A stretch of 64,000 nucleotides of DNA from Herbinix hemicellulosilytica (GTDB taxonomy: Bacteria; Bacillota; Clostridia; Lachnospirales; Lachnospiraceae). The stretch lies in the NCBI RefSeq assembly GCF_002904165.1, contig NZ_CVTD020000016.1, positions 62,001-126,000 of the forward strand. The letters run 5' to 3'. The translations under genes were made by a program, and so were the position numbers. The notes below the pieces were generated by a model. The model did no database searches, had not been told where the DNA came from, and saw nothing but the letters and a program-made list of their open reading frames with translations. Shown here piece after piece: positions 1 through 64,000 of the stretch; position 1 is the stretch's first letter, and every line of letters starts with the position of its first letter.

Positions 1-530
1 AAATATATTTCATCCGGAAGAATTTCCTTTGTATAATCATATTTACCCGCTATATATTTTTCGGTATTTTTAAGGGCATTATAAACGAGCCTGACGGTTT
101 GTTTCAATGTTTCTTCATTTCTGTCATTTTTATTGATAATCTTTTCCCAGTCCCACTGGTCTACAAAGATTGAATGAATATTGTCCGTTTCCTCATCTCT
201 GCGGATGGCGTTCATATCGGTATAAAGGCCTTCTCCCGGTTCAAAACCGTATCTTTTTAAGGCCAGCCGTTTCCATTTTGCCAGGGACTGTACTATTTCC
301 ACCATGGCTTCATTTTGCTCCTTTATATCAAATGCAACCGGTCTTTCCACTCCGTTAAGGTTATCGTTCAAACCGGAATTCGCTCTTACAAACAGGGGCG
401 CCGAAACCCTGGTCAAATTCAACTCTTTTGCCAGCTCTCTTTCAAAATAGTCCTTGATTTCTTTTATGGCTATTTCCGTTTCTTTTATATCTAAATGCGG
501 CTTGTAACCTTCAGGGATAAAAAATTTCAT
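1..530 (-). CDS. asnA: Aspartate-ammonia ligase AsnA (partial, C-terminus beyond window)
   Basis: Makes asparagine from aspartate, ammonia and ATP in the cytoplasm. Reading the minus strand from the ATG at 528-530 gives about 176 residues before the window edge: an opening MKFFIPEGYKPHLDIKETE, then RVSAPLFV, GLNDNLNGVERPV, LAKWKRLALKRYGF, GEGLYTDMNAIRRDE and DNIHSIFVDQWDWEK, all hallmarks of the class II tRNA-synthetase-like AsnA family (about 330-345 residues when complete). A GGGAGGT ribosome binding site sits 6-7 bases before the ATG. It lies alone, with its own promoter, downstream of a sugar ABC operon from which a long palindrome separates it. No frameshift is seen in the visible part. 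Confidence 0.95.
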   Translation of the reverse strand, partial: MKFFIPEGYKPHLDIKETEIAIKEIKDYFERELAKELNLTRVSAPLFVRANSGLNDNLNGVERPVAFDIKEQNEAMVEIVQSLAKWKRLALKRYGFEPGEGLYTDMNAIRRDEETDNIHSIFVDQWDWEKIINKNDRNEETLKQTVRLVYNALKNTEKYIAGKYDYTKEILPDEIY

Positions 531-566
531 CAGCTACCTCCCGAACATATAAAATATATGTGGGAT

Positions 567-595
567 ATTATATCATAAGTGTCAGGCACTGTAAA
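567..595 (-). promoter_or_regulatory. Predicted sigma-A promoter of asnA
   Basis: On the minus strand TTTACA (590-595), a 17-bp spacer and a perfect TATAAT (567-572) precede asnA by about 37 bases. The -35 hexamer and most of the spacer lie inside the downstream arm of the 34-bp palindrome at 579-650, so the repeat supplies part of the promoter. Seen in sequence; activity is inferred. Confidence 0.7.
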
Positions 596-650
596 CAAAA
601 TGTGAACAATCTATTCAGATTGTTCACATTTTGTTTACAGTGCCTGACAC
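579..650. repeat. Perfect 34-bp inverted repeat with a 4-nt loop
   Basis: Positions 579-612 and 617-650 are exact reverse complements, separated by ATTC. The outer ends read GTGTCAGGCACTG, a core that I recall as recurrent in Firmicutes dispersed palindromes (recall, not checked). It lies between the sugar permease gene and asnA. The bases after it on the minus strand are not a T-run, so it is not a standard intrinsic terminator, though the hairpin could still block read-through or stabilise the upstream transcript. Confidence 0.9.
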
Positions 651-653
651 CAA

Positions 654-1805
654 TTATTTCTTTCTTGATTTGGATATTACGTCAAAGGCTACCGCAGCCA
701 AAAGAACTAAACCTTTAACGACTTTCTGAATATTTGTATCTACACCCATAATGGACATACCGTTATTAAGCACGCCCATAAATATCGCACCGATTACTAC
801 ACCGGATACTTTACCTATACCGCCGTATGCGGAAGCTCCACCGATAAAGCAAGACCCGATGGCATCCATCTCATAGTTTTGTCCTGCAGTCGGAGCTGCT
901 GAATTGAACCTTGCCACGCATACCAAAGCAGCTACAGCACTTAAGAATGCCATATTTACATATGTAAAGAACAGCACCTTATTGGTATTTATACCCGAAA
1001 GCTTGGCGGCCTTTTCGTTTCCGCCCATGGCATATATATAGCGGCCCGGTACGGTTTTATTTGTAAAGTAAGAATAAATCAGGACAACCGCGAGAAGTAT
1101 GATTAAAATTGTAGGTACCCCTTCATGTTTTGCCAGAGTATATGCCAATACCATTATAACTACGGAAAATACGATAGATTTAGCCGCAAGCATTGATACT
1201 TTTTCCGGTTCATATCCTTTTTTGATTGCATTTATTCTTTTAATTACCTGCAAAGCTATGTAAATAATACAGGATATAGCTCCGATCAGCAAAGCAGTAA
1301 TATTTATCGAACCTGAGAATATATCTGGTATATTGCTGTTAAACAGTTTCAGGTAATTTTCAGGAAACGGATTAATGGTAAGTCCGTTAAGTACGATTAA
1401 GGCAACACCGCGCCAGATTAACATACCTGCCAAAGTAACTATGAATGCAGGTATTCTTATATATGCTATCCAAAAGCCCTGCCATACTCCGATCAAAATA
1501 CCGATAAGCAGGCATACAATAATGCTAACCCATATATTTACATTCATATTTACAATCAATGTACCTGCTATAGCCCCTATCAGTGCAACTATAGAACCTA
1601 CCGAAAGGTCGATATTTCCTCCGGTCAGGATACACATAAGCATACCGACCGCCAGTATTACCACATAGCTGTTTTGCCCTATTAATATGGCAACGTTTCT
1701 GGGATAAAGCAGTTTTCCTCCCGTACCTATGGAAAATATGACAGTAACTATGATAAGTGCTACAAGCATTGTATTCTTTTTTAATACTTCCTTTACTTTA
1801 TCCAT
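654..1805 (-). CDS. gguB: Monosaccharide ABC transporter permease (GguB/MmsB type)
   Basis: Membrane channel subunit of a sugar importer of the ribose/galactose/xylose class (BPD_transp_2 family). The 383-residue product is strongly hydrophobic with about ten membrane segments; the region near residues 300-350 (SGINTNKVLFF, GSCFIGGASAYGGIGKVSGV) is the conserved permease block of the GguB/XylH group, and the length fits the longer GguB/MmsB subfamily rather than ~330-residue RbsC. It starts two bases after the ATPase gene ends, with its ribosome binding site (AAGGAG) inside the end of that gene, so translation is probably coupled. Substrate is not provable from sequence; xylose or arabinose is likely from the surroundings. 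Confidence 0.88.
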   Translation of the reverse strand: MDKVKEVLKKNTMLVALIIVTVIFSIGTGGKLLYPRNVAILIGQNSYVVILAVGMLMCILTGGNIDLSVGSIVALIGAIAGTLIVNMNVNIWVSIIVCLLIGILIGVWQGFWIAYIRIPAFIVTLAGMLIWRGVALIVLNGLTINPFPENYLKLFNSNIPDIFSGSINITALLIGAISCIIYIALQVIKRINAIKKGYEPEKVSMLAAKSIVFSVVIMVLAYTLAKHEGVPTILIILLAVVLIYSYFTNKTVPGRYIYAMGGNEKAAKLSGINTNKVLFFTYVNMAFLSAVAALVCVARFNSAAPTAGQNYEMDAIGSCFIGGASAYGGIGKVSGVVIGAIFMGVLNNGMSIMGVDTNIQKVVKGLVLLAAVAFDVISKSRKK

Positions 1806-1807
1806 TG

Positions 1808-3346
1808 CTACGCTCCTTTGCTAGATTTTAATATCTGTCCCATAATATATTCCTGAGTTGCTTCTTCCCTAAGCACCTCTCCTACTATCTTGCCTTCATT
1901 CATTATATAAATGCGGTCGCACATACCGATAAGTTCGGGAAGTTCCGAAGAGATCATCAGAATAGATTTACCTTCTTCTACCAACTGATTAATAATGCAG
2001 TAAATTTCGTATTTGGCACCGACATCAATTCCTCTGGTCGGTTCATCCAGAATCATGATATCCGAATCTGTAAACATCCATTTGCTTACAAGAACTTTTT
2101 GCTGATTACCGCCGCTTAAATTTCCGACCATATGCTCTATGGATGTACATTTGGTTTTTAGCTTTATAACAAATTCTTTGGCGGCCTTTGCTTCCAGGTT
2201 GTGATCTATGATATTATAGCGGCTAACTTTTTTCATCTTAGCCAAAGTAGTATTTACACGGATCGGATTTGACAGAATAAGGCCGTCTCCTTTTCTGTCC
2301 TCGGTTATATAGGCAATTTTATGATCTATTGCCTGTCTGGTATTATTTAATTTAACTTCTTTACCGTCAATGAGTATAGTTCCGGAAATTTGGCTTCCGT
2401 AACTTTTGCCGAAAATACTTCTTGCCAGTTCCGTCCTGCCGGCACCCATCAGCCCGGCTATACCAACTACTTCACCCTTTCGCAAATAGAAAGAAACGTT
2501 ATCTACCACTTTACGGCCTTCGTAAATGGGATGATATACGGTCCAGTTTCTAACTTCCAGCTTTATATCACCAATCGTACCTGTTTTCCGTTTGGGGAAT
2601 CTGTCTGTCAATTCCCGTCCTACCATACCTTTAATTATCCGTTCTTCAGTTATGTCATCCTTCTTTTTGTCCAATGTTTCTATTGTTGCCCCGTCTCTGA
2701 TAATCGTAATCCTGTCGGCAACATATTCTATTTCATTTAACTTATGGGAAATTATTATTGAAGTAATTCCGTCCTTTTTAAGCTGTAAAAGCAAATCAAG
2801 AAGTTTACGCGAATCTGCTTCGTTTAATGATGCCGTAGGCTCATCCAGTATCAGAAGTTTAACATTCTTTGACAATGCCTTGGCAATTTCTACAAGCTGC
2901 TGTTTGCCGACACCTATGTCTTTAATAAGTGTTCTGGGTGATTCGTGCAGACCTACAATATCCAGCAATTTCTTAGCCCTGGCATAGGTCTCATCCCAAT
3001 TTATCTTAACAACCGAGCCGCATTCATTTCCCAGAAATATATTCTCTCCGATAGTCATATAAGGTACCAAGGCCAGTTCCTGATGTATTATGACAATTCC
3101 TTTTGCTTCACTGTCTTTTATGTCTTTGAATTTACATTCTTCTCCCTGATACAGAATCTGGCCTTCATAACTTCCATACGGATAAATTCCGCTAAGCACA
3201 TTCATCAAGGTGGATTTGCCGGCACCGTTCTCTCCCACAAGAGCATGGATTTCCCCTTCCTCCACCTTAAGATTGACGTTGTCCAGTGCTTTTACTCCCG
3301 GGAAGCGCTTGGTTATGTTTTTCATTTCCAGAATAAAATTAGCCAA
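1808..3346 (-). CDS. gguA: Monosaccharide ABC transporter ATP-binding protein (GguA/MmsA type)
   Basis: Energy-coupling ATPase with two fused ABC domains, as usual for sugar importers of this class. The first domain carries GENGAGKST (Walker A) and [13 protein letters not shown] (Walker B); the second has a degenerate Walker A (GLMGAGRTE), the signature LSGGNQQKV and [11 protein letters not shown], the expected asymmetry for the RbsA/XylG family. An upstream ATG is possible at 3364, but GGAGGA lies six bases before the TTG at 3346 and the reading then starts [17 protein letters not shown], so I prefer the TTG. It sits between the binding protein gene (106 bases upstream) and the permease gene. 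Confidence 0.9.
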
Positions 3347-3451
3347 TCTTACTCCTCCTAACATTCATTAGAAAAATAAGTGTACGGGTATTGCGATTGC
3401 ATAAGGAGGCACTAAAGGCAACCGCAATACCCATTAGTTTAAAATAACCGA

Positions 3452-4531
3452 TTACTTAAGCTGGTCCTCTGTATAATAACCTGAATCAATCAACAGTTCT
3501 TTATAATTATTTATGTCAGCAAATACAGGGTCACACAAGTATGTCGGAATAATTCCGGTGCCGTTATCATAAGTCTTTGTATCGTTTACAGGTACCTCTT
3601 CACCTTTCATTATGGCCTCAACCATTTCAACAACTTTGGCTGCCAATGTACGGGTATCTTTAAATACGGACATGGACTGCAGGCCCGCTAAAATATTCTT
3701 TACGGAAGCAATGTCACAGTCCTGACCTGTAATTATAGGGAAGTTATCCTTTGTAAATCCGGCATTAACGAGAGCATTTGTTATACCGATAGCACAAGAG
3801 TCGTTGCTGGAATATACGACATGAAGCGGAGTACCGTCAGAATAATAAGCGGTTATCAGGTTTTCCATACGGCTCTGAGCAGTTTCCGTTGACCAGTTAA
3901 GGGTAGCAACCTCTTCGAATGATGTCTGACCGGATACTACATTAAGTTTTCCGCTGTCAATGTAAGGCTGTAATACATCCATAGCTCCGCCAAAGAAGAA
4001 ACGGGCATTGTTGTCATCAGGAGAACCGGCGAAGAGTTCGATATTGAAAGGTCCGTCCTGATTATCAAGATCAAGAGTTTTTACTATATATTCACCTTGA
4101 ATTTGACCAACCTTGTAGTTATCGAAAGTTGCATAGTATGATACAGCATCGGTTTCCATTATCAGACGGTCATATGCAATAACAGGAATCCCTTTTTTCT
4201 TGGCATCAGCAAGAACAGTTCCCAGTGATCCTCCGTCGATGGATGCTATAACAAGAACGTCTACGCCGTTGGTAATCATATTCTCAATCTGGCTGACCTG
4301 AGTAGCAATTTCGTTGTTTGCATACTGAAGGTCTACCTTATAGCCGGCTTTTTCCAGCTCCTTCTTCATGTTGTCACCGTCTTGGTTCCATCTCTGCAGG
4401 TCTTTTGTGGGCATGCAAACACCTACGGTTTTTCCTTTACCTGTGTTTCCTGTCTCTTTAGCTCCGCAAGCAGTCAGCAATGAGACAACCATCATGATGC
4501 ACAGCAAAATCCCAATAATTTTTTTCTTCAT
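3452..4531 (-). CDS. chvE: Sugar-binding lipoprotein of the monosaccharide ABC transporter (ChvE-like)
   Basis: Captures sugar outside the membrane and delivers it to the GguAB permease. Signal peptide with lipobox LLTAC (lipid-anchored Cys22), then a type I periplasmic-binding fold (Peripla_BP_4): VGVCMPTKDLQRWNQDGDN at the start and PVIAYDRLIM, with the AYDRL motif typical of the xylose/multiple-sugar binding group (XylF, ChvE). Length 359 residues is normal. First gene of the importer operon; ribosome binding site GGGAGG nine bases upstream. The leader of this gene holds a palindrome at 4670-4691 that may be the site of the neighbouring YesN-type regulator. Confidence 0.9.
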   Translation of the reverse strand: MKKKIIGILLCIMMVVSLLTACGAKETGNTGKGKTVGVCMPTKDLQRWNQDGDNMKKELEKAGYKVDLQYANNEIATQVSQIENMITNGVDVLVIASIDGGSLGTVLADAKKKGIPVIAYDRLIMETDAVSYYATFDNYKVGQIQGEYIVKTLDLDNQDGPFNIELFAGSPDDNNARFFFGGAMDVLQPYIDSGKLNVVSGQTSFEEVATLNWSTETAQSRMENLITAYYSDGTPLHVVYSSNDSCAIGITNALVNAGFTKDNFPIITGQDCDIASVKNILAGLQSMSVFKDTRTLAAKVVEMVEAIMKGEEVPVNDTKTYDNGTGIIPTYLCDPVFADINNYKELLIDSGYYTEDQLK

Positions 4532-4669
4532 AATAAATATCCTCCCTTTATAAAAATTTACGTTGCCTACATTTAAAATATATCACTGCAAAAGCAGGAC
4601 TATCTTGCTAAATACCGTAAATTTTTATTGGGAGGACAAATTTAAAAATTGCAAATATGGTAAGACAAC

Positions 4670-4691
4670 AAAAATATGCTAGCATATTTTT
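4670..4691. promoter_or_regulatory. 22-bp perfect palindrome upstream of the sugar-binding protein gene
   Basis: AAAAATATGCTAGCATATTTTT is a perfect loopless palindrome. On the minus strand it lies just before a weak promoter-like pair (TTGTCT, 18 bp, TAAATT) leading to the ChvE-like gene, and just after the upstream binding-protein gene. It could be an operator or activator site for the sugar-responsive regulator, or a weak terminator for the upstream gene (five T after the dyad). I cannot decide between these. Confidence 0.4.
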
Positions 4692-4737
4692 GAAATTTAA
4701 TAATTAAAAATCAAAAAATAATACAGAAAACTCTGTT

Positions 4738-5772
4738 TTACTTGTCAGTTACATTTAAATATACCTCGTCCCTTTTTTGGAAACCGCCTTCAATTATTAC
4801 TTCATCCAAATTGTTTTTGTCTACGGCTATAGGCTCCAGTTTTACATATGGTACATCCCAGGTGCCGTCATTTATTGTTGTATCGACATCAATACTTTCT
4901 CCTTTTGCAAGTTTTATGGCATACTCTGCTGCCGCTTTTGCCAGTTTGTCTACAGGTTTATACACGGTCATGGTCTGAGTCCCTTCAACTATCCGCTGAC
5001 ATGCCGCAAGATCGGCATCCTGCCCAGTTACTATGACGCTGCCTGCAAGACGGTTTTCTGCCAAAGCTCTTACTGCTTCGGTTGCCAGATTATCATTGCC
5101 GCAAAGCACCCCGGCAATATCCGGTGTTATTTTCAAAGCTTCATAGACCGCATTGTACGCTTCTTCCGCAAGCCAATTGACAGCATTGACCGAATATACA
5201 ACATTCAGGTTAGACCCGTCAATGACTTTCCAAAATCCCTGTTCGATCAACATAACATTATGGTCTGTTGTGGGCCCGAAGATTGTTACAATATTGCCGC
5301 CTGGAGGAATATTGTCTTTTAATGTTTTTGCCATAAGACTTCCCACTTTTTCGTTATCAAATGAGATATAAAGGTCCACATTGGAATTAATCAGGAGTCT
5401 GTCATAAGCAACAATTTTTATACCCGCTTCCTTTGCCTTTTTTACCACATCTTTGCAGGCTTCGGAATCTACGGCAATAATAACTATTACGTCCATACCT
5501 TTATCGATAAAATATTCAATCTGTGAAATTTGCTTATTCACATCCCCGTTGGCATTCTGTACATTAACTTCGGCACCCAGTTCTTCGGCAGTATAAACAA
5601 ATACATCCCTGTCCCTTTGCCAGCGTTCGATTACAAAGGAATCAAAAGACAGGCCTATTTGAATCTTTTCTTCTGTTTCGTTTTTATCAATGGCAGGCAA
5701 ATTACTGTTCCTGCATCCTGTGCAGGTAAAAATCGCCACAAGAATTACAGTAATAAAAACTATTTTTTTCAT
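4738..5772 (-). CDS. Second sugar-binding lipoprotein (XylF-like)
   Basis: Extracytoplasmic sugar-binding protein. From the preferred ATG at 5772 (preceded by GGGAG) it has a signal peptide with a TCTGC lipobox (Cys20), then a Peripla_BP_4 fold with RWQRDRDVFVYTAEELG and KIVAYDRLL, close in pattern to XylF and to the ChvE-like neighbour. A longer reading to 5820 would add 16 non-signal residues. It sits 18 bases after the response-regulator gene and has no permease or ATPase of its own, so it either shares the adjacent GguAB channel or acts in sensing. XylF/RbsB family membership is clear; its ligand is inferred only from context. Confidence 0.85.
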   Translation of the reverse strand: MKKIVFITVILVAIFTCTGCRNSNLPAIDKNETEEKIQIGLSFDSFVIERWQRDRDVFVYTAEELGAEVNVQNANGDVNKQISQIEYFIDKGMDVIVIIAVDSEACKDVVKKAKEAGIKIVAYDRLLINSNVDLYISFDNEKVGSLMAKTLKDNIPPGGNIVTIFGPTTDHNVMLIEQGFWKVIDGSNLNVVYSVNAVNWLAEEAYNAVYEALKITPDIAGVLCGNDNLATEAVRALAENRLAGSVIVTGQDADLAACQRIVEGTQTMTVYKPVDKLAKAAAEYAIKLAKGESIDVDTTINDGTWDVPYVKLEPIAVDKNNLDEVIIEGGFQKRDEVYLNVTDK

Positions 5773-5838
5773 AACACTCCCATCCTCAGTGCTTGCCTTT
5801 TTAATGAGGTTGATGAGCAAGTCTAGCAGGCACGAAAT

Positions 5839-7446
5839 TTAATTTTTATTTGCTTTATCGGTTTCCCTGAATTCAGTAGGGGTTAGCCCTACCTGCTTTT
5901 TAAATATCCTGCTGAAGTAATTTGGGTCACTGTAGCCTATGTCTAAGCATATGTTCTTTATATTCATATCGGTGTATAAAAGAAGTCTTTTTGCCTTCTC
6001 AATCCTTATGTTTGTCAAGTAATCTATGAAATTTACCCCCGTCTCTTCCTTAAACAGTTTGCTGAAATAATAGGGGCTTATGTCCACATTCCTTGATACC
6101 TCATCCAGGGATATATCCTTGTTGTAGTTTTCTTCAATATAAGCCTTGGCCTTGCTTATAAGCCCCCTGGTCTGCTCCTGGCGTTTTGTTACAATGTTCC
6201 TGCAGGCCTGAGTAACCTTGTCTATAAACCATTTTCTTAGCTGCTCAAAGTTTTCAATTTGAATCAAAGTAGGAAGATAGTCTTTTCGGTAAAGGAAATA
6301 GTATTTCATTCCGCCGCTTAAAAAAGCTTTTTGCTCCGCAAACAGGACGAACTCAAGAACCTTTAATTTTATATCCATCACATGCTCAGGATAATTCGAA
6401 ACCATCCAGTCAAAAAAGCTGTTGGCTTCTGCCTGGGTCCCTTCGATATCTCCTTTTTCTATTTTTTCAAATAACGCATTCTCAATATGAACCGGATAAT
6501 CTTCTTCGTATTCGCATCCGATAGGAAGGTCCTTAACATGAGCTACCCTTCCTTTACTGTTTCTTATGGCGCTTAAAGCTTCTTTATAGGAATCTTCAAG
6601 TCTGTTGATGGGAGTAACTGATCCTATACCTATTTTAATCTGGATATCTATCTTCTTTGTAAGTTCCCTTACCAGATTTCTGGCCTTTTCGATAATTTTA
6701 ATCCTGTCATCATACTCAAGCTGTGATTTGTCTGACGGAATAAATACAATTATTTTGTTTACCATCAGAGGCCCTACAATACAATTAAATTCTCCCTTAA
6801 GACTTTCCCGTATCGCATGATAAAAGGACTGGGCTTTCACACTTATTCCCACCGGATTTGTAAGATGCCCTTCAATAATTGCATCTCCAAGCTCCATAAT
6901 AAGTATCATGCCATACTCATCTTTAATACCAAGCAAATTGCAAAAATCATCCTTGACCCTTTCAAAATCAGATCCGGAAAGAGCCGAATATATAAAGTCA
7001 CTTTCTATTATGGGAATAACGATTTCCAGCTTTTCCCGTATCATCAGGTCATTGCTTCTTTTCTTTCTCTCTGCTTCGATTATGTCCATGGCTTTCTGCA
7101 GTACGCCGGTTATAACCGCCTGATTGACAGGTTTTGTCAGGTATTCCAAGACCCCAAGGTTTATTGCCTCTTTTGCATAATTGAATTTATCATATGCCGT
7201 CATAATTATAAAAATTACCGATTTATTGGTTTTCCTGATTTCTTTCATAGCCTCTATTCCGTTTATGCCCGGCATATGTATATCCATTATGGCTATGTCC
7301 GGCTTGAATTTCTCTGCAAGTTCAATTACACTTCTGCCGGTATGAGCATATTCAATACTACATTTGTCTCCGAAATTCTTTTCTATGATAAATTTTAAGG
7401 AATCGATAACTATACCCTCGTCGTCGGCCAGCATAATTTTATACAT
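5839..7446 (-). CDS. AraC-family response regulator (YesN type) of the sugar sensor
   Basis: Transcription regulator controlled by phosphorylation. Residues 1-120 are a receiver domain with acidic pocket DDE (8-10), phospho-acceptor Asp55 in IAIMDIHMPG and the lysine of EYLTKPV; a ~280-residue middle region of unknown role follows; the last ~100 residues are an AraC HTH pair (ISPYYFSKLFKEETG, IGYSDPNYFSRIFKKQVG). 535 residues is normal for YesN proteins. It follows the kinase gene by 132 bases. By analogy with XylFII-LytS-YesN of Clostridium it probably activates the sugar importer; no binding site is proven. Confidence 0.9.
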   Translation of the reverse strand: MYKIMLADDEGIVIDSLKFIIEKNFGDKCSIEYAHTGRSVIELAEKFKPDIAIMDIHMPGINGIEAMKEIRKTNKSVIFIIMTAYDKFNYAKEAINLGVLEYLTKPVNQAVITGVLQKAMDIIEAERKKRSNDLMIREKLEIVIPIIESDFIYSALSGSDFERVKDDFCNLLGIKDEYGMILIMELGDAIIEGHLTNPVGISVKAQSFYHAIRESLKGEFNCIVGPLMVNKIIVFIPSDKSQLEYDDRIKIIEKARNLVRELTKKIDIQIKIGIGSVTPINRLEDSYKEALSAIRNSKGRVAHVKDLPIGCEYEEDYPVHIENALFEKIEKGDIEGTQAEANSFFDWMVSNYPEHVMDIKLKVLEFVLFAEQKAFLSGGMKYYFLYRKDYLPTLIQIENFEQLRKWFIDKVTQACRNIVTKRQEQTRGLISKAKAYIEENYNKDISLDEVSRNVDISPYYFSKLFKEETGVNFIDYLTNIRIEKAKRLLLYTDMNIKNICLDIGYSDPNYFSRIFKKQVGLTPTEFRETDKANKN

Positions 7447-7578
7447 GTCTATACACTCCCATCGGAATTATTGTCCTTATTATAAGCGGCTGTATAAGCT
7501 TTGTCTGTCAAGGTTTTTTATATAAGCTACTATCTGTAACGTATAAACTGCTTAAAGTATCTTGCTAATTTGCTATTG

Positions 7579-9105
7579 TCAAGATTCTTTAATTAACTGA
7601 TTCATATATGGTATTTTATTTTTTGGTATAAGAATGGTAACAGTTGTCCCCATATATTTCCCTTCACTCTCGATATTTAATACATTTTCCATATCATAGT
7701 ATAATTTCAGACGGTTGATTACATTACCAAGCCCTATACCGTTGGAATCTTTGGTAAGGTTAATTTCTTTTTCTGCCTTTTCAGATTCTATTTTAAAATT
7801 CATTACCCGGTCTATGATTGCCTTGTCCATACCGATTCCGTTATCACGAATTGTAATCCGGATTAAATCATCATCCTGGTCTACTTTCAACAAAATTTTT
7901 CCCTCATAGTCTATATCCCTTATACCGTAGTTTACAGCATTTTCTACTATAGGCTGCAAGATCATGCTGGGGACCTTTACATCAAGTACACTTTCATCAA
8001 TCTGCTTTGAAAAATTAATTTTACCTGAAAAACGAACATTTAATATATAAATATATGTGTCAACAAGCTTAATCTCATCCCGTAAAGTAGAATCCTGATT
8101 AAAACACTTCATGTTAAATCTGAAAAACTCAGCAACATTTTCAATAAAAAGACAGGTTTTATCGGCTCCCTCCATCATGGCAAGCTGTGCCCCGGCATTT
8201 AATGTATTAAAAAGGAAATGAGGATTAATCTGTGCCTGAAGATATTTTAGCTGAGCATCTTTTAAGTGATTGGTCATCATCAGCTCTCTTTCTTTCATTC
8301 TGCTTTCGAATTCCATGCTTTCTTTTATTCTCTTAATGTACTGATGGATGTTTATAGTCATTGTGTTAAATGCTTTAGTTACAATTCCTATTTCATCTGA
8401 AGACGTAACCGGAACAAGGTCTACTTCAAAATTTCCTGCTGCAATTTCATTTGCTGCCTTGGTAAGTTCCATTAAAGGTCCGGTAATGCTTCTGGTTACG
8501 ATAACTATCAAAATAATATTAAATGCCATAATAAAGAGTAATACGGAAGTGCTTATTACTTCCAGATAATTCAGGGATGTCCTGAGAAGGTCATAGTTAT
8601 TGGAATTATATTTAAACTGCTCATTATTCAATGTACTGATATGGGTACTTATAAAATCATACATTTTCGTAGCTTCTTCGTAATTGGTCTTATATTTTTC
8701 AATATTGTTGCCACGCTTGGCATCCACCGCCATATCTACCAGTTTCAGATAGGTCTCGGACATATTTTTTATGTTTTTCTGCATCAGAATCATATTATTG
8801 TCTGTTATATCCCCTTTAAGATCCTGAAGCATATTTCTGTAATCCTGTTCACTTATATAATAATTCTCAAGCGATTCGGTGCTTTTTGTATTTAGGTATT
8901 CATAAACATATCCATGAAGTTTCGAAAGAGATTCCATAAGTTCGTTAAGGCTTATATTGCTTACATATACTTCATCTATATTGGAAATGGATTTGTTTAT
9001 ATTATAACACATGAACATATTGGCAAAAAATACAACTCCGGTTGTTAAGACAAATATTAATACCAGTCTTAATCTGATAGAACTGTTAATTATTTTTTTC
9101 CCCAT
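7579..9105 (-). CDS. Sensor histidine kinase (LytS/YesM type) of the sugar sensor
   Basis: Membrane kinase that should phosphorylate the downstream YesN-like regulator. Membrane helix near residues 15-35, an extracytoplasmic helical domain of about 150 residues, a second helix near 185-208, a HAMP linker ([21 protein letters not shown]), then the His_kinase motif QINPHFLFNTL with the phospho-accepting His and an HATPase domain with N-box ENAVNYG and glycine boxes DNGIGMD and NGIGLGNV. ATG at 9105 preferred over an in-frame GTG at 9114. It lies 33 bases after a membrane-anchored sugar-binding protein gene, suggesting the two form a receptor complex. Confidence 0.9.
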   Translation of the reverse strand: MGKKIINSSIRLRLVLIFVLTTGVVFFANMFMCYNINKSISNIDEVYVSNISLNELMESLSKLHGYVYEYLNTKSTESLENYYISEQDYRNMLQDLKGDITDNNMILMQKNIKNMSETYLKLVDMAVDAKRGNNIEKYKTNYEEATKMYDFISTHISTLNNEQFKYNSNNYDLLRTSLNYLEVISTSVLLFIMAFNIILIVIVTRSITGPLMELTKAANEIAAGNFEVDLVPVTSSDEIGIVTKAFNTMTINIHQYIKRIKESMEFESRMKERELMMTNHLKDAQLKYLQAQINPHFLFNTLNAGAQLAMMEGADKTCLFIENVAEFFRFNMKCFNQDSTLRDEIKLVDTYIYILNVRFSGKINFSKQIDESVLDVKVPSMILQPIVENAVNYGIRDIDYEGKILLKVDQDDDLIRITIRDNGIGMDKAIIDRVMNFKIESEKAEKEINLTKDSNGIGLGNVINRLKLYYDMENVLNIESEGKYMGTTVTILIPKNKIPYMNQLIKES

Positions 9106-9147
9106 AACAATCACCAGCCAAGTTAAAACGATATGATAAAAATACTA

Positions 9148-10191
9148 CTATTGTTGATTCTGATTTTTTTCAGTTCTTGATTTTATATAATTGTCTATAT
9201 TTTCTCTACCGATAGCGTAAATATCCACCGAAAAATAATCACTTACCTGTCCGGTTTGCATAAATTCATGCAGGGCCTCAACACAATATGCCCCCATCTG
9301 TCTTGCATCTATTGTCATAGTCGAATGTATTATTCCTTTTTTTATTCCGCTCAATATCAAATCGGAATCGTAATAGCCTATGATATCAATAACTCCCACT
9401 TTATTATAATCCACTACCGCCTGATATGCGCAGCGGGTATCGACAGCCGTCAGGCACACCAACACTTCCGTAGGATCATTATTGTCCTTTATAATATTTC
9501 TAATATCTTCTTCGGAACTGAAAGTACTCTGAGTATTTACGTTTACGGTTTTAACATTGACATTTTTGCCGGCAACCATTTCACTGATACTTGAGTAAAT
9601 CATGTTTTTGCTGGAGTCACTGCTGTCGGAATTTAAAAGAATCGTGACATTTTTTCTCCCGTTTTCTACAACCTCGAGTACCTGTTTACCGTATATCTGT
9701 CCCTGATTATATGAATTGATTCCTATAAAACTTTTTCTTTTGCTGTTCGGTTCATCATTTAGTACTGTTACAACCGGAATCCCTTCTTCATCCGCCAGAT
9801 TGATAAGATTTGCTATTTCCTCTTCGCCGTTGGGTTCTATGATAATACCGTCCACTTTATAGGATATTGCCATTTTCATTAAATCTTGCAGGGAATAAGT
9901 GCTTGGAAGATTACCCCCTATTCGTTCGACATATATATCTAATTCGTTTCCTTTTTCATATGCTCCCTCATAAATATCTTTCCAGAAAGGCGCGTCCGCT
10001 TCTTCGGAAATAATAGCATAATGATATTTATATTTATGGTAATTTAAATTATCGGCAAGCCCTAATTGGGATAACCGATTTTTATATAAAGCCATTCCTG
10101 TCAAAATAATAAAAGCTCCGACAGATATGCTGACAATAGCAGCCAGCATAATCACCTTATTTTTCTGTTTTCTTTTAACAATTTTTAGCAT
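9148..10191 (-). CDS. Membrane-anchored sugar-binding sensor protein (XylFII-like)
   Basis: Substrate-binding fold tethered to the membrane. The 347 residues begin with a basic stretch and one long hydrophobic helix (about 14-36) with no lipobox Cys, then a Peripla_BP_4 domain (HYAIISEEADAPFWKDIYEG, KVDGIIIEPNGEE, GIPVVTVLNDEP, VIDIIGYYDSD). A TM anchor in place of a lipid anchor plus its position as first gene of a kinase/regulator set match XylFII, the xylose co-sensor that partners LytS in Clostridium beijerinckii. GAGGT precedes the ATG. Ligand identity is an inference. Confidence 0.85.
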   Translation of the reverse strand: MLKIVKRKQKNKVIMLAAIVSISVGAFIILTGMALYKNRLSQLGLADNLNYHKYKYHYAIISEEADAPFWKDIYEGAYEKGNELDIYVERIGGNLPSTYSLQDLMKMAISYKVDGIIIEPNGEEEIANLINLADEEGIPVVTVLNDEPNSKRKSFIGINSYNQGQIYGKQVLEVVENGRKNVTILLNSDSSDSSKNMIYSSISEMVAGKNVNVKTVNVNTQSTFSSEEDIRNIIKDNNDPTEVLVCLTAVDTRCAYQAVVDYNKVGVIDIIGYYDSDLILSGIKKGIIHSTMTIDARQMGAYCVEALHEFMQTGQVSDYFSVDIYAIGRENIDNYIKSRTEKNQNQQ

Positions 10192-10383
10192 ATTTTACCT
10201 CTTATTGCTTGTGACCATAAAAATATTTTAGAAATATATATAAAAGAATATCATATTATTTTAAATTTTTCTATAATTTTTACAGTGCAATGAAAAATTA
10301 GCAAGTAACAATTTCCAATTTATAGAATATGATAAAATAACCGCTGTATATAAAATTTTATAGAGTGAAAAGGAAGTGCCTCT

Positions 10384-10959
10384 ATGGCTATAAGAATTTT
10401 TATCGATCAAGGTCATAATCCGACCGGATTTCATAATGCAGGAGCAACAGGAAACGGTTTATTGGAACAGGATATTACTTATCAGGTAGGGATTTACCTT
10501 GCCAATTTACTAAATAACGACTCAAGATTTGAAGCCCGTGTATCAAGGCCTACCCCTACCACAGTTCTTGGTACAAATAATGCAACAAGTCTGTATGAAA
10601 GGGTACGTATGGCCAACGAATGGCCGGCCAATTATTTTTTAAGCATCCATTGTAACGCAAATCCAAATCCTGCCATAAACGGTACTGAAATATACATCTT
10701 CCAGTACGGTACCCAGGCAAACTGGCTGGCACAGCATGTAATGGACGGCATTGTGCAGATTGCCGGTACAAGAAATAACGGAATAAGAGTCAATCAGACT
10801 TTATATGTTCTTAGGCGGACCACCATGCCTTCAATATTGGTTGAACTGGGTTATTTAACAAATACCTCCGACGCAGCCAAACTTCGTGATAACCAATATC
10901 AGTTTGCCTATGGTATGTATATAGGCATTCTCAGGTACTTCGGTTTTGCGCCAGAATAA
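10384..10959 (+). CDS. N-acetylmuramoyl-L-alanine amidase (Amidase_3)
   Basis: Zinc amidase that cuts the bond between muramic acid and the peptide stem of peptidoglycan. 191 residues forming a lone Amidase_3 domain: IDQGHN with zinc ligand His11, Glu28 in LLEQD, His89 in SIHCNA and catalytic Glu154 in ILVELGYLTN. No signal peptide and no wall-binding domain, as in the small cytoplasm-made amidases common in Clostridia (often spore- or lysis-related). AGGAAG lies seven bases before the ATG. It is divergent from the sensor operon and ends at a shared bidirectional terminator. Confidence 0.9.
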   Translation: MAIRIFIDQGHNPTGFHNAGATGNGLLEQDITYQVGIYLANLLNNDSRFEARVSRPTPTTVLGTNNATSLYERVRMANEWPANYFLSIHCNANPNPAINGTEIYIFQYGTQANWLAQHVMDGIVQIAGTRNNGIRVNQTLYVLRRTTMPSILVELGYLTNTSDAAKLRDNQYQFAYGMYIGILRYFGFAPE

Positions 10960-11090
10960 ACCTGTAATATCAGGTGTTTTAAAGTTTTTTAAAGTAATTG
11001 AATATAGCAGCCTTTATGAAAAACCTGTGCTTAAAACAGATATTCTAAAATCTATCATATTAAACCTAATTTTTTATAATTAAATAAGTA

Positions 11091-11159
11091 AAGAGAGTGT
11101 TTATTAGGCTGCGATAAGAAGTTTTTGCTTCATACCGGGTTTAATAAAACACTCTCTTT
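11091..11159. terminator. Bidirectional terminator between amidase and ferritin-like gene
   Basis: Arms AAAGAGAGTGTTTATTA (from 11091) and its near-complement ending CACTCTCTTT at 11159 pair with a one-base bulge, enclosing about 34 bases with a small inner hairpin. It lies between convergent genes. Confidence 0.6.
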
Positions 11160-11210
11160 TGCATTTGTAGTTTACAGATTATTTATAGATTTATTTTCAT
11201 ACTCCAGAAA

Positions 11211-11696
11211 CTAATAGTCCTCCCTTAATCCGAATTCGGCAGATTCAACCCATTCCTCCGGTCGGGAAACCATTTTAACAAACTCTTCAAATAAAATCAG
11301 ATGCTGATTTTCCTCATTTATTAAAAATTTCAACAGCTCCTTATCCTTGTCATTATCAGCTTCTTTAAGCATATCCTGATACAGCTTTATGCTTTTTTCT
11401 TCGATATCGACTGCCAATCTGTATACATCAAGCTGTGTTGTCTTAAAAGTATTTTTAACATCAAAATTTTTAAGTCCGTTAAAAACTTCTTTTATCTTGT
11501 CAATATTAGAGTTGTCAAGTACGTAATCTTCATCATTCAGTCTTTTTCTTAACAGCTTCTCATGTTCTTTTTCGGCGTCCGCAAGCAGGTTGAAAACTTT
11601 AAAAAGCTCATTATCCTTATTTTTATTAGCCTGTTCCAGGTAGTATTTCTGTCCTTCAATCTCAAGCTGTATGGCAAGTTCCAGGGTCTTTTGCAT
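11211..11696 (-). CDS. Ferritin-like / rubrerythrin-domain protein without rubredoxin domain
   Basis: Four-helix di-iron protein, probably in peroxide or oxygen defence or iron handling. Two helix pairs carry the ligand pattern: an early Glu in LEIEGQKYYLEQA, AEKEHEKLL, then DIEEKSIKLYQDM and NEENQHLILFEEF. The rubredoxin-like cysteine domain of classical rubrerythrin is absent, and the tail SRPEEWVESAEFGLREDY is typical of the short clostridial version. 161 residues. Ribosome binding site GGAGG upstream. Monocistronic, convergent with the amidase. Exact substrate unknown. Confidence 0.85.
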   Translation of the reverse strand: MQKTLELAIQLEIEGQKYYLEQANKNKDNELFKVFNLLADAEKEHEKLLRKRLNDEDYVLDNSNIDKIKEVFNGLKNFDVKNTFKTTQLDVYRLAVDIEEKSIKLYQDMLKEADNDKDKELLKFLINEENQHLILFEEFVKMVSRPEEWVESAEFGLREDY

Positions 11697-11780
11697 ATTT
11701 TCGCCTCCTTATATCCTATAAGTAATTTTACCTTACTGTAAAAACTATATTTTGCTTAAGATTTTATAGAAATAAGCAGT

Positions 11781-12260
11781 TTACTTATGATACGGCTCAT
11801 TATTCATAATCCTGAAAGCCCTGTAAATCTGCTCCAGTAAGATCATTCGCATCAGTTGATGGGGAAAAGTCATCTTAGAAAAACTTAGCCGAAAGTCTGC
11901 TCTTTCCAATACTTCATCGGAAAGGCCCAATGATCCGCCTATCACAAAGCTGATATGGCTTTTTCCCCTGATAAAAAGTTTTTCCATATACCCGGCTAAT
12001 TCCTCCGAAGACAGCATATTGCCTTTTATATCCAATACTATGCAGTATGAATCCTCTTTTATTGCCTTAAGAATCCTGGCTCCTTCCGTCCTTTTTATAG
12101 CTTCTTCAACGGCCGCAGGAGCATTATCGGGAGTTTTTTCGTCCGCAAGCTCTATTATTTCAAGAGAGCAATATCTCCCAAGCCTTTTTTTATACTCATC
12201 TATACCCATATTAAGATACTTTTCTTTAATTTTTCCGACACAAATCAGAGACAATTTCAT
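11781..12260 (-). CDS. rlmH: 23S rRNA (pseudouridine1915-N3)-methyltransferase RlmH
   Basis: Methylates pseudouridine 1915 of 23S rRNA in the assembled ribosome. 159 residues, the normal length, starting [20 protein letters not shown]-fold features include the SAM-binding knot [12 protein letters not shown] and the conserved C-terminus [22 protein letters not shown] with NEPYHK at the end. Single gene between the ferritin-like gene and a long gene-free stretch. Identification is secure. Confidence 0.95.
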
Positions 12261-12682
12261 TTTTAGTTTATTCCTTTTCTTTCCTAACCTAATTAAAGCC
12301 CGAACATAAGTTATTATGAGTTTAACGGATACAATTATTAATTAGAATATTTTTTATTAATATTTAACATATTTTTCAAAACTATATCCTTTAAGATTTT
12401 ATACTTTAGTATTATTGTACAAAGAATTATATATTATTTCAAGTACGGCTTAGATTATGTATTTTACTTAATGCTAAATCCCTTCTATAGCTGTTATTTA
12501 AATTTACCTTATATCAATAATAAGGGTTACCACAATAATATTTCTATGCATTGTAAGTTAATCTACTCTACTCATAATTTGTACTGCATCAGATTTAATT
12601 AATATTTTACGTTTTTTTGTGGTTGGCAAACCATTTTCATGATAACATAGGAGTTTCTTAACTTAAAACTAAAGCTTACCGG
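12261..12682. other. AT-rich gene-free stretch upstream of rlmH
   Basis: About 420 bases, very AT-rich, with stop codons in all frames. It should hold the rlmH promoter but I see no clear hexamer pair. No RNA gene, repeat or conserved peptide recognised. Confidence 0.5.
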
Positions 12683-12785
12683 GAGGGGCTGTTTCAAAAT
12701 TAAATTAAGATGATATAGATATAACCAAGCAAATAGTAATTTGTTTGTTATATCTATATCATAGGTAGAATTATACGACACCCTC
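12683..12785. repeat. Possible MITE-like remnant with nested inverted repeat
   Basis: A ~103-bp block starts GAGGGGCTGTTTCAAAAT and ends CGACACCCTC, imperfect terminal inverted repeats resembling insertion-sequence ends. Inside, 12710-12725 and 12747-12762 are perfect 16-bp inverted repeats (ATGATATAGATATAAC). No transposase fragment is present. It may equally be a decayed terminator; origin is inference. Confidence 0.4.
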
Positions 12786-12809
12786 TTTATTTTACTCTAT
12801 ACAAGAAAA

Positions 12810-12850
12810 GAGGCTGTCCCAAAAGTTATACTTCATATTGGAACAGCCTC
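12810..12850 (-). terminator. Terminator of the oligosaccharide ABC operon
   Basis: GAGGCTGTCCCAA (12810-12822) pairs with TTGGAACAGCCTC (12838-12850) with one wobble; on the minus strand the stem is followed by TTTTCTTG. It lies 42 bases past the stop codon of the last permease gene. Confidence 0.8.
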
Positions 12851-12891
12851 ATTTTATATAAATCGCTTTGGGGGAAAAGTCTTAAAAACTT

Positions 12892-13812
12892 TTACTCCTT
12901 AACTCCACCGATTGTTAAACCGGTTACAAAATATCTTTGCAAGAAAGGATACAGGCATACGATAGGTAACGCTGTTACCATTGTTGCAGCTGCTCTGACA
13001 GATTCCGGTGTTACCATGCTGGATGCATGTTTAACGGCATTCGGATCACCGGATTGCTGCGAAACGGCTGACAAAAGTTTCATAAGCTCATATTGCAAAG
13101 TTGTCATATCTTCTCTTTGTGCATTATAAATCATTGCATCAAACCATGAGTTCCAGTGCCCTACAGCTACAAACAGAGCAACCGTTGCCAAAACAGGTTT
13201 ACATAATGGCAATATTATCTGCAAGAATATTCTTACATGCCCTGCTCCGTCAACCTGGGCCGATTCTACGAAACTGTCCGGCAAACCGTTCATGTATGTA
13301 CGAATAACTATCATGTTGAATGCAGATACCATACCGGGTATTATATATACCCAAAACGTATTGGTAAGCCCTAATCTTTGATAAAGAAGCAGTGTAGGAA
13401 TAATACCCGCATTAACGTACATTGTAATAACATAAATTAAAGATACCTGCCTATTGAAGTAAAACTCTTTTCTGGAAAGAACATAAGCAAGCATAGCAGT
13501 AACAAAAGTTTGCGAAACAGTTCCGATAACCGTTCTGAGAACCGATACATAGGCACCCCTCATAAGGGTTCTCATATTTAATACGGTTCTGTAATTTTGC
13601 ACAGTCCACTTTCTAGGCAATAAACGAATTCCGCCCGTCAAAGTATCAACCGCTTCATTAAATGATATAGCCAAAGTATTTATTATAGGATACAGAGTAA
13701 CTATACAAAAAATTGTAAGTATTATTGTATTTACAATTATAAATGCTATGTCGTACGGACTCTTTTTTATTTTATTTTTCTTACTTGTTTTAATCATTTC
13801 TACTTCTTTCAT
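12892..13812 (-). CDS. Carbohydrate ABC transporter permease (LplC/YtcP type)
   Basis: Inner-membrane channel subunit of an oligosaccharide importer (MalG-like, BPD_transp_1). 306 residues, six membrane segments, and the cytoplasmic EAA loop: ESAQVDGAGHVRIFLQIILPLCKPVL, the coupling site for the ATPase. The C-terminus PFLQRYFVTGLTIGGVKE is typical of the LplC/YtcP group. It follows the LplB-like gene by 15 bases, with GGAGGG upstream. As often for this class, no ATPase gene is in the operon; a shared MsmK-like ATPase elsewhere would be needed. Confidence 0.92.
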   Translation of the reverse strand: MKEVEMIKTSKKNKIKKSPYDIAFIIVNTIILTIFCIVTLYPIINTLAISFNEAVDTLTGGIRLLPRKWTVQNYRTVLNMRTLMRGAYVSVLRTVIGTVSQTFVTAMLAYVLSRKEFYFNRQVSLIYVITMYVNAGIIPTLLLYQRLGLTNTFWVYIIPGMVSAFNMIVIRTYMNGLPDSFVESAQVDGAGHVRIFLQIILPLCKPVLATVALFVAVGHWNSWFDAMIYNAQREDMTTLQYELMKLLSAVSQQSGDPNAVKHASSMVTPESVRAAATMVTALPIVCLYPFLQRYFVTGLTIGGVKE

Positions 13813-13827
13813 ATCAAGCCCACCCTC

Positions 13828-15462
13828 CTAATATAATCTTTCCTGGCCAAAAGCTTTTGCTATCCTGTTTGAAACTGAAACCAGGAGGATGCTGATTATA
13901 CTTCTGAATATACCAGCAGCAGTACCTATTGAGAAGTCCGCACCATGATAGAATGATTTATTAAGGACATATGTATCAATTACCTCGGCAGTACTCTTTA
14001 TAAGGTCATTTTTTAACTGCAATTGTGCTTCAAATCCCGAGTTTGTTATCATACCGAGATTTATAATAAGTAGTACCAATATAGTTGATCTTATTCCCGG
14101 CAAGGTAATATGTATCATCTTTCTAAATCTTCCTGCCCCGTCAATGGAGGCGGCTTCATAAAGGTCCGGGTTTATCGAAGTTATGGATGCCAGGTATATG
14201 ATACTGTTCCATCCTGTTTCTTTCCATATAACCGAGAAACCTATAATCCACCAGAAATATTTCGGATTGACAAAGAAGTTGATAGGCGAATCGATCAATC
14301 CAAAACTCTTCAATAAGTCATTTAGCATGCCGCCGTCTACCGACAACACGTTTCTTACAATTGCCGCCACTATAATCCATGAAAGGAAGTGCGGCAGATA
14401 AGAAATTGTCTGAACCAGCTTTTTACCTTTTACATTAGTTACTTCATTTAATAGCAGCGCAAACCCGATTGCAAAAGCAAAGCTTAATACAAGGTTTATC
14501 AAGCTCATGGCTATGGTATTTCTGAAAGCCATGATAAAGTCTACATCACTAAACAGGGTCTGAAACTTATTCCAAGCTACAAAAACCTGATTAGATTTTA
14601 AGGCCGGCTTGTAATTCTGAAAAGCCATAATCCAGCCCCATAAAGGTAAAAAGTAGAATATGATTACAAAGGCAACAAACGGTAATGTCATCAGAATAAG
14701 CTGTTTCTGCTTTAAAATCATTTTGAATGTGACAATTCCTGCCCAGCTTTCATGCATATTTCCGATTGATGCAATGACCAATACCAGGAAATTAATCGCT
14801 GCAATGAACATAAATCCTATACCAAAGTTTTCTTTATAAAAACTTTCTACCTGCAAAGCCCCAATACTGATTGCATTGATACATAAAAGTCCCAGGCCGG
14901 ACAATGCTATATTAATCAGTGATATTATCTTAACCAGTTTATAAGAGCTTATTTTTTTGTTGAATAGTTTCCAAAAGCCTGCCACAAAAGACAATACCAC
15001 TGTCATTATCAAAGTAATAATAACCAAATAAGCACTTATAATATCCTGTTCAAAATCTTTTATTACGGAGGCTGACAATTTTATCATGTCAATATAGTTA
15101 AATGTGCGCTTATCCAGTTCTCCCCATTCTTGAAGTTCCGCTACCTTCTCATTCATTCTTTCCGCTAAAATATCGATAATAAAATATTCCTCTTCTTTAA
15201 GCCTGCTTTCAATTGTCTGCCTGTCTTTTCCGTTTACAATATTTTTTGCTGTATTATAGACAATACTTTTGGGAATGCCTGATTCTTTTGCTACATCTTT
15301 TACAACTTTACTGTTTAAAGCTGCCAGAGTTGTGTCAATAACGTATCCATCACCTGTAACTCCCTTTTGTTGAGGAAGATGCAGAAAAGGGAGAAAAAGA
15401 CTTATAATGGTTGAAAAACACAGGGCAGCTATTATCAGAAAATACGGTTTACGTTTGCTCAT
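13828..15462 (-). CDS. Carbohydrate ABC permease (LplB type) with N-terminal membrane extension
   Basis: Partner permease of the LplC-like subunit. The C-terminal ~300 residues (from about 250, PFVAFVIIFYFLPLWGWIMAF) are a standard LplB/MalF-like permease with EAA loop YEAASIDGAGRFRKMIHITLPG. Before it lie about 240 extra residues: a helix at ~8-28, a ~110-residue polar, helical, probably extracytoplasmic segment, then three more helices (~143-165, 178-198, 215-240). LplB proteins are usually about 300 residues, so 544 is odd. The reading frame is continuous. The extension could be a sensing or docking domain; nothing in it was recognised. Confidence 0.88.
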   Translation of the reverse strand: MSKRKPYFLIIAALCFSTIISLFLPFLHLPQQKGVTGDGYVIDTTLAALNSKVVKDVAKESGIPKSIVYNTAKNIVNGKDRQTIESRLKEEEYFIIDILAERMNEKVAELQEWGELDKRTFNYIDMIKLSASVIKDFEQDIISAYLVIITLIMTVVLSFVAGFWKLFNKKISSYKLVKIISLINIALSGLGLLCINAISIGALQVESFYKENFGIGFMFIAAINFLVLVIASIGNMHESWAGIVTFKMILKQKQLILMTLPFVAFVIIFYFLPLWGWIMAFQNYKPALKSNQVFVAWNKFQTLFSDVDFIMAFRNTIAMSLINLVLSFAFAIGFALLLNEVTNVKGKKLVQTISYLPHFLSWIIVAAIVRNVLSVDGGMLNDLLKSFGLIDSPINFFVNPKYFWWIIGFSVIWKETGWNSIIYLASITSINPDLYEAASIDGAGRFRKMIHITLPGIRSTILVLLIINLGMITNSGFEAQLQLKNDLIKSTAEVIDTYVLNKSFYHGADFSIGTAAGIFRSIISILLVSVSNRIAKAFGQERLY

Positions 15463-15518
15463 AATAAGCCTCCACTCATAATTCGTAAATCAAACACGCA
15501 ATATTTAGCTTTAAATAT

Positions 15519-15561
15519 GGGGTGCCTTATATGGCAAACATGCCATATTCTAAGACACCCC
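15519..15561 (-). other. Hairpin between binding-protein and permease genes
   Basis: Arms GGGGTG...TATGGCA and TGCCATA...ACACCCC form a long imperfect stem around AACA. There is no T-run on the minus strand, so rather than a full terminator it probably lets only part of transcription through or protects the upstream mRNA, keeping the binding protein more abundant than the permeases. The effect is inferred. Confidence 0.55.
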
Positions 15562-15637
15562 TATTTAGCAACTACCTATCCCTTGTTATTCGATTTTGAA
15601 AATACGATACAACAAGGCATTCAATCTATATTATAAA

Positions 15638-17392
15638 TTACTCCCCACGAGCAACTGCAGCTCTTCTGCGGGCTTCAGCAGTAAGCTCGTCAAGATATGC
15701 GTCAATGTCAACTTCTCTTCTGTAAACTTCCATGTATTCATTCCAGATGGCATCAAATTCCTCATCAGACATAGCCATCATAGCCCTAGGCAGGTATTCA
15801 TGCTTAAGCTCAGTAATCTTAGCTTTAGCTCTGCCGTAATCGGTATCAGTAGTCCAGGTATTGGTATAAGACCACATCGGATACCAAGGCTCATTAGGAA
15901 CACTAGGACTTAAGAATTCAAGGAATGTCTTATATCCATATCTGTCAAGAAGTTCTTTCTCGATAGGCTCTAAGCTGTCAAAGTATTCTCTAGGCTGCTG
16001 ATCAGGATTGATAGCGTTGATGCCGTCATCAAACAGACCTTCGTAGTGAGGGAAGTAAGCATATGCACCGCTTACCATGTTCTGGGTTACCCAGTCGGTA
16101 TTTCTGACATTTTCTCTCATTTCAGGAGTTCTATATAAAGTACCGTCGGTATCTACCAGATAGTCTACGCCTTCTTCACCCCAGTAAATCATCTTCATGA
16201 TTTCGTCATCAAGAAGATCGTTGATGAACTGAAGAGCACCTTCAATATCCTTACAGCTCTTGGTAATACTTAAACCGTTGGATACGTCCAGAGCGGCCGG
16301 GCTGTGCCATCTGTCAAGTCTTTGACCGTCAATGGTGATAGGCAGCGGAACATAGGTATCTCCGAATTTACCCTGAGATTCCAGAGCCTGGGTTGCTGTT
16401 GTGAAGTTCCAAGCCTGGTCAAGGATACCTAATACTCTACCTGTGGACAGCAATGATATGTATTGGTCATAAGACATAGTATAGGTTTCAGGATGAACAA
16501 GGTTTCTTCTCCAAACTTCGCTCATCTTCTTGTAATACTGATATGCAATATCAGTAGTATTATAGTCTAATGCAGTAATTGTTTCAGGATCTATGATGCA
16601 GGCACCGTCGTTAGGATAACCCGCTAAGAACAGAGGCGGATTCTCGATACCGAAGTATCTCCAATCTTCTGTACTCATACTAAATCCTACGGTTTCCTGA
16701 CCGTCTTCGGTTGTAGGATGAGCTTTCAAATAATCTTCGATTAAATCAAAGTATTGATCCAAGGTTTTGATAACAGGGAAACCAGCCCAGATGAGAACTT
16801 TCTTCTGAATCCAGAATGCCTCATCCCAATGTTCGGTTTCCATTTCTTTTCCTTTAATAATACCGAACTGAGGAATTAAGTAAATATGACCGTCGGAATG
16901 TCTTACCTTATTCCAGTCTTCCTCGGAAAGGTAATTCTTGATATTAGGATAGTTATCCCAATATTCGTCGATAGGAATAAGTGCACCTGCTTCAATCAGG
17001 GCAGCTGTTCCTGTAGAACCGGTAATTAAATCGGGATATTCTCCACCGGCAATCATAATACCGATTCTTTCATCAGCAGTCTGACCGGTAAGCCATGTAA
17101 CTTTTGCCCAAGCACCGATTTTTTCCGCAATCTTTCTTAACATACGGTTGTCATCGGGTACTTCGGTTCCCGGTACAGCATGGAATGCTGTAAACATTTT
17201 TTCTTCCTTCTTTTCAGTACCGGTAGTGTTGGTATTGTCGTTGCTCTGCTGCTTGTCTTCATTCTTACTGTCATTGTTAGTCACATTGGTATCATTGGTT
17301 GCATCCTGTTCTTTTTTGCCGCAACCGGTAAAAAGAACAGCCAACATGGTTACTGCAAGGATTGCAATAAGCAACTTCTTGATTTTTTTCAT
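15638..17392 (-). CDS. Oligosaccharide-binding lipoprotein (LplA type)
   Basis: Extracellular solute-binding protein of the LplBC importer. Signal peptide and lipobox LFTGC (Cys24), a low-complexity Asp/Asn/Thr/Lys linker (about 28-65), then a large SBP_bac_1-like fold of ~520 residues (GIMIAGGEYPDLITGSTG, GVDYLVDTDGT near residue 410). 584 residues is the usual size for LplA-like proteins of Firmicutes that take up oligosaccharides. First gene of the transporter operon; its upstream neighbours are a YesN/YesM pair that probably controls it. Substrate not determinable; xylan or arabinan oligosaccharides fit the window. Confidence 0.9.
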   Translation of the reverse strand: MKKIKKLLIAILAVTMLAVLFTGCGKKEQDATNDTNVTNNDSKNEDKQQSNDNTNTTGTEKKEEKMFTAFHAVPGTEVPDDNRMLRKIAEKIGAWAKVTWLTGQTADERIGIMIAGGEYPDLITGSTGTAALIEAGALIPIDEYWDNYPNIKNYLSEEDWNKVRHSDGHIYLIPQFGIIKGKEMETEHWDEAFWIQKKVLIWAGFPVIKTLDQYFDLIEDYLKAHPTTEDGQETVGFSMSTEDWRYFGIENPPLFLAGYPNDGACIIDPETITALDYNTTDIAYQYYKKMSEVWRRNLVHPETYTMSYDQYISLLSTGRVLGILDQAWNFTTATQALESQGKFGDTYVPLPITIDGQRLDRWHSPAALDVSNGLSITKSCKDIEGALQFINDLLDDEIMKMIYWGEEGVDYLVDTDGTLYRTPEMRENVRNTDWVTQNMVSGAYAYFPHYEGLFDDGINAINPDQQPREYFDSLEPIEKELLDRYGYKTFLEFLSPSVPNEPWYPMWSYTNTWTTDTDYGRAKAKITELKHEYLPRAMMAMSDEEFDAIWNEYMEVYRREVDIDAYLDELTAEARRRAAVARGE

Positions 17393-17551
17393 GTTATTCC
17401 TCCCTATACTTTTTAGCTGTGAATTTTAATATAATAACCAATTCACCATTCCCAGCCAAGTATATTCTATCATTATTGCACAAATACCTCAATTTAAAAA
17501 GTATAGGTTAAATATAAAAAATTATATATTTTAGTTTACATATATACTTAT

Positions 17552-19144
17552 TTATATCATTTTATTCAAAAACTGCTTCCTGTACTGTAGTGGAGTTGTT
17601 CCTTTAATTTGTACAAATTTACTGATAAAATAATCGGTATTGTTAAAGCCCACAGCCTCTGCAATTTCATAGATTTTATCGTCGGTCCTAAGCAGTATCT
17701 CACAGGCTTTTTCAATTCTGTAATTATTCAGATAGTCCTTAAAAGAAACACCGAACTGTTTTTTGAATATCTGACCCAGATATGCCCTGTTAATGAAATA
17801 TTTTTCACTTAAGGATTTTAAACTTATATTATGCATATAATTTTCCGTTATTTCCCGTTCAATATCGGCAAGAATTCCTCCAAAGACATTCTTTCTTAAT
17901 GAATTAAGATAATCCGAAAACTCCAGAGCAAACTTTTTAAAATTGTTTACGCTTCCTCTTATGGCATATCCTCCCTGGCTTACCATCTTATAAATTTCCT
18001 CATAATCGAAATCAGAATCCAATTCTCTTGCAAGGCTAATTAAATTAAACAGAAAATAATCCATGCTTATCTTTATCATCTCAGGTTCGCCGGCTAATTC
18101 CTTAAAGTGAGTGTATAAATTTTCTACCGCCGAATTTATCTGTTCGATATCATTTTCTTCTATCACTTTAATAAGGTCATCTATAAGCTTTTTATCAACC
18201 GTATACTTTTCCGTACTGATTTTATCTTTTATTTCCTCATAAAAAGCAATATCCATAACTTTTGAATACAACTGAAAATTTTTTGCTATGGTAGTCGATT
18301 TGAAAGATTCGGAAATCAGGCTGATATCATCTACTTTTTGACCGATATAAAAATATATTTTAAACGATAATAATGAACTAATATTTATATGAAGTTTTTT
18401 TATGTAATCTTTTTCTTTAAGGCCTTCCATCTCTGCCAGTTTACCCGCATATATGAAACCGACAGAATAATCCCGGTTTGCATTACTTGGTATAAATACA
18501 TGATGCCAGTGATTACCAAGACATTTTTTCACCGCATCATAAAGGCGGTTTTGCTCCCCGGCTTTTTCATCATCAGACAAATGATTGTATTTTTCGTCGG
18601 TTGTATCGTACTCAATGCTGATATACCTGATATTAGCCGTATCGGTTAAATACCTTTTTACATAATCAATACTTTCCCTGTCATATATTCCCGACATAAG
18701 AGCAGTCAAATGCCTTTCCAAAATAATTCGTTCCGACATCTGCTGCTTTTTTAAATTTTCAATATGCTGATAATAAGCCTCTTTATATTCTTCCAGCACT
18801 TTTATTAACTCTTCTCTTTGCACCGGTTTTAAAACATAATCCGCAACATCGTATTTTATAGCCTTTTTGGCATATTCAAACTCATAAAACCCGCTCAAAA
18901 TAATAAATCTGATATTACTTGATATATGTTTACGTGTATATTCTATCAGTTCAAGCCCATCCATCTGCGGCATCTTGATATCGGTAATGACCAAGTCAAT
19001 GTCCGTATTTTTCAATACATCAACCGCTTCATGTCCGTTTGATGCTTCCGCTGTAATCCGAAAACCGTATTGTTCCCAATCGATTAATATTCTAAGCCCC
19101 TGACGGATATACGGTTCATCATCCACGATCATAACTTTAATCAT
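17552..19144 (-). CDS. AraC-family response regulator (YesN type) for the oligosaccharide importer
   Basis: Receiver domain with DDE (8-10), phospho-acceptor Asp55 in LVITDIKMPQMDG and the DYVLKPV lysine; variable middle region; C-terminal AraC HTH pair (FINRAYLGQIFKKQFGVS, VGFNNTDYFISKFVQIKG). 530 residues. It starts immediately after the kinase gene stops and precedes the binding-protein gene by about 160 bases, so it most likely activates that operon when the kinase senses sugar. Confidence 0.9.
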   Translation of the reverse strand: MIKVMIVDDEPYIRQGLRILIDWEQYGFRITAEASNGHEAVDVLKNTDIDLVITDIKMPQMDGLELIEYTRKHISSNIRFIILSGFYEFEYAKKAIKYDVADYVLKPVQREELIKVLEEYKEAYYQHIENLKKQQMSERIILERHLTALMSGIYDRESIDYVKRYLTDTANIRYISIEYDTTDEKYNHLSDDEKAGEQNRLYDAVKKCLGNHWHHVFIPSNANRDYSVGFIYAGKLAEMEGLKEKDYIKKLHINISSLLSFKIYFYIGQKVDDISLISESFKSTTIAKNFQLYSKVMDIAFYEEIKDKISTEKYTVDKKLIDDLIKVIEENDIEQINSAVENLYTHFKELAGEPEMIKISMDYFLFNLISLARELDSDFDYEEIYKMVSQGGYAIRGSVNNFKKFALEFSDYLNSLRKNVFGGILADIEREITENYMHNISLKSLSEKYFINRAYLGQIFKKQFGVSFKDYLNNYRIEKACEILLRTDDKIYEIAEAVGFNNTDYFISKFVQIKGTTPLQYRKQFLNKMI

Positions 19145-20950
19145 TTAAATTTCCTCCCTGTTCGGTATTTTGTGGTTTTCTTCGTTTTGGCTTTTTTCAT
19201 AAATTATCGGTAACCATATCGATATATCCGTTCCTTTCTCAGGCTTACTGTCTATATCAATTCGCAAATTACCGTCACTGTACATTTTCAGTCGCAGGTA
19301 AGCGTTAAGTACTCCGGTACTCCTTGCTTCATAAAGCATTTCACTGCTTGCATTGGCTATCATAAATTTTAACTTGGAAAGCCTTTCTTCATCCATGCCT
19401 TTACCGTTATCTGAAATCTCAATCAGCAATTCCTTATCCTGTTTTGTAACGGTTACGGATATTACCCCTTCTTTATCGGTCATTTCCAACCCATGGATGC
19501 AGGCATTTTCAATAAAGGTACTGATAGACAATTTGGGAATCAGGCATTTTTTGCAGTCTTCCATAACATAGTGATAATATTTGATCTTATCACCAAATCT
19601 GTATCTCTGAATATGCATATAATTGTCGATAAATCCCATCTCTTCTTCAACTGTGATATAATCGTCTCCCCAAGTCATGCTCTTTCGGAATAAAACTGCA
19701 AGTTCACCGATTATATCCGCCGTTTCATGTTCATTTTTCAATAAACTTCTCATCCGAATAGATTCTAATGTGTTAAACAAAAAATGGGGATTTACCTGAC
19801 TCTGCATAGCCTTAAGTTCAGCGTTCTTTTTTGCCAGTTCCAGTGCCTGTTTTTCTGCCTGGCCTTTAAAAACTACTTCTATAAGTTCTTTTATCCTTGA
19901 AACCATCAGATTATATCTGTTTATTAACTTGCCAATTTCGTCTTCCCCTTCATTTATATCAATAACTTCAAACTGTTCTTTTTCCACTTTACCCATATAA
20001 GCCGTTATAATTGAAAGCCGCTTACTTATGGATCTGCCCACAAAATATATCAAAACTGTCGGAATAAAAATACTAATAAGTATTATTGGGATTAGCCATT
20101 TATTCATATAGAGAACCGACCAAAAAGGAGTTTCTTCAGCCATTATAAGAATTTCCCATTCATCAAAACCCGTCTGAAAAGTCATAGACATGGTGGCATC
20201 TTCAGTCCTTACGGTGTTTGCAGGTTCAAATTCTTTAAGGCCGCTGGTTCCCGGTAAATTTGAAAACAAAATATAATCCTTATTTCTTACATAAATTTCA
20301 CCTTCTATTTTTTCATTTAGGACATCTTTCAGCATATAGTTATAGTCCAGATCAACTTTAAGTATCTTTAACATTCCCCGTTTATCAAAGTTGTTCAGTT
20401 TTCTTATAACACTTATTGTTCTGCTGGTACCGCTTCCCGGGATATGCTTTTTTCCGCTGTCATAATAAGTATATAAGAAGATATCCTGTCCACTTTCGAT
20501 ATATGCCTTATACCAGTCTTCACTTTTTGCTGTTTCCAGTCTAGCTATACTGCCTCCGTTAACAAGAGTGTCATTATCCGCATAAATTACTATTTTATAC
20601 ATCCTTCCATAGTTATAATTGTAACTTATGCTTTTATATTTGAGCATTTCTGTATATTTTTCATAATAATCAAGATGGCTCTTATAATTATAGGAAAGAA
20701 ATTCATCGAGTTTCTCGTCAGAATAAAGGTTATATGTAAATAAGATACATCCCTCTACGGTGTCGGTAAGATTGACCTTAATCCTCTCCATAGTATTGGT
20801 AAGATCCTTAAGATAGTCTTCCTGATAATTTTGATGAACCGTATACAGAATTATAGAATCGATTAATATGATAGGAATCAGTACACAAAAACAATAAATC
20901 AGGAGTAGTTTAGTCCTGATTTTAAAGTTATTAAAACTAAATCTTTTCAT
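19145..20950 (-). CDS. Sensor histidine kinase (YesM type)
   Basis: Membrane-bound kinase partner of the adjacent YesN-like regulator. Membrane helices near 13-35 and 285-305 flank a ~250-residue extracytoplasmic sensor region of dCache-like layout; HAMP segment follows; His_kinase motif MQSQVNPHFLFNTLESIRM holds the phospho-accepting His; HATPase has ENACIHGLE and DNGKGMDEE. The second ATG at 20950 is preferred because AAGGA is eight bases before it; the first, at 20956, is only two bases away. Typical length near 600. Confidence 0.9.
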   Translation of the reverse strand: MKRFSFNNFKIRTKLLLIYCFCVLIPIILIDSIILYTVHQNYQEDYLKDLTNTMERIKVNLTDTVEGCILFTYNLYSDEKLDEFLSYNYKSHLDYYEKYTEMLKYKSISYNYNYGRMYKIVIYADNDTLVNGGSIARLETAKSEDWYKAYIESGQDIFLYTYYDSGKKHIPGSGTSRTISVIRKLNNFDKRGMLKILKVDLDYNYMLKDVLNEKIEGEIYVRNKDYILFSNLPGTSGLKEFEPANTVRTEDATMSMTFQTGFDEWEILIMAEETPFWSVLYMNKWLIPIILISIFIPTVLIYFVGRSISKRLSIITAYMGKVEKEQFEVIDINEGEDEIGKLINRYNLMVSRIKELIEVVFKGQAEKQALELAKKNAELKAMQSQVNPHFLFNTLESIRMRSLLKNEHETADIIGELAVLFRKSMTWGDDYITVEEEMGFIDNYMHIQRYRFGDKIKYYHYVMEDCKKCLIPKLSISTFIENACIHGLEMTDKEGVISVTVTKQDKELLIEISDNGKGMDEERLSKLKFMIANASSEMLYEARSTGVLNAYLRLKMYSDGNLRIDIDSKPEKGTDISIWLPIIYEKSQNEENHKIPNREEI

Positions 20951-20956
20951 ATCCAT

Positions 20957-21322
20957 TATCCTTTATAAATTACACAACATGATTTACAAGATTAAAAATA
21001 TTTACAACTTATTTTACATAATAAACGATAAAATAGCAAGTTAGTCCCATAAAAAATATATAATTTATTAGCTTTTTTATCAAAGAATTTAAGCAATATT
21101 TTAAACTCATCCATGTTTTTTTTAATACTTTGTTATAATATACACAAATATTTAAATTATATATGCCAAAATTATATAATCGTTATAAAACATGAAGTAT
21201 CATGTAAAAAAGCTCCGGTACCGCCGAAAAAAATGGGTATATAGTACACCTAGCATATATTTCATGTTTTGACATAAAAATGAACTAAATTGTTTACAAA
21301 TTATCTTTATTCTATCCATAAT
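20957..21322. other. Gene-free AT-rich leader region of the kinase gene
   Basis: About 365 bases with no convincing reading frame. It should contain the promoter of the kinase/regulator/importer genes (for example TATAAT-like stretches around 21130), but no clear -35/-10 pair can be assigned. A minus-strand frame of 79 codons here starts inside a terminator hairpin and was not accepted. Confidence 0.5.
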
Positions 21323-21357
21323 TTGAACATAATTTTGGTATATACTACAATCAGAAG

Positions 21358-21446
21358 GTGTTAAATACAATTTTTCACTCTCCTCCTCCCTACTTATATA
21401 TAGATTCAAGGGTGTCTGTAAGCTCAGCTTATCAGACACCCTTTTG
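21358..21446 (+). ncRNA. Candidate small RNA with CU-rich anti-SD tract
   Basis: A promoter-like pair TTGAAC (21323-21328), 17 bp, TACAAT (21346-21351) is followed about 90 bases later by a strong intrinsic terminator: GGGTGTCTG / CAGACACCC around 21410-21441 then TTTT. There is no reading frame with a start site between. The unpaired part contains CACTCTCCTCCTCCC (21376-21390), complementary to Shine-Dalgarno sequences, the pattern of base-pairing regulatory RNAs in Gram-positives. Transcription is inferred. Confidence 0.45.
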
Positions 21447-21604
21447 ATTCATTTACTTTAATTATTTATTCAAATTATTATGAGTATTCCATAAATCTCC
21501 ATTTTAAATTATTTATTTTACTTTTTTATTAATATAATTTAATTTATTTTTATTTTATATATCATTCACAAATTATACACATATTAGTTGTATATTATAA
21601 CCAT

Positions 21605-21708
21605 AGACAGTGTGAATAGCACTTCTACTCCCACCCTATCATACGTTATGGTAAACTAACACCCCTGTTATTTACCGAAAAAGTCGGCCTTAATGGCCGA
21701 CTTTTTTA
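21605..21708 (+). ncRNA. Second candidate small RNA with C-rich loops
   Basis: A TATTAT box at 21593-21598 (weak -35) precedes a segment with CTACTCCCACCC, then a hairpin GGTAAA...TTTACC (21650-21676) whose inner stem TAAC/GTTA presents an ACCCCT loop, then the terminator GTCGGCC/GGCCGAC with T6. C-rich single-stranded loops are typical of Gram-positive regulatory RNAs. No protein frame fits. Could instead be a decayed leader. Lower certainty than the upstream candidate because the promoter is weak. Confidence 0.35.
21678..21708. terminator. Bidirectional terminator downstream of the CorC/HlyC gene
   Basis: AAAAAGTCGGCC, loop TTAAT, GGCCGACTTTTTT. It ends the minus-strand gene whose stop codon is at 21755 and also any plus-strand small RNA. 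Confidence 0.85.
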
Positions 21709-21754
21709 CACTTTTTAAATAAATATTGTTGTTTATTAATAAAATATACAGATT

Positions 21755-23071
21755 CTATCCGACTACTGTTTTTTCCAGGTCTTCATCCATTCTCATCGGA
21801 TTAACAGGCAGCTTGGTTATCCTGACCTGTCCTATCATTTTATTCATAGTTTCAAGAATGTCAAACTGATATCCGCCATACTGCAAAGTAGCCTTTTCAC
21901 CGTCTGCAGGTATTCTGTCAAGAATTGATATTAAAAAGCCGTTTAATGTATCAAAATCTTCATTTTCAATTACTATATCAAGCTCTTCCTTCAGGTCTTC
22001 CAGGCTTATGGAACCTTTAACCACACAGGAATCATCTTCAACTGAAATTATCATCTTTTCTTCCATATCGTATTCATCCTGTATATTACCCACAATTTCT
22101 TCCAGAAAATCCTCCATAGCCACCAGTCCGGCAGTTTGTCCGTATTCATCGACAACTATGGCCATATGAATTTTCTTGGCTTGCATTTCCCGGAACAACA
22201 AATTGACACTTTGGGTTTCGGGTACAAAGTAAGGTTCTCTTGCTATTTCCTGCAGCGTTTTATTATTTTCGTCCCCGGATATGTATGCGGATATTACATC
22301 TTTCAAATGAAGAATTCCGACTATATTGTCCAAATTATCTACATATAATGGATATCTTGAATAGTTTTCCGAAAGCATTAATCTTAGTGCTTCTTTAAGT
22401 GAAATCTCGGCATCGATAGCTACAATACGTTTTTTATGAGTCATTATATCCTGGGCTTTCTTATCATCCAGTTCTATAATATTTGATATCATCTCCGCTT
22501 TCCCGGCATCGATTACACCTTGTTCATGGCCTTCATTTACTATGGAAATAATCTCTTCTTCTATTTCACCTTCATTTTTATCATCAGGATTTATTTTAAA
22601 AATCCTGAATATAAAGTTCATGATAATATCAAACAGAAAGCTGACCGGTGTAAAAATTAAGCATATAAGTTTAATAAGCCCTAATAACCTATAACTTAAC
22701 TTCTCCGAATACTTGGCCGAAATTTTTTCCGGCAACACCACACCGAATACGGTCATGCAAAATACCAAAAAAATTATGAAAATAATACAAGATATATGGT
22801 ATTTTATAGCCGGCAAAATATATTCTTCCGCATAAATCACTGTAATTGCCGATGTGCCGCATAACAATAAAGCCAAAGTATTTTGATATTTTGTGCCTTT
22901 TTCAATAAAAGCCAGAAGGCTTGCTGCTTTTTTATCACCCTTATCTGCTTTCTTTCTTATGCTGCTTTCATTTACATTTTCCAGTGCAGCTTTCATACAG
23001 GATATGATAGCCATAACAAGAATAAGCAGAATAACAGTCGAAATCCCCCATAAAGGACTGTCGCTATCCAT
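21755..23071 (-). CDS. HlyC/CorC family membrane protein (DUF21-CBS-CorC)
   Basis: Likely ion (Mg2+ or Co2+) efflux or homeostasis protein of the CNNM/CorC family. N-terminal DUF21 domain (about 1-190) with four hydrophobic segments, then a CBS pair (about 205-325; MTHKKRIVAIDAEI, YSRYPLYVDNLDNIVGIL, MAIVVDEYGQTAGLVAMED) and a CorC_HlyC domain at the C-terminus (about 340-425). 438 residues is normal. It follows mazF by 27 bases and probably belongs to the long acpS-nnrDE-alr-mazF run. The name haemolysin in databases is historical. Confidence 0.9.
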   Translation of the reverse strand: MDSDSPLWGISTVILLILVMAIISCMKAALENVNESSIRKKADKGDKKAASLLAFIEKGTKYQNTLALLLCGTSAITVIYAEEYILPAIKYHISCIIFIIFLVFCMTVFGVVLPEKISAKYSEKLSYRLLGLIKLICLIFTPVSFLFDIIMNFIFRIFKINPDDKNEGEIEEEIISIVNEGHEQGVIDAGKAEMISNIIELDDKKAQDIMTHKKRIVAIDAEISLKEALRLMLSENYSRYPLYVDNLDNIVGILHLKDVISAYISGDENNKTLQEIAREPYFVPETQSVNLLFREMQAKKIHMAIVVDEYGQTAGLVAMEDFLEEIVGNIQDEYDMEEKMIISVEDDSCVVKGSISLEDLKEELDIVIENEDFDTLNGFLISILDRIPADGEKATLQYGGYQFDILETMNKMIGQVRITKLPVNPMRMDEDLEKTVVG

Positions 23072-23098
23072 TGTAAAAATAATCCCTTCCTTCTTAAA

Positions 23099-23467
23099 TT
23101 AAAATAATATATTTTTAAAATATGTATCCAGTGAAAGACTAATAATCAGTGCCTTGTCAATTTTCTTCAATACCTCCTTATCCAAATGACATACTTTTTC
23201 CTTTAATCTTGATTTGTCTATAGTTCTTACCTGTTCAAGCAAAATAACAGAATCTTTAACGATACCATATTTATCGGCAGCCAGTTCCACATGGGTCGGA
23301 AGCTTGGCCTTATTCATCTTTGATGTTATTGCCGCACATATCACCGTCGGACTGTGCTTATTGCCCGTATCATTTTGGACTATCAATACCGGCCGGATAC
23401 CTCCCTGCTCAGATCCTATAACCGGTCTTAAATCGGCATAGAAGATATCTCCTCTTTTAATTACCAC
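23099..23467 (-). CDS. ndoA: Type II toxin MazF/EndoA (PemK family), no antitoxin gene beside it
   Basis: Sequence-specific mRNA endoribonuclease. [43 protein letters not shown] and KLPTHVEL are the EndoA/NdoA core, including the catalytic Arg and Thr region. An in-frame TTG at 23554 would add 29 unrelated residues; the GTG at 23467, giving MVIKRGD, matches the family start and is 10 bases after GGAG. In Bacillus the order is alr-ndoAI-ndoA; here alr is next door but the 130 bases between contain no CopG/MazE-like frame, so the toxin seems to be an orphan. Confidence 0.9.
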
Positions 23468-23597
23468 TTTACTCACACTCCATTGCAAGCTTTTACTCTT
23501 ATTATTGCCAGTTTCGTCGTGAGTATTCCATAAAGTGATATCTTTTTTATTCAATATGTAATATTTTAAATCTACAATTGAATAAAAAGTTTACCGA

Positions 23598-24746
23598 TTA
23601 CTTACTTTCTTCCTGGCTAAGAAAAACTCTGGGAATTCTTTTGCCGACGGTGCAAACCATTTCATACGGGAAGGAATGAGACCATAAAGCCAGTGTTTCC
23701 GCACTGATTACACAATCCCCGTCCTTTCCCAGTAAAGTTACGGTATCACCCTGGGTCACATCTTCTATATCTGTTACATCAACCATAAAATAATCCATAC
23801 ATATTCTTCCGATAATCGGCGCATATTTGCCGCGGATTATAACCTTTCCTACATTAGAAAGGTTTCTGGAATAGCCGTCTGCGTACCCCACCGGAATTGT
23901 AGCAACCTTTGTTTTTCTTTTGGTTATGTATGTAGAGCCGTAACTGATACCGGTACCTGGAGGAACTTCCTTAATATATACCACATGACTTTTTAATTCC
24001 ATAGCAGGTATCAGATTTGCAAATGAATGGTTGACATACTCGGAAGGATATAATCCGTATGTTACTATTCCGCATCTGACCATTTCATACTGGGCATTAG
24101 GAAATTCGATAACACCTGCGCTGTTAGCCATATGCCGAATCGGAATATGTATGCCTTCATTTTCCAGCCGCCTGTAAAAATCATTAAATCTCCTGATTTG
24201 GTCGTTTACACTGCTTTTATCTTTTTCATCCGCATTGGCAAAATGAGAAAAAATTCCTTCTATATATAAACCTTTAAGGGTTGATATCTTTTTTATTTCC
24301 GTAATGCTTTCCTGTGAATCAGAAAAGCCAAGCCTAGACATGCCTGTGTCTACTTTTATATGAATTTTTGCGGTCTTTCCCTGTTTTATAGCTTCTTTTG
24401 ACAGTTCTTGTGCCATTTCATACTGATAAACAGTCTGTATGACATCATAGGATACAACGAGATCAAATTGCTCTTTGGGGGTAAATCCCAGTATTAAAAT
24501 AGGCTTTGTTATACCCGCCTTTCTAAGCTCAACTGCTTCTTCAATGATGGCAACTCCGAAGGCATCTGCCAGACCGTTTTCCAGCGCCTTTGAAACGGCG
24601 ACAGCTCCGTGACCGTAAGCATCAGCCTTTACTATAACCATAAGTTTTGTATCTTTTTTTAGATGTCTTCTTATCTCATTTATATTGGAACGTATTGCAT
24701 CAAGATTTATATTAACCTGCGCCCTGTAATAATCACACCTATCCAA
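23598..24746 (-). CDS. alr: Alanine racemase
   Basis: PLP enzyme making D-alanine for peptidoglycan. N-terminal barrel with the PLP lysine in MVIVKADAYGHGA (about residue 40), catalytic Tyr in the GISYGSTY block, and IGRICMDYFMVDVT in the C-terminal beta domain. 382 residues, usual length. It starts seven bases after nnrDE ends, so the two are co-transcribed; mazF follows. The acpS-nnrDE-alr order is common in Clostridia. Confidence 0.96.
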   Translation of the reverse strand: MDRCDYYRAQVNINLDAIRSNINEIRRHLKKDTKLMVIVKADAYGHGAVAVSKALENGLADAFGVAIIEEAVELRKAGITKPILILGFTPKEQFDLVVSYDVIQTVYQYEMAQELSKEAIKQGKTAKIHIKVDTGMSRLGFSDSQESITEIKKISTLKGLYIEGIFSHFANADEKDKSSVNDQIRRFNDFYRRLENEGIHIPIRHMANSAGVIEFPNAQYEMVRCGIVTYGLYPSEYVNHSFANLIPAMELKSHVVYIKEVPPGTGISYGSTYITKRKTKVATIPVGYADGYSRNLSNVGKVIIRGKYAPIIGRICMDYFMVDVTDIEDVTQGDTVTLLGKDGDCVISAETLALWSHSFPYEMVCTVGKRIPRVFLSQEESK

Positions 24747-24753
24747 TTAACCT

Positions 24754-26367
24754 TCACCTAGTTTCTAAAATTGTATTTTGCTTATCATGCAGTATTTCTC
24801 CAATGGCATCGGCAATATCTCCCGCCATTACTGAATAAACACTTGATTTTTGGGCAGCCAATTCACCTGCCAACCCATGCATATATACGGCAAGGCAAGC
24901 CGCTTCATAAGCATCAAGCCCCTGTGCCGTAAGGGCCGCAATTATTCCCGTAAGCACATCACCGCTTCCTGCGGTAGCCATTCCGTTATTGCCTGAAATA
25001 TTTATATATTTACCGCCGGGTCCCATTACAATTGTTCTGGCATTTTTTAAGACATATATTAATTTACTATTATAAAAATATTGATTTGCAATGTCAATTA
25101 TATTATCTGTTATCTCGGATGCCGGAACGTTTAGAATCCTTGATAATTCTATGGGATGAGGGGTTAGAACCGAATTTTCAGGAAGCAAGGATTCGATTTT
25201 TTCCAAACGATCTTTAACAGATAAACTCTCCCTGTCTAACATCCCGGCAAGTATATTGATTGCATCAGCATCGATAACTAAAGGCTTTCTTTTATTTTTT
25301 ACGACATCTAAAACAAATGTTAAAAGGTCTCTTGATTTATCAGATATACCAAGACCCGGACCGATAACAGACACATCAGCCCAGTCAAGCGCCTTAATTA
25401 AATTTCCCACTGATATAGATACACTTTCGCCTCTTCTGTTGCCATTCGAAATAATTTCATTTTCTTCATCATCTTCGTCATAATCATACGGCGCAAAAAG
25501 AGCTTCGGGAAGTAATGTCTGTATAACATTCCGGTTTTTTGCCGCGGTAAGTATCTTTACCATACCTGCTCCGGTTCTGTATGCAGCTTTGGCGGACAGA
25601 TATGCGGCTCCTGCCATTCCCTCACTTCCGGCTATAACCAATACTTTGCCGAAAGTACCTTTATGTCCGTCACTTTTTCTGTAAGGAAGCCTGCAAAGAT
25701 CTTCTTCCGTATAATAAAAAGCAGCGGGGCCTACCTGACGTAAGGCGATATCTGGAAATCCGATATCCGATACGGTTACTTTACCTGCATATGAAACTCC
25801 GGGATACATTAAAAGTCCCTGCTTCATATAACCGAAAGTTACCGTATAGTCTGCTTTTATGGCAGTTTTAAGCACTTTTCCGTTGTCAGCCGATATGCCG
25901 GAAGGTATATCTACCGAAAATACGATATGTTTGCCACCGTTTATTTCGTCAATTATTTCGGCAAATCCTCCGGTAACAGGTTTGGATAAACCGATACCAA
26001 AGATAGCATCGACTATTATATTATATTCACCGATGTTTATACTGTTATCAATTTTAATCCCCAATTTAGAAGCTATTTCAAGCTGCGTCTGCATCTCCCT
26101 GCTGCATTTTTCCCTGTCAAAAGTCAAAAGAATTGCAACCTCAAAACCTTGCATAAACAAGATTCTTGCGGCTGCAACTCCATCGGCTCCGTTATTTCCG
26201 GGACCGCATACTGCAAGTATACGATCCTCTTTTTTTATTACTTGCTTCATGACAGAAACAACTTCCAAAGCCGCCCTTTCCATCAGGACAAGAGACGGAA
26301 TACCAATTACATCCATGGTATATATGTCAATTTGCTTCATTCTGTTTGAATCAACTATATATTTCAT
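24754..26367 (-). CDS. nnrD: Bifunctional NAD(P)H-hydrate epimerase / ADP-dependent dehydratase
   Basis: Repairs hydrated NADH/NADPH. The N-terminal YjeF_N domain (about 1-215; MERAALEVV, VCGPGNNGADGVAAARIL, VDAIFGIGL) is the epimerase; the C-terminal ribokinase-like domain (about 225-530; VLVIAGSEGMAGAAYLSAKA, VIDADAINILAG, TPHPIELSRI, and the anion-hole motif AGSGDVLTGIIAAL) is the dehydratase. 537 residues matches the fused bacterial form. Located 32 bases after acpS and before alr. Confidence 0.94.
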   Translation of the reverse strand: MKYIVDSNRMKQIDIYTMDVIGIPSLVLMERAALEVVSVMKQVIKKEDRILAVCGPGNNGADGVAAARILFMQGFEVAILLTFDREKCSREMQTQLEIASKLGIKIDNSINIGEYNIIVDAIFGIGLSKPVTGGFAEIIDEINGGKHIVFSVDIPSGISADNGKVLKTAIKADYTVTFGYMKQGLLMYPGVSYAGKVTVSDIGFPDIALRQVGPAAFYYTEEDLCRLPYRKSDGHKGTFGKVLVIAGSEGMAGAAYLSAKAAYRTGAGMVKILTAAKNRNVIQTLLPEALFAPYDYDEDDEENEIISNGNRRGESVSISVGNLIKALDWADVSVIGPGLGISDKSRDLLTFVLDVVKNKRKPLVIDADAINILAGMLDRESLSVKDRLEKIESLLPENSVLTPHPIELSRILNVPASEITDNIIDIANQYFYNSKLIYVLKNARTIVMGPGGKYINISGNNGMATAGSGDVLTGIIAALTAQGLDAYEAACLAVYMHGLAGELAAQKSSVYSVMAGDIADAIGEILHDKQNTILETR

Positions 26368-26399
26368 TTTTATACACCACTTTAACTTTCCATATATCC

Positions 26400-26765
26400 T
26401 TAATCAATTTTCTCGCCCACGACAAATGCATTTGCATAGTCTTTTGTATTTGTAATCGAAACGTGGATATATGATATCTGCCGGTCTTTGGCCATTTGAG
26501 CCGCTTTGCCGTATAAATTCACATAAGGTTTTCCCAGGCTGTCACGAAGTACTTCTATATCTTTCGGAGAAAATCCTCTGAAGCCTGTACCAAACATCTT
26601 GGCTACGGCTTCTTTTACGGCAAAATTCCCGGCAGCTTTCTGCCAGTTATTATCTATAAGCCTTACTTCGTCTTCGGTATAGCATTTATTAAGAAATCCT
26701 TCTTTTTCACAGGCTTTGCCGATCCGATTTATTTCAACCAGATCTACACCGATTCCTACTATCAT
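26400..26765 (-). CDS. acpS: Holo-[acyl-carrier-protein] synthase
   Basis: Transfers phosphopantetheine from CoA to the acyl carrier protein for fatty-acid synthesis. 121 residues; MIVGIGVDLVEINRI carries the metal-binding Asp8, and FAVKEAVAKMFGTG has the second metal ligand Glu, with VSITNTKDYANAFVV at the C-terminus. Preceded by the coiled-coil gene by 33 bases and followed by nnrDE. The assignment is secure. Confidence 0.96.
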   Translation of the reverse strand: MIVGIGVDLVEINRIGKACEKEGFLNKCYTEDEVRLIDNNWQKAAGNFAVKEAVAKMFGTGFRGFSPKDIEVLRDSLGKPYVNLYGKAAQMAKDRQISYIHVSITNTKDYANAFVVGEKID

Positions 26766-26798
26766 TCAGAATCATTCCTTTATAATAGCTTGCAATAG

Positions 26799-27404
26799 TT
26801 ATAATTTTTCCTGCATCTTGTCAAAAATGTCAATAATTTCTGCACCTAAAATATCATGCATATGAGAATAGATCTGTTTTGTCAAAGTTTCTAAGTCTTG
26901 TTTTAAAAGAATATTCCTTTTTAATTCTTCTCTTGTTTTTGCTATCCAGTCCGTTATCCTTTCCAGTTCTTTTCTGTTTTCGTAAATGTTATTATAGCAG
27001 ACTTTAAGACTTTCCAGTAAAAGTTCCTCATTTGCTTCTTTAATTTTATCCGGAATTTCCCTTAGCTGCTCGGAAGCTTCTTTAATCTTGTCATTCAGCT
27101 TGTCAATATAACGTTTGTTCTTATCCATTCGCTTTTCTTTAGATTTGCTTATGTCTTCTTTTGTATCCATATTGACAATGATATCATCCAGGAAAGTTTT
27201 TTTGAGCTTTTTCATATCCTCTATATCGTTTATTAATTTTCCCTGGGTTTTTAACAGCTGATTGACTTTTTGCTCAAGCTCTTTTATACGTGCCGTCTTT
27301 TTTTCATCGGGAAACAGTTCATGCCATCTTGAATCCAAGGTCAAAATCGGAACCTTTTTATCCCGGATAATCGAATTAAAGTCAACTTTCATTCGTTTTC
27401 CCAT
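26799..27404 (-). CDS. Conserved coiled-coil protein of unknown function
   Basis: About 201 residues from the ATG at 27404 (GGCAGG six bases upstream; an in-frame TTG lies six bases earlier). The first ~35 residues (VDFNSIIRDKKVPILTLDSRWHELF) look like a short conserved head; the rest is nearly all charged helix (RIKELEQKVNQLLKTQGKL, KYIDKLNDKIKEA) predicted to form long coiled coils, with no membrane segment or signal. It lies between rex and acpS. I do not recognise a family; a structural or scaffolding role is possible but not shown. Confidence 0.75.
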   Translation of the reverse strand: MGKRMKVDFNSIIRDKKVPILTLDSRWHELFPDEKKTARIKELEQKVNQLLKTQGKLINDIEDMKKLKKTFLDDIIVNMDTKEDISKSKEKRMDKNKRYIDKLNDKIKEASEQLREIPDKIKEANEELLLESLKVCYNNIYENRKELERITDWIAKTREELKRNILLKQDLETLTKQIYSHMHDILGAEIIDIFDKMQEKL

Positions 27405-27436
27405 AATCAACCTGCCTTGTAATAGTTTATATAATA

Positions 27437-28078
27437 TTAATCGGCAAGTTTTCTTTTTTCTGATAGCTTATAGGACAATTTCATCAGACTGTCTGAAAGA
27501 TGGACATTTTCAACCACTACATCATCCGGCAAATTAAGGTCTGTAGGGGCAAAATTCCATATTCCTTTGATACCCCATTTTACAAGATCAGCAGCCACCT
27601 GAGGCGCCTTTGCTTTGGGTACGGTCAAAGCTGCAATATCAATATCATTATTTTTTACAAAATCTTCTAACTCATCTACGTTTTTTATTTCAATACCCCT
27701 TATGGACATTCCCACCAGTCTGGGGTTAATATCAAAGATTCCCTTAACAAAAAAGCCTCTTCTTTCAAAATCCGCATAATTTGCCAGGGCCTGTCCCAAA
27801 TTACCTGCACCGATAATTATTAAGCTGTACTGTTTTTCCAGCCCCAGAATTTTTCCAATTTCCGAATGTAGATATTCCACATTATAGCCATAGCCCTGCT
27901 GGCCGAAACCTCCGAAATTGTTTAAATCCTGCCTTATCTGGGATGCAGTCACTTTCATTTTCTCACTGAGTTCTTTTGAAGAAATACGGACAACATCCTT
28001 CTCAAGCAAATCCCCGAGATATCGGTAATATCTGGGCAATCTATTTATAACTGCTTTGGAAATCCTTTTTTTCTCCAA
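27437..28078 (-). CDS. rex: Redox-sensing transcriptional repressor Rex
   Basis: Senses the NADH/NAD+ ratio and represses fermentation genes when NAD+ is high. N-terminal winged helix (about 1-80; RLPRYYRYLGDLL, ISSKELSEKMKVTASQIRQDL, FGGFGQQGYGYNV), then a Rossmann domain with IIGAGNLGQAL and a C-terminal swapped helix. 213 residues. Starts at TTG with AAGGAGG eight bases upstream. Divergent from the ABC-F gene; a lone TTGTTAA half-site lies 49 bases upstream, too weak to call a Rex box. Confidence 0.95.
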   Translation of the reverse strand: MEKKRISKAVINRLPRYYRYLGDLLEKDVVRISSKELSEKMKVTASQIRQDLNNFGGFGQQGYGYNVEYLHSEIGKILGLEKQYSLIIIGAGNLGQALANYADFERRGFFVKGIFDINPRLVGMSIRGIEIKNVDELEDFVKNNDIDIAALTVPKAKAPQVAADLVKWGIKGIWNFAPTDLNLPDDVVVENVHLSDSLMKLSYKLSEKRKLAD

Positions 28079-28257
28079 TATATATCCTCCTTCCGGCTAT
28101 GCGTCTATATGGTTTATTATATTTTATTGTTAATAATAAGTCAATCAATTGCTTATTTATGGATATGTCCATTTTCGGCATCCTTTACTTGATATTTATA
28201 ATATGCTAAAATATAAAAAGTCATTATATTTTGGCAGTTGAGAAAGAGGTTATTATC

Positions 28258-30216
28258 ATGGTTTTGTCATGTAACAATATATATAAATCTTTCGGTACGG
28301 AAGAAATATTAAAAGCCGTATCTTTTCATATTAACGAAAGAGAAAAAGCCGCTATTGTAGGTATAAACGGTGCGGGAAAGTCCACCTTGCTTAAAATCAT
28401 AACAGGTGATCTTCAAGCCGATGAAGGCGAAGTAGTAATTGCCAAAGACACTTCTGTCGGATATCTTCCCCAGCATCAGGATTTAAAATCCGACTTTACA
28501 ATATATGAGGAGATGTATAATGTAAGAAAAGATATAATCGAACTGGAAGAAAGAATTTTAAAACTTCAGGAACAGATGAAGCATGCACAGGGCAAAGAAC
28601 TTGACCAAATGCTTAATACTTATACCAGGTTAAACCATGAATTTGAAGTTAAAAACGGATACGCATACAGAAGCGAAGTCACGGGCATATTAAAAGGCCT
28701 GGGATTTAGCGAAGATGATTTTAATAAAAAAGTAGATACCTTATCCGGAGGGCAAAAAACCAGAATCGCTCTCGGAAAACTGCTTCTTTCCAAGCCTGAT
28801 ATCCTGCTTCTTGATGAGCCGACAAACCATCTGGACCTGGTGTCTATAGCCTGGCTCGAAACCTTCCTGATAAATTATGACGGAAGCGTAATTATTGTGG
28901 CTCACGACCGCTATTTTCTGGATAAAGTTGTAACTAAGATCATTGAAATTGATCATCATAAAGCTCAAGTTTTTTTAGGCAACTATACTGATTATATAAA
29001 AAAGAAAGAACTCCAAAAGGAAATTCAGCTTAAAGCATATATTAACCAGCAAAGAGAAATTAAGCATCACGAGGAAGTAATAGCAAGGCTTCGCTCCTAT
29101 AACCGTGAAAAATTCTTTAAAAGAGCAGAAAGCCGCCAGAAAATGCTTGATAAAATTGAACGTATAGAAAAGCCGGCGGAAAATATGCAAATGCATTTTT
29201 CCATTGAGCCAAGAATTATTTCCGGAAACGATGTCCTTCGGGTGGAAGGCTTAAGCAAGTCTTACGGCAACTTAAATTTATTTAAGGATATAAATTTCGA
29301 AATAAAAAGAGGCGAAAAAGTAGCCCTTATAGGCAATAACGGAACAGGAAAGACCACTATTTTAAAGATAATTACCGGATCTGTACAGGCGGATTCAGGT
29401 GATATATACCTGGGTTCAAAAGTACATATCGGCTATTATGACCAGGAGATGCAAAGCCTTGACCCGGAAAAAACTTTAATCGAAGAACTGCAGGATACCT
29501 ACCCGCATCTTGACAATACAAGCATAAGAAATATACTGGCTGCTTTCCTTTTTACCGATGACGATGTTTTTAAGAAAATTAAAGACTTAAGCGGCGGTGA
29601 ACGGGGAAGGGTTTCCCTGGCAAAGCTGATGTTATCCGAAGCTAATTTCCTTATCTTAGATGAGCCGACCAACCATCTGGACATTATCTCAAAAGAAATT
29701 CTTGAAAATGTCCTCAATTCCTACAGCGGCACCATACTGTATGTTTCCCACGACCGCTACTTTATTAACAGGACTGCAAGCAGAATCCTGGACCTGGCCG
29801 ACGGGCGTATAATAAATTATCTGGGCGACTACGATTATTACCTTACTAAAAAAGCCGAATTGGAAGCCGCAAATTTGAACAAGTCGGCTAATACAGGTAC
29901 AAAAACTACCCCTTGGGCGGTCAAAGAAAATGCAGCCGAAACAGGTAGTGTAAGTTCCAATAAGATGACATGGCTGCAGCAGAAAGAAGAACAGGCAAGG
30001 ATAAGAAAGAGAAAAAATGACTTAAAAAAGGTTGAAGATGAAATCAGTGCCTTAGAAACAGAAAATGCCGAAATTGACGATCTTCTGGTCAGAGAAGATA
30101 TTTATACGGATCCCCAAAAACTTATGGAGCTTCATAAAAGAAAGGAGCAGATTGAGGCAAGGCTTGAAGAACTTCTGAAGTTGTGGGAAAAACTGTCTAT
30201 GGAGGATTTAAGCTGA
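28258..30216 (+). CDS. ABC-F family ATPase (translation factor type)
   Basis: Soluble protein with two ABC domains and no membrane part; ABC-F proteins act on the ribosome (EttA, Uup, YdiF groups) and some give antibiotic protection. First domain [35 protein letters not shown]; second GNNGTGKTT, LSGGERGRVSLAK, ILDEPTNHLDIIS; the inter-domain P-site linker region has KKKELQKEIQLKAY, and the C-terminus (~560-650) is a charged coiled coil as in Uup/YdiF. ATG at 28258 (AGAGG nine bases upstream) is preferred over an in-frame TTG 27 bases earlier. Nothing suggests resistance rather than housekeeping. Confidence 0.92.
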   Translation: MVLSCNNIYKSFGTEEILKAVSFHINEREKAAIVGINGAGKSTLLKIITGDLQADEGEVVIAKDTSVGYLPQHQDLKSDFTIYEEMYNVRKDIIELEERILKLQEQMKHAQGKELDQMLNTYTRLNHEFEVKNGYAYRSEVTGILKGLGFSEDDFNKKVDTLSGGQKTRIALGKLLLSKPDILLLDEPTNHLDLVSIAWLETFLINYDGSVIIVAHDRYFLDKVVTKIIEIDHHKAQVFLGNYTDYIKKKELQKEIQLKAYINQQREIKHHEEVIARLRSYNREKFFKRAESRQKMLDKIERIEKPAENMQMHFSIEPRIISGNDVLRVEGLSKSYGNLNLFKDINFEIKRGEKVALIGNNGTGKTTILKIITGSVQADSGDIYLGSKVHIGYYDQEMQSLDPEKTLIEELQDTYPHLDNTSIRNILAAFLFTDDDVFKKIKDLSGGERGRVSLAKLMLSEANFLILDEPTNHLDIISKEILENVLNSYSGTILYVSHDRYFINRTASRILDLADGRIINYLGDYDYYLTKKAELEAANLNKSANTGTKTTPWAVKENAAETGSVSSNKMTWLQQKEEQARIRKRKNDLKKVEDEISALETENAEIDDLLVREDIYTDPQKLMELHKRKEQIEARLEELLKLWEKLSMEDLS

Positions 30217-30403
30217 AATTTGATATTCAATATATATTACTCTCTAAAATCCTATGGCAAAACATTTCGGTTATTTAGGTTTTCTGTCCTGCTAGCCTTA
30301 TACTACTTCCTAATACAGGTTTATTATTCAGAATCAGAAATCCAATAATGCGAAACTATTCTTAACACTAATAAAAAAAGATATGATGAAAAGCAATTAA
30401 AGT

Positions 30404-30444
30404 CCCCTGCATTGAGAATTTTACCGAATTTCTCAATACAGGGG
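30404..30444. terminator. Hairpin between convergent ABC-F and GntR genes
   Basis: CCCCTGCATTGAGAA and TTCTCAATACAGGGG pair with one mismatch around a 10-base loop; followed on the plus strand by ATTATTTTAG. Lies 14 bases past the GntR gene stop. Confidence 0.75.
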
Positions 30445-30457
30445 ATTATTTTAGTAT

Positions 30458-31126
30458 CTACAAACCCTGTTCTATAAGATTTTTTATGGTATTCATGATA
30501 TGCTCGGTAGCCAGGGCTTCGGCCAATTTCCCGTCTCTTTTTTTAATGGCTTCCACAATGGCCGCATGCTCCTTGCTGGACTTTTCCGCCCGGTAAGGCA
30601 TGGACAACGTTACCTTTCTTACCCTTTCCACATATTGGTGAAAATCAGACAATACATGGTTTAATATCTTGCTGCCCGATGCCTTATATATCAGTTCATG
30701 AAATTTATTATCCAGTTCTACCATCTGGTCATAATGGCCTCTTCCCGCATGGAAGTCCGACAGGTATAAAATTTCTTCCAATGCTTCAATTTGCGCTTCC
30801 GTTATGTTTTCGCAGGCCCATTTTGCACAAAGCCCTTCCAGATAAGACCTGATAATATAAATATCATGAATATCCTTTTTTGTAATTCCCGTTACATATG
30901 CCCCTTTGTTAGGAATTATGGTTACAAGTCCTTCCAGTTCCAATTGCCGAAGCGCTTCCCTTACCGGAGTCCGGCTTACACCCAGTTCCGCGGCAACGGC
31001 GTTTTCCTTCAGTTCTTCACTTTCTTTGTATTGGCCGGACAGGATTTTATCCCTTATCGCATTGTAAACCCTTCCCCCAAGGGTATATCTGTCGGCTGTT
31101 TCTTTCTGAAGATTATACTCTTCCAA
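30458..31126 (-). CDS. GntR family regulator with FCD ligand domain
   Basis: DNA-binding repressor, likely for the citrate synthase/isocitrate dehydrogenase operon in which it is the last gene. Winged helix (GRVYNAIRDKILSGQY, ELGVSRTPVREALRQLELEGLV, IIPNKGAYV) then an all-helical FCD domain (IRSYLEGLCAKWACENIT, DNKFHELIYKASGS, EHAAIVEAIKKRD) with the His/Asp metal and ligand residues usual for FadR-type regulators. TTG at 31126 preferred: AAGGAGG is six bases before it, whereas the TTG at 31153 has none. Probable operator ATTGTATACAAT at 33872. Confidence 0.88.
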   Translation of the reverse strand: MEEYNLQKETADRYTLGGRVYNAIRDKILSGQYKESEELKENAVAAELGVSRTPVREALRQLELEGLVTIIPNKGAYVTGITKKDIHDIYIIRSYLEGLCAKWACENITEAQIEALEEILYLSDFHAGRGHYDQMVELDNKFHELIYKASGSKILNHVLSDFHQYVERVRKVTLSMPYRAEKSSKEHAAIVEAIKKRDGKLAEALATEHIMNTIKNLIEQGL

Positions 31127-31181
31127 GGAAATCCTCCTTATTATCCGAAACAATATTAAGATTGCTTAGGTGCGTACACTT

Positions 31182-32348
31182 TTATAAAACGGCAATTGTA
31201 TCCATAAGATAATTTGTAAATTCCTCACCGGTGGCACCGGTATCTCTTCCTGTAATAACCAGTTTCTTTTCGGTTACGGTGCAAATATCCAGAGCACGGT
31301 AAAGTTTTTCAGCTTCCTTGGTATATCCGATATGGGATAAAAGCATAGCCCCGGCACGAATCATGCTGCTGGGATCGGCATAAATTTCTCTTCCTTCCTG
31401 TACCATTCTTGGAGCGGAACCGTGAATGGCTTCAAACATGGCATACCTTTTTCCGATATTGGCACTGCCGGCTGTTCCGACACCGCCCTGGAATTCCGCT
31501 GCCTCGTCGGTAAGGATATCCCCATACAGATTAGGAAGCACAAGTACCTGGAAGTCCTTCCTTCTCTTTTCGTCCACCAGTTTTGCTGTCATGATATCGA
31601 TATACCAGTCATCGGCTGTGATGTCCGGATATTCTTTGGCAATCTTATAGAATATATCCAGGAATTTGCCGTCTGTTACTTTTATGATATTGGCTTTAGT
31701 TACTGCCGTAACTCTTGTTTTATTATTGTTTTTTGCATATTCAAAAGCCGCTCTTATAATTCTTTCACATCCCTGAGTAGTTACTACCGTAAAGTCTACT
31801 CCCAGATCTTCTGTCACATTGATGCCCTTGCTGCCTAAAGCATAGGCTCCTTCCGTATTCTCACGGAAAAATGTCCAGTCAATACCCTGCTCCGGAATTC
31901 TTACAGGCCTTACGTTGGCAAAGAGATCCAGTTCCTTTCTCATAGCCACATTGGCACTTTCAACATTGGGCCAGGGGTCTCCTTTTCTGGGAGTGGTAGT
32001 AGGGCCTTTAAGTATAACATGGCATTTCTTTATTTCTTCCAAAACTGCCGGAGGAATCGCAGCATTTTCTGCGGCTCTTCTTTCAATTGTAAGCCCTTCT
32101 ATGTTACGAAAAACCACTTTACCTGCTTCAACATCGTCTTTCAGTAAATATTCCAGGACCCTTCTTGCCTGGCTTGTTATGGCGGGTCCTATACCGTCTC
32201 CCCCGCACACCCCTATAATTATCTGATCCAGGGACTTATAATCTATAAAATCACCCTGGTTTTTCATTTCTTCAACTCTTTGCAACTGCTCGGCAAGCAG
32301 TTTCCCAAATATTTCCTTAGCCTTTTCAATTTGCTCCGTTCTTAACAT
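31182..32348 (-). CDS. icd: Isocitrate/isopropylmalate dehydrogenase family, probable NAD(P)-isocitrate dehydrogenase
   Basis: Oxidative decarboxylation of a 2-hydroxy-3-carboxylate, most likely isocitrate to 2-oxoglutarate. Family marks: VCGGDGIGPAITSQARRVL, LKGPTTTPRKG, FRENTEGAYALGS, AVTKANIIKVTDGKFLD, YIDIMTAKLV, NLYGDILTDEAAEFQGGVG and FEAIHGSAPRM. ATG at 32348 follows GGAGG by six bases. Placement next to a (Re)-citrate-synthase-like gene favours isocitrate over isopropylmalate, though no leu genes are near to compare. About 388 residues. Confidence 0.88.
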   Translation of the reverse strand: MLRTEQIEKAKEIFGKLLAEQLQRVEEMKNQGDFIDYKSLDQIIIGVCGGDGIGPAITSQARRVLEYLLKDDVEAGKVVFRNIEGLTIERRAAENAAIPPAVLEEIKKCHVILKGPTTTPRKGDPWPNVESANVAMRKELDLFANVRPVRIPEQGIDWTFFRENTEGAYALGSKGINVTEDLGVDFTVVTTQGCERIIRAAFEYAKNNNKTRVTAVTKANIIKVTDGKFLDIFYKIAKEYPDITADDWYIDIMTAKLVDEKRRKDFQVLVLPNLYGDILTDEAAEFQGGVGTAGSANIGKRYAMFEAIHGSAPRMVQEGREIYADPSSMIRAGAMLLSHIGYTKEAEKLYRALDICTVTEKKLVITGRDTGATGEEFTNYLMDTIAVL

Positions 32349-32429
32349 ATTCGTCCTCCACATCTTTATTGTAATAATTTTATTGTAAGTTAAGGAATCT
32401 TCCTTGTCAACCGATCCTAAAATATGTAC

Positions 32430-33821
32430 TTACCATGTGTCAATTCCAAGTTCTTCTTTTACTTTGCTTACTACATCCACCAGTTCCTCGTCGGTAATTA
32501 CGGTAACCCTTCCCTCATCATATTCTTTGTCAACCCAATCTTTAACTTTTGCTACCAGCGGGTGATTTTTATCCAGGGCTTTATCCTCATTAAGCCTATA
32601 ATAGCTGTTTATCCAGTGAGCAATTCCCGCAAGGCCGGAAGTATTTGATATGGCTACTCTGGGCGGGCGTTTAAGGAATTTTTCCGTATCAAAAATATTA
32701 TAAATCTCTTCGTTCTTTAACAAACCGTCGGCATGAATTCCCGCTCTTGTTACGTTAAAATCTCTGCCTACAAAAGGTGTTCTTGAAGGGATCTTATAAC
32801 CTATCTCTTTTTCATAGTACTCTGCTATCTCGGTAATAACCGTGGTATCCATGCCGTCTAAGGTCCCCTTTAACTGGGCATATTCAAATACCATGGCTTC
32901 CAAAGGCGTATTGCCCGTTCTTTCACCTATGCCGAAAAGTGAACAGTTAACAGCTGCGGCACCGTACAGCCATGCGGTGGTAGAATTAACGACAGCCTTA
33001 TAAAAATCATTGTGACCGTGCCACTCCAGCCATTCGGACGGTACACCGGCATGGGCGGTTAAACCGTAAATGATACCCTGAACAGAACGGGGAATTACCG
33101 CTCCTGGGTAATTTACTCCATAACCCATGGTATCGCAGGCTCTTATTTTAACAGGCATATTATATTCCTTGCTTAACCTCATTAATTCATAACAAAACGG
33201 AATTACAAATCCATGAATATCGGATCTTGTGATATCTTCCAGATGACAACGGGGTATAACGCCTGTATCAAGACATTCCCTTACCACATTCAAATAATGG
33301 TCCATGGCTTCCTTTCTTGTCATCTTCATTTTATAAAAAATATGATAGTCAGAACAACTTACCAAAATACCTGTTTCCTTAAGGCCTATTTCTTTAACCA
33401 GTTCAAAGTCTTTTTTACTGGCCCTGATCCATGAGGTAACTTCAGGATATTTGTATCCCTTTTCCAGGCATTTATATACGGCATCCCTGTCTTTCTTGCT
33501 GTATAAGAAAAACTCACACTGGCGTATTATTCCCTTGGGCCCGCCAAGCCGGTGCAGGTACTCATACAATGTCACGATCTGTTCTGTAGTATAGGGAGCT
33601 CTGGATTGCTGCCCGTCTCTGAATGTTGTATCGGTAATGAATATTTCTTTTGGGAAATTGTGTGGTACTATTCTGTCGTTGAATGCAATTTTCGGGACTT
33701 CATCATAAGGAAACAAATTGCGAAACGTATTAGGCTCATCGACATCAACCAGTCTGTAGATGGGCTCTTCCAGCTGAAGCAGGTTATTTTGCGGATTAAT
33801 AGTTACTTTTCTCTGTTCCAT
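32430..33821 (-). CDS. DRE-TIM acyltransferase family enzyme, probable (Re)-citrate synthase
   Basis: Condenses acetyl-CoA with a 2-oxo acid. TIM-barrel enzyme of the homocitrate/isopropylmalate synthase family: ITDTTFRDGQQSR (metal-binding Asp and catalytic Arg), HLEDITRSD, WHGHNDFYKAVVNSTTAW (HxH metal ligands), NCSLFGIGERTGNTPLEAMV and GRDFNVTRAGIHADG. 463 residues. Clostridia that lack the usual citrate synthase use a member of this family, known from Clostridium kluyveri, as (Re)-citrate synthase, and pairing with isocitrate dehydrogenase supports that. Homocitrate synthase or another acyltransferase remains possible. First gene of a three-gene operon with a strong promoter. Confidence 0.8.
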   Translation of the reverse strand: MEQRKVTINPQNNLLQLEEPIYRLVDVDEPNTFRNLFPYDEVPKIAFNDRIVPHNFPKEIFITDTTFRDGQQSRAPYTTEQIVTLYEYLHRLGGPKGIIRQCEFFLYSKKDRDAVYKCLEKGYKYPEVTSWIRASKKDFELVKEIGLKETGILVSCSDYHIFYKMKMTRKEAMDHYLNVVRECLDTGVIPRCHLEDITRSDIHGFVIPFCYELMRLSKEYNMPVKIRACDTMGYGVNYPGAVIPRSVQGIIYGLTAHAGVPSEWLEWHGHNDFYKAVVNSTTAWLYGAAAVNCSLFGIGERTGNTPLEAMVFEYAQLKGTLDGMDTTVITEIAEYYEKEIGYKIPSRTPFVGRDFNVTRAGIHADGLLKNEEIYNIFDTEKFLKRPPRVAISNTSGLAGIAHWINSYYRLNEDKALDKNHPLVAKVKDWVDKEYDEGRVTVITDEELVDVVSKVKEELGIDTW

Positions 33822-33871
33822 TGTCTACTCTCCACTCCCTTGTATTTTTATTCACAATCATGATTTGTATA

Positions 33872-33900
33872 ATTGTATACAATAATACATGTAATGTCAA
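33872..33900 (-). promoter_or_regulatory. Promoter of the citrate synthase operon with overlapping GntR-type operator
   Basis: Minus strand: TTGACA (33895-33900), 17 bp, TACAAT (33872-33877). The 12-bp palindrome ATTGTATACAAT (33872-33883) covers the whole -10 box and matches the general FadR/FCD operator form TTGTnnnACAA. Binding there would block RNA polymerase. Sequence seen directly; the link to the operon's own GntR protein is inferred. Confidence 0.75.
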
Positions 33901-34086
33901 TCCTGAATTTGAAAATATTACCCTTTAAAATAAAAAAATCGCAGTTGCAGACCTAAGCCCGTTTAACAAAGATATTTACGATAAGCTAAAGTCTGTTCTG
34001 CGAATGTAGATACCAATAGAAATCAATTTTATTAAGTATATTTACTTAGAAAAATATGGGAGTATATACGGATATATGTATAAATA

Positions 34087-34242
34087 TCAAATCATCGAAG
34101 ATTTCAATAAACTTAATGAAGTTCCAAATCCAAAAGCCAGAAACAATGCAGATTTTAATGAAAATACGGGAAAAATCACTGCCAAAACAATGGCTACGGA
34201 CATAACAAATATTCTTATACTTACGGCTATAATTTTTTTCAT
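34087..34242 (-). CDS. Small membrane or exported peptide, 51 residues
   Basis: Minus-strand reading from ATG at 34240-34242 to TGA at 34087 gives 51 residues beginning MKKIIAVSIRIFVMSVAIV, with two hydrophobic stretches (about 4-28 and 32-46) and few charges after the start. GGGGAG lies nine bases upstream and a near-consensus promoter 45-70 bases upstream, which is why I accept a gene this short. The opposite-strand frame covering it has no such signals. I do not recognise a family; it may be a single-pass or hairpin membrane peptide. Confidence 0.65.
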   Translation of the reverse strand: MKKIIAVSIRIFVMSVAIVLAVIFPVFSLKSALFLAFGFGTSLSLLKSSMI

Positions 34243-34286
34243 ACCGTACAACTCCCCTGCTTCCATATATTTACTATTATTTCAAT

Positions 34287-34314
34287 ATTATAAAAGCAAT
34301 TTAACGTATGTCAA
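34287..34314 (-). promoter_or_regulatory. Strong sigma-A promoter for the 51-residue peptide
   Basis: TTGACA (34309-34314), 16-bp spacer, TATAAT (34287-34292): both hexamers perfect. Expected start of RNA about 38 bases before the ATG at 34242. Confidence 0.75.
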
Positions 34315-34442
34315 CTAAATTTTTCATACAAAAACTGCCCAATAAGTTTAACATACTCTCGGACAGATTTTTGTGATTATTTGCTTATTAGAGGTATACT
34401 AAAATGAATAATTTAATATCAGATAATTTACATTTAAACAAG

Positions 34443-35174
34443 TTACAAAATAACTAATATTAGTTCATAAATAATAGGTACTACTATGGCCGGCAAAAGA
34501 TTTCCGGTTTTTATTTTCTTACCGAAAATCATATTTATACCTATTGCAAAAATAAGTATAGACCCAATAAAAGAAAGATTTGACACCAGCCTCTGTGTTA
34601 AAAACGGTTCGATAATTCCCGCAGCAAAAGTAATAATCCCCTGATATAAACCTACGGGAATTACTGAGAAAAATACGCCTATACCAAATGTAGATGCAAA
34701 AAATATGGCGGTTACTCCGTCTATAAGGCCTTTGGCAAGAAGCATGGACGGATCTGCAGAAAGTCCGTCTTTAATTGAACCTATAATAGCCATAGCTCCT
34801 ACACAAAACAGCAGGGAACTGTTTACAAAGCTCTCCACAAATCCTTTTTCCTTGCCGTTTGAAAGTTTTAACTTGCCTTTTAGCCAAACGCCGACCCTGT
34901 CAAGTTTTTCTTCAATATTGACAGCCTCACCGATCAGGCTGCCTATTGCTAAAGACACTATCATCAGCATCATATTGGAACCGGACAATTTCCCGTCATC
35001 CACCACGAGAAGGCCTTCCAATGCTCCTACAATACCTATAAACATCACCGCAAGCCCAAGAGCACTCATAATAGTTTCCTGAAAGCGCTGCTTAAGGCCC
35101 CCTTTTATCAGTAGTCCTACGGTTGAGCCGATCAAAATTAAAGCTATATTACCTAATGTACCTAATCCTATCAT
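34443..35174 (-). CDS. DUF554 family membrane protein (YdfK/YqgA)
   Basis: Integral membrane protein of unknown, possibly transport, function. 243 residues with about seven hydrophobic segments; MIGLGTLGNIALILIGSTVG at the start, VGALEGLLVVDDG, SFVNSSLLFCVGAMAIIGSI and the C-terminal PAIVVPIIYELIL fit DUF554. It lies 41 bases after the HD-domain gene and is probably the last gene of that transcript. Confidence 0.88.
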   Translation of the reverse strand: MIGLGTLGNIALILIGSTVGLLIKGGLKQRFQETIMSALGLAVMFIGIVGALEGLLVVDDGKLSGSNMMLMIVSLAIGSLIGEAVNIEEKLDRVGVWLKGKLKLSNGKEKGFVESFVNSSLLFCVGAMAIIGSIKDGLSADPSMLLAKGLIDGVTAIFFASTFGIGVFFSVIPVGLYQGIITFAAGIIEPFLTQRLVSNLSFIGSILIFAIGINMIFGKKIKTGNLLPAIVVPIIYELILVIL

Positions 35175-35215
35175 AATTATCCAGCACCGGATTACCGGCT
35201 ATCCTCCCTGTCATA

Positions 35216-35785
35216 CTATACAAGCCCAGTCGTTTGCTCAACTTCCCTCATGGCAAGTATAGTTTTTTCAAAAAGCTTGTCCAATTCCCAGCCAAGCATA
35301 TTGGCCCCGTTGCTTATAACCTCCCTGGAGCAGCCGGCAGCAAACTTTGGCGTTTTAAATTTCTTTTTTACCGAACTTACTTCAAGGTCCATTGTGCTTT
35401 TTGAAGGCCGCATAATGGCTGTGGCCCCAATTAAACCCGTAAGCTCATCTACCGCATACAGAACTTTTTCCATCTCATGTTCCGGTTTTATATCGCAGCA
35501 GATACCGTATCCGTGGCTTGCCACCGCATGAATAAGTCTTTCATCCAGCCCTCGGTCTCTCATAATTTCCTGAACTTTTATGCAATGCTCATCAGGGTAC
35601 ATCTCAAAATCAAGATCATGAAGAAGACCGACTACTCCCCAAAAATCCTCTTCTCCATGACCTAACTCCCGGGCAAAATATTTCATAACCCCTTCAACGA
35701 TTCTGGCGTGTTTTAAATGGAATTCATCCTTATTGAATTCGCATAACAAATCCCAGGCTTCTTCTCTGGTAGGTATTTTTCCCAT
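35216..35785 (-). CDS. HD-domain phosphohydrolase-like protein
   Basis: Predicted metal-dependent phosphohydrolase. From ATG 35785 (GGAAGG eight bases upstream) about 189 residues: KHARIVEGVMKYFARELG supplies the first His, GLLHDLDFEMYPDEH the HD pair, and HAVASHGYG and AVDELTGLIGA the remaining ligands, the layout of HDIG-type hydrolases close to tRNA-nucleotidyltransferase-associated and YqeK-like proteins. A longer reading to 35881 would overlap the upstream tcdA gene and lacks a binding site. Substrate unknown. Confidence 0.82.
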   Translation of the reverse strand: MGKIPTREEAWDLLCEFNKDEFHLKHARIVEGVMKYFARELGHGEEDFWGVVGLLHDLDFEMYPDEHCIKVQEIMRDRGLDERLIHAVASHGYGICCDIKPEHEMEKVLYAVDELTGLIGATAIMRPSKSTMDLEVSSVKKKFKTPKFAAGCSREVISNGANMLGWELDKLFEKTILAMREVEQTTGLV

Positions 35786-35870
35786 TGTCATCATCCTTCC
35801 GCTTATTTTACATAATGCATATTTATTCGTTAAGTATGAATATACAACAATGAAAAAGGAATTACAAGCC

Positions 35871-36635
35871 CTATCTGTCATTTAGTCCGACCAAATCTTT
35901 AATAACTTCACCGGCTATAATAAGTCCTGCAACCGAAGGAACAAAGGCAACACTTCCGGGTATCTGCCTTCTTGCCGTACATTTTCTTGCTGTTCCGGGA
36001 GGGCATATGCAATTGCTTTTACAGCTTATCCTCATATCCTCTACGGGTTTCATAGCCGGTTCTTTTGAATATACTACCTTAAGAGATTCGATTCCTCTTG
36101 CTTTCAGCTCTTTTCTCATTACTTTTGCCAGAGGACAAATAGATGTTTTATATATATCCGCCACCTCAAACTTCGTGGGATCAAGTTTATTTCCCGCGCC
36201 CATGCAGCTTATTACCGGAACATTTTTTTCTTTGCATCGTACTATTATCTCTATTTTACCCGATACCGTATCTATGGCATCCACCACATAATCGTACTGC
36301 GAGAACTCAAACTGATCGGCAGTTTCTTTTGTAAAGAAACACTGATGAGTTACCACCTGGGCTTTCGGATTAATCTCCAGTATCCTTTCTTTCATAACCT
36401 CGACTTTAGATTTTCCTACGGTTTTTCTAGTAGCTATAAGCTGCCTGTTAAGATTAGTCAGACACACTTTATCGTCGTCAATCAGATCTATGTATCCGAC
36501 TCCGCTTCTTGCCAGAGCTTCCACAGTAAAACTGCCGACCCCTCCGATACCAAACACAGCAACTCTTGAATTATTTAGCTTTTCCATAGCTTCTTTACCA
36601 AGCAATAATTCTGTTCTTGAAAATTGGTTAAGCAT
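35871..36635 (-). CDS. tcdA: tRNA threonylcarbamoyladenosine dehydratase (TcdA/YgdL)
   Basis: ATP-dependent enzyme that cyclises t6A37 of tRNA. E1-like ThiF fold: VAVFGIGGVGSFTVEALARS (nucleotide loop), IDLIDDDKVCLTNLNRQL, YDYVVDAIDTVSGK and VISCMGAGNKLDPT, all typical of TcdA. Near the C-terminus, CKSNCICPPGTARKC is a cysteine-rich segment. 254 residues, normal. Preceded by rubredoxin and followed by the HD-domain gene. Confidence 0.92.
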   Translation of the reverse strand: MLNQFSRTELLLGKEAMEKLNNSRVAVFGIGGVGSFTVEALARSGVGYIDLIDDDKVCLTNLNRQLIATRKTVGKSKVEVMKERILEINPKAQVVTHQCFFTKETADQFEFSQYDYVVDAIDTVSGKIEIIVRCKEKNVPVISCMGAGNKLDPTKFEVADIYKTSICPLAKVMRKELKARGIESLKVVYSKEPAMKPVEDMRISCKSNCICPPGTARKCTARRQIPGSVAFVPSVAGLIIAGEVIKDLVGLNDR

Positions 36636-36731
36636 TAATATCCTCCCAAAAAATAAATCCAGTTTATATTATATAAATTTATAGGGTGCTGCCATATGAA
36701 GGAAAACCCTGCTATAGCAACACCCCGGTTT

Positions 36732-36893
36732 TTAGCTTATTTCTTCAAAGTCTTCCTTACCGACACCGCAAAGAGGGCAAACCCAGTCATCAGGAAGATC
36801 TTCCCACTTAGTTCCGGGAGCTATTCCGTTATCGGGATCGCCCAATTCTTCATCATAAATGTAACCACAAGCAGTACACTCAAATTTTCTCAT
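36732..36893 (-). CDS. Rubredoxin
   Basis: Small electron carrier with one Fe(Cys)4 site. Minus-strand ATG at 36891-36893, GGAGGT eight bases upstream, TAA at 36732; 53 residues. Cysteine pairs CTACGY (residues 6 and 9) and CPLCGV (39 and 42) with the usual aromatic residues [14 protein letters not shown] and WVCP. Likely passes electrons in oxygen or peroxide defence, or to other redox enzymes; the partner is not visible here. Confidence 0.95.
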
Positions 36894-36956
36894 AATAATA
36901 TACCTCCATATGTTAGTAAATATTATTAGTTACACTTTATGTATACCACAATACTT

Positions 36957-37181
36957 TTAAAATCTCAAGCACCATTCTACCCAAGCGTCATATATTTCTT
37001 GCCCATCGGCTCCGAATGCTGTTTTACAGTCTCCGGTTTTGGCAAATTCGCCTACCCAAATATTCAACTTTTTTTCTTCATTTATACCTAGCAATTCGGC
37101 CAATTCTTTTGCCCTAATTTCAGCAAACTTAAACGTATCTTTTGCAGCGTTTTTTCTTTCTCTTAAAAGACGTTTACCCAC
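36957..37181 (-). CDS. Small hypothetical protein, 74 residues
   Basis: Unrecognised soluble protein: a basic start (MGKRLLRERKNAAKD), helical centre with LAELLGINEEKKLNIW, and an aromatic, acidic end (DGQEIYDAWVEWCLRF). Begins at GTG with only AAAGGG close upstream, so expression is less certain. It lies 63 bases before the rubredoxin gene on the same strand and divergent from ferredoxin, which hints at, but does not show, a redox link. Confidence 0.5.
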   Translation of the reverse strand: MGKRLLRERKNAAKDTFKFAEIRAKELAELLGINEEKKLNIWVGEFAKTGDCKTAFGADGQEIYDAWVEWCLRF

Positions 37182-37343
37182 AGCCCTTTAATTACCCTCA
37201 TTTTAACATTCCCCATTTTACGGTTTTTAATTCTAAATTTCAAGATTTAAAATTTGATCGTAATCAAAATACTTAAAAAAAATGGACTTAAGCCAAATTT
37301 TGTGATATATTATATTATCATAAAATTATATGGAGGAATGCAT

Positions 37344-37532
37344 ATGAAAGCAAAAATAGATCGCGACGGATGCATCGGATGCGGATTATGCGCCGCCACA
37401 TGCCCGGAAGTATTTAGAATAGACGACGAAGGACTGGCCGAGGTCTATACAGATCCCATTCCTGAAGGAGCTGAAGCTTCAGCCAAGGAAGCAGCCGACA
37501 ATTGTCCCGTAGGAGTAATTTCTGTTGAATAG
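37344..37532 (+). CDS. 4Fe-4S monocluster ferredoxin
   Basis: Low-potential electron carrier. 62 residues from the ATG at 37344, seven bases after GGAGG (the ATG six bases earlier is too close). CIGCGLCAATCP supplies cluster ligands Cys10, 13 and 16, and DNCPVGVISVE the fourth, as in Thermotoga-type single-cluster ferredoxins; Cys20 is conserved but its disulphide partner in the middle of the protein is missing. Monocistronic, ended by a strong terminator. Confidence 0.93.
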   Translation: MKAKIDRDGCIGCGLCAATCPEVFRIDDEGLAEVYTDPIPEGAEASAKEAADNCPVGVISVE

Positions 37533-37585
37533 TACATATAAAAATTAATTTTGAATTAATTTAATTAAAAGAAATGATAAGTCAT

Positions 37586-37624
37586 AAAAAATGCGGCATA
37601 CCCTTAAGATATGCCGCATTTTTT
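37586..37624. terminator. Bidirectional terminator between ferredoxin and xylA
   Basis: AAAAATGCGGCATA, loop CCCTTAAGA, TATGCCGCATTTTTT: strong stem with A-run before and T-run after, between convergent genes. Confidence 0.9.
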
Positions 37625-37642
37625 ATATTTAAAATTTATCGA

Positions 37643-38962
37643 TTATTTTGTTTCGATAATGTATTGATTCAGGATGCTTTCAAGCATTTCCTGTCTGCCG
37701 GATTTGTTAGGAGTTACTCCGTTCTTTAATGCGTATGCTTCTAATTCCTTAAATCCGACTTTACCTTCAACGATATCTTTACCGATACCTTCTCTGTAGC
37801 TTGCATAGCGCTCAGCTTTGAAGTTTTCAAATACCTTATCCTCAAGAAGCTTAGCTGCAACTTTCAGGCCTCTTGCGAATGTATCCATACCTGCAATATA
37901 TCCGTAGAATAAATCGTCATCCTCGAATGATGCACGACGTACTTTAGCATCGAAGTTAAGACCGCCTGAACCAAGTCCGCCGTTTAACAGAATTTCATAC
38001 ATAGCAAGAGTAGTATCATAAAGGTTTGTCGGGAACTGGTCTGTATCCCATCCAAGCATAGGATCACCGATGTTGGCATCTACACTGCCCAGTACACCGT
38101 TAATTCTTGCCATGTTAAGCTCATGCTGGAATGTATGCATAGCCAGTGTTGCATGGTTTGCTTCGATATTCATCTTGAAGTAAGGCAGTAAGTCATATTT
38201 TCTTAAGAAGCCGATTACTGTAGCCACATCAAAGTCATATTGATGCTTTGTAGGTTCCTTCGGCTTAGGCTCGATCAGTAACTGACCGGTAAATCCGATT
38301 TCCTTAGCATAGTCAACTGCCATTCTAAGCAGTCTTGCAAAGTTATCAAGTTCAAGAGCAGTATCTGTATTCAGAAGGGTTTCATATCCTTCACGGCCGC
38401 CCCAGAATACATAGTTCTCACCGCCGAGCTCCTTAGTGATTTCCATAGCCTTCTTAATCTGAGCTGCGGTATATGCAAATACGGTAGCATTGCAGGATGT
38501 TCCGGCACCATGTACAAACTTAGCATCGCCAAATGCATTTGTAGTACCCCACAGGCACTTAATACCGGTGCGTTTCATCTCTTCTTTAATAACGGCTACG
38601 ATCTCATCTAATCTTCTGTTTGTTTCAGCAAGATCGTTAGGAACTATAGGAGCAATGTCCGCATCGTGGAAGCAGAAATATTGAATCTGCATTTTCTCCA
38701 TAAATTCGAATGCGGCACGTACTCTTTCTTTAGCCTTTTCCATAACATCTTCGGTATTGTCCCAATGGCGGTTCATAGTATCTCCACCGAAAGGATCTCT
38801 ACCCATGTAGGTAAAGGTATGCCAATAGGACATTGCAAATCTTAAGTGCTCTTTCATGGGTTTTCCCATTACTACTTCATCGGGATTGTAGTACTTAAAT
38901 GCGAGAGGGTTCTTGCTTTGAGGGCCTTCATACTGGATTTTGTCAACTTTAAAATATGCCAT
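37643..38962 (-). CDS. xylA: Xylose isomerase
   Basis: Converts D-xylose to D-xylulose with two divalent metals. 439 residues, the class II length used by clostridia. Characteristic segments: [29 protein letters not shown] (catalytic His), [32 protein letters not shown] (metal Glu), [19 protein letters not shown] and [20 protein letters not shown] (metal ligands). Ribosome binding site GGAGG upstream. Single gene with a long leader; no xylulokinase nearby. The leader contains a pair of inverted CAGGTAAT elements that may be regulatory sites. Confidence 0.97.
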
Positions 38963-39036
38963 ATTTTATTCCTCCTTTTATAAAAGATTAAATTCTTATT
39001 GTTTACACCTAAAGCTCCAAGCCATACAAAACAGTT

Positions 39037-39168
39037 CAGGTAATCATTGTGTGTTCTATACCAATTTAAATTAACGCACTATAAATATGCTTAACAATTA
39101 TATGTAATCTATTCTATAAAAAATCTTTATCATAAAATTCTTGATATAGACTGCTAATGAATTACCTG
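39037..39168. promoter_or_regulatory. Paired inverted CAGGTAAT elements in the xylA leader
   Basis: CAGGTAATCATT at 39037-39048 and its inverse AATGAATTACCTG at 39156-39168 match in 12 of 13 positions and are 107 bases apart. The upstream one overlaps the predicted transcription start of xylA. The pattern suggests two operators for one dimeric or looping regulator; the regulator is not known. Confidence 0.4.
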
Positions 39169-39173
39169 ATTAT

Positions 39174-39202
39174 ATTATAATACCTTGATGACAATTTTAC
39201 AA
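39174..39202 (-). promoter_or_regulatory. Predicted xylA promoter
   Basis: Minus strand TTGTAA (39197-39202), 17 bp, TATAAT (39174-39179), giving an untranslated leader of about 205 bases. The remaining 39203-39416 is AT-rich with no gene seen. Confidence 0.55.
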
Positions 39203-39416
39203 CAACAATTTGTCAATTTAATAAACTAATTTAGAAAATGTTAATAATCATACTAAATCTGTTTATTTTTTTGTTAATATTGCTTATTTACTCCCGTTTG
39301 ATTTATCACCGATTTATCATACACTTATTAAATAAAAAAATATATAAAAACACTTCCCCGCCTTACCCCCTAATTTAAAAATGATATTTAAATCAGGAAA
39401 AGATGAATCATTATAA

Positions 39417-39450
39417 ACAAAAAAGACGGCAGCCATATGTATGCCGTCTT
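39417..39450 (-). terminator. Terminator of the subtilase-GT4-GT2 operon
   Basis: AAGACGGCA / TGCCGTCTT stem; on the minus strand it is followed by TTTTTTGTTT. Lies 66 bases past the GT2 stop codon. Confidence 0.85.
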
Positions 39451-39515
39451 GTACCTGTCAGGTTATAACTTACTCATGCTTCTTTTTTTAAACCTCATCT
39501 GATTTTAAAAAACAT

Positions 39516-40490
39516 TTATAATCTTTTTAAATTATTTATCATAGTCAATTTATTGTTTATGCGACAGATTTTTATTAAAGCAAGATAAAATTTAGGTAAA
39601 TAATATATCAGGCCCAGACGCATTCTGGTATAAAACGGCGTAGTTTTAATATGTCTAACTATGCCGTATTCTTTTCTAAATTCGGCTCTTGCATTTTCAA
39701 GACTTTTCGGATCCTCTTTTATCTTAAGCTGATAAATATAATAATCCCCAAGAAATTCGCAGTAATATTCATGGGTCAAATTTAAAAGATCGCTTTCACT
39801 GTTTTTGAAATATTGAATTCTGTCTTTATAATATTTCATAACGGTATCCAAACATAATTTAATTTCACTATTAAAGCCGATTTCAGGATCTTTAAAATAC
39901 ATTTTTCTTTCTGTTTCTGATATTTTCTCTGTCCTGTAATACAAAGGATACATATAGAAATCAGACATGGACAAGTCTTCAAATAAAGCTATGTCAAAGA
40001 CCTTGCCGTAAAGATCATAAGTAAACTTTCGGCTCATAAAGGCCGGGGTTCTCTTATATACCCTGATTTTTCCCCTTTCTGACAAGTACCGGGTATTGCT
40101 ATCCTTTTTTGTACCTGTCTTGCAGCATGCTATCCGGCATTTATATTTTAAACATATCCTCGCTAATATCCTAATCATATCTTTGTGGAGCCTGTCATTG
40201 CTGTCAACAAATGCGACATAGTTTCCGTTAGCATGCTTAAGACCCTCATAAAAAGCCGATAGTTTTTCATTGTCTTTATTGTCAGGACTATAGTTAACTA
40301 TACGTATTCTAAAATCCATCAGGGTAAGATTATGGCATATTAAGTTAATGCAATCTTTTGAATTATTCACCATTAAGATAATTTCCAAATTCGCATATGA
40401 TTGCCCTATAATACTTTCTATGCACCCGTATAAGGTTTCCTCATTATTTGACACAGCCACAATTACACTGACCAAAGGTTTGGTTTTCAT
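39516..40490 (-). CDS. Glycosyltransferase family 2
   Basis: Transfers a sugar from a nucleotide-sugar donor, probably for a surface glycan. GT-A start VSVIVAVSNNEETLYGCIESI, LEIILMVNNS, and a DxD-like site VAFVDSNDRLHKDMI; the rest (about 130-325) is a variable acceptor region ending in a basic hydrophobic tail. ATG at 40490 is used because GGAGG lies five bases before it; it overlaps the stop of the GT4 gene as TAATG, so translation is coupled. Last gene of the three-gene operon. Confidence 0.87.
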   Translation of the reverse strand: MKTKPLVSVIVAVSNNEETLYGCIESIIGQSYANLEIILMVNNSKDCINLICHNLTLMDFRIRIVNYSPDNKDNEKLSAFYEGLKHANGNYVAFVDSNDRLHKDMIRILARICLKYKCRIACCKTGTKKDSNTRYLSERGKIRVYKRTPAFMSRKFTYDLYGKVFDIALFEDLSMSDFYMYPLYYRTEKISETERKMYFKDPEIGFNSEIKLCLDTVMKYYKDRIQYFKNSESDLLNLTHEYYCEFLGDYYIYQLKIKEDPKSLENARAEFRKEYGIVRHIKTTPFYTRMRLGLIYYLPKFYLALIKICRINNKLTMINNLKRL

Positions 40491-41587
40491 TACATCCTCC
40501 ATGTTATTTCAAGTTTCTGTTCCAACTTATCTTTGATTAATTTACTTATTATCCTGCTGTCATGCATTCTGCCGCATAATTCGCGGGAGCAATCAGCCAT
40601 ATTGGCTTTAAGCTCCTTATTTTCAAGCAAAAGAAATATCTTATCCGCCCACTTTTTTGCATCGTTAGCAGGCAGGATAAATCCGTTATATCCTTCTATA
40701 ACCAGGCTTCTGTTAACCGGATGGTCGGATGCCAGTATCGGTCTTCCGGCTGCTTCTGCTTCGATAATATGTCCTTCCCTTACAGAAACATTTATTTGAA
40801 CGAATATGCTGCAAACTTCCAGATATGGTCTTATATCGGGGGTATCTCCTATATAGTATATATGTTTGCTCTCACATGCTTCATTAAACTCCCCTTCTGA
40901 TAAAACCGTTGACTCTTCGGCTAAAGTTCCCGAAAGCAAAAACCTGACTTTTGGATATTTCTCTCTGACAATTTTTGCAGTTTCAATAAAACATTTTATT
41001 CCATGACTGCATAAAACAGGCATTGACATATATACCAAATCTGTTTTTGGAAGGGGATATACGTATGCCTTTTCAATATTTACCCCCCAGCTTCTAAGCA
41101 AAACTGCCCTGTCTTTACAATTAAATTTAAATCTGTCTGCCATTTCATAATCATCATTATAGACAAAAAATACTGTTTTGGAACGACCTATTATGTATCT
41201 GTACATCAGCCTGTACATAATGCTTCTTTTGCTTTTTACTTGCTGAAGGCTTTCAATTATTACAGAATACATGGTATTTTTAAAAAGCCTGAACATTATT
41301 CCTGCTGCCAGAGTCCCTTTGCTAAGATGAAGAAGGATTTTATCCGGTTTTAAAACTTTATATGCCATAAGGCAGTAAACCATAAATTTAAAGTATCCTG
41401 AAACATATTTTTGCCCGTTTGTGGACACGTAAAATAGCTTATATCTCTTATTATAGGAATCAAAAAAAGGCTCTCTTTCAACTGATAAAAGTATAACCTC
41501 GTATCCCGAATCAAGAAGTTCTTCGATTAAACATTTTTTTTCTTTTTTGTATGATGACCATTTATCAACTATAACCATAATTTTCAT
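40490..41587 (-). CDS. Glycosyltransferase family 4-like protein
   Basis: GT-B fold transferase. Begins MKIMVIVDKWSSYKKEKKC, with donor-binding C-terminal half: PVLCSHGIKCFIETAKIV, VRFLLSGTLAE, YYIGDTPDIRPYLEVCSIFV and REGHIIEAEAAGRPILASDHP, the EX7E-type motif of GT4. ATG at 41587 chosen; readings from further upstream (to 41626) overlap the subtilase gene and add residues without family character, but I cannot exclude them. No signal or membrane helix, so it acts at the cytoplasmic side. Confidence 0.85.
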   Translation of the reverse strand: MKIMVIVDKWSSYKKEKKCLIEELLDSGYEVILLSVEREPFFDSYNKRYKLFYVSTNGQKYVSGYFKFMVYCLMAYKVLKPDKILLHLSKGTLAAGIMFRLFKNTMYSVIIESLQQVKSKRSIMYRLMYRYIIGRSKTVFFVYNDDYEMADRFKFNCKDRAVLLRSWGVNIEKAYVYPLPKTDLVYMSMPVLCSHGIKCFIETAKIVREKYPKVRFLLSGTLAEESTVLSEGEFNEACESKHIYYIGDTPDIRPYLEVCSIFVQINVSVREGHIIEAEAAGRPILASDHPVNRSLVIEGYNGFILPANDAKKWADKIFLLLENKELKANMADCSRELCGRMHDSRIISKLIKDKLEQKLEITWRM

Positions 41588-41615
41588 TGTGATATTCACC
41601 CGACCTGCCGATAAA

Positions 41616-42779
41616 TTATAAATCAAGAAGCCTTCTTACATTCAAAAGTCCCCATCCCTGCTTTTCCCATTTTTCACCCAAATCTACCGCACTGTTTCTG
41701 AGCCTTAGTTTTACTTCACGGTTGGTAAGCCATGGATATGCAGACAAAAGCAAGGCAATTGCACCTGAAACCACCGGTGTAGCCATTGAGGTTCCGCTTT
41801 TTATCGTATACATCATAGGAAAAGATTCGCTTATAAATTTTGGGGTACCCATTCTGCCTTTAGTTGCCAAACGATTAGTGTTACAGGAAATTATGTTGGA
41901 GCCGGGAGCCACAATATCAGGTTTTTTTATGCAATATGGAGTCGGTCCTCTGCCCGAATAATTTTTGGTTTTAGAGCCGAATACTTCCACTGACATATTA
42001 TCATCGGAAGAACCTACCGTAATTACTTTCCTACTGATTCCCGGAGTAGATATAGTCATGGGTTCTGGCCCGTTATTTCCTGCCGCAACCACAACTACAA
42101 TCCCACTGTCCCAAACCGCATTTACTCCCTGTACCAGCAGTGAATTCTCATCCAGGCTTTCTTTAGCGGTAGTTCCTACACTAACGTTTACCACCCGTAT
42201 ATTATATTTCTTCCGATTATCAATGATCCACTGAAGTCCCGCAAGGACATCAGATATATTGCCGTCTCCTTTATGATCAAGGACCTTAACGGCAATCAGA
42301 TTGCATTTGGGTGCCACTCCCATATATTTGCCCTTTGATGAATATCCGTTTCCTCCGATAATCCCGGCAACATGGGTACCGTGCCCGTTGTCATCATATG
42401 GTTCTGTCCTGGCATTTACAAAATCCTTAAAGGCAATAACCCTGTTTCCGCCTTCGGTAAAATCCCTATGAAGGCATATTCCGGTATCTACTATTGCAAC
42501 CCCTATCCCTTCTCCGTAGATCCCTCTTTCATGGGCCCACTTAGTTTCGATTATATCGTTAACCCTATTCATCTGAGCGGTTATATGGGCATCAAGCTCA
42601 ATATCAATCAGCCCGTCCAGCCCTTTTATCAAATCAAGTTTGCTTTTTTCTACTTCAAGAACATAAGCATCTATCATGGGTAATTTATATTTTATGTGTC
42701 CAAACTCTTCTAATGCTATCCGCCTGCTTTCATAATCCTTACAATGAACTATAATTTGTATTTTATTGCTTTCTTTCAT
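41616..42779 (-). CDS. Subtilisin-like serine protease (S8), AprX-like, no signal peptide
   Basis: Serine endopeptidase with the full catalytic triad: Asp102 in AIVDTGI, His140 in GHGTHVAG, Ser335 in SGTSMATPV, and oxyanion Asn in AAGNNGP (numbers from the TTG at 42791). Residues ~10-75 resemble an I9-type pro-domain. No signal peptide, as in cytoplasmic AprX. Preferred ATG 42779 is five bases after GGAGT. First gene of an operon with two glycosyltransferases, an unusual partnership; a role in maturing a glycosylated or surface product is conceivable but unproven. Confidence 0.92.
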   Translation of the reverse strand: MKESNKIQIIVHCKDYESRRIALEEFGHIKYKLPMIDAYVLEVEKSKLDLIKGLDGLIDIELDAHITAQMNRVNDIIETKWAHERGIYGEGIGVAIVDTGICLHRDFTEGGNRVIAFKDFVNARTEPYDDNGHGTHVAGIIGGNGYSSKGKYMGVAPKCNLIAVKVLDHKGDGNISDVLAGLQWIIDNRKKYNIRVVNVSVGTTAKESLDENSLLVQGVNAVWDSGIVVVVAAGNNGPEPMTISTPGISRKVITVGSSDDNMSVEVFGSKTKNYSGRGPTPYCIKKPDIVAPGSNIISCNTNRLATKGRMGTPKFISESFPMMYTIKSGTSMATPVVSGAIALLLSAYPWLTNREVKLRLRNSAVDLGEKWEKQGWGLLNVRRLLDL

Positions 42780-42950
42780 GCAAAACTCCAATCGTTTTTT
42801 TATTATCCTATTCCGACAGCTTACCCAATATTCTAATCACATTTAATTCGTTTTTTGTTTCCAAAAATATCTATGATTTATTATAAAAACAGGAAATCAG
42901 TCAAGCTGTCTGTCATATGATACAGTGTAATTAATATTAGGAGGAAGTCT

Positions 42951-43169
42951 ATGAGTGATTTAGCAGCTACTCATTGCGACCGTGGCGTCGGCGGATTCAA
43001 TGACTGCGGATGGTTAATCCTGCTGATTATCCTGATTTTGTGTTGCTGCAACAACAATAACGGTGTATTCGGAGGAAGAGATTGTAACGGTGATGATAAT
43101 TGCGGATTCCTTATCATCATTATCCTTCTCATCCTCTGCTGCTGCAACAACAACGTTTTCGGCTTCTAA
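42951..43169 (+). CDS. Cysteine-rich small membrane protein with internal duplication
   Basis: 72 residues, AGGAGG seven bases upstream. Two similar units: Cys-Gly then ~10 hydrophobic residues then CCCNNN and VFG (residues 19-41 and 51-71), separated by a polar linker; ten cysteines in all. The start MSDLAATHC resembles short high-cysteine proteins annotated in Lachnospiraceae as 'chorion class high-cysteine HCB protein 13' (recall, not searched). Each unit could span or dip into the membrane, with the CCC triplets binding metal or carrying lipid. Role unknown; possibly spore- or envelope-related. Confidence 0.8.
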   Translation: MSDLAATHCDRGVGGFNDCGWLILLIILILCCCNNNNGVFGGRDCNGDDNCGFLIIIILLILCCCNNNVFGF

Positions 43170-43192
43170 TACGGGACAAAAAAAATTCTTTA

Positions 43193-43241
43193 AAAAAAGC
43201 TGTCAAATCGTAGCACAGCTACGATTACGGCAGCTTTTTTT
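43193..43241 (+). terminator. Terminator of the cysteine-rich protein gene
   Basis: Long stem AAAAAAGCTG...CGTAGC / GCTACG...CAGCTTTTTT with a three-base loop, 23 bases after the stop codon. Confidence 0.9.
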
Positions 43242-43320
43242 ATAATATTTACAAGTTATGATTATTAACCGAAGATATAATTTGTTTAGCCTAAATCAAA
43301 TTTTATGATATAATGTACTA

Positions 43321-43404
43321 ATCTTTAGCGGTATTAATATTTTACTTTATAAAAAAATGTTGCGCAGGCTGAAGTTTTTATACTTCAGTCTGCGCAGCTT
43401 TTTA
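43321..43404 (+). ncRNA. Candidate small transcript ending in a strong terminator
   Basis: TATAAT at 43309-43314 (poor -35) precedes an AT-rich ~40-base segment and a strong hairpin TGCGCAGGCTGAAGT / ACTTCAGTCTGCGCA (43361-43396) with a T-run. No protein gene precedes this terminator once the previous one at 43241 is counted, so either a small RNA or a second, redundant terminator. The 250-base gap contains nothing else I can name. Confidence 0.3.
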
Positions 43405-43492
43405 ATACAGTTTTCGTAGCAAATATGATTATTTTGCCTAAAAGTATGACCTCATAACTGCTTTTTAATATTTTAAATAATGAAACATAAAA

Positions 43493-43702
43493 TTATATTA
43501 AACGTTTTCTGTTTCTTTTTAACCGTTCCAAACATTCCCTGTCTATTTCATATATTGTATTCTCTTCTATAATTAAATCATCATCGCTCTTTCTGCCTGA
43601 GGTTTCTCTATGCCCGGGACGGTTCGTGTTTTTATAATTTCCTTCATCCCTTGTATATCCGTATCCGTAATAATAACGAGGATAATTATTATGATTATCC
43701 AT
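43493..43702 (-). CDS. Small hypothetical protein with Tyr/Gly-rich head
   Basis: 69 residues from the ATG at 43702 (GAGG six bases upstream; GTG at 43714 is possible). N-terminal half is polar with YYYGYGY, reminiscent of spore-coat or surface proteins; the C-terminal half DDDLIIEENTIYEIDRECL followed by a basic end looks like a conserved motif. No signal or membrane segment. Lies alone between the cysteine-rich protein and aroC. I do not recognise the family. Confidence 0.6.
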   Translation of the reverse strand: MDNHNNYPRYYYGYGYTRDEGNYKNTNRPGHRETSGRKSDDDLIIEENTIYEIDRECLERLKRNRKRLI

Positions 43703-43956
43703 CTTAAGCCTCACAGTTTTATTGTCATTTCAGTATATGATTAATTTTTTACAAATGTCATTAAACCGTTGAAACAGGATAAGATTTCCTTTATACTATG
43801 AGTAAATATTTTCGCCGATGCTTAAAATAAATTTTCTGAATGAAAATTTATTTATCGACATCAATAATATATAAAGCAGAAATATTGCCTATTATTGTCC
43901 CGTTATTATGATAAAGATTTCAATAATGCATAAATTACAATATTGGAGTGATAAAA

Positions 43957-45069
43957 ATGTCAGGATCAATTTACGGAAAATGTTTTACTATATCTACCTG
44001 GGGCGAATCCCACGGTGAAGGATACGGAGTTGTTATAGACGGCTGTCCGGCAGGCCTGCCTTTAGACGAAAGTCAGATACAGGCATATTTAAAACGCAGA
44101 AAGCCCGGTCAGTCAAAATTCTCTACTCCAAGAAAAGAAGAAGACAAAGTACGGATTTTATCCGGAGTTTTTGAGGGAAAGACTACGGGAACCCCTATTT
44201 CTTTAATAGTTTTCAACGAAAACCAGCGTTCATCCGATTATTCCGATATAGCTTCCTATTACCGGCCCGGGCATGCCGATTATACCTATGATATGAAATA
44301 CGGTTTCAGAGATTACAGGGGAGGCGGCCGTTCCTCAGGAAGAGAAACTATAAGCAGGGTGGCTGCCGGTGCTATAGCTTCTGCAATTCTTAAGGAACTG
44401 GGTATTACGGTATATGCCTACACAAAATCCATAGGCCCGGTAACTATCGAGTATCAGAAATGCCGTAAAGAATTCTCTATGCAAAATCCCCTTTACATGC
44501 CGGATCTTGAAGCGGCAAAAAAGGCCGAAGAATATATCATGGAAAAACAGGCAGAAAACGATTCGGTTGGCGGAGTAATTGAATGTATAGTAACCGGAAT
44601 GCCTCCCGGCATTGGAGAGCCGGTATTCGACAAGCTTGATGCCGCTCTTGCCAAGGCTGTTATGTCTATCGGAGCAGTTAAAGGAGTAGAAATCGGAGAC
44701 GGTTTTCAGGTTACTACCCGAACAGGATCAGAGAATAACGATCCTTTTGCTTATGATCAAAATAAACGCTTGATAAAACTAACCAACCATGCAGGGGGAA
44801 TATTGGGAGGTTTAAGCGACGGTTCCGAAATAATCCTTAGAGCCGCTATAAAACCTACCGCTTCAATAGGAAGGCCTCAAAGAACTGCTAATAAAAATAA
44901 TGAAAATATAGAAATTCAGATTGTCGGCCGCCATGATCCCATAATCGTACCCAGAGCCGTTGTTGTGGTAGAATCCATGGTAGCAATTACTCTGGTTGAT
45001 TTCCTTTTCCAGGGAATGACCGCAAGAATGGACCGGATTAAGGAATTTTATAACCTATATAAACAATAA
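43957..45069 (+). CDS. aroC: Chorismate synthase
   Basis: Last step of the shikimate pathway: EPSP to chorismate, using reduced FMN. 370 residues from ATG 43957 (TTGGAGTG upstream; the GTG at 43948 is part of that site). Signatures WGESHGEGYGVVIDGCPAGL, FSTPRKEEDKVRILSGVFEGKTTGTPI, YRPGHADYTYDMKYG, DYRGGGRSSGRETISRVAAGA and LGGLSDGSEIILRAAIKPT. Stand-alone gene; no other aromatic genes in the window. Confidence 0.97.
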   Translation: MSGSIYGKCFTISTWGESHGEGYGVVIDGCPAGLPLDESQIQAYLKRRKPGQSKFSTPRKEEDKVRILSGVFEGKTTGTPISLIVFNENQRSSDYSDIASYYRPGHADYTYDMKYGFRDYRGGGRSSGRETISRVAAGAIASAILKELGITVYAYTKSIGPVTIEYQKCRKEFSMQNPLYMPDLEAAKKAEEYIMEKQAENDSVGGVIECIVTGMPPGIGEPVFDKLDAALAKAVMSIGAVKGVEIGDGFQVTTRTGSENNDPFAYDQNKRLIKLTNHAGGILGGLSDGSEIILRAAIKPTASIGRPQRTANKNNENIEIQIVGRHDPIIVPRAVVVVESMVAITLVDFLFQGMTARMDRIKEFYNLYKQ

Positions 45070-45245
45070 AAATTAACTATAAGACAAATTTGACAGTTTT
45101 AGTTTTCTTATAGTATAATTTTATGGAATTATATGTAAAATATAGGTTAAGTATTAATGTATTATTTTATGGATATGTAATGATATATACTTACATTAAA
45201 AAAATAAACCGCTAAAATAATATATTAGTGAGGTTTTAGTTTAGT

Positions 45246-45920
45246 ATGAAATCACAAAAATACTTTATATTATTTTCAATTTTCATCATAATTCTCTTAT
45301 CTTTATATGGCTGTAAGAAAAAAAGCGAAAACATTGAGCCTATAGAGGATTTACTCTTGTCACAACTTGACTGGAAAGCCGATGATTTCCTGTCTTTTCT
45401 TGATGATGAAAAACAAAAAAATATAATTTCGATTAAAAATATCTATTACGGGGATTTTACTGACGATGACGAAGAAGATTTACTGGTACTTTTTCATGTT
45501 TCACATGACGATATAGGCGGGCGTGACCATTACATTGCTGCCGTATACAATAGAAAAAGTCTTGATATCAGAACTCAACAAACCATACTATCTGAAAATG
45601 TAAGTATATATGTTTTGCCATATGAAAACGGAAAAGATTATATCTTATGTGTGGGCAATACGGTTTATCAGGGAATCCCGGCTTATACGGCACAATTGTA
45701 TCAAATACAGGATAATAATTGGGCATCAATTCCCATATCAAATTATAATCAGGATGATAGCTATATTTATGCGGTAACAGACAATTCATTATTGCACATT
45801 GTTGAAATAAAATTCGATGATCATATGGAAATATCCTATAATTATATGTCTACTCTCTATTGGGACAGTTTTAGCGGAAAATTTGTTGATATATCAGAAT
45901 CCGGATATCCTTACAGGTAA
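45246..45920 (+). CDS. Lipoprotein of unknown function
   Basis: 224 residues with a signal peptide and lipobox LYGC (Cys23), then a basic KKK and a mature region with YYGDFTDDDEEDLLVLFHV, a motif like the calcium-binding turns of VCBS/FG-GAP propeller repeats, followed by beta-rich segments. Probably anchored on the outer face of the membrane. No known domain recognised beyond that. Monocistronic, followed by a terminator. Confidence 0.8.
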   Translation: MKSQKYFILFSIFIIILLSLYGCKKKSENIEPIEDLLLSQLDWKADDFLSFLDDEKQKNIISIKNIYYGDFTDDDEEDLLVLFHVSHDDIGGRDHYIAAVYNRKSLDIRTQQTILSENVSIYVLPYENGKDYILCVGNTVYQGIPAYTAQLYQIQDNNWASIPISNYNQDDSYIYAVTDNSLLHIVEIKFDDHMEISYNYMSTLYWDSFSGKFVDISESGYPYR

Positions 45921-45963
45921 CAGAAAAAACCTTAAGTGCTTACCATAACCTAATCTATCATTT

Positions 45964-46016
45964 CAGGGCTGTTTAGATGTGAGTTTAATATTACTGTTAA
46001 AACAGCCTTGTTTTTG
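45964..46016 (+). terminator. Terminator of the lipoprotein gene
   Basis: CAGGGCTGTTT / AAACAGCCTTG stem with a wobble, then TTTTTG. Confidence 0.75.
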
Positions 46017-46378
46017 TGCCCATATAAATAAAATGATAAACAGTAATAGTTTTTATATTTTAATCATATCCGATCTACTTTTAGCAATTATGTTCAAATC
46101 ATAAAAATCAATTCATTTTAACTAAAATTATTCATTTCTGCCTACTATTCATAATTTTATCTTTTCATATCTTATTTTAAATGTGACATCCTATTTATAA
46201 GAAATATTTTAGTCAATTTAAAATATTTAGTTATTTCATTTATTATTTTATTCACTGAATATGCTCAAATAATTACTGCATTTTTTAACTTTTTAGCCTC
46301 AATCTAATAGAATAAAATTACAGTTTCTATAACTTTTTGCCATGCCGAAACTACTTTATAATTAAATAAAAAAAGGTA
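46017..46378. other. Gene-free AT-rich stretch before the pot operon
   Basis: About 360 bases of very AT-rich DNA without a credible reading frame or structured element; the pot promoter begins right after it. Confidence 0.5.
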
Positions 46379-46406
46379 TTGACATCCATATTTTTATATG
46401 TATAAT
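46379..46406 (+). promoter_or_regulatory. Promoter of the regulator-potABCD operon
   Basis: TTGACA (46379-46384), 16 bp, TATAAT (46401-46406): both hexamers perfect. Expected RNA start about 46413. Confidence 0.8.
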
Positions 46407-46420
46407 GGTAATTGCATTTT

Positions 46421-46437
46421 GTTTAGAAATGCTAAAC
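46421..46437. promoter_or_regulatory. Inverted repeat operator candidate for the XRE/cupin regulator
   Basis: GTTTAG, five bases, CTAAAC: a perfect dyad 8-25 bases past the predicted start of transcription and 44 bases before the regulator gene. Position and symmetry suit autorepression by the HTH protein encoded first in the operon. Inference. Confidence 0.5.
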
Positions 46438-46480
46438 TCTAAGTTTATTTTTATTAAATTTTCAAAAAAAGGAGTTTTTT

Positions 46481-47020
46481 ATGAACATCGGTCAAAAGAT
46501 TAAGGAATTACGTATCCAAAAAAACCTGACTCAGGAAGAATTGGCCGATCGGGCAGAGTTGTCCAAAGGCTTTATTTCTCAATTAGAACGGGATTTAACC
46601 TCTCCTTCCATTGCTACCCTGGTAGACATCTTACAATGTCTGGGAACAAATTTGGAGGAGTTTTTCAGCGGTACCTCTGCCGAACAAGTTGTTTTTAAAA
46701 AGTCAGATTATTTCGAGAAATATGATGCTGAACTTAAGAGCCTGGTAAAGTGGATAATCCCCAATGCCCAAAAAAATATAATGGAGCCGATACTCCTTAC
46801 TTTGGAACCCGGCGGTTCTACATACCCGGATAATCCCCATGAGGGCGAGGAATTCGGTTATGTATTAAGCGGCAGTATAACTCTACATATCGGGAACCGT
46901 ACCTATAAGGTCAAAAAAGGAGAATCATTCTATTTTACGGCAAATAAGCAACATTATGTTACGGCTTCAGAAAAAACCGGAGCTACCTTGCTCTGGGTAT
47001 CCACACCACCGAGTTTCTAA
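46481..47020 (+). CDS. XRE-family regulator with cupin domain (PuuR-like)
   Basis: Transcription regulator of the polyamine transport operon it heads. HTH_3 at residues ~6-60 (IKELRIQKNLTQEELADRA, SKGFISQLERDLTSPS), and a C-terminal cupin (~105-175: EEFGYVLSGSITLHIGNRTYKVKKGESFYFTANKQH) that probably binds a small ligand such as a polyamine. 179 residues, normal for the group. AAGGAG precedes the ATG. It lies 22 bases before potA. Likely represses when polyamine is plentiful. Confidence 0.92.
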   Translation: MNIGQKIKELRIQKNLTQEELADRAELSKGFISQLERDLTSPSIATLVDILQCLGTNLEEFFSGTSAEQVVFKKSDYFEKYDAELKSLVKWIIPNAQKNIMEPILLTLEPGGSTYPDNPHEGEEFGYVLSGSITLHIGNRTYKVKKGESFYFTANKQHYVTASEKTGATLLWVSTPPSF

Positions 47021-47042
47021 AATATAAAAAGGAGAATTGCCC

Positions 47043-48119
47043 ATGACGGATAATAAATTAATAAATCTTGTAAATATAACCAAATCCTATGGCGACAATG
47101 TCGTGTTGGATGATTTAAACTTATATATTCGAGAAAATGAATTTGTTACTTTGCTTGGCCCTTCCGGCTGCGGCAAAACTACCACATTAAGAATAATCGG
47201 TGGTTTTGAAACACCAGATAAAGGGCAGGTAATTTTTGAAGGCAAGGATATTACGAAAGTGCCGCCTAATGAAAGACAGGTTAATACCGTATTCCAAAAG
47301 TACGCTCTTTTTAATCATATGACAATCGCCGAAAATATAGCATTCGGACTTAAAATAAAGAAAAAAAGCAAGGCCTACATTCAGGATAAAATAAAGTATG
47401 CCCTTAAGCTTGTTAACCTGGATGGATTTGAAAATCGTATGCCGGATTCATTAAGCGGTGGCCAACAACAACGTATCGCCATAGCCAGGGCAATTGTTAA
47501 CGAGCCGAAGGTGCTTTTACTGGATGAGCCTCTCGGAGCTTTGGATTTAAAACTTCGTCAGGATATGCAGTATGAGCTTATAAGGCTTAAGAATGAACTC
47601 GGCATTACTTTTGTATATGTAACACACGATCAGGAAGAAGCCCTTACAATGTCTGATACCATAGTCGTAATGAATCAGGGCTATATCCAGCAGATAGGTA
47701 CTCCGGAAGAAATTTATAACGAGCCTAAGAATGCTTTCGTTGCGGATTTCATAGGAGAAAGCAATATTCTTCCCGGTATAATGGTTGAGGATAAACTTGT
47801 AAACATATTCGGAGTAAACTTTGTATGTGTTGATACCGGTTTCGGAAAAAACAAACCGGTGGATGTGGTAATACGTCCCGAAGATATCGATTTGGTTAAA
47901 CCTGAAGAAGGTATCATCAAAGGAGTAGTAACTTCTCTGATATTTAAAGGTGTCCATTATGAAATGGAAGTTCACGCTTGCGATCATGACTGGCTGGTAC
48001 ATTCTACGGATTTGTTCCCTGTAGGTACCGAGGTAGGCATCTGGGTGGATCCTTTTGATATCCAGATTATGAATAAACCCGAATCCGAAGACGAAGAAGC
48101 TGTTGAAGTAGAGTTATAG
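47043..48119 (+). CDS. potA: Spermidine/putrescine ABC transporter ATPase PotA
   Basis: ATP-binding subunit of the polyamine importer. [14 protein letters not shown] (Walker A), [13 protein letters not shown] (signature), [11 protein letters not shown] (Walker B), [13 protein letters not shown] (switch His), and a C-terminal TOBE domain (~270-340). ATG at 47043 is eight bases after GGAG; an in-frame TTG six bases earlier is less likely. 358 residues. Followed closely by potB. Confidence 0.96.
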
Positions 48120-48128
48120 GAGGATCCC

Positions 48129-49010
48129 ATGAAGTTAAGGAATGTTTTAAAAACCAGAACTCCAAAATCTCCTGTGCACAAAAGCGCAAGCGGTCCGAAT
48201 ATGCCGAAAGCAAAATGGTTGTCTTTCCCTTATATAGTATGGATGATTGGCTTTATTATAATTCCTCTTGTTGTAATTTTTTACTACGGGCTGACAACAT
48301 CAGACAGCACATTTACACTGAATAATATAGCACTTGTCATGGATCCTATAAACCTTAAAGCCTTAAAACAGGCATTGGAGCTGTCTCTTGTAAGTACTGT
48401 TATCTGCTTATTGCTGGCTTACCCACTTGCCATGATTTTAAATAAATCAAAAATGAACAGTAACAGCTTTATAGTAATGATTATTATTCTTCCCATGTGG
48501 ATGAACTTTTTGTTAAGAACTATAGCCTGGCAAAACATCCTGGAAAAAACCGGAATAATAAATACCATACTGAACTTTTTCAAACTGCCTACAGTTAATA
48601 TCATTAACACTCCTGCTGCAATCATTCTCGGTATGGTATATAATTTTTTGCCTTTTATGGTCCTTCCCATATACAATGTCCTGATAAAAATTGACCAGGA
48701 TGTTATAAATGCGGCAAGAGATTTGGGTGCAAACGGAATGCAGACCTTTTTAAAAATTATACTTCCGTTAAGCCTTCCCGGAGTCATAAGCGGTATAACA
48801 ATGGTATTTGTACCCTCTCTTACTACCTTTGTAATTTCAACTATTTTGGGAGGTAACAAAATCGTCCTGATTGGTAACGTTATCGAACAGCAATTCCGTG
48901 TCGGTAACTGGCATGCAGGTTCGGGACTTTCATTGGTGCTTATGATTTTTATCTTGATAAGCATGGCTATATTATCCAAATACGATAAGGAGGGAAGCAG
49001 CCTATGGTAA
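48129..49010 (+). CDS. potB: Polyamine ABC transporter permease PotB
   Basis: First channel subunit. 293 residues with six membrane segments; the coupling loop INAARDLGANGMQTFLKIILPLSLPG is the EAA motif. The N-terminal ~30 residues are basic and cytoplasmic. AGGAGG seven bases before the ATG. The last 7 bases overlap potC. Confidence 0.95.
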   Translation: MKLRNVLKTRTPKSPVHKSASGPNMPKAKWLSFPYIVWMIGFIIIPLVVIFYYGLTTSDSTFTLNNIALVMDPINLKALKQALELSLVSTVICLLLAYPLAMILNKSKMNSNSFIVMIIILPMWMNFLLRTIAWQNILEKTGIINTILNFFKLPTVNIINTPAAIILGMVYNFLPFMVLPIYNVLIKIDQDVINAARDLGANGMQTFLKIILPLSLPGVISGITMVFVPSLTTFVISTILGGNKIVLIGNVIEQQFRVGNWHAGSGLSLVLMIFILISMAILSKYDKEGSSLW

Positions 49011-49801
49011 AGAAATTTTTCGAGCGGTTTTATGTAGGGCTTATAATATTATTTTTATACGCTCCGATTATTATATTAATTTTATTATCCTTTAACAGTT
49101 CAAAATCAAGAGCCAAATGGGGCGGCTTTACCCTCCGCTGGTATAGGGAGCTGTTTAAAAACGAAAGTATAATGAATGCCTTATATACTACATTGATTAT
49201 TGCTGTTTTATCAGCACTTATTGCAACCATAATCGGTACCGCAGCCGCAATCGCAATTAACAGTATGAAAAAGACTCCGCGGACCATAATGATTGCGATA
49301 ACCAATATCCCTATGCTTAATGCAGATATTGTCACAGGTATTTCGCTTATGCTTTTATTTGTGGCGCTTAAGTTTACTTTGGGCTTTACCAGCGTGCTGA
49401 TATCACATATAACCTTTAACATACCTTACGTAATATTAAGCGTCATGCCTAAACTAAAGCAATTAAACCCTCACACATATGAGGCTGCTTTGGATTTGGG
49501 AGCCACACCCCTTTATGCTTTTTTTAAAGTTATTTTGCCCGATATATTCCCCGGCGTACTGACAGGATTCTTTTTGGCCTTCACCATGTCATTGGATGAC
49601 TTTGTAATTACTCACTTTACCAAAGGCCCTCAGATAAATACTCTTTCAACCAAGATATATACGGAAGTACGTAAAGGTATAAAACCTGAGATTTATGCCC
49701 TTTCCACCTTAATGTTTGTAACGGTATTACTTTTACTGATTATCATCAATCGTAAAAATGATAAGAATGCAAATAAAAATACAATAATCAGTAAAATATA
49801 G
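49004..49801 (+). CDS. potC: Polyamine ABC transporter permease PotC
   Basis: Second channel subunit, 265 residues, six membrane helices, EAA loop YEAALDLGATPLYAFFKVILPDIFPG and the PotC-type FTMSLDDFVITHFTKGP segment. Overlaps potB by seven bases, so translation is coupled. Confidence 0.95.
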   Translation: MVKKFFERFYVGLIILFLYAPIIILILLSFNSSKSRAKWGGFTLRWYRELFKNESIMNALYTTLIIAVLSALIATIIGTAAAIAINSMKKTPRTIMIAITNIPMLNADIVTGISLMLLFVALKFTLGFTSVLISHITFNIPYVILSVMPKLKQLNPHTYEAALDLGATPLYAFFKVILPDIFPGVLTGFFLAFTMSLDDFVITHFTKGPQINTLSTKIYTEVRKGIKPEIYALSTLMFVTVLLLLIIINRKNDKNANKNTIISKI

Positions 49802-49889
49802 CTTATTTAATTAAGTAATATTTTCATTTAATTAAATATGGTAACTTTTTATTGTCATAATTTTAAATCAAAATATAAGGAGGCACGAA

Positions 49890-50936
49890 ATGAAAAAAAT
49901 CTTTACTTTAACTGCCCTTTTGATATTTGCGGTCATGCTTACGGGATGCTCCTCAAAAAATGAGAAAAAAGTATATGTATATAACTGGGGTGAATATATT
50001 GATCCCGAAGTACTGGATCTTTTTGAGGAAGAAACGGGTATCAAGGTAGTTTACGATGAATTTGAACAAAACGAAGATATGTATCCTAAAATTCAATCAG
50101 GGGCAGTAAATTATGATGTTGTTTGCCCTTCGGATTATATGATCCAGAAGATGATAGAAAATGATCTTTTGTATGAGATTAATTTTGATAATGTTCCCAA
50201 TATAAAATATATTGATCCTGCTTACTTAAAAAGTGCCGAAGCATTTGATCCCGGCAACAAGTACTCCGTTCCTTACTGCTGGGGAACCGTGGGCATCCTG
50301 TATAACAAGACCATGGTTGACGAACCGGTAGACAGCTGGAGCATTATATTTGACGAAAAATATGCCGGCAATATCCTTATGATGGACAGTGTAAGGGATG
50401 CATTCGGAATTGCCCTCAAATATCTCGGTTATGACTTAAACTCCACAAACGAGGCAGAACTGGAAGAAGCCAAAGCCCTGCTTCAGAAGCAATATCCTCT
50501 TGTTCAGGCTTATGTAGTTGACCAGGTCCGCGATAAGATGATAGGCGGAGAAGCTGCCATCGGTGTGATTTACTCCGGAGAAGCCATTTATACCAAAAGA
50601 GAAAATCCTGACCTTGAATATGTAGTTCCTAAAGAAGGTTCCAATGTATGGATTGATGCCTGGGTAATTCCTAAGACCAGTAAAAACAAAGAATATGCCG
50701 AAGCATTCATTAACTTTATGTGCAAACCTGAAATAGCTTTAAAGAACTTTGAATATATCACCTATTCCACACCTAATATGGGTGCCAGAGAGCTTATTGA
50801 GGACGAGGAAATCAAAAACAGCCCTATTGCTTTCCCGCCACAGGAAATCCTTGACAGATGTACCGCTTACAAATATCTTGGCGAAGAAGTCGAAAGCCTC
50901 TATATCCAGAAATGGAATGAAGTAAAAGGGGAATAA
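49890..50936 (+). CDS. potD: Polyamine-binding lipoprotein PotD
   Basis: Captures spermidine or putrescine outside the membrane. Signal peptide with lipobox LTGC (Cys20), then YNWGEYIDPEVLDLFEEET, VVCPSDYMIQKM, PYCWGTVGILYNKTMVD and WIDAWVIPKTSKNKEYAEAF, typical PotD/PotF. 348 residues. AAGGAGG precedes the ATG. Last gene of the operon; the 89-base gap after potC is AT-rich. Confidence 0.95.
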   Translation: MKKIFTLTALLIFAVMLTGCSSKNEKKVYVYNWGEYIDPEVLDLFEEETGIKVVYDEFEQNEDMYPKIQSGAVNYDVVCPSDYMIQKMIENDLLYEINFDNVPNIKYIDPAYLKSAEAFDPGNKYSVPYCWGTVGILYNKTMVDEPVDSWSIIFDEKYAGNILMMDSVRDAFGIALKYLGYDLNSTNEAELEEAKALLQKQYPLVQAYVVDQVRDKMIGGEAAIGVIYSGEAIYTKRENPDLEYVVPKEGSNVWIDAWVIPKTSKNKEYAEAFINFMCKPEIALKNFEYITYSTPNMGARELIEDEEIKNSPIAFPPQEILDRCTAYKYLGEEVESLYIQKWNEVKGE

Positions 50937-51038
50937 AAAAGATTGAATTAAAGATTTGTGTTTCAGTAGCTTTAATTCAAAAAGAAATTATTTAGTGAAA
51001 GATAAGATATTAAAATTTGCATAAAGTCCTAAAGTAAT

Positions 51039-51088
51039 TGTAAGTCAATAAATATTATTGATTATCGATAAATATTTATTGACTTACA
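51039..51088. promoter_or_regulatory. Long palindrome (copy 1) over the -35 of the DUF2975/HTH promoter
   Basis: 51039-51056 and 51071-51088 are perfect 18-bp inverted repeats (TGTAAGTCAATAAATATT) around a centre containing ATTATCGAT. The right arm contains TTGACT (51079-51084), followed after 17 bp by TATTTT (51102-51107), a promoter for the gene at 51176. A near-identical element lies at 52070-52122. The T-run after it means it could also end the pot transcript. Confidence 0.7.
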
Positions 51089-51175
51089 TTTTTTTATGTG
51101 ATATTTTCAAGAAAAACCGGCTAAATCAAACTATGCAGCATTTTACATAAGGTTTAATTTACAGGAGGATTTAAA

Positions 51176-51625
51176 ATGAAGAAATTTTCTCTGGTTCTGT
51201 TTACAAAGGGATTGCTGGACTTTATGTTTTTTAGCGGGATAATAATTTGTATAAGTGTCCCCTTCCTGTTTAAGCATGCAGGAAGATATATCAATATTTT
51301 TGATCTCTATTATGTACCCTTATCCATAATTTATATAATTTCAGGAATATTCGCTCTGGCAATATTAAGTGAGCTTCGCAAAATGTTCAAAACTGTAATA
51401 AATGAAAATCCCTTTATAAGGGAAAACGTAACTTCTCTTAAGAAAATGGGCATCTATGCTTTTGTTATAGCCGTACTTATGGGAGTAAAACTTATTTTTA
51501 CGGTAACATTTGCTGCTTTGGTACTTATACTGGTATTTATAATTGCCGGTTTGTTTTCCCTGGTGCTTGCCCAGGTGTTTGATCAGGCCGTTACTTATAA
51601 ACTTGAAAATGATCTGACTATATAA
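51176..51625 (+). CDS. DUF2975 family membrane protein
   Basis: 149 residues with four hydrophobic helices (about 12-32, 48-70, 95-115, 120-142) separated by short charged loops (LRKMFKTVINENPFIRENV), the layout of DUF2975. Function unknown; members are regularly encoded just before a small YozG-like HTH protein, as here (12 bases apart). AGGAGG seven bases before the ATG. Confidence 0.88.
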   Translation: MKKFSLVLFTKGLLDFMFFSGIIICISVPFLFKHAGRYINIFDLYYVPLSIIYIISGIFALAILSELRKMFKTVINENPFIRENVTSLKKMGIYAFVIAVLMGVKLIFTVTFAALVLILVFIIAGLFSLVLAQVFDQAVTYKLENDLTI

Positions 51626-51637
51626 GGAGGGATTTGA

Positions 51638-51883
51638 GTGATTTTAGTAAATCTGGACGTTGTAATGGCTAAACGCAAAATCGGACTGGCCGAACTGGCA
51701 AAAAAAGTAGACATAACCCAGGCAAATCTCTCCATACTGAAAAACAATAAAGCAAAAGCCATCCGTTTCAGTACCCTGGATGCAATCTGCAAGGCCCTAA
51801 ACTGCCAGCCCGGAGATATACTGGTATATGTTGAGGATGAAGATAATGATGGAAACGAAATCCGCAGCGATGTTAAAGCCTGA
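51638..51883 (+). CDS. YozG-like XRE helix-turn-helix regulator
   Basis: 81 residues, essentially one Cro/C1-type HTH: MILVNLDVVMAKRKIGLAEL, DITQANLSILKNNKAKAIRF, LDAICKALNCQPGDILVY, then an acidic tail. GTG start at 51638 with GGAGG nine bases upstream; the start MI(L)VNLDV(V)MAKRK is conserved in this family. Probably dimeric. It is the natural candidate to bind the two matching palindromes at 51039 and 52070, one before its own operon and one before the next gene. Confidence 0.92.
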   Translation: MILVNLDVVMAKRKIGLAELAKKVDITQANLSILKNNKAKAIRFSTLDAICKALNCQPGDILVYVEDEDNDGNEIRSDVKA

Positions 51884-51903
51884 CATTTACCTGTCCATAT
51901 TGG

Positions 51904-51927
51904 CCGCCAATCAAGGCGGTTTTTTTA
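51904..51927 (+). terminator. Terminator of the DUF2975-HTH operon
   Basis: CCGCC, loop AATCAA, GGCGG, then TTTTTTT. The remaining bases to the next promoter (51928-52069) show nothing else. Confidence 0.88.
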
Positions 51928-52069
51928 TTTTACATATTCTTAAAATCGTATATGCTCAGCCGTAAACTAAAAGCTAATATACTTAAAGTTTTTAGATTGG
52001 TATTATTTTTATTTTACGGCCTCCCGATTCAATATATTCCGTCTGTACTTCGTAATGTAACATCATTTT

Positions 52070-52122
52070 TTGAAAGTCAATAAAAATTTATCGATTATCG
52101 ATAAATTTTTATTGACTTTCAA
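52070..52122. promoter_or_regulatory. Long palindrome (copy 2) over the -35 of the DUF4173 gene promoter
   Basis: 52070-52095 and 52097-52122 are perfect 26-bp inverted repeats about a single T, with core TTTATCGATTATCGATAAA and outer GTCAATAAA/TTTATTGAC. The right arm includes TTGACT (52112-52117), followed after 17 bp by TAATAA (52135-52140). The sequence, and its position relative to the promoter, match the copy at 51039. Confidence 0.75.
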
Positions 52123-52211
52123 TTATTATTATGATAATAAATTATATAGAAATTATAAAGTCAAATAAAACTGAACCTATATAATTTTCATCTTTAAGGG
52201 GGTTATATATT

Positions 52212-53663
52212 ATGGAACATGATGATAACAACTTGATAATTAAAATACGCCGTGAATTCGGATTTTTTGCGGGAATAAGTGTGCTTTTTGGTATATCTTC
52301 CACCGCTTTGTTTTACAGAGCAAGTGTCGGACTAAATTCACTTTTATTTACCGTGATTATTGCCGGGCTTTTTATATTTATTTCAAATAAACTAAATTTA
52401 AAAATGACACCGGAAGTTGTTTTTTGCTTATCAGGTGCCTTACTGTTGGGCCTTTCCAATGTATTAACCTCAAGCTTTAATTTGCAGTTTTTAAATAATG
52501 TAGGCATACTTTTACTTTGGGATTTCTCCTTAATCCGTTTGCTTTGCATAAAAAAATCCCCGGACTTTGCGGATAATTTGCTTGAGTTAATTAAACTTCC
52601 TTTTAACGCCATATCCTCCATAGGAATGATCTTTACAGACGGAAACCGTTTTGTTAAAAGCAAAAAGATTATAAAAAGCGACAGGCTCAGAAATATTTTA
52701 ATAGGCTGCATTATTGCAATACCGCTCTTAATTATAAATCTTGCCCTTTTATCAAGAGCCGATTTGCTGTTCGGAAAAATAACAGGCAAAATGTTTTCAT
52801 GGATTTTTAGCAGTGATATTTTCATTGTCCTTATATTGGTTATTTTAGCTGCCATTTGCTGTTATTCCCTCTTATGCGGGGCGGCCAAGGAAACTCCCGA
52901 TGAACAAAAAGAAATCAAAGCAAGCCCGACAATAGGGATAACGATTTCTGCCATTATGCTTGCCACATACATTATTTTTTGCGGAATTCAGATTTTGTAT
53001 CTTTTTGCCGGCGGAATATTTACCCTGCCCGAAGAATTTACCTATTCCGAATATGCAAGGCGCGGTTTTTTTGAGTTGCTGGCAGTTACAGGCTTTAATA
53101 TAATCCTTACTTTGGTTTGTTCAAAAGTTTTTGAAGCCAACAGACGGCTAAGGTTTATACTTACAGCTATAACAGCCTGTACTTATATTATGATAGCTTC
53201 TGCCACATATCGGATGCTTTTATATATAGGGGCGTATCATCTGACTTTCTTACGGCTTTTTGTTCTCTTGTTTTTACTTATAGATGCCCTGATACTGGCC
53301 GGTGTAATCATATCCCTGTATAAGAAAAGCTTTCCCCTGTTCACGTATTCCGTAGTCGTACTTACACTATGCTACGGGGTGTTTTCCCTAAGCAGGCCGG
53401 ATTACCACATAGCCGGATATCTTGTTAATCATACGGAAAAATTGGAAGAAAAAGACCTCTACTTTTTAGCCACGGAATTGTCCCTTGACGCAGCCCCGGT
53501 TGTTCTTCCGCTTTTGGAAAAGCAGTATAATTATGATATTAAGGATATAAAAGAACTGTATTATTACAGATTATTATATACTGATTCCAGGGATTTAAGG
53601 GAATATAACCTATCGTACAGCAAAGCCGCAAAGCTTATAAAAAATCGTATAGATGCCAAATAA
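52212..53663 (+). CDS. DUF4173/DUF4153-type polytopic membrane protein
   Basis: 483 residues with about eleven hydrophobic segments and a soluble C-terminal tail (~410-483). Segments such as EEFTYSEYARRGFFELLAV and YHLTFLRLFVLLFLLIDA are typical of the DUF4173 family, whose function is not established. Single gene with its own promoter and terminator; the promoter carries the same palindrome as the upstream DUF2975-HTH operon, so the three genes probably form one regulon. Confidence 0.85.
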   Translation: MEHDDNNLIIKIRREFGFFAGISVLFGISSTALFYRASVGLNSLLFTVIIAGLFIFISNKLNLKMTPEVVFCLSGALLLGLSNVLTSSFNLQFLNNVGILLLWDFSLIRLLCIKKSPDFADNLLELIKLPFNAISSIGMIFTDGNRFVKSKKIIKSDRLRNILIGCIIAIPLLIINLALLSRADLLFGKITGKMFSWIFSSDIFIVLILVILAAICCYSLLCGAAKETPDEQKEIKASPTIGITISAIMLATYIIFCGIQILYLFAGGIFTLPEEFTYSEYARRGFFELLAVTGFNIILTLVCSKVFEANRRLRFILTAITACTYIMIASATYRMLLYIGAYHLTFLRLFVLLFLLIDALILAGVIISLYKKSFPLFTYSVVVLTLCYGVFSLSRPDYHIAGYLVNHTEKLEEKDLYFLATELSLDAAPVVLPLLEKQYNYDIKDIKELYYYRLLYTDSRDLREYNLSYSKAAKLIKNRIDAK

Positions 53664-53671
53664 AAGAAGTA

Positions 53672-53721
53672 AAAAACCGCTTGGTATGATGTTTTAGAAA
53701 ATAACATACCGGGCGGTTTTT
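53672..53721 (+). terminator. Terminator of the DUF4173-type gene
   Basis: AAAACCGC..GGTAT / ATACC..GCGGTTTTT stem with a large loop. Confidence 0.8.
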
Positions 53722-53786
53722 GATTGATAATGAATCTCTGTGAAGATATAATTATATATATTTAAAACAAGCTGAAAGAGGATTAC

Positions 53787-54764
53787 ATGAAAGAAATAAA
53801 ACCTGAATTAAAAAATAAAATAAAGAATATCCCACCGTTACCAGGTATCTATAAAATGCTTGACAGCCGAGGACAAATTATTTATGTGGGTAAAAGCAAA
53901 TGTCTGAAAAAAAGAGTGCAGTCATACTTTGTCAAAGACCATAAATGGGAAAAAATAAATAAACTTGTTTCATTTATACATGATGTTGATTTTATAGTTA
54001 CCGATACACACCTGGAAGCCAGATTGCTGGAATGTGAACTTATTAAATCAATTAAGCCCTACTTTAACTCACAGATGAAAAACGACCAGGGTTATGTGTA
54101 TCTTAAATTAAATGATTATAACCCATATAATGTTTTGTCTCTGGTAAATGAACGCACCGATAACTCTTATGGCCCATTCAGAAGCCGTAATCTTCTGCTG
54201 GAATTTATAAGTCTTATGAAAAATATTTACCCTGTCGGATTTGAAAATAACCGTTATGTTTTTGAGTATCATATATTCCCTGTAGTTATGGATAAGAATG
54301 ATTATAATCATAATTACAAAATACTGAAAAGCATTTTTGAATTTGAAGATAAAATGAGGCTGTTTATTTCACAGGCAGAAGAAAAAATGTCAGAAGCGGC
54401 GAATGCTTACAGGTATGAAACGGCATCGGCATATAGAGATATATTAAATTGCCTTAAATATATTGAACATGGTATTAACGGTTATAAAAATCTTTTTTCC
54501 AAAAAATTGGTTTTAAAAATTCCTACGGTTGACGGAGTAAAATTGTTTTATGTAAATAAAGGAAGTATACTCTTATCCAAAAAATATAAAAGGTTATCTG
54601 ACGTTTACTTAAAGAACTTCATAAATAAAGGAAATCTTATCAGTCAGAAGCAGGAATCAAAAGAAAGTCCCAATGTTTCCGATAAAGCATCCGTGGATTA
54701 TCGGGATATTCTTTATTCCGAAATATGCAGCCTGCCTGGTGATATGATTTTACACATAGAATAA
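53787..54764 (+). CDS. UvrC-like GIY-YIG nuclease lacking the C-terminal nuclease half
   Basis: DNA-cutting protein related to the N-terminal half of UvrC. GIY-YIG domain at residues ~15-95 (LPGIYKMLDSRGQIIYVGKSK, LKKRVQSYF, EARLLECELIKSIKPYFN), a middle region, and a UVR-like helical hairpin (~190-225: EEKMSEAANAYRYETASAYRD) that in UvrC contacts UvrB. The C-terminal RNase H-like nuclease and HhH domains of ~600-residue UvrC are absent; 325 residues resembles Cho-type proteins, which cut only 3' of lesions. GAGG precedes the ATG. Accessory repair is the likely role. Confidence 0.85.
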   Translation: MKEIKPELKNKIKNIPPLPGIYKMLDSRGQIIYVGKSKCLKKRVQSYFVKDHKWEKINKLVSFIHDVDFIVTDTHLEARLLECELIKSIKPYFNSQMKNDQGYVYLKLNDYNPYNVLSLVNERTDNSYGPFRSRNLLLEFISLMKNIYPVGFENNRYVFEYHIFPVVMDKNDYNHNYKILKSIFEFEDKMRLFISQAEEKMSEAANAYRYETASAYRDILNCLKYIEHGINGYKNLFSKKLVLKIPTVDGVKLFYVNKGSILLSKKYKRLSDVYLKNFINKGNLISQKQESKESPNVSDKASVDYRDILYSEICSLPGDMILHIE

Positions 54765-54793
54765 ACCCACCGGAATTAACCCGGTGGGTTTTG
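54764..54793. terminator. Terminator between the UvrC-like gene and trpS
   Basis: AACCCACCGG, loop AATTAA, CCGGTGGGTTTT; overlaps the stop codon region and lies between convergent genes. Confidence 0.88.
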
Positions 54794-54857
54794 TTATAAA
54801 TATATGTTACATAATCTCTTTATTAAGCATAATCGCTACCTTTATACATAAGTTATA

Positions 54858-55862
54858 TTATCTGATTCTTTCGGGAAAACCTATCTTTTTCTGAACTTTG
54901 CGTAAGGTTTTGTTGGCAAAATACTCTGCCTTTTCGGCATTATTTTTTATAATCGAATCAATGTATTCCTTGTCCTTGCTAAGTTCCGCAAATCTTTCCT
55001 GAATAGGTTTAAGCATCTGAGCTACCGCTTCACCCACAGCCAGCTTAAATTCTCCGTATCCTTTTCCTTCAAACTCTTTTTCGGTTTCTTCGATTGATTT
55101 TCCGGCAGCTATGCTGTAGATTTCAATCAGGTTACTGATACCGGGCTTGTCTTCAGAGTAACGGATTTCATTACCCGAGTCCGTAACCGCCCTCTTGAAC
55201 TTTCTGATGATAGTATCGGTATCGTCAAGAAGGAATATGCTTGCATTAGGATTCTCATCGGACTTAGACATCTTCTTGGTAGGTTCCTGCAGGCTCATAA
55301 TTCTTGCGCCGGTTTTCTTAATATAAGGTTCGGGAATTGTAAATACATCCCCGTAAATCTTATTAAATCTTTCGGCTATATCCCTGGTAAGCTCCAAATG
55401 CTGCTTCTGGTCCTCTCCTACCGGAACAATATCCGACTGGAATAAAAGAATATCCGCAGCCATAAGAACCGGGTAAGTAAATAAACCGGCATTAATATTC
55501 TGAGCATGCTTGGCTGCCTTATCCTTGTACTGGGTCATACGGTTGAGTTCACCCATATAGGTAAAGCAGTTCAAAATCCAGGCAAGTTCCGCATGAGCGG
55601 AAACATGGGACTGATAGTAGAGGCAGTTTTTAACAGGATCAAGGCCTGCGGCGATATATAAGGTAAGGAGATTCCTTGCTTTTTTTCTGAGTTCCGCAGG
55701 GTCTTGTCTTACGGTTATGGAGTGCATATCCACTACACAATAAAAACACTCATACTCATCTTCGAATTCCAGCCAGTTTTTTAAAGCTCCCAGATAGTTT
55801 CCCAAATGAAGGGTTCCCGTAGCCTGCATACCTGAAAACAGAGATTTCTTTCCGTTTAACAT
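54858..55862 (-). CDS. trpS: Tryptophanyl-tRNA synthetase
   Basis: Charges tRNA-Trp. Class I synthetase with the HIGH-like motif TGTLHLGNYLG (His19) and KMSKS in the form KKMSKSDEN; also VPVGEDQKQHLELTRDIA, GARIMSLQEPT. 334 residues, normal. Monocistronic with about 120 bases to the next gene; no T-box leader is visible in that space. Confidence 0.97.
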   Translation of the reverse strand: MLNGKKSLFSGMQATGTLHLGNYLGALKNWLEFEDEYECFYCVVDMHSITVRQDPAELRKKARNLLTLYIAAGLDPVKNCLYYQSHVSAHAELAWILNCFTYMGELNRMTQYKDKAAKHAQNINAGLFTYPVLMAADILLFQSDIVPVGEDQKQHLELTRDIAERFNKIYGDVFTIPEPYIKKTGARIMSLQEPTKKMSKSDENPNASIFLLDDTDTIIRKFKRAVTDSGNEIRYSEDKPGISNLIEIYSIAAGKSIEETEKEFEGKGYGEFKLAVGEAVAQMLKPIQERFAELSKDKEYIDSIIKNNAEKAEYFANKTLRKVQKKIGFPERIR

Positions 55863-55984
55863 CTTATCACTTCCAATTCGAATATTTGTATTCTACGGAT
55901 AAAAGTCTACTAATGTATCCGAGAATTATATCGGTCTATAAATTATTCTCATTCAAATATATAAATAAAGCCTGAAAATGTCAA

Positions 55985-56617
55985 TCATTGTTTTAATTTC
56001 GTGATCAACTCCAAAGGAGAATCTATCACATCAGCATATTCTTCAACCTGTCCAAACCCGTACCGGGCAAATATAAAAGGTATACCTGCTTCTTTAGCCG
56101 CTTTGGCGTCCCCGGCCGTATCCCCGACATAAACCGGATTTTTCAAATTGTTTCTTTCAATCACCAGTTTGATATTTTCTGCTTTGGCTTTTCCGGTCCT
56201 TCCAGGGCATTCATAATCCGTAAAATATTTTTCCAGATGGGGATTAGCCTTAAAGAAGCACTCAATATAACCGTCCTGACAGTTGCTTACGATAAGAAGT
56301 TTATAATCTTTATGAAGCTCTTTTATAGCCTCTTCCATTCCATCATACATTTTGGCATTGTGTTTTGCCAGGTACTCACACTCATATTCGCAGCATTCTT
56401 TCATTATTTTTTTTGCTTTTTCTTCCGAAACACTTGTAAACAGCTTGACCGCAATATCGTCAAGAAGAAGCCCAAATAAGCTTTTTAGTTTTTCAGGTGT
56501 AATTTCATCAGTTACTTCGGGATACTTATTTCTTACAACCTCACTGAAGGCTATTGCCACCTCTTTGGTGGAATCCCATATGGTGCCGTCCATGTCAAAA
56601 ATTATGCTATCGTACAT
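55985..56617 (-). CDS. HAD-family phosphatase (phosphoglycolate phosphatase-like)
   Basis: Small-molecule phosphatase. Motif I IIFDMDGTIWDS, motif II LLIVSNCQDGYI, lysine in GKAKAENIK, motif IV VYVGDTAGDAKAAKEAG. The helical cap lies between motifs I and II (about 20-90). 210 residues, the size of Gph/PpaX-like enzymes. Substrate unknown. Confidence 0.88.
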   Translation of the reverse strand: MYDSIIFDMDGTIWDSTKEVAIAFSEVVRNKYPEVTDEITPEKLKSLFGLLLDDIAVKLFTSVSEEKAKKIMKECCEYECEYLAKHNAKMYDGMEEAIKELHKDYKLLIVSNCQDGYIECFFKANPHLEKYFTDYECPGRTGKAKAENIKLVIERNNLKNPVYVGDTAGDAKAAKEAGIPFIFARYGFGQVEEYADVIDSPLELITKLKQ

Positions 56618-57013
56618 TTAACTATCCTGACCTTTCTATGAAGCATTATATTTTATTAATAAATTTATAGTCTATTTATATATGTAAAAAATAATCCCAT
56701 GTATGTTATAATGCCTAAAAATAAGCCCTATGTCAACCCTTCTTAAAGTATTTAAACTTGATTTTATAACTAAAAAAGACGGAACTTATGAACTTTAACG
56801 TAAAGAAATTGGGATTATTGCAAGGAAGCAGTATACACATGAAAATAAAAATACTGTTTAAAATAAAAATGGTATGCAGATAAGCATCACTTTGCATGAT
56901 TACTTGGCAGGAAAATACCGCAAAATTTACTGCCAAAAAGTTACCTGTTTGATGTTTATATCCGCATACCATATATGATTATTAAACAGTCCCTTTATTA
57001 TAGATAATCAGAT
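56618..57013. other. Gene-free region with a structured element (56869-56972)
   Basis: No credible protein gene. On the minus strand, just past the GH39 gene, 56972-56959 (ATGGTATGCGGATA) pairs with 56882-56869 over 14 positions (one wobble), enclosing about 75 bases with inner hairpins TTGGCAG/CTGCCAA and ATCA/TGAT, followed by TTTTTATTTT. It may be a multi-branched terminator for the GH39 transcript, a structured RNA or a small mobile-element remnant. Confidence 0.45.
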
Positions 57014-58525
57014 TTACTCAAGACCGTAAAATTCTTTAGTGTCAAATTCCCAGTATGTATCCGTCATATCATTTACCGGGAAAATTTCTGTCATAACAAG
57101 ATGATTACATTCGATATCCATATTTACACTTATTTTTCCGTCTTTGGCAAATACTTTTGAATCGTATCTTAAAGGTTTAGCTGCCTCTTTAAGGATTTCA
57201 GCCTGTTTTTTGGTTAAAGTACGGGGTTTTCCGAGATTGCTCCAGGTTTGGGCCGCATTGCCGTATTTACCGCCCACAACTTTAGTTACACTAAAATATT
57301 GCGCTTTTTCTGCCGGCAGTGTTATCTCATATGATACGGGATCTAAGGTTTTTCCGTCCCTCGGATCATGATAACTCCAGCCGATAAGGCAGTATCTGCC
57401 GTCTTTATCCTTGGTAACTATAATATTTTCATCACGGTAAATCAGTTCATTACCTGCTTTGGAAAAGAATTCAAAAGTATAAAACGTAGGCTTAGGTATC
57501 ATATAATTAGCTACCAGGCCGAAACCACCGTGAAATACGGCCGCCGGAATTCCTTTTTCTTCAAACACATCACTGAATGTCCAATAGGAATAGCTTTGGG
57601 CGTAATCTCCCGCCTCGCTTAAAACTCTTGCTATAAAGGCTGCATTAAACGGTGTATCATGGACAGGGCAGACCGGATCATAGGAACTGTTAAACTCCGT
57701 GATATGTAATTCCTTATCCCTGACAATATCGTACTGGTCCATAATTTCTCTTGTCATTTTTAACTCATCAATCATATATGAAGGGTCAAACATTTCCTGG
57801 TACACATAGCGGCCTACTATTTTGGGCTGTTTTGCCATATAGCAATGTCTTGTTACCATGTCTATGGGTACATTATTATCCCGGCAGAACTTAAAGAAAG
57901 AATGCAGCCAGTTTTCGGTATCCACCCCACAGATAGCAGGGCCTCCTACCTTAAGGTCCGGATCAACTTCCTTTATTGCCCGGGCCGTACACTCATATAA
58001 TTTAAAGTATTCATCCATAGTGCCAGCCCAAAAACCGATATTGGGTTCATTCCATACTTCAATGGGCCACTTTATAACCTCGTCCCTGCCATACCTTTCT
58101 ATTAAATGAGTTAAAGTTGCCTTTACCATATCAACCCATTTATTATAGTCGGCCGGCGGAGTAACGTTTCCCTTCCAGTAAAATATGGTCCTGTCACCGC
58201 TTGCCAAGGCTTTAGGCATAAAGCCCAGTTCAATGTAAGGTCGGATATTGTTTTCAATATAATAATCAAAAATCCGATCCAGATATGTAAAATTGTAGTA
58301 AACAAACGGCTTTCCGTCCTTTTCAATTTCCTGATATATTCCCACATCGTCGCAAAACAAGCCGTGGCCTCTGATATATGAAAAGCCTATTTTATCCTGT
58401 ACAAATTTTAAATGCTCCTGATATTCTTTTTGCAAAGCCAGGCCCATACGGCCGGTACCTACACAATGGGTCACATAATTATTAAAAGGTTTGCCCTTGC
58501 TTGATAATTGCAGTTGCTTTTTCAT
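57014..58525 (-). CDS. Glycoside hydrolase family 39 (probable beta-xylosidase), cytoplasmic
   Basis: Retaining hydrolase that probably releases xylose from xylooligosaccharides. The GH39 barrel shows acid/base Glu163 in IEVWNEPN and nucleophile Glu280 in HITEFNSS (numbered from the GTG at 58534), plus YIRGHGLFCDDV near the start; a beta-rich tail follows. 503 residues from ATG 58525, eight bases after GAGG. No signal peptide, so it works inside the cell on imported sugars. Second of the two adjacent hemicellulase genes, 128 bases after the GH51 gene. Confidence 0.9.
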   Translation of the reverse strand: MKKQLQLSSKGKPFNNYVTHCVGTGRMGLALQKEYQEHLKFVQDKIGFSYIRGHGLFCDDVGIYQEIEKDGKPFVYYNFTYLDRIFDYYIENNIRPYIELGFMPKALASGDRTIFYWKGNVTPPADYNKWVDMVKATLTHLIERYGRDEVIKWPIEVWNEPNIGFWAGTMDEYFKLYECTARAIKEVDPDLKVGGPAICGVDTENWLHSFFKFCRDNNVPIDMVTRHCYMAKQPKIVGRYVYQEMFDPSYMIDELKMTREIMDQYDIVRDKELHITEFNSSYDPVCPVHDTPFNAAFIARVLSEAGDYAQSYSYWTFSDVFEEKGIPAAVFHGGFGLVANYMIPKPTFYTFEFFSKAGNELIYRDENIIVTKDKDGRYCLIGWSYHDPRDGKTLDPVSYEITLPAEKAQYFSVTKVVGGKYGNAAQTWSNLGKPRTLTKKQAEILKEAAKPLRYDSKVFAKDGKISVNMDIECNHLVMTEIFPVNDMTDTYWEFDTKEFYGLE

Positions 58526-58662
58526 ATACAACACCTCAGAATATTATCTCTTATATTTTTATAAAATTTTTGCTTACTCTTAATACCGTATAACTCTGCC
58601 TTCCTATACGAAAAACTTTAAAATTATTTAGGAAGCAAAATAATCAATCATTATAAATATTT

Positions 58663-60168
<1,506 letters not shown>

Positions 60169-60288
60169 TCATCCTTTCCAAGATTTGTATGATTAGTTGG
60201 GTCATTTACCTTAATATATAAAAATTTATAAATTTACCAACACATTTGCTTTTATAAACATTCTATGCCTATACGAAAATGTAAGCCT

Positions 60289-61476
<1,188 letters not shown>

Positions 61477-61588
61477 CTATCACCTTCTTCTTAAAATTTT
61501 GATTTATTTTAAATGGGTATATGCCATACCGTTATTCGAAACTAAAGACTTAATAATACAAAACCAACACATAAGAAGTCTTGTCTAA

Positions 61589-61615
61589 TGAAAAGGGGTG
61601 TCACAAACACCCCTT
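61589..61615 (-). terminator. Terminator of the chemoreceptor gene
   Basis: AAGGGGTG, seven-base loop, CACCCCTT; on the minus strand followed by TTTTC. It separates the chemoreceptor from the CE1 esterase gene. Confidence 0.78.
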
Positions 61616-61698
61616 ATATTTAAATTTACCTGTATATTTTCCGGTTTTTTCATATGTTTATATGATTGAGGTTTAGATGCTTTGCGTTAAGTAATATT

Positions 61699-63786
61699 TT
61701 ATTTGGTTATAAACATTTCAATAGCCTTTTCAAGGTCGGATGCATCCTGATTTAAGGCTTTTACCGCTTCGTTCAGTCTGGTTACAGCCTCCAATTGCTC
61801 CTGAGCCGTAGCATCAACTTCCTGCGATGAAGCGGAGATTTCTTCTGCCACAGCAGAAATACTTTCGATAGCATTCAGTGTATGTACTTTGGATTGATTA
61901 ATTTCACCGATGCTGCCTGCAATCTTTTCAAGTTTGTTGGCTAAGTCGTCAACATAAAGATTAATATTGTCAAACAGTTTTACAACGTTATTCAGACGGG
62001 CCTCGGTGTTTTGTGAAATTACTTCTGCCTGCTTAACCGTATTTACCGTAGTTTGTGTTTTTGCGATAATATTTTTAATAATCTCTTCTATTTCCTGTGC
62101 AGCCGCAACCGATCTGCCTGATAAATTCCTGATCTCATCGGCAACTACAGCAAAGCCTCTTCCGGCTTCACCGGCTCTGGCTGCTTCAATGGAAGCATTC
62201 AATGACAGTAAGTTTGTCTGGGCAGCTATTTCGTTTATAACAGCGATAATTTCCGTTATTACTTTCGATTCTCTTTCCAGTTCGGAAATATCCCTGATAG
62301 TTTCGTTGGTTACCCGCAAACTTTCATTTGCTGCTTTAGTAAGTTCTTCTATTACATTTATACCGTCTTTAACTATGCTTCTGGTAGTTTCCGCAATCTG
62401 TTCGATAGCTAAAGTATTGTCATGGACATTATTTATTTGATTAGCCAGATCATCACTCAGTTTTAAGCACCGCTGGGTATCCTCTGCTTGCTGGACATTT
62501 CCCTGCTGAATTTCCGATATGGCCAGTGTAATATTTTTTGAAGATGTCAACAGAAATTCGGAATTTTCGGAAACCTTTCTGGCAGATTCCACAACAGTCT
62601 GTCCTACTTTGGTTGCCTTATCAATTATTGCCTTAAGGTTTGCAATCATTTCGTTAATGCTTAGCGACAGCACACCGAATTCGTCATTTCGGATTTTATC
62701 AATTGCAGCTGTCAAATTTCCCTTTGAAGCCGAAGATAAAGTACTGATCATCGTTTTTATGGCTTTATCAAATCCATATGCGATAAATATCCCTATAGCC
62801 ACCGCCAAAATAACAGCCAGTGACACAAGGAATATTGTAACTTTCATGATAGAGCCGGCCTGATCCCTAAGATACGAAGAGGGTATCATAGCACAGACAA
62901 CGGCACCGCTGTTTCCGACTTTTGAATATATTAACTCATAATCCTGATTATTGTAATCAATGGTAAGATGATTATTAGCTTCCGGACTGCTATGTATATC
63001 CTGATATTCTTTAAGACCGGTAAAATGAGCTTCCTTGGCAATCCCGTCCGGAGTAATTTCCCTGCCATCCTGTGATATAAAAGCAATATAGCTGTTTTCA
63101 GGCAGATTTAACGTACTCATGGCTTCGGATATAACATTCATTGTTAGATCCATAAAAATATATCCGATTTGCTTTGACGATGAATTATAAAGAGGTTTTA
63201 CCAATGTTATGGCATACTTATCTTTTGTGACATCCAGATGCTCATCAATAAAATCATGGTAACCCAGCCAAAGATTAACATTGGGATGTTCATTTATCAC
63301 CTTGGCTTCTTCGGTTTCAATGAAAGCCGAATAAGGATCAAAATTATCATCAAAGGAGCCAAAGGATGTTATGGGTTTTCCCGTATTAGGAATAATGAAA
63401 ATATTTTCTATATAGCGGTCGGAGGTAGCAATAGTTGAGACCTGACTTCTTGCTGCTTTATATGCGTTACCTTCCGCAAGAATATCTCCGGCATATTTGC
63501 CTGAATAATAATCTCTGATTTGAACATCAAACGTAAGAGAAACAGCTTTGTCTTCGATATTTTGTAATATCAAGCCAAAATATTCCCCGGTTTTATCGAT
63601 TGACGCTATGGTTGCATCCGTAAAAATTTGAGTAATGGCTTTAGACGAACTTATGTAAGCGCTGATGCCTAAGATAACAATAAACACTACAGGTACCAAA
63701 AAACCAAAGATTAACTTGGTGCGTATACTTCCGGTTACCTTTGAGAAGATAGAATTTAACTTAATGTTTTTAGCCTTAGTCTTCAC
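61699..63786 (-). CDS. Methyl-accepting chemotaxis protein with dCache-like sensor
   Basis: Membrane chemoreceptor. TM1 near 20-42, an extracellular ~270-residue double-Cache-like domain, TM2 near 315-338, HAMP (~340-395), then a long cytoplasmic signalling coiled coil with the conserved tip [20 protein letters not shown]. The GTG at 63786 (GGAGG six bases upstream) is preferred to the ATG at 63819, which has no binding site and whose first 11 residues overlap that site. 695 residues. Being next to hemicellulose genes it may sense plant sugars, but the ligand is not predictable. The cell is therefore probably motile. Confidence 0.93.
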
Positions 63787-64000
63787 TCTTAACCTCCGTC
63801 CTTTGTAATTTAAATACATATTTCTGTAGATGTAAATCGTTTTACTATGATGTCCTTAATTAACTAATATATAAAATTATAATATATGTCAATAATACTT
63901 GTACAACATGTATAAAATTTTATGGATTTAGTAACATTTTTAGTATTTTTTGCTCAGCTTATTTTATTATCAACAAGCTAAAATTGAAAAACGAAGGGCA

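Follow-up and report, generated by a model that had tools for sequence, protein, structure and literature searches.

Two tandem C-rich candidate small RNAs of Herbinix hemicellulosilytica with a direct-repeat promoter box in common with htrA

Two plus-strand RNA units in an intergenic gap

The stretch of Herbinix hemicellulosilytica DNA analyzed here (64 kb in length, referred to as the window) contains a 798-bp gap (20957-21754), bordered on its left by a leftward-reading sensor kinase gene (19145-20956) and on its right by a CorC/HlyC-family gene (21755-23071), which has its end towards the gap. Within this gap lie two RNA units, E1 and E2, both on the plus strand and each predicted to be an independent transcription unit (Table 1). 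An earlier note on this DNA had described two plus-strand terminators with no plus-strand coding gene before them, as well as exposed C-rich tracts; both terminators are present in the sequence, as are the tracts CACTCTCCTCCTCCCTAC in E1 and CTACTCCCACCC in E2 and the hairpin loop ACCCCT.

The predicted folds of the two units share a common layout, in which an unpaired, C-rich stretch lies between a 5' hairpin and an intrinsic terminator, with an extra hairpin (hairpin 2) ahead of the terminator in E2. None of 200 dinucleotide shuffles equals the fold of either RNA (z scores in Table 1). The first two bases of the E2 tag, a C-rich segment described below, are also able to pair at the base of the 5' hairpin. 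The E2 terminator possibly also serves the convergent CorC/HlyC-family gene.

Table 1. Features of the two RNA units and their promoters, in window positions (the ends of both RNAs are approximate)
Feature	Position	Strand	Basis
E1 promoter	21315..21346	+	TCCATA-N5-AACATA, 9 bp, -10 TATACT; score 20.2 with the E2-trained matrix
E1 small RNA	21353..21445	+	start inferred from -10; genus conservation, fold z -5.8
E1 core CACTCTCCTCCTCCCTAC	21376..21393	+	first 4 bases close the 5' hairpin; remainder predicted single-stranded
E1 intrinsic terminator	21408..21445	+	sequence and predicted fold; both-sided changes in relatives
E2 promoter	21565..21596	+	TTCACA-N5-TACACA, 9 bp, -10 TATATT; score 30.5, E2 promoters being the training set
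E2 small RNA	21603..21708	+	start inferred from -10; genus and family conservation, fold z -6.8
E2 5' hairpin	21604..21627	+	consensus GAyAGUG...CACUUUC; pairing in 64 distinct sequences
E2 C-rich stretch CTACTCCCACCC	21625-21636	+	read in sequence
E2 tag UACUCCCACCCUAUCAUACG (consensus UACUCCCACCCUAUUAUACG)	21626..21645	+	nearly invariant across the family
E2 hairpin 2, C-rich loop	21650..21676	+	genus-level; both-sided changes in 6 of 10 pairs
Loop ACCCCT of E2 hairpin 2	21661-21666	+	read in sequence
E2 intrinsic terminator	21677..21707	+	U tracts on both strands

Conservation in the genus and the family

Among 33 other genomes of the same genus, E1 is matched in 22 and E2 in most, in the order E1-E2 and usually with a spacing of 180-410 bp. 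This recurrence in the same order is well above chance and argues that both are probably real small RNA genes. The segments CACTCTCCTCCTCCCTAC of E1 and UACUCCCACCCUAUUAUACG of E2 hardly vary within the genus, the former showing little or no change among 25 aligned sequences; the terminators differ almost everywhere. All five predicted pairs in the conserved part of the E1 terminator stem have both-sided changes among relatives. Because the 5' hairpin of E1 aligns poorly, a consensus fold computed over the full E1 alignment comprises the terminator core only. The E2 copy in the window is slightly atypical, with a hairpin that is one U shorter and AUC instead of AUU in its tag.

Beyond the genus, E2 occurs in other members of the Lachnospiraceae, one of the major families among gut and anaerobic bacteria. 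An exact-pattern scan of named genomes located E2 in 76 stretches, labeled nearly all as Lachnospiraceae or Clostridiales, with Anaerocolumna, L. phytofermentans, and Velocimicrobium porci among the carriers. A covariance search over related genomes, of the kind the earlier note had proposed, recovered E2 in 28 of the 298 Lachnospiraceae genera sampled, with covarying hairpins; since the hairpin loops differ in length, only sequences of equal length went into the model. Across 64 distinct sequences, 95.8% of cells in the 5' hairpin are paired, and three pairs have changed on both sides. Among the covariance-model matches, hairpins with altered sequence retain their pairing (GATAGT/ACTATC and GAGGATA/TATCCTC are examples), and the adjoining tag is unchanged. 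The tag is nearly invariant across the family in these matches as well as in those from the exact pattern. As the exact-pattern scan demanded the pattern, the invariance of the core in that scan is partly circular; the covariance-model matches represent a fairer test, yet the core also carries most of the weight in the model. In 391 genomes drawn from across the class, there were just two matches, both in Lachnospiraceae, and none outside that family, under filters strict enough that diverged members may escape. In many genera, genes for RlmH, CorC/HlyC, MazF, and alanine racemase are found repeatedly next to E2, a pattern suggestive of vertical descent.

The C-rich segments and hairpins, on whose conservation in relatives the earlier note had staked its reading, are thus retained. 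This conservation also bears on the possibility that E1 and E2 are non-functional, being leftover terminators or fragments of untranslated regions. The terminators could indeed serve neighboring genes, but the RNAs have conserved promoters of their own, cores that do not vary, stems that covary, and conservation throughout the family, which together leave this explanation with next to no credibility.

The E1 core is narrower in distribution; among the 299 genomes drawn from the family it occurs in 2, in its own genus only, and in none of the 297 other Lachnospiraceae genera. The earlier note had taken the adjacent copies to be related, and the comparison bears this out: only 3 of 2000 shuffles match the similarity between the consensus sequences of the two RNAs, and several E1 copies give weak alignments to the E2 model (E about 0.4 to 8.5). 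The two RNAs are therefore likely, though not proven, to be paralogs that have diverged. In other genera, three loci contain E2 itself as a tandem duplicate in place of the E1-E2 pair.

The direct-repeat box and its other carriers

In both RNAs, the -35 position is occupied by 11-bp direct repeats located 9 bp upstream of the -10. The promoter that the earlier note had assigned to E1 (TTGAAC-17-TACAAT) does not hold: the -10 that is conserved throughout the genus is TATACT (21341-21346), the proposed TACAAT (21346-21351) sits five bases downstream of it, and no -35 hexamer is conserved. The box is found in 25 of 27 genus copies of E1, and alignments place about four further repeat units, also spaced by 11 bp, upstream of it in E1, from about 21271. 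A position matrix was trained on 76 E2 promoters only, leaving E1 out, and exactly two sites in the 64-kb window score at least 12 with it, namely the promoters of E1 and E2. Upstream of the 53 other genes in the window, the box is absent (best score 4.9).

Five E2 copies in four Velocimicrobium loci are devoid of the direct-repeat box. The V. porci genome contains at least seven E2 copies; its box-less copies have promoters of other kinds, and some share a terminator sequence.

A pattern search over relatives revealed one other recurrent location of these repeats, in front of the gene for an HtrA-type protease (Trypsin_2 and PDZ domains). In the genome of H. hemicellulosilytica itself, the E2 promoter (TTCACA-aatta-TACACA-9-TATATT) and the htrA promoter (TTCACA-ttctt-TACACA-9-TATATT) are identical in hexamers and spacings. 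With the E2 matrix, 27 of 30 htrA-type promoters from 20 genomes score at least 15 (range 15-26); the background estimate in the htrA and pstS scoring is inflated by the inclusion of E2 loci, and the scan of the window genes is the cleaner control. By this common box, E1 and E2 would belong to one regulon with htrA and, because they share it, resemble an RNA branch of the response to envelope stress. The same box is also present at a second HtrA-like gene, which follows a MutS2-like gene (L186 2000-2500, G005:C96). A box-like site with a score of 20.4 lies before the gene for a small membrane-anchored protein (L187 2180-2800, G000:C10:150697), a possible regulon member with a gene for a heavy-metal-associated membrane protein nearby.

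Of the 11 OmpR-type response regulator genes in the same genome, a single one has the box upstream, with a score of 14.6 against 6.1 for the next best. This gene (G000:C17:4076-4750) is followed by a kinase gene (HAMP, HisKA, and HATPase domains), and each of 19 other genomes tested encodes one close ortholog, 78-94% identical. A box score of at least 10 is found for 16 of the 20 regulator orthologs, and four are without the box. Other OmpR-family regulators bind similar 11-bp repeats. From the promoter box alone, we infer that this box-bearing OmpR-family protein is the probable regulator of E1 and E2. We left it without a name because it does not reach the cut-off of any of the NCBIfam equivalogs listed.

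The nearest of these equivalogs is PhoB, a match that, though below cut-off, would fit an alternative in which the box belongs to a phosphate regulator (PhoP/PhoB) and the two RNAs to the phosphate regulon. The upstream regions of pstS in the genus also contain 11-bp direct repeats at the same 9-bp distance from the -10, but these repeats are of the TTTACA type. We rejected the phosphate regulon on scoring with the E2 matrix, in which 10 of 11 pstS upstream regions remain below 7 and the remaining one, at 13.5, has its site away from the Pho-like repeats, compared with 15-26 for htrA; membership in it is accordingly very improbable. The genus-wide pstS box itself reads TTTACA-N5-TTTACA-N5-TAAACA, 9 bp from a TATC-type -10 (L124-L141).

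Possible function and relation to known systems

Comparison between genomes shows the conservation of the RNAs, their predicted structure, and the common promoter box. Building on these, the interpretation that we prefer, at a probability of roughly 0.7, is that E1 and E2 represent tandem, probably paralogous trans-acting small RNAs that are driven by a two-component system together with htrA, and that most likely act through pairing of their tag with ribosome binding sites. In this reading, a two-component system of the OmpR family, subject to autoregulation, would bind 11-bp direct repeats of the TTCACA-N5-nnCACA type, situated 9 bp from the -10, and thereby activate its own operon together with HtrA-type envelope proteases and both RNAs. 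The exposed C-rich tag would then most likely pair with purine-rich ribosome binding sites and reduce the output of a group of proteins, plausibly those that are exported or located in the membrane, with HtrA meanwhile clearing misfolded proteins. Envelope or secretion stress as the presumed signal, and repression of translation through pairing with mRNAs as the presumed action, are proposed because of the resemblance in anatomy to streptococcal csRNAs and the hexamer of the CssR box (both discussed below). A conserved RNA family for which a regulator and a co-regulated gene are predicted, and whose tag sequence is defined exactly, makes post-transcriptional control of envelope stress in Lachnospiraceae directly testable.

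No target emerged from the searches. E1 pairs more strongly with ribosome binding sites in the window than with gene interiors (mean -10.9 versus -6.4 kcal/mol); shuffled E1 does nearly as well (-10.1), which indicates that this preference is mostly a matter of composition. For E2, pairing with the same ribosome binding sites is equaled by its shuffles (-9.4 against -9.7). In 15 genomes, GGGTGGGA, the strongest E2 complement, shows no enrichment before ATG over the reversed pattern. The composition of E1 agrees with the anti-Shine-Dalgarno role put forward in the earlier note, and the description given there of base-pairing RNAs stands as regards tandem related RNAs with unpaired C-rich stretches; a conserved ribosome binding site target was not found. 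The best target candidate in the window, the gene starting at 33821 on the minus strand, was discarded, as its pairing is mostly much weaker in relatives. This gene encodes an isopropylmalate/homocitrate-type synthase, and in its own genome its ribosome binding site gives strong pairing with each of the two RNAs.

The failure to find GGGTGGGA enrichment and the equal performance of shuffled E2 would also be expected if the stress-induced RNAs bound a protein or the ribosome, as a sponge or decoy, rather than mRNAs, the 20-nt E2 tag then constituting a binding site for protein or rRNA. Near-invariance of the tag over its full length across genera, unusual for a simple anti-Shine-Dalgarno tract, points in the same direction. 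However, the tag is predicted to be unpaired between two hairpins, as in known pairing small RNAs, and E1 contains the purer tract CUCCUCCUCCC, which matches Shine-Dalgarno sequences; on balance, we consider a decoy function unlikely. A broader proposal, which we advance tentatively and at somewhat less than even odds, is that of a Lachnospiraceae-specific small RNA family wired to envelope stress and htrA, evolved apart from the csRNAs, whose 20-nt tag would act on a conserved new partner, either mRNAs of exported proteins or one essential protein or RNA.

Neither E1 nor E2 has a match in Rfam 15 at the gathering score, with chance-level matches only below it. Several C-rich pairing RNAs of Gram-positive bacteria, such as RsaE/RoxS and LhrC, expose UCCC-type motifs that are thought to mask ribosome binding sites; in addition to lacking an Rfam match, E1 and E2 differ from these in structure, regulator, and host group. 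The papers that contain the letters of the E2 core are all unrelated, and the small-RNA literature on Lachnospiraceae, C. phytofermentans, and CssRS, searched outside subscription papers and supplements, holds no report of E1 or E2, so that an earlier listing as an unnamed candidate is possible. A start-site map of C. phytofermentans used a 200-bp size cut-off and could miss RNAs this short (PMC5171806). The E1/E2 family is thus new to Rfam and previously undescribed in the literature searched.

The CssRS two-component system of Bacillus subtilis presides over HtrA-type proteases, and its canonical CssR box, TTTTCACA, contains the TTCACA of the repeats seen here (PMC6749698). It differs in that a CssR-controlled small RNA was not found in the literature searched on CssRS and small RNAs. 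The streptococcal csRNAs, in turn, are controlled by CiaRH through a direct-repeat box that they have in common with htrA, and consist of two stem-loops around an anti-Shine-Dalgarno stretch (PMC3091779, PMC8186281). Like the csRNAs, E1 and E2 are several related RNAs, predicted to consist of a hairpin, an unpaired stretch complementary to Shine-Dalgarno sequences, and a terminator hairpin, and predicted to be transcribed from an 11-bp direct-repeat promoter read by an OmpR-family regulator with htrA in its regulon. Unlike them, they belong to another bacterial family, have a long and invariant tag in E2, and carry the repeats TTCACA-N5-TACACA (E2) and TCCATA-N5-AACATA (E1) in place of the CiaR repeat TTTAAG-N5-TTTAAG. 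The wiring proposed for E1 and E2 would thus parallel the CiaRH-csRNA system without evident RNA homology, which suggests that htrA and C-rich small RNAs have come under a common two-component system more than once.

Follow-up and report, generated by a model that had tools for sequence, protein, structure and literature searches.

Organization of the locus

The window, a stretch of 64,000 nucleotides of the Herbinix hemicellulosilytica genome (contig NZ_CVTD020000016.1, positions 62,001 to 126,000), contains a small gene for a Cys-rich protein between a divergent protease gene and a second small conserved gene. The features of the locus are summarized in Table 1. As claimed in an earlier note made from the sequence alone, the protein has 72 residues, ten cysteines (positions 9, 19, 32–34, 45, 51 and 63–65 of the translation) and two duplicated units. 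Local alignment of residues 1–42 with residues 43–72 scored 103, whereas 2000 shuffles of the halves averaged 28 and never exceeded 63; the internal duplication is beyond chance. The ribosome-binding site and the terminator described in that note are also present; a simple terminator scan did not list the hairpin at 43191–43242 and listed a second one, at 43359–43398, instead.

Table 1. Coordinates of the genes and predicted signals at the locus (window numbering).
Feature	Position	Strand	Remarks
Gene for the 72-residue Cys-rich two-unit protein	42951..43169	+	N-terminus MSDLAATHC; units are residues 19–41 and 51–71
Ribosome-binding site, AGGAGG	42939..42944	+	5' of the Cys-rich gene
Intrinsic-terminator-like hairpin, then T run	43191..43242	+	−28.1 kcal/mol, z −9.2; directly 3' of the Cys-rich gene
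CATATGATA, putative conserved −10 box of mother-cell sigma type	42914..42922	+	CATANNNT in 36/37 diverse members and 18/18 of the window lineage
GGAAAT, in the place of the −35 box	42892..42897	+	GGAAAC or a different AC 15–17 nt before CATA (sigma-K type) in most diverse relatives; AT in the window lineage
CAAGC, conserved promoter-spacer element	42902..42906	+	CAAGC or ACAWGC in 25/37 diverse members
Second small conserved gene, no Pfam or NCBIfam match over the cut-off	43493..43714	−	C-terminal motif DDLIIEENTIYEIDxECxERLKR; syntenic
AC-N17-CATATACT, putative sigma-K-type promoter of the second small gene	43732..43758	−	In the window and 14/15 relatives where the gene was located
S8 (subtilisin) protease gene, divergent	41616..42791	−	PF00082, E 2e-52
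ATATTGGGTAAGCTGTCGGAATAGGAT, sigma-E-like putative protease promoter	42805..42831	−	ATA −35; −10 is AATA, not CATA; weak, pattern loosened after viewing the window site

The Cys-rich gene is present as a single copy in its own genome, which rules out a multi-copy or repeat artefact. A contig scan identified 17 close relatives, each of which shares the N-terminus and has two units. Comparison of the window gene with each of these relatives gave pS values of 0.49–0.85 and pN values of 0.18–0.29, with a pN/pS of 0.30 over all pairs; therefore, the gene is real, conserved and under selection as a protein. Within the first ten codons of the same sequences, pN is 0 and pS is 0.36, with no amino-acid change. 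A spurious open reading frame at 42951–43169 is ruled out by this conservation. A mobile element was considered and rejected, with no match to the protein among 72,556 plasmid and 50,697 phage records.

Membership of a known family was ruled out by sequence and structure searches. The protein has no match over the cut-off among Pfam-A and NCBIfam profiles, which include coat families and tiny sporulation proteins. A sequence search of the PDB returned chance-level matches only (best E 0.18), and a fold search of the PDB returned nothing with E < 0.001. The AlphaFold model of the protein contains helices at residues 19–31 and 51–66 but has a mean pLDDT of only 49.7 and gives no usable fold; the segments could equally well form a strand-rich stack.

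The protein family in Lachnospiraceae

Homologues were sought in 250 genomes of the Lachnospiraceae rank, one per genus; the rank was assigned from named relatives (Herbinix, Lachnoclostridium) and taxonomy. A single-sequence search matched 107 of these genomes with E allowed up to 1; many weak matches are due to chance, and distant matches above about E 0.01 include such cases. The 45-row profile A1 gave matches in 157 genomes at E up to 0.01, a count that includes matches by construction, since some rows of the profile derive from the searched genomes. The profile search for the paired motif suggested in the earlier note has thus yielded homologues with the duplicated motif.

Residues M1, D3, L4, A6, T7, C9 and C32 are invariant across the 45 rows, and 53 of 54 distinct members start with MSDL[ATSE]AT. 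Beyond the near-invariant MSDLxATxC N-terminus, the protein consists of Gly/Asn/Cys linkers around two Cys-capped hydrophobic runs of 8–13 residues. The 54 members contain 7–19 cysteines (median 12) in 64–80 residues, and none has a lysine. The CCCNNN-VFG unit of the earlier note needs a small correction for the family as a whole: CC or CCC is followed by Gly or Asn, not always by NNN, and VFG is not conserved.

Two genomes (G127 and G195; loci L224 and L225) encode members of 97–99 residues, missed by the profile, in which long additional Cys-Gly stretches separate the N-terminus from the first hydrophobic run; the linker before this run seems free to grow. Another genome (G024, locus L107) carries the gene twice, with about 8 kb between the copies. 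The whole locus is also present in a record labelled Anaerolineaceae (L035, SHOH01000001.1), where the protein is close to those of Clostridiales metagenome-assembled genomes; this is probably a mis-binned contig rather than a transfer.

In 53 of 54 members there are two hydrophobic runs of 8 or more residues (8–13 with Cys, Ala and Trp counted), and the longest run without Cys is 7–10 residues in all 54. None of these members has a hydrophobic segment that reaches about 18 residues. The earlier note described the runs as just long enough to enter the membrane; at 8–13 residues they are short for a membrane-spanning helix. These dimensions bear on a possible role as a small sporulation membrane protein, in which the runs would insert as a short hairpin in the outer forespore or mother-cell membrane and the protein would aid engulfment or late membrane changes, not the coat. 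The median best 19-residue hydropathy of the 54 members (2.07) lies in the range of weak transmembrane segments, and the two hydrophobic segments are modelled as helices, with low confidence. However, the runs are short for spanning with or without Cys, Ala and Trp, the flanking lysines usual in small membrane proteins are absent, and the pressure to retain the Cys clusters is strong. We regard this membrane role as unlikely.

Metal binding through the CCC and Cys-Gly clusters, with delivery of copper, zinc or iron-sulphur to the spore or redox buffering in germination, would be in keeping with the high cysteine content and with the general affinity of CC/CCC clusters for soft metals. However, the spacing and number of the cysteines vary freely between relatives, some of which gain extra CGC stretches, and a metal site would fix them. 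Among the cysteines, only C9 and C32 are invariant, and the neighbourhoods of 20 loci show no conserved metal transporter gene. Such a role is improbable.

Promoter of the Cys-rich gene

Upstream regions were compared for 37 diverse members and for the 18 sequences of the window lineage, with the window counted in both sets. A CATANNNT block at about −40 is present in 36 of the 37 diverse members (shuffles: mean 5.0, maximum 12) and in all 18 of the window lineage (shuffle mean 4.1). Its sequence is that of a −10 box of the mother-cell (sigma-E/sigma-K) regulon. The sigma-E and sigma-K promoters of C. difficile are described as having a common −10 and differing in the −35, ATA versus AC, with the AC located about 16 nt ahead of the −10 (PMC3789822). 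The AC form, AC-N15-17-CATANNNT, occurs in 28 of the 37 diverse members (shuffles: mean 0.72, maximum 4), with a spacing range of 15–17 that was chosen after viewing the sequences. The ATA form occurs in only two of the 37 and in none of the 18, and the gene does not have a sigma-E pattern.

A control with real genes gave a similar contrast. Among 297 unrelated open reading frames of the same 20 loci, the AC and ATA forms were found six times each; the Cys-protein members in these loci have the AC form in 15 of 20 cases and the ATA form in none (p 4e-17 versus 6/297 for AC). A neighbouring gene family, X110, shows the reverse, with the ATA form in 8 of 13 cases and the AC form in none. Therefore, two mother-cell promoter types can be distinguished, and the Cys-rich gene appears to carry the late one. 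Transcription by the mother-cell sporulation RNA polymerase with sigma K is the most likely reading of these upstream sequences. In the window lineage (the window plus 17 close relatives), AT takes the place of the AC −35 (AC in 0/18), which counts against a simple sigma-K assignment in this lineage; there, sigma K rather than sigma E is suggested by the −10 box and by homology of position.

The conserved spacer element (CAAGC/ACAWGC) is reminiscent of SpoIIID sites. A promoter regulon defined by CAAGCN{6,9}CATANNATA in the genome of the window was considered and rejected: three sites were found versus two for a reversed control, and the two sites other than that of the Cys-rich gene are located ahead of or within genes that have no obvious connection. 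Additionally, a AAGCTGTC stretch is common to the spacers of the protease promoter (42805–42831) and the Cys-protein promoter (42902–42922), and may be the site of one regulator.

Co-occurrence with sporulation genes

SpoIVA was found over the cut-off in 160 of the 250 genomes. The uncorrected comparison with profile A1 gave 151 genomes with both, 6 with the Cys-rich protein only, 9 with SpoIVA only and 84 with neither (phi 0.87). A follow-up search of the 15 discordant genomes for SpoIIIAE was positive in 12, including five of the six with the Cys-rich protein only. Three of the nine SpoIVA-only genomes (G127, G195 and G198) do have a member, which came to light when the N-terminus was sought as a DNA pattern and the profile was run with a lax threshold; the member in G198 starts with MSDLTNGCG. 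The corrected table contains 159 genomes with the gene and sporulation, 1 with the gene alone, 6 with sporulation alone and 84 with neither (phi 0.94), and leans towards agreement because the re-check covered the 15 discordant genomes only. The gene is thus present in almost all spore formers and, with one exception, missing from relatives without sporulation. One genome (G092, 460 contigs) has the gene, and neither SpoIVA nor SpoIIIAE was found in it. Three of the six sporulators without a found member are less than 80% complete; since these six exist, the protein does not seem to be needed in all sporulators.

Kinship was allowed for with an rpoB tree, for which 80 genomes were requested, 75 matched (no match in G001, G030, G034, G066 and G109) and 70 were used, five being left out for worst-scoring or split matches (G018, G043, G051, G115 and G199). 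The discordant genomes outside the tree are G146 and G170, which were not requested, and G018, G030 and G115, which were dropped. Because G018, G115, G146 and G170 are sporulators without a found member, their omission favours the sporulation reading; in other respects, discordant genomes are over-represented in the tree set. The tree implies at least 17 changes in sporulation. For the eight independent contrasts on well-supported branches, the corrected data gave 6.6 with the gene following sporulation, 0.0 against and 1.4 with no difference (median p 0.016). The corresponding values were 6.1, 0.1 and 1.9 before correction (median p 0.031), and 4.4, 0.3 and 3.3 when sporulation was coded by SpoIVA alone (median p 0.125). 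Co-loss of the gene and sporulation recurs on the tree. Multiple distinct losses of sporulation within Lachnospiraceae have been reported (PMC8340488).

These results also bear on the possibility that the gene has a role outside sporulation and that its distribution tracks sporulation through shared ancestry or habitat only. The small number of well-supported contrasts and the median p under SpoIVA-only coding are in its favour, but the corrected contrasts run 6.6 to 0.0 and the promoter evidence is independent of the distribution. This explanation is very improbable. Among the interpretations offered in the earlier note, that of a spore component is strongly supported by the co-occurrence with sporulation genes and the sporulation-type promoters, whereas metal binding and a membrane assembly gained no support, the runs being short and the AlphaFold model poor, and are the less likely options.

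Neighbouring genes

The 17 close-relative loci, some of which end at contig ends, contain homologues of the S8 protease in 16 cases, of aroC in 15 and of the second small gene in 16. The start region of the protease does not look like a signal peptide. The loosened pattern for its promoter gave 14 matches, two of them off-register (L036 and L041), and none in two of 16 loci. Conservation is lower in the wider neighbourhoods (20 loci and the window), where the protease gene is found in 8 of 21: it lies beside the Cys-rich gene in 6 of the 20 distant loci, not divergently in one, and 7–8 kb away in a seventh locus. In the same set, aroC is found in 7 of 21. The X110 family and a further small gene family (about 110 and 90 residues) occur in 13 and 8 of the 21, located 0.3–3.8 kb downstream in loci L104–L123; the window is without them.

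The invariant N-terminus ahead of variable Cys-rich repeats, together with the protease next to the window gene and most of its close relatives, could be read as a precursor of a modified or secreted peptide, with MSDLxATxC as the leader and the divergent S8 protease as the maturation enzyme. The protease is however present in only 8 of the 21 wider neighbourhoods, a count that includes the window and the locus where it is 7–8 kb away, the neighbourhoods lack a conserved gene for a modification enzyme or exporter, and both distribution and promoter are tied to spores. A peptide precursor is very improbable.

The second small gene has no Pfam or NCBIfam match over the cut-off, nor do its relatives, X110 or the further small gene. 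Relatives of it are also found near members in loci L107 and L114 and, by reading, in L110 and L119. Its promoter is of the AC-N15-17-CATANNNT (sigma-K) type, and it is a probable partner in the same programme. Outside the window, the same genome contains a type VI-A CRISPR system: a 749-residue open reading frame (contig C26 near 60.7 kb, L103) matches NCBIfam cas13A_C2c2 (E 5e-158) over the C-terminal part of the profile, and CRISPR-like repeats adjoin it.

One-unit relatives across Clostridia

In a class-wide draw of 291 genomes, profile A1 matched 58, and the matches outside Lachnospiraceae are mostly one-unit proteins of about 35–60 residues. Profile A2, built from 14 one-unit proteins, matched 65 of the 291, including matches by construction from rows taken from the same set. 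Seven one- and two-unit relatives had no curated family over the cut-off in Pfam or NCBIfam. SpoIVA was found in 61 of the 65 A2-positive genomes versus 147 of the 226 others (Fisher p 1.5e-6, kinship ignored); the 61 is a hand count from listings that includes two weak SpoIVA matches (G341 and G401). The sigma-K-type (AC) promoter form is present in 11 of 21 class-wide one-unit relatives, often as GTAACA.

Proposed role in the spore

The distribution, the promoter and the composition of the protein are together consistent with a late mother-cell sporulation protein that is placed on the forespore surface and cross-linked by disulphides, and we consider this role fairly likely. The protein is probably a building block of the Lachnospiraceae spore coat. 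Its transcription would depend on the sporulation RNA polymerase of the mother cell, with sigma K as the most likely factor. The protein would remain in the mother-cell cytosol, since it has no signal-peptide-like N-terminus and no lysine, and would be deposited on the forespore surface. The near-invariant MSDLxATxC N-terminus could act as a docking or assembly signal, and the two short hydrophobic runs, with Cys at both ends, would pack side by side between molecules. On lysis of the mother cell, the Cys clusters would be oxidized into disulphides, and the product would be an insoluble, hydrophobic coat or exosporium layer. Deposition on the forespore is the most economical reading because there is no export signal and no lysine, the Gly/Asn/Cys linkers vary in length as in structural proteins, the short runs are flanked by Cys and the N-terminal tag is fixed. 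The conservation as a protein, the confinement to spore formers and the conserved promoter type are direct results of the comparisons, whereas the expression, the forespore location, the disulphides (which are plausible), the role of the N-terminus and the use of sigma K in the window lineage are inferred.

Comparison with known spore proteins

Cys-rich outer-layer proteins are reported from several spore formers: CotY and CotZ of B. subtilis, ExsY of B. anthracis, and CdeC and CdeM of C. difficile (PMC6101409). CdeC and CdeM resemble the window protein in being Cys-rich, in having sequence repeats and in lacking a recognised domain, and CdeM has Asn-Gly stretches as the window protein does; both are made in sporulation, and disulphide cross-linking has been proposed for them (PMC6101409). 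They differ in size and composition, with 405 and 161 residues and 9% and 8.7% Cys (PMC6101409), compared with 72 residues and 14% here, and their listed repeats (NPC, CCRQGKGK, RREA, CHK; PMC6101409) are absent from the window protein, which has no lysine. CotY and CotZ of the B. subtilis crust are reported to self-assemble with disulphides, and ExsY belongs to the B. anthracis exosporium (PMC6101409); unlike these, the window protein has no Pfam or NCBIfam coat-family match. CdeC and CdeM are reported missing from Lachnospiraceae (PMC6101409), so the niche for a Cys-rich outer-layer protein would be open there. The best reading by analogy is that the Cys-rich protein works like CotY/CotZ or CdeC/CdeM while being unrelated to them in sequence.

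A wider proposal is put forward tentatively. A class-wide superfamily of "Cys-capped hydrophobic staples" may build a disulphide-locked hydrophobic layer on clostridial spores, with one unit (about 35–60 residues) in other Clostridia, and two units and the MSDLxATxC docking motif in Lachnospiraceae, where it might serve as the principal Cys-rich morphogenetic component of the outer layer, with the second small protein produced alongside it.

The YjcZ or tiny transmembrane sporulation proteins of Bacilli are likewise very small and sporulation-linked, with a Gly-rich segment followed by one short hydrophobic run; they are not known to have Cys clusters or the MSDLxATxC start. No YjcZ-type profile was matched, even with E allowed up to 10, by the window protein or by seven one- and two-unit relatives. 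Small Cys-rich Lachnospiraceae proteins that carry the NCBI product name "Chorion class high-cysteine HCB protein 13" are probably the same proteins; the name is borrowed from the silkmoth eggshell and has no functional meaning. In the literature searched, the phrase "chorion class high-cysteine" led to Bombyx work only. Searches for YjcZ with spore coat, for small Cys-rich Lachnospiraceae proteins and for signature genes found nothing, which is not proof of absence, and a literature search for a published Lachnospiraceae spore proteome found none.

Lachnospiraceae rank among the most frequent spore formers of the gut, and it is as spores that they pass from host to host. A gene that tracks sporulation almost perfectly and encodes a composition suited to cross-linking offers a handle on the make-up of the outer spore layer in this family. 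It may also serve as a marker for metagenomes, where it would tell current spore formers apart from lineages that once formed spores, and it makes it possible to ask whether a spore layer can be built from very short hydrophobic repeats capped by Cys.
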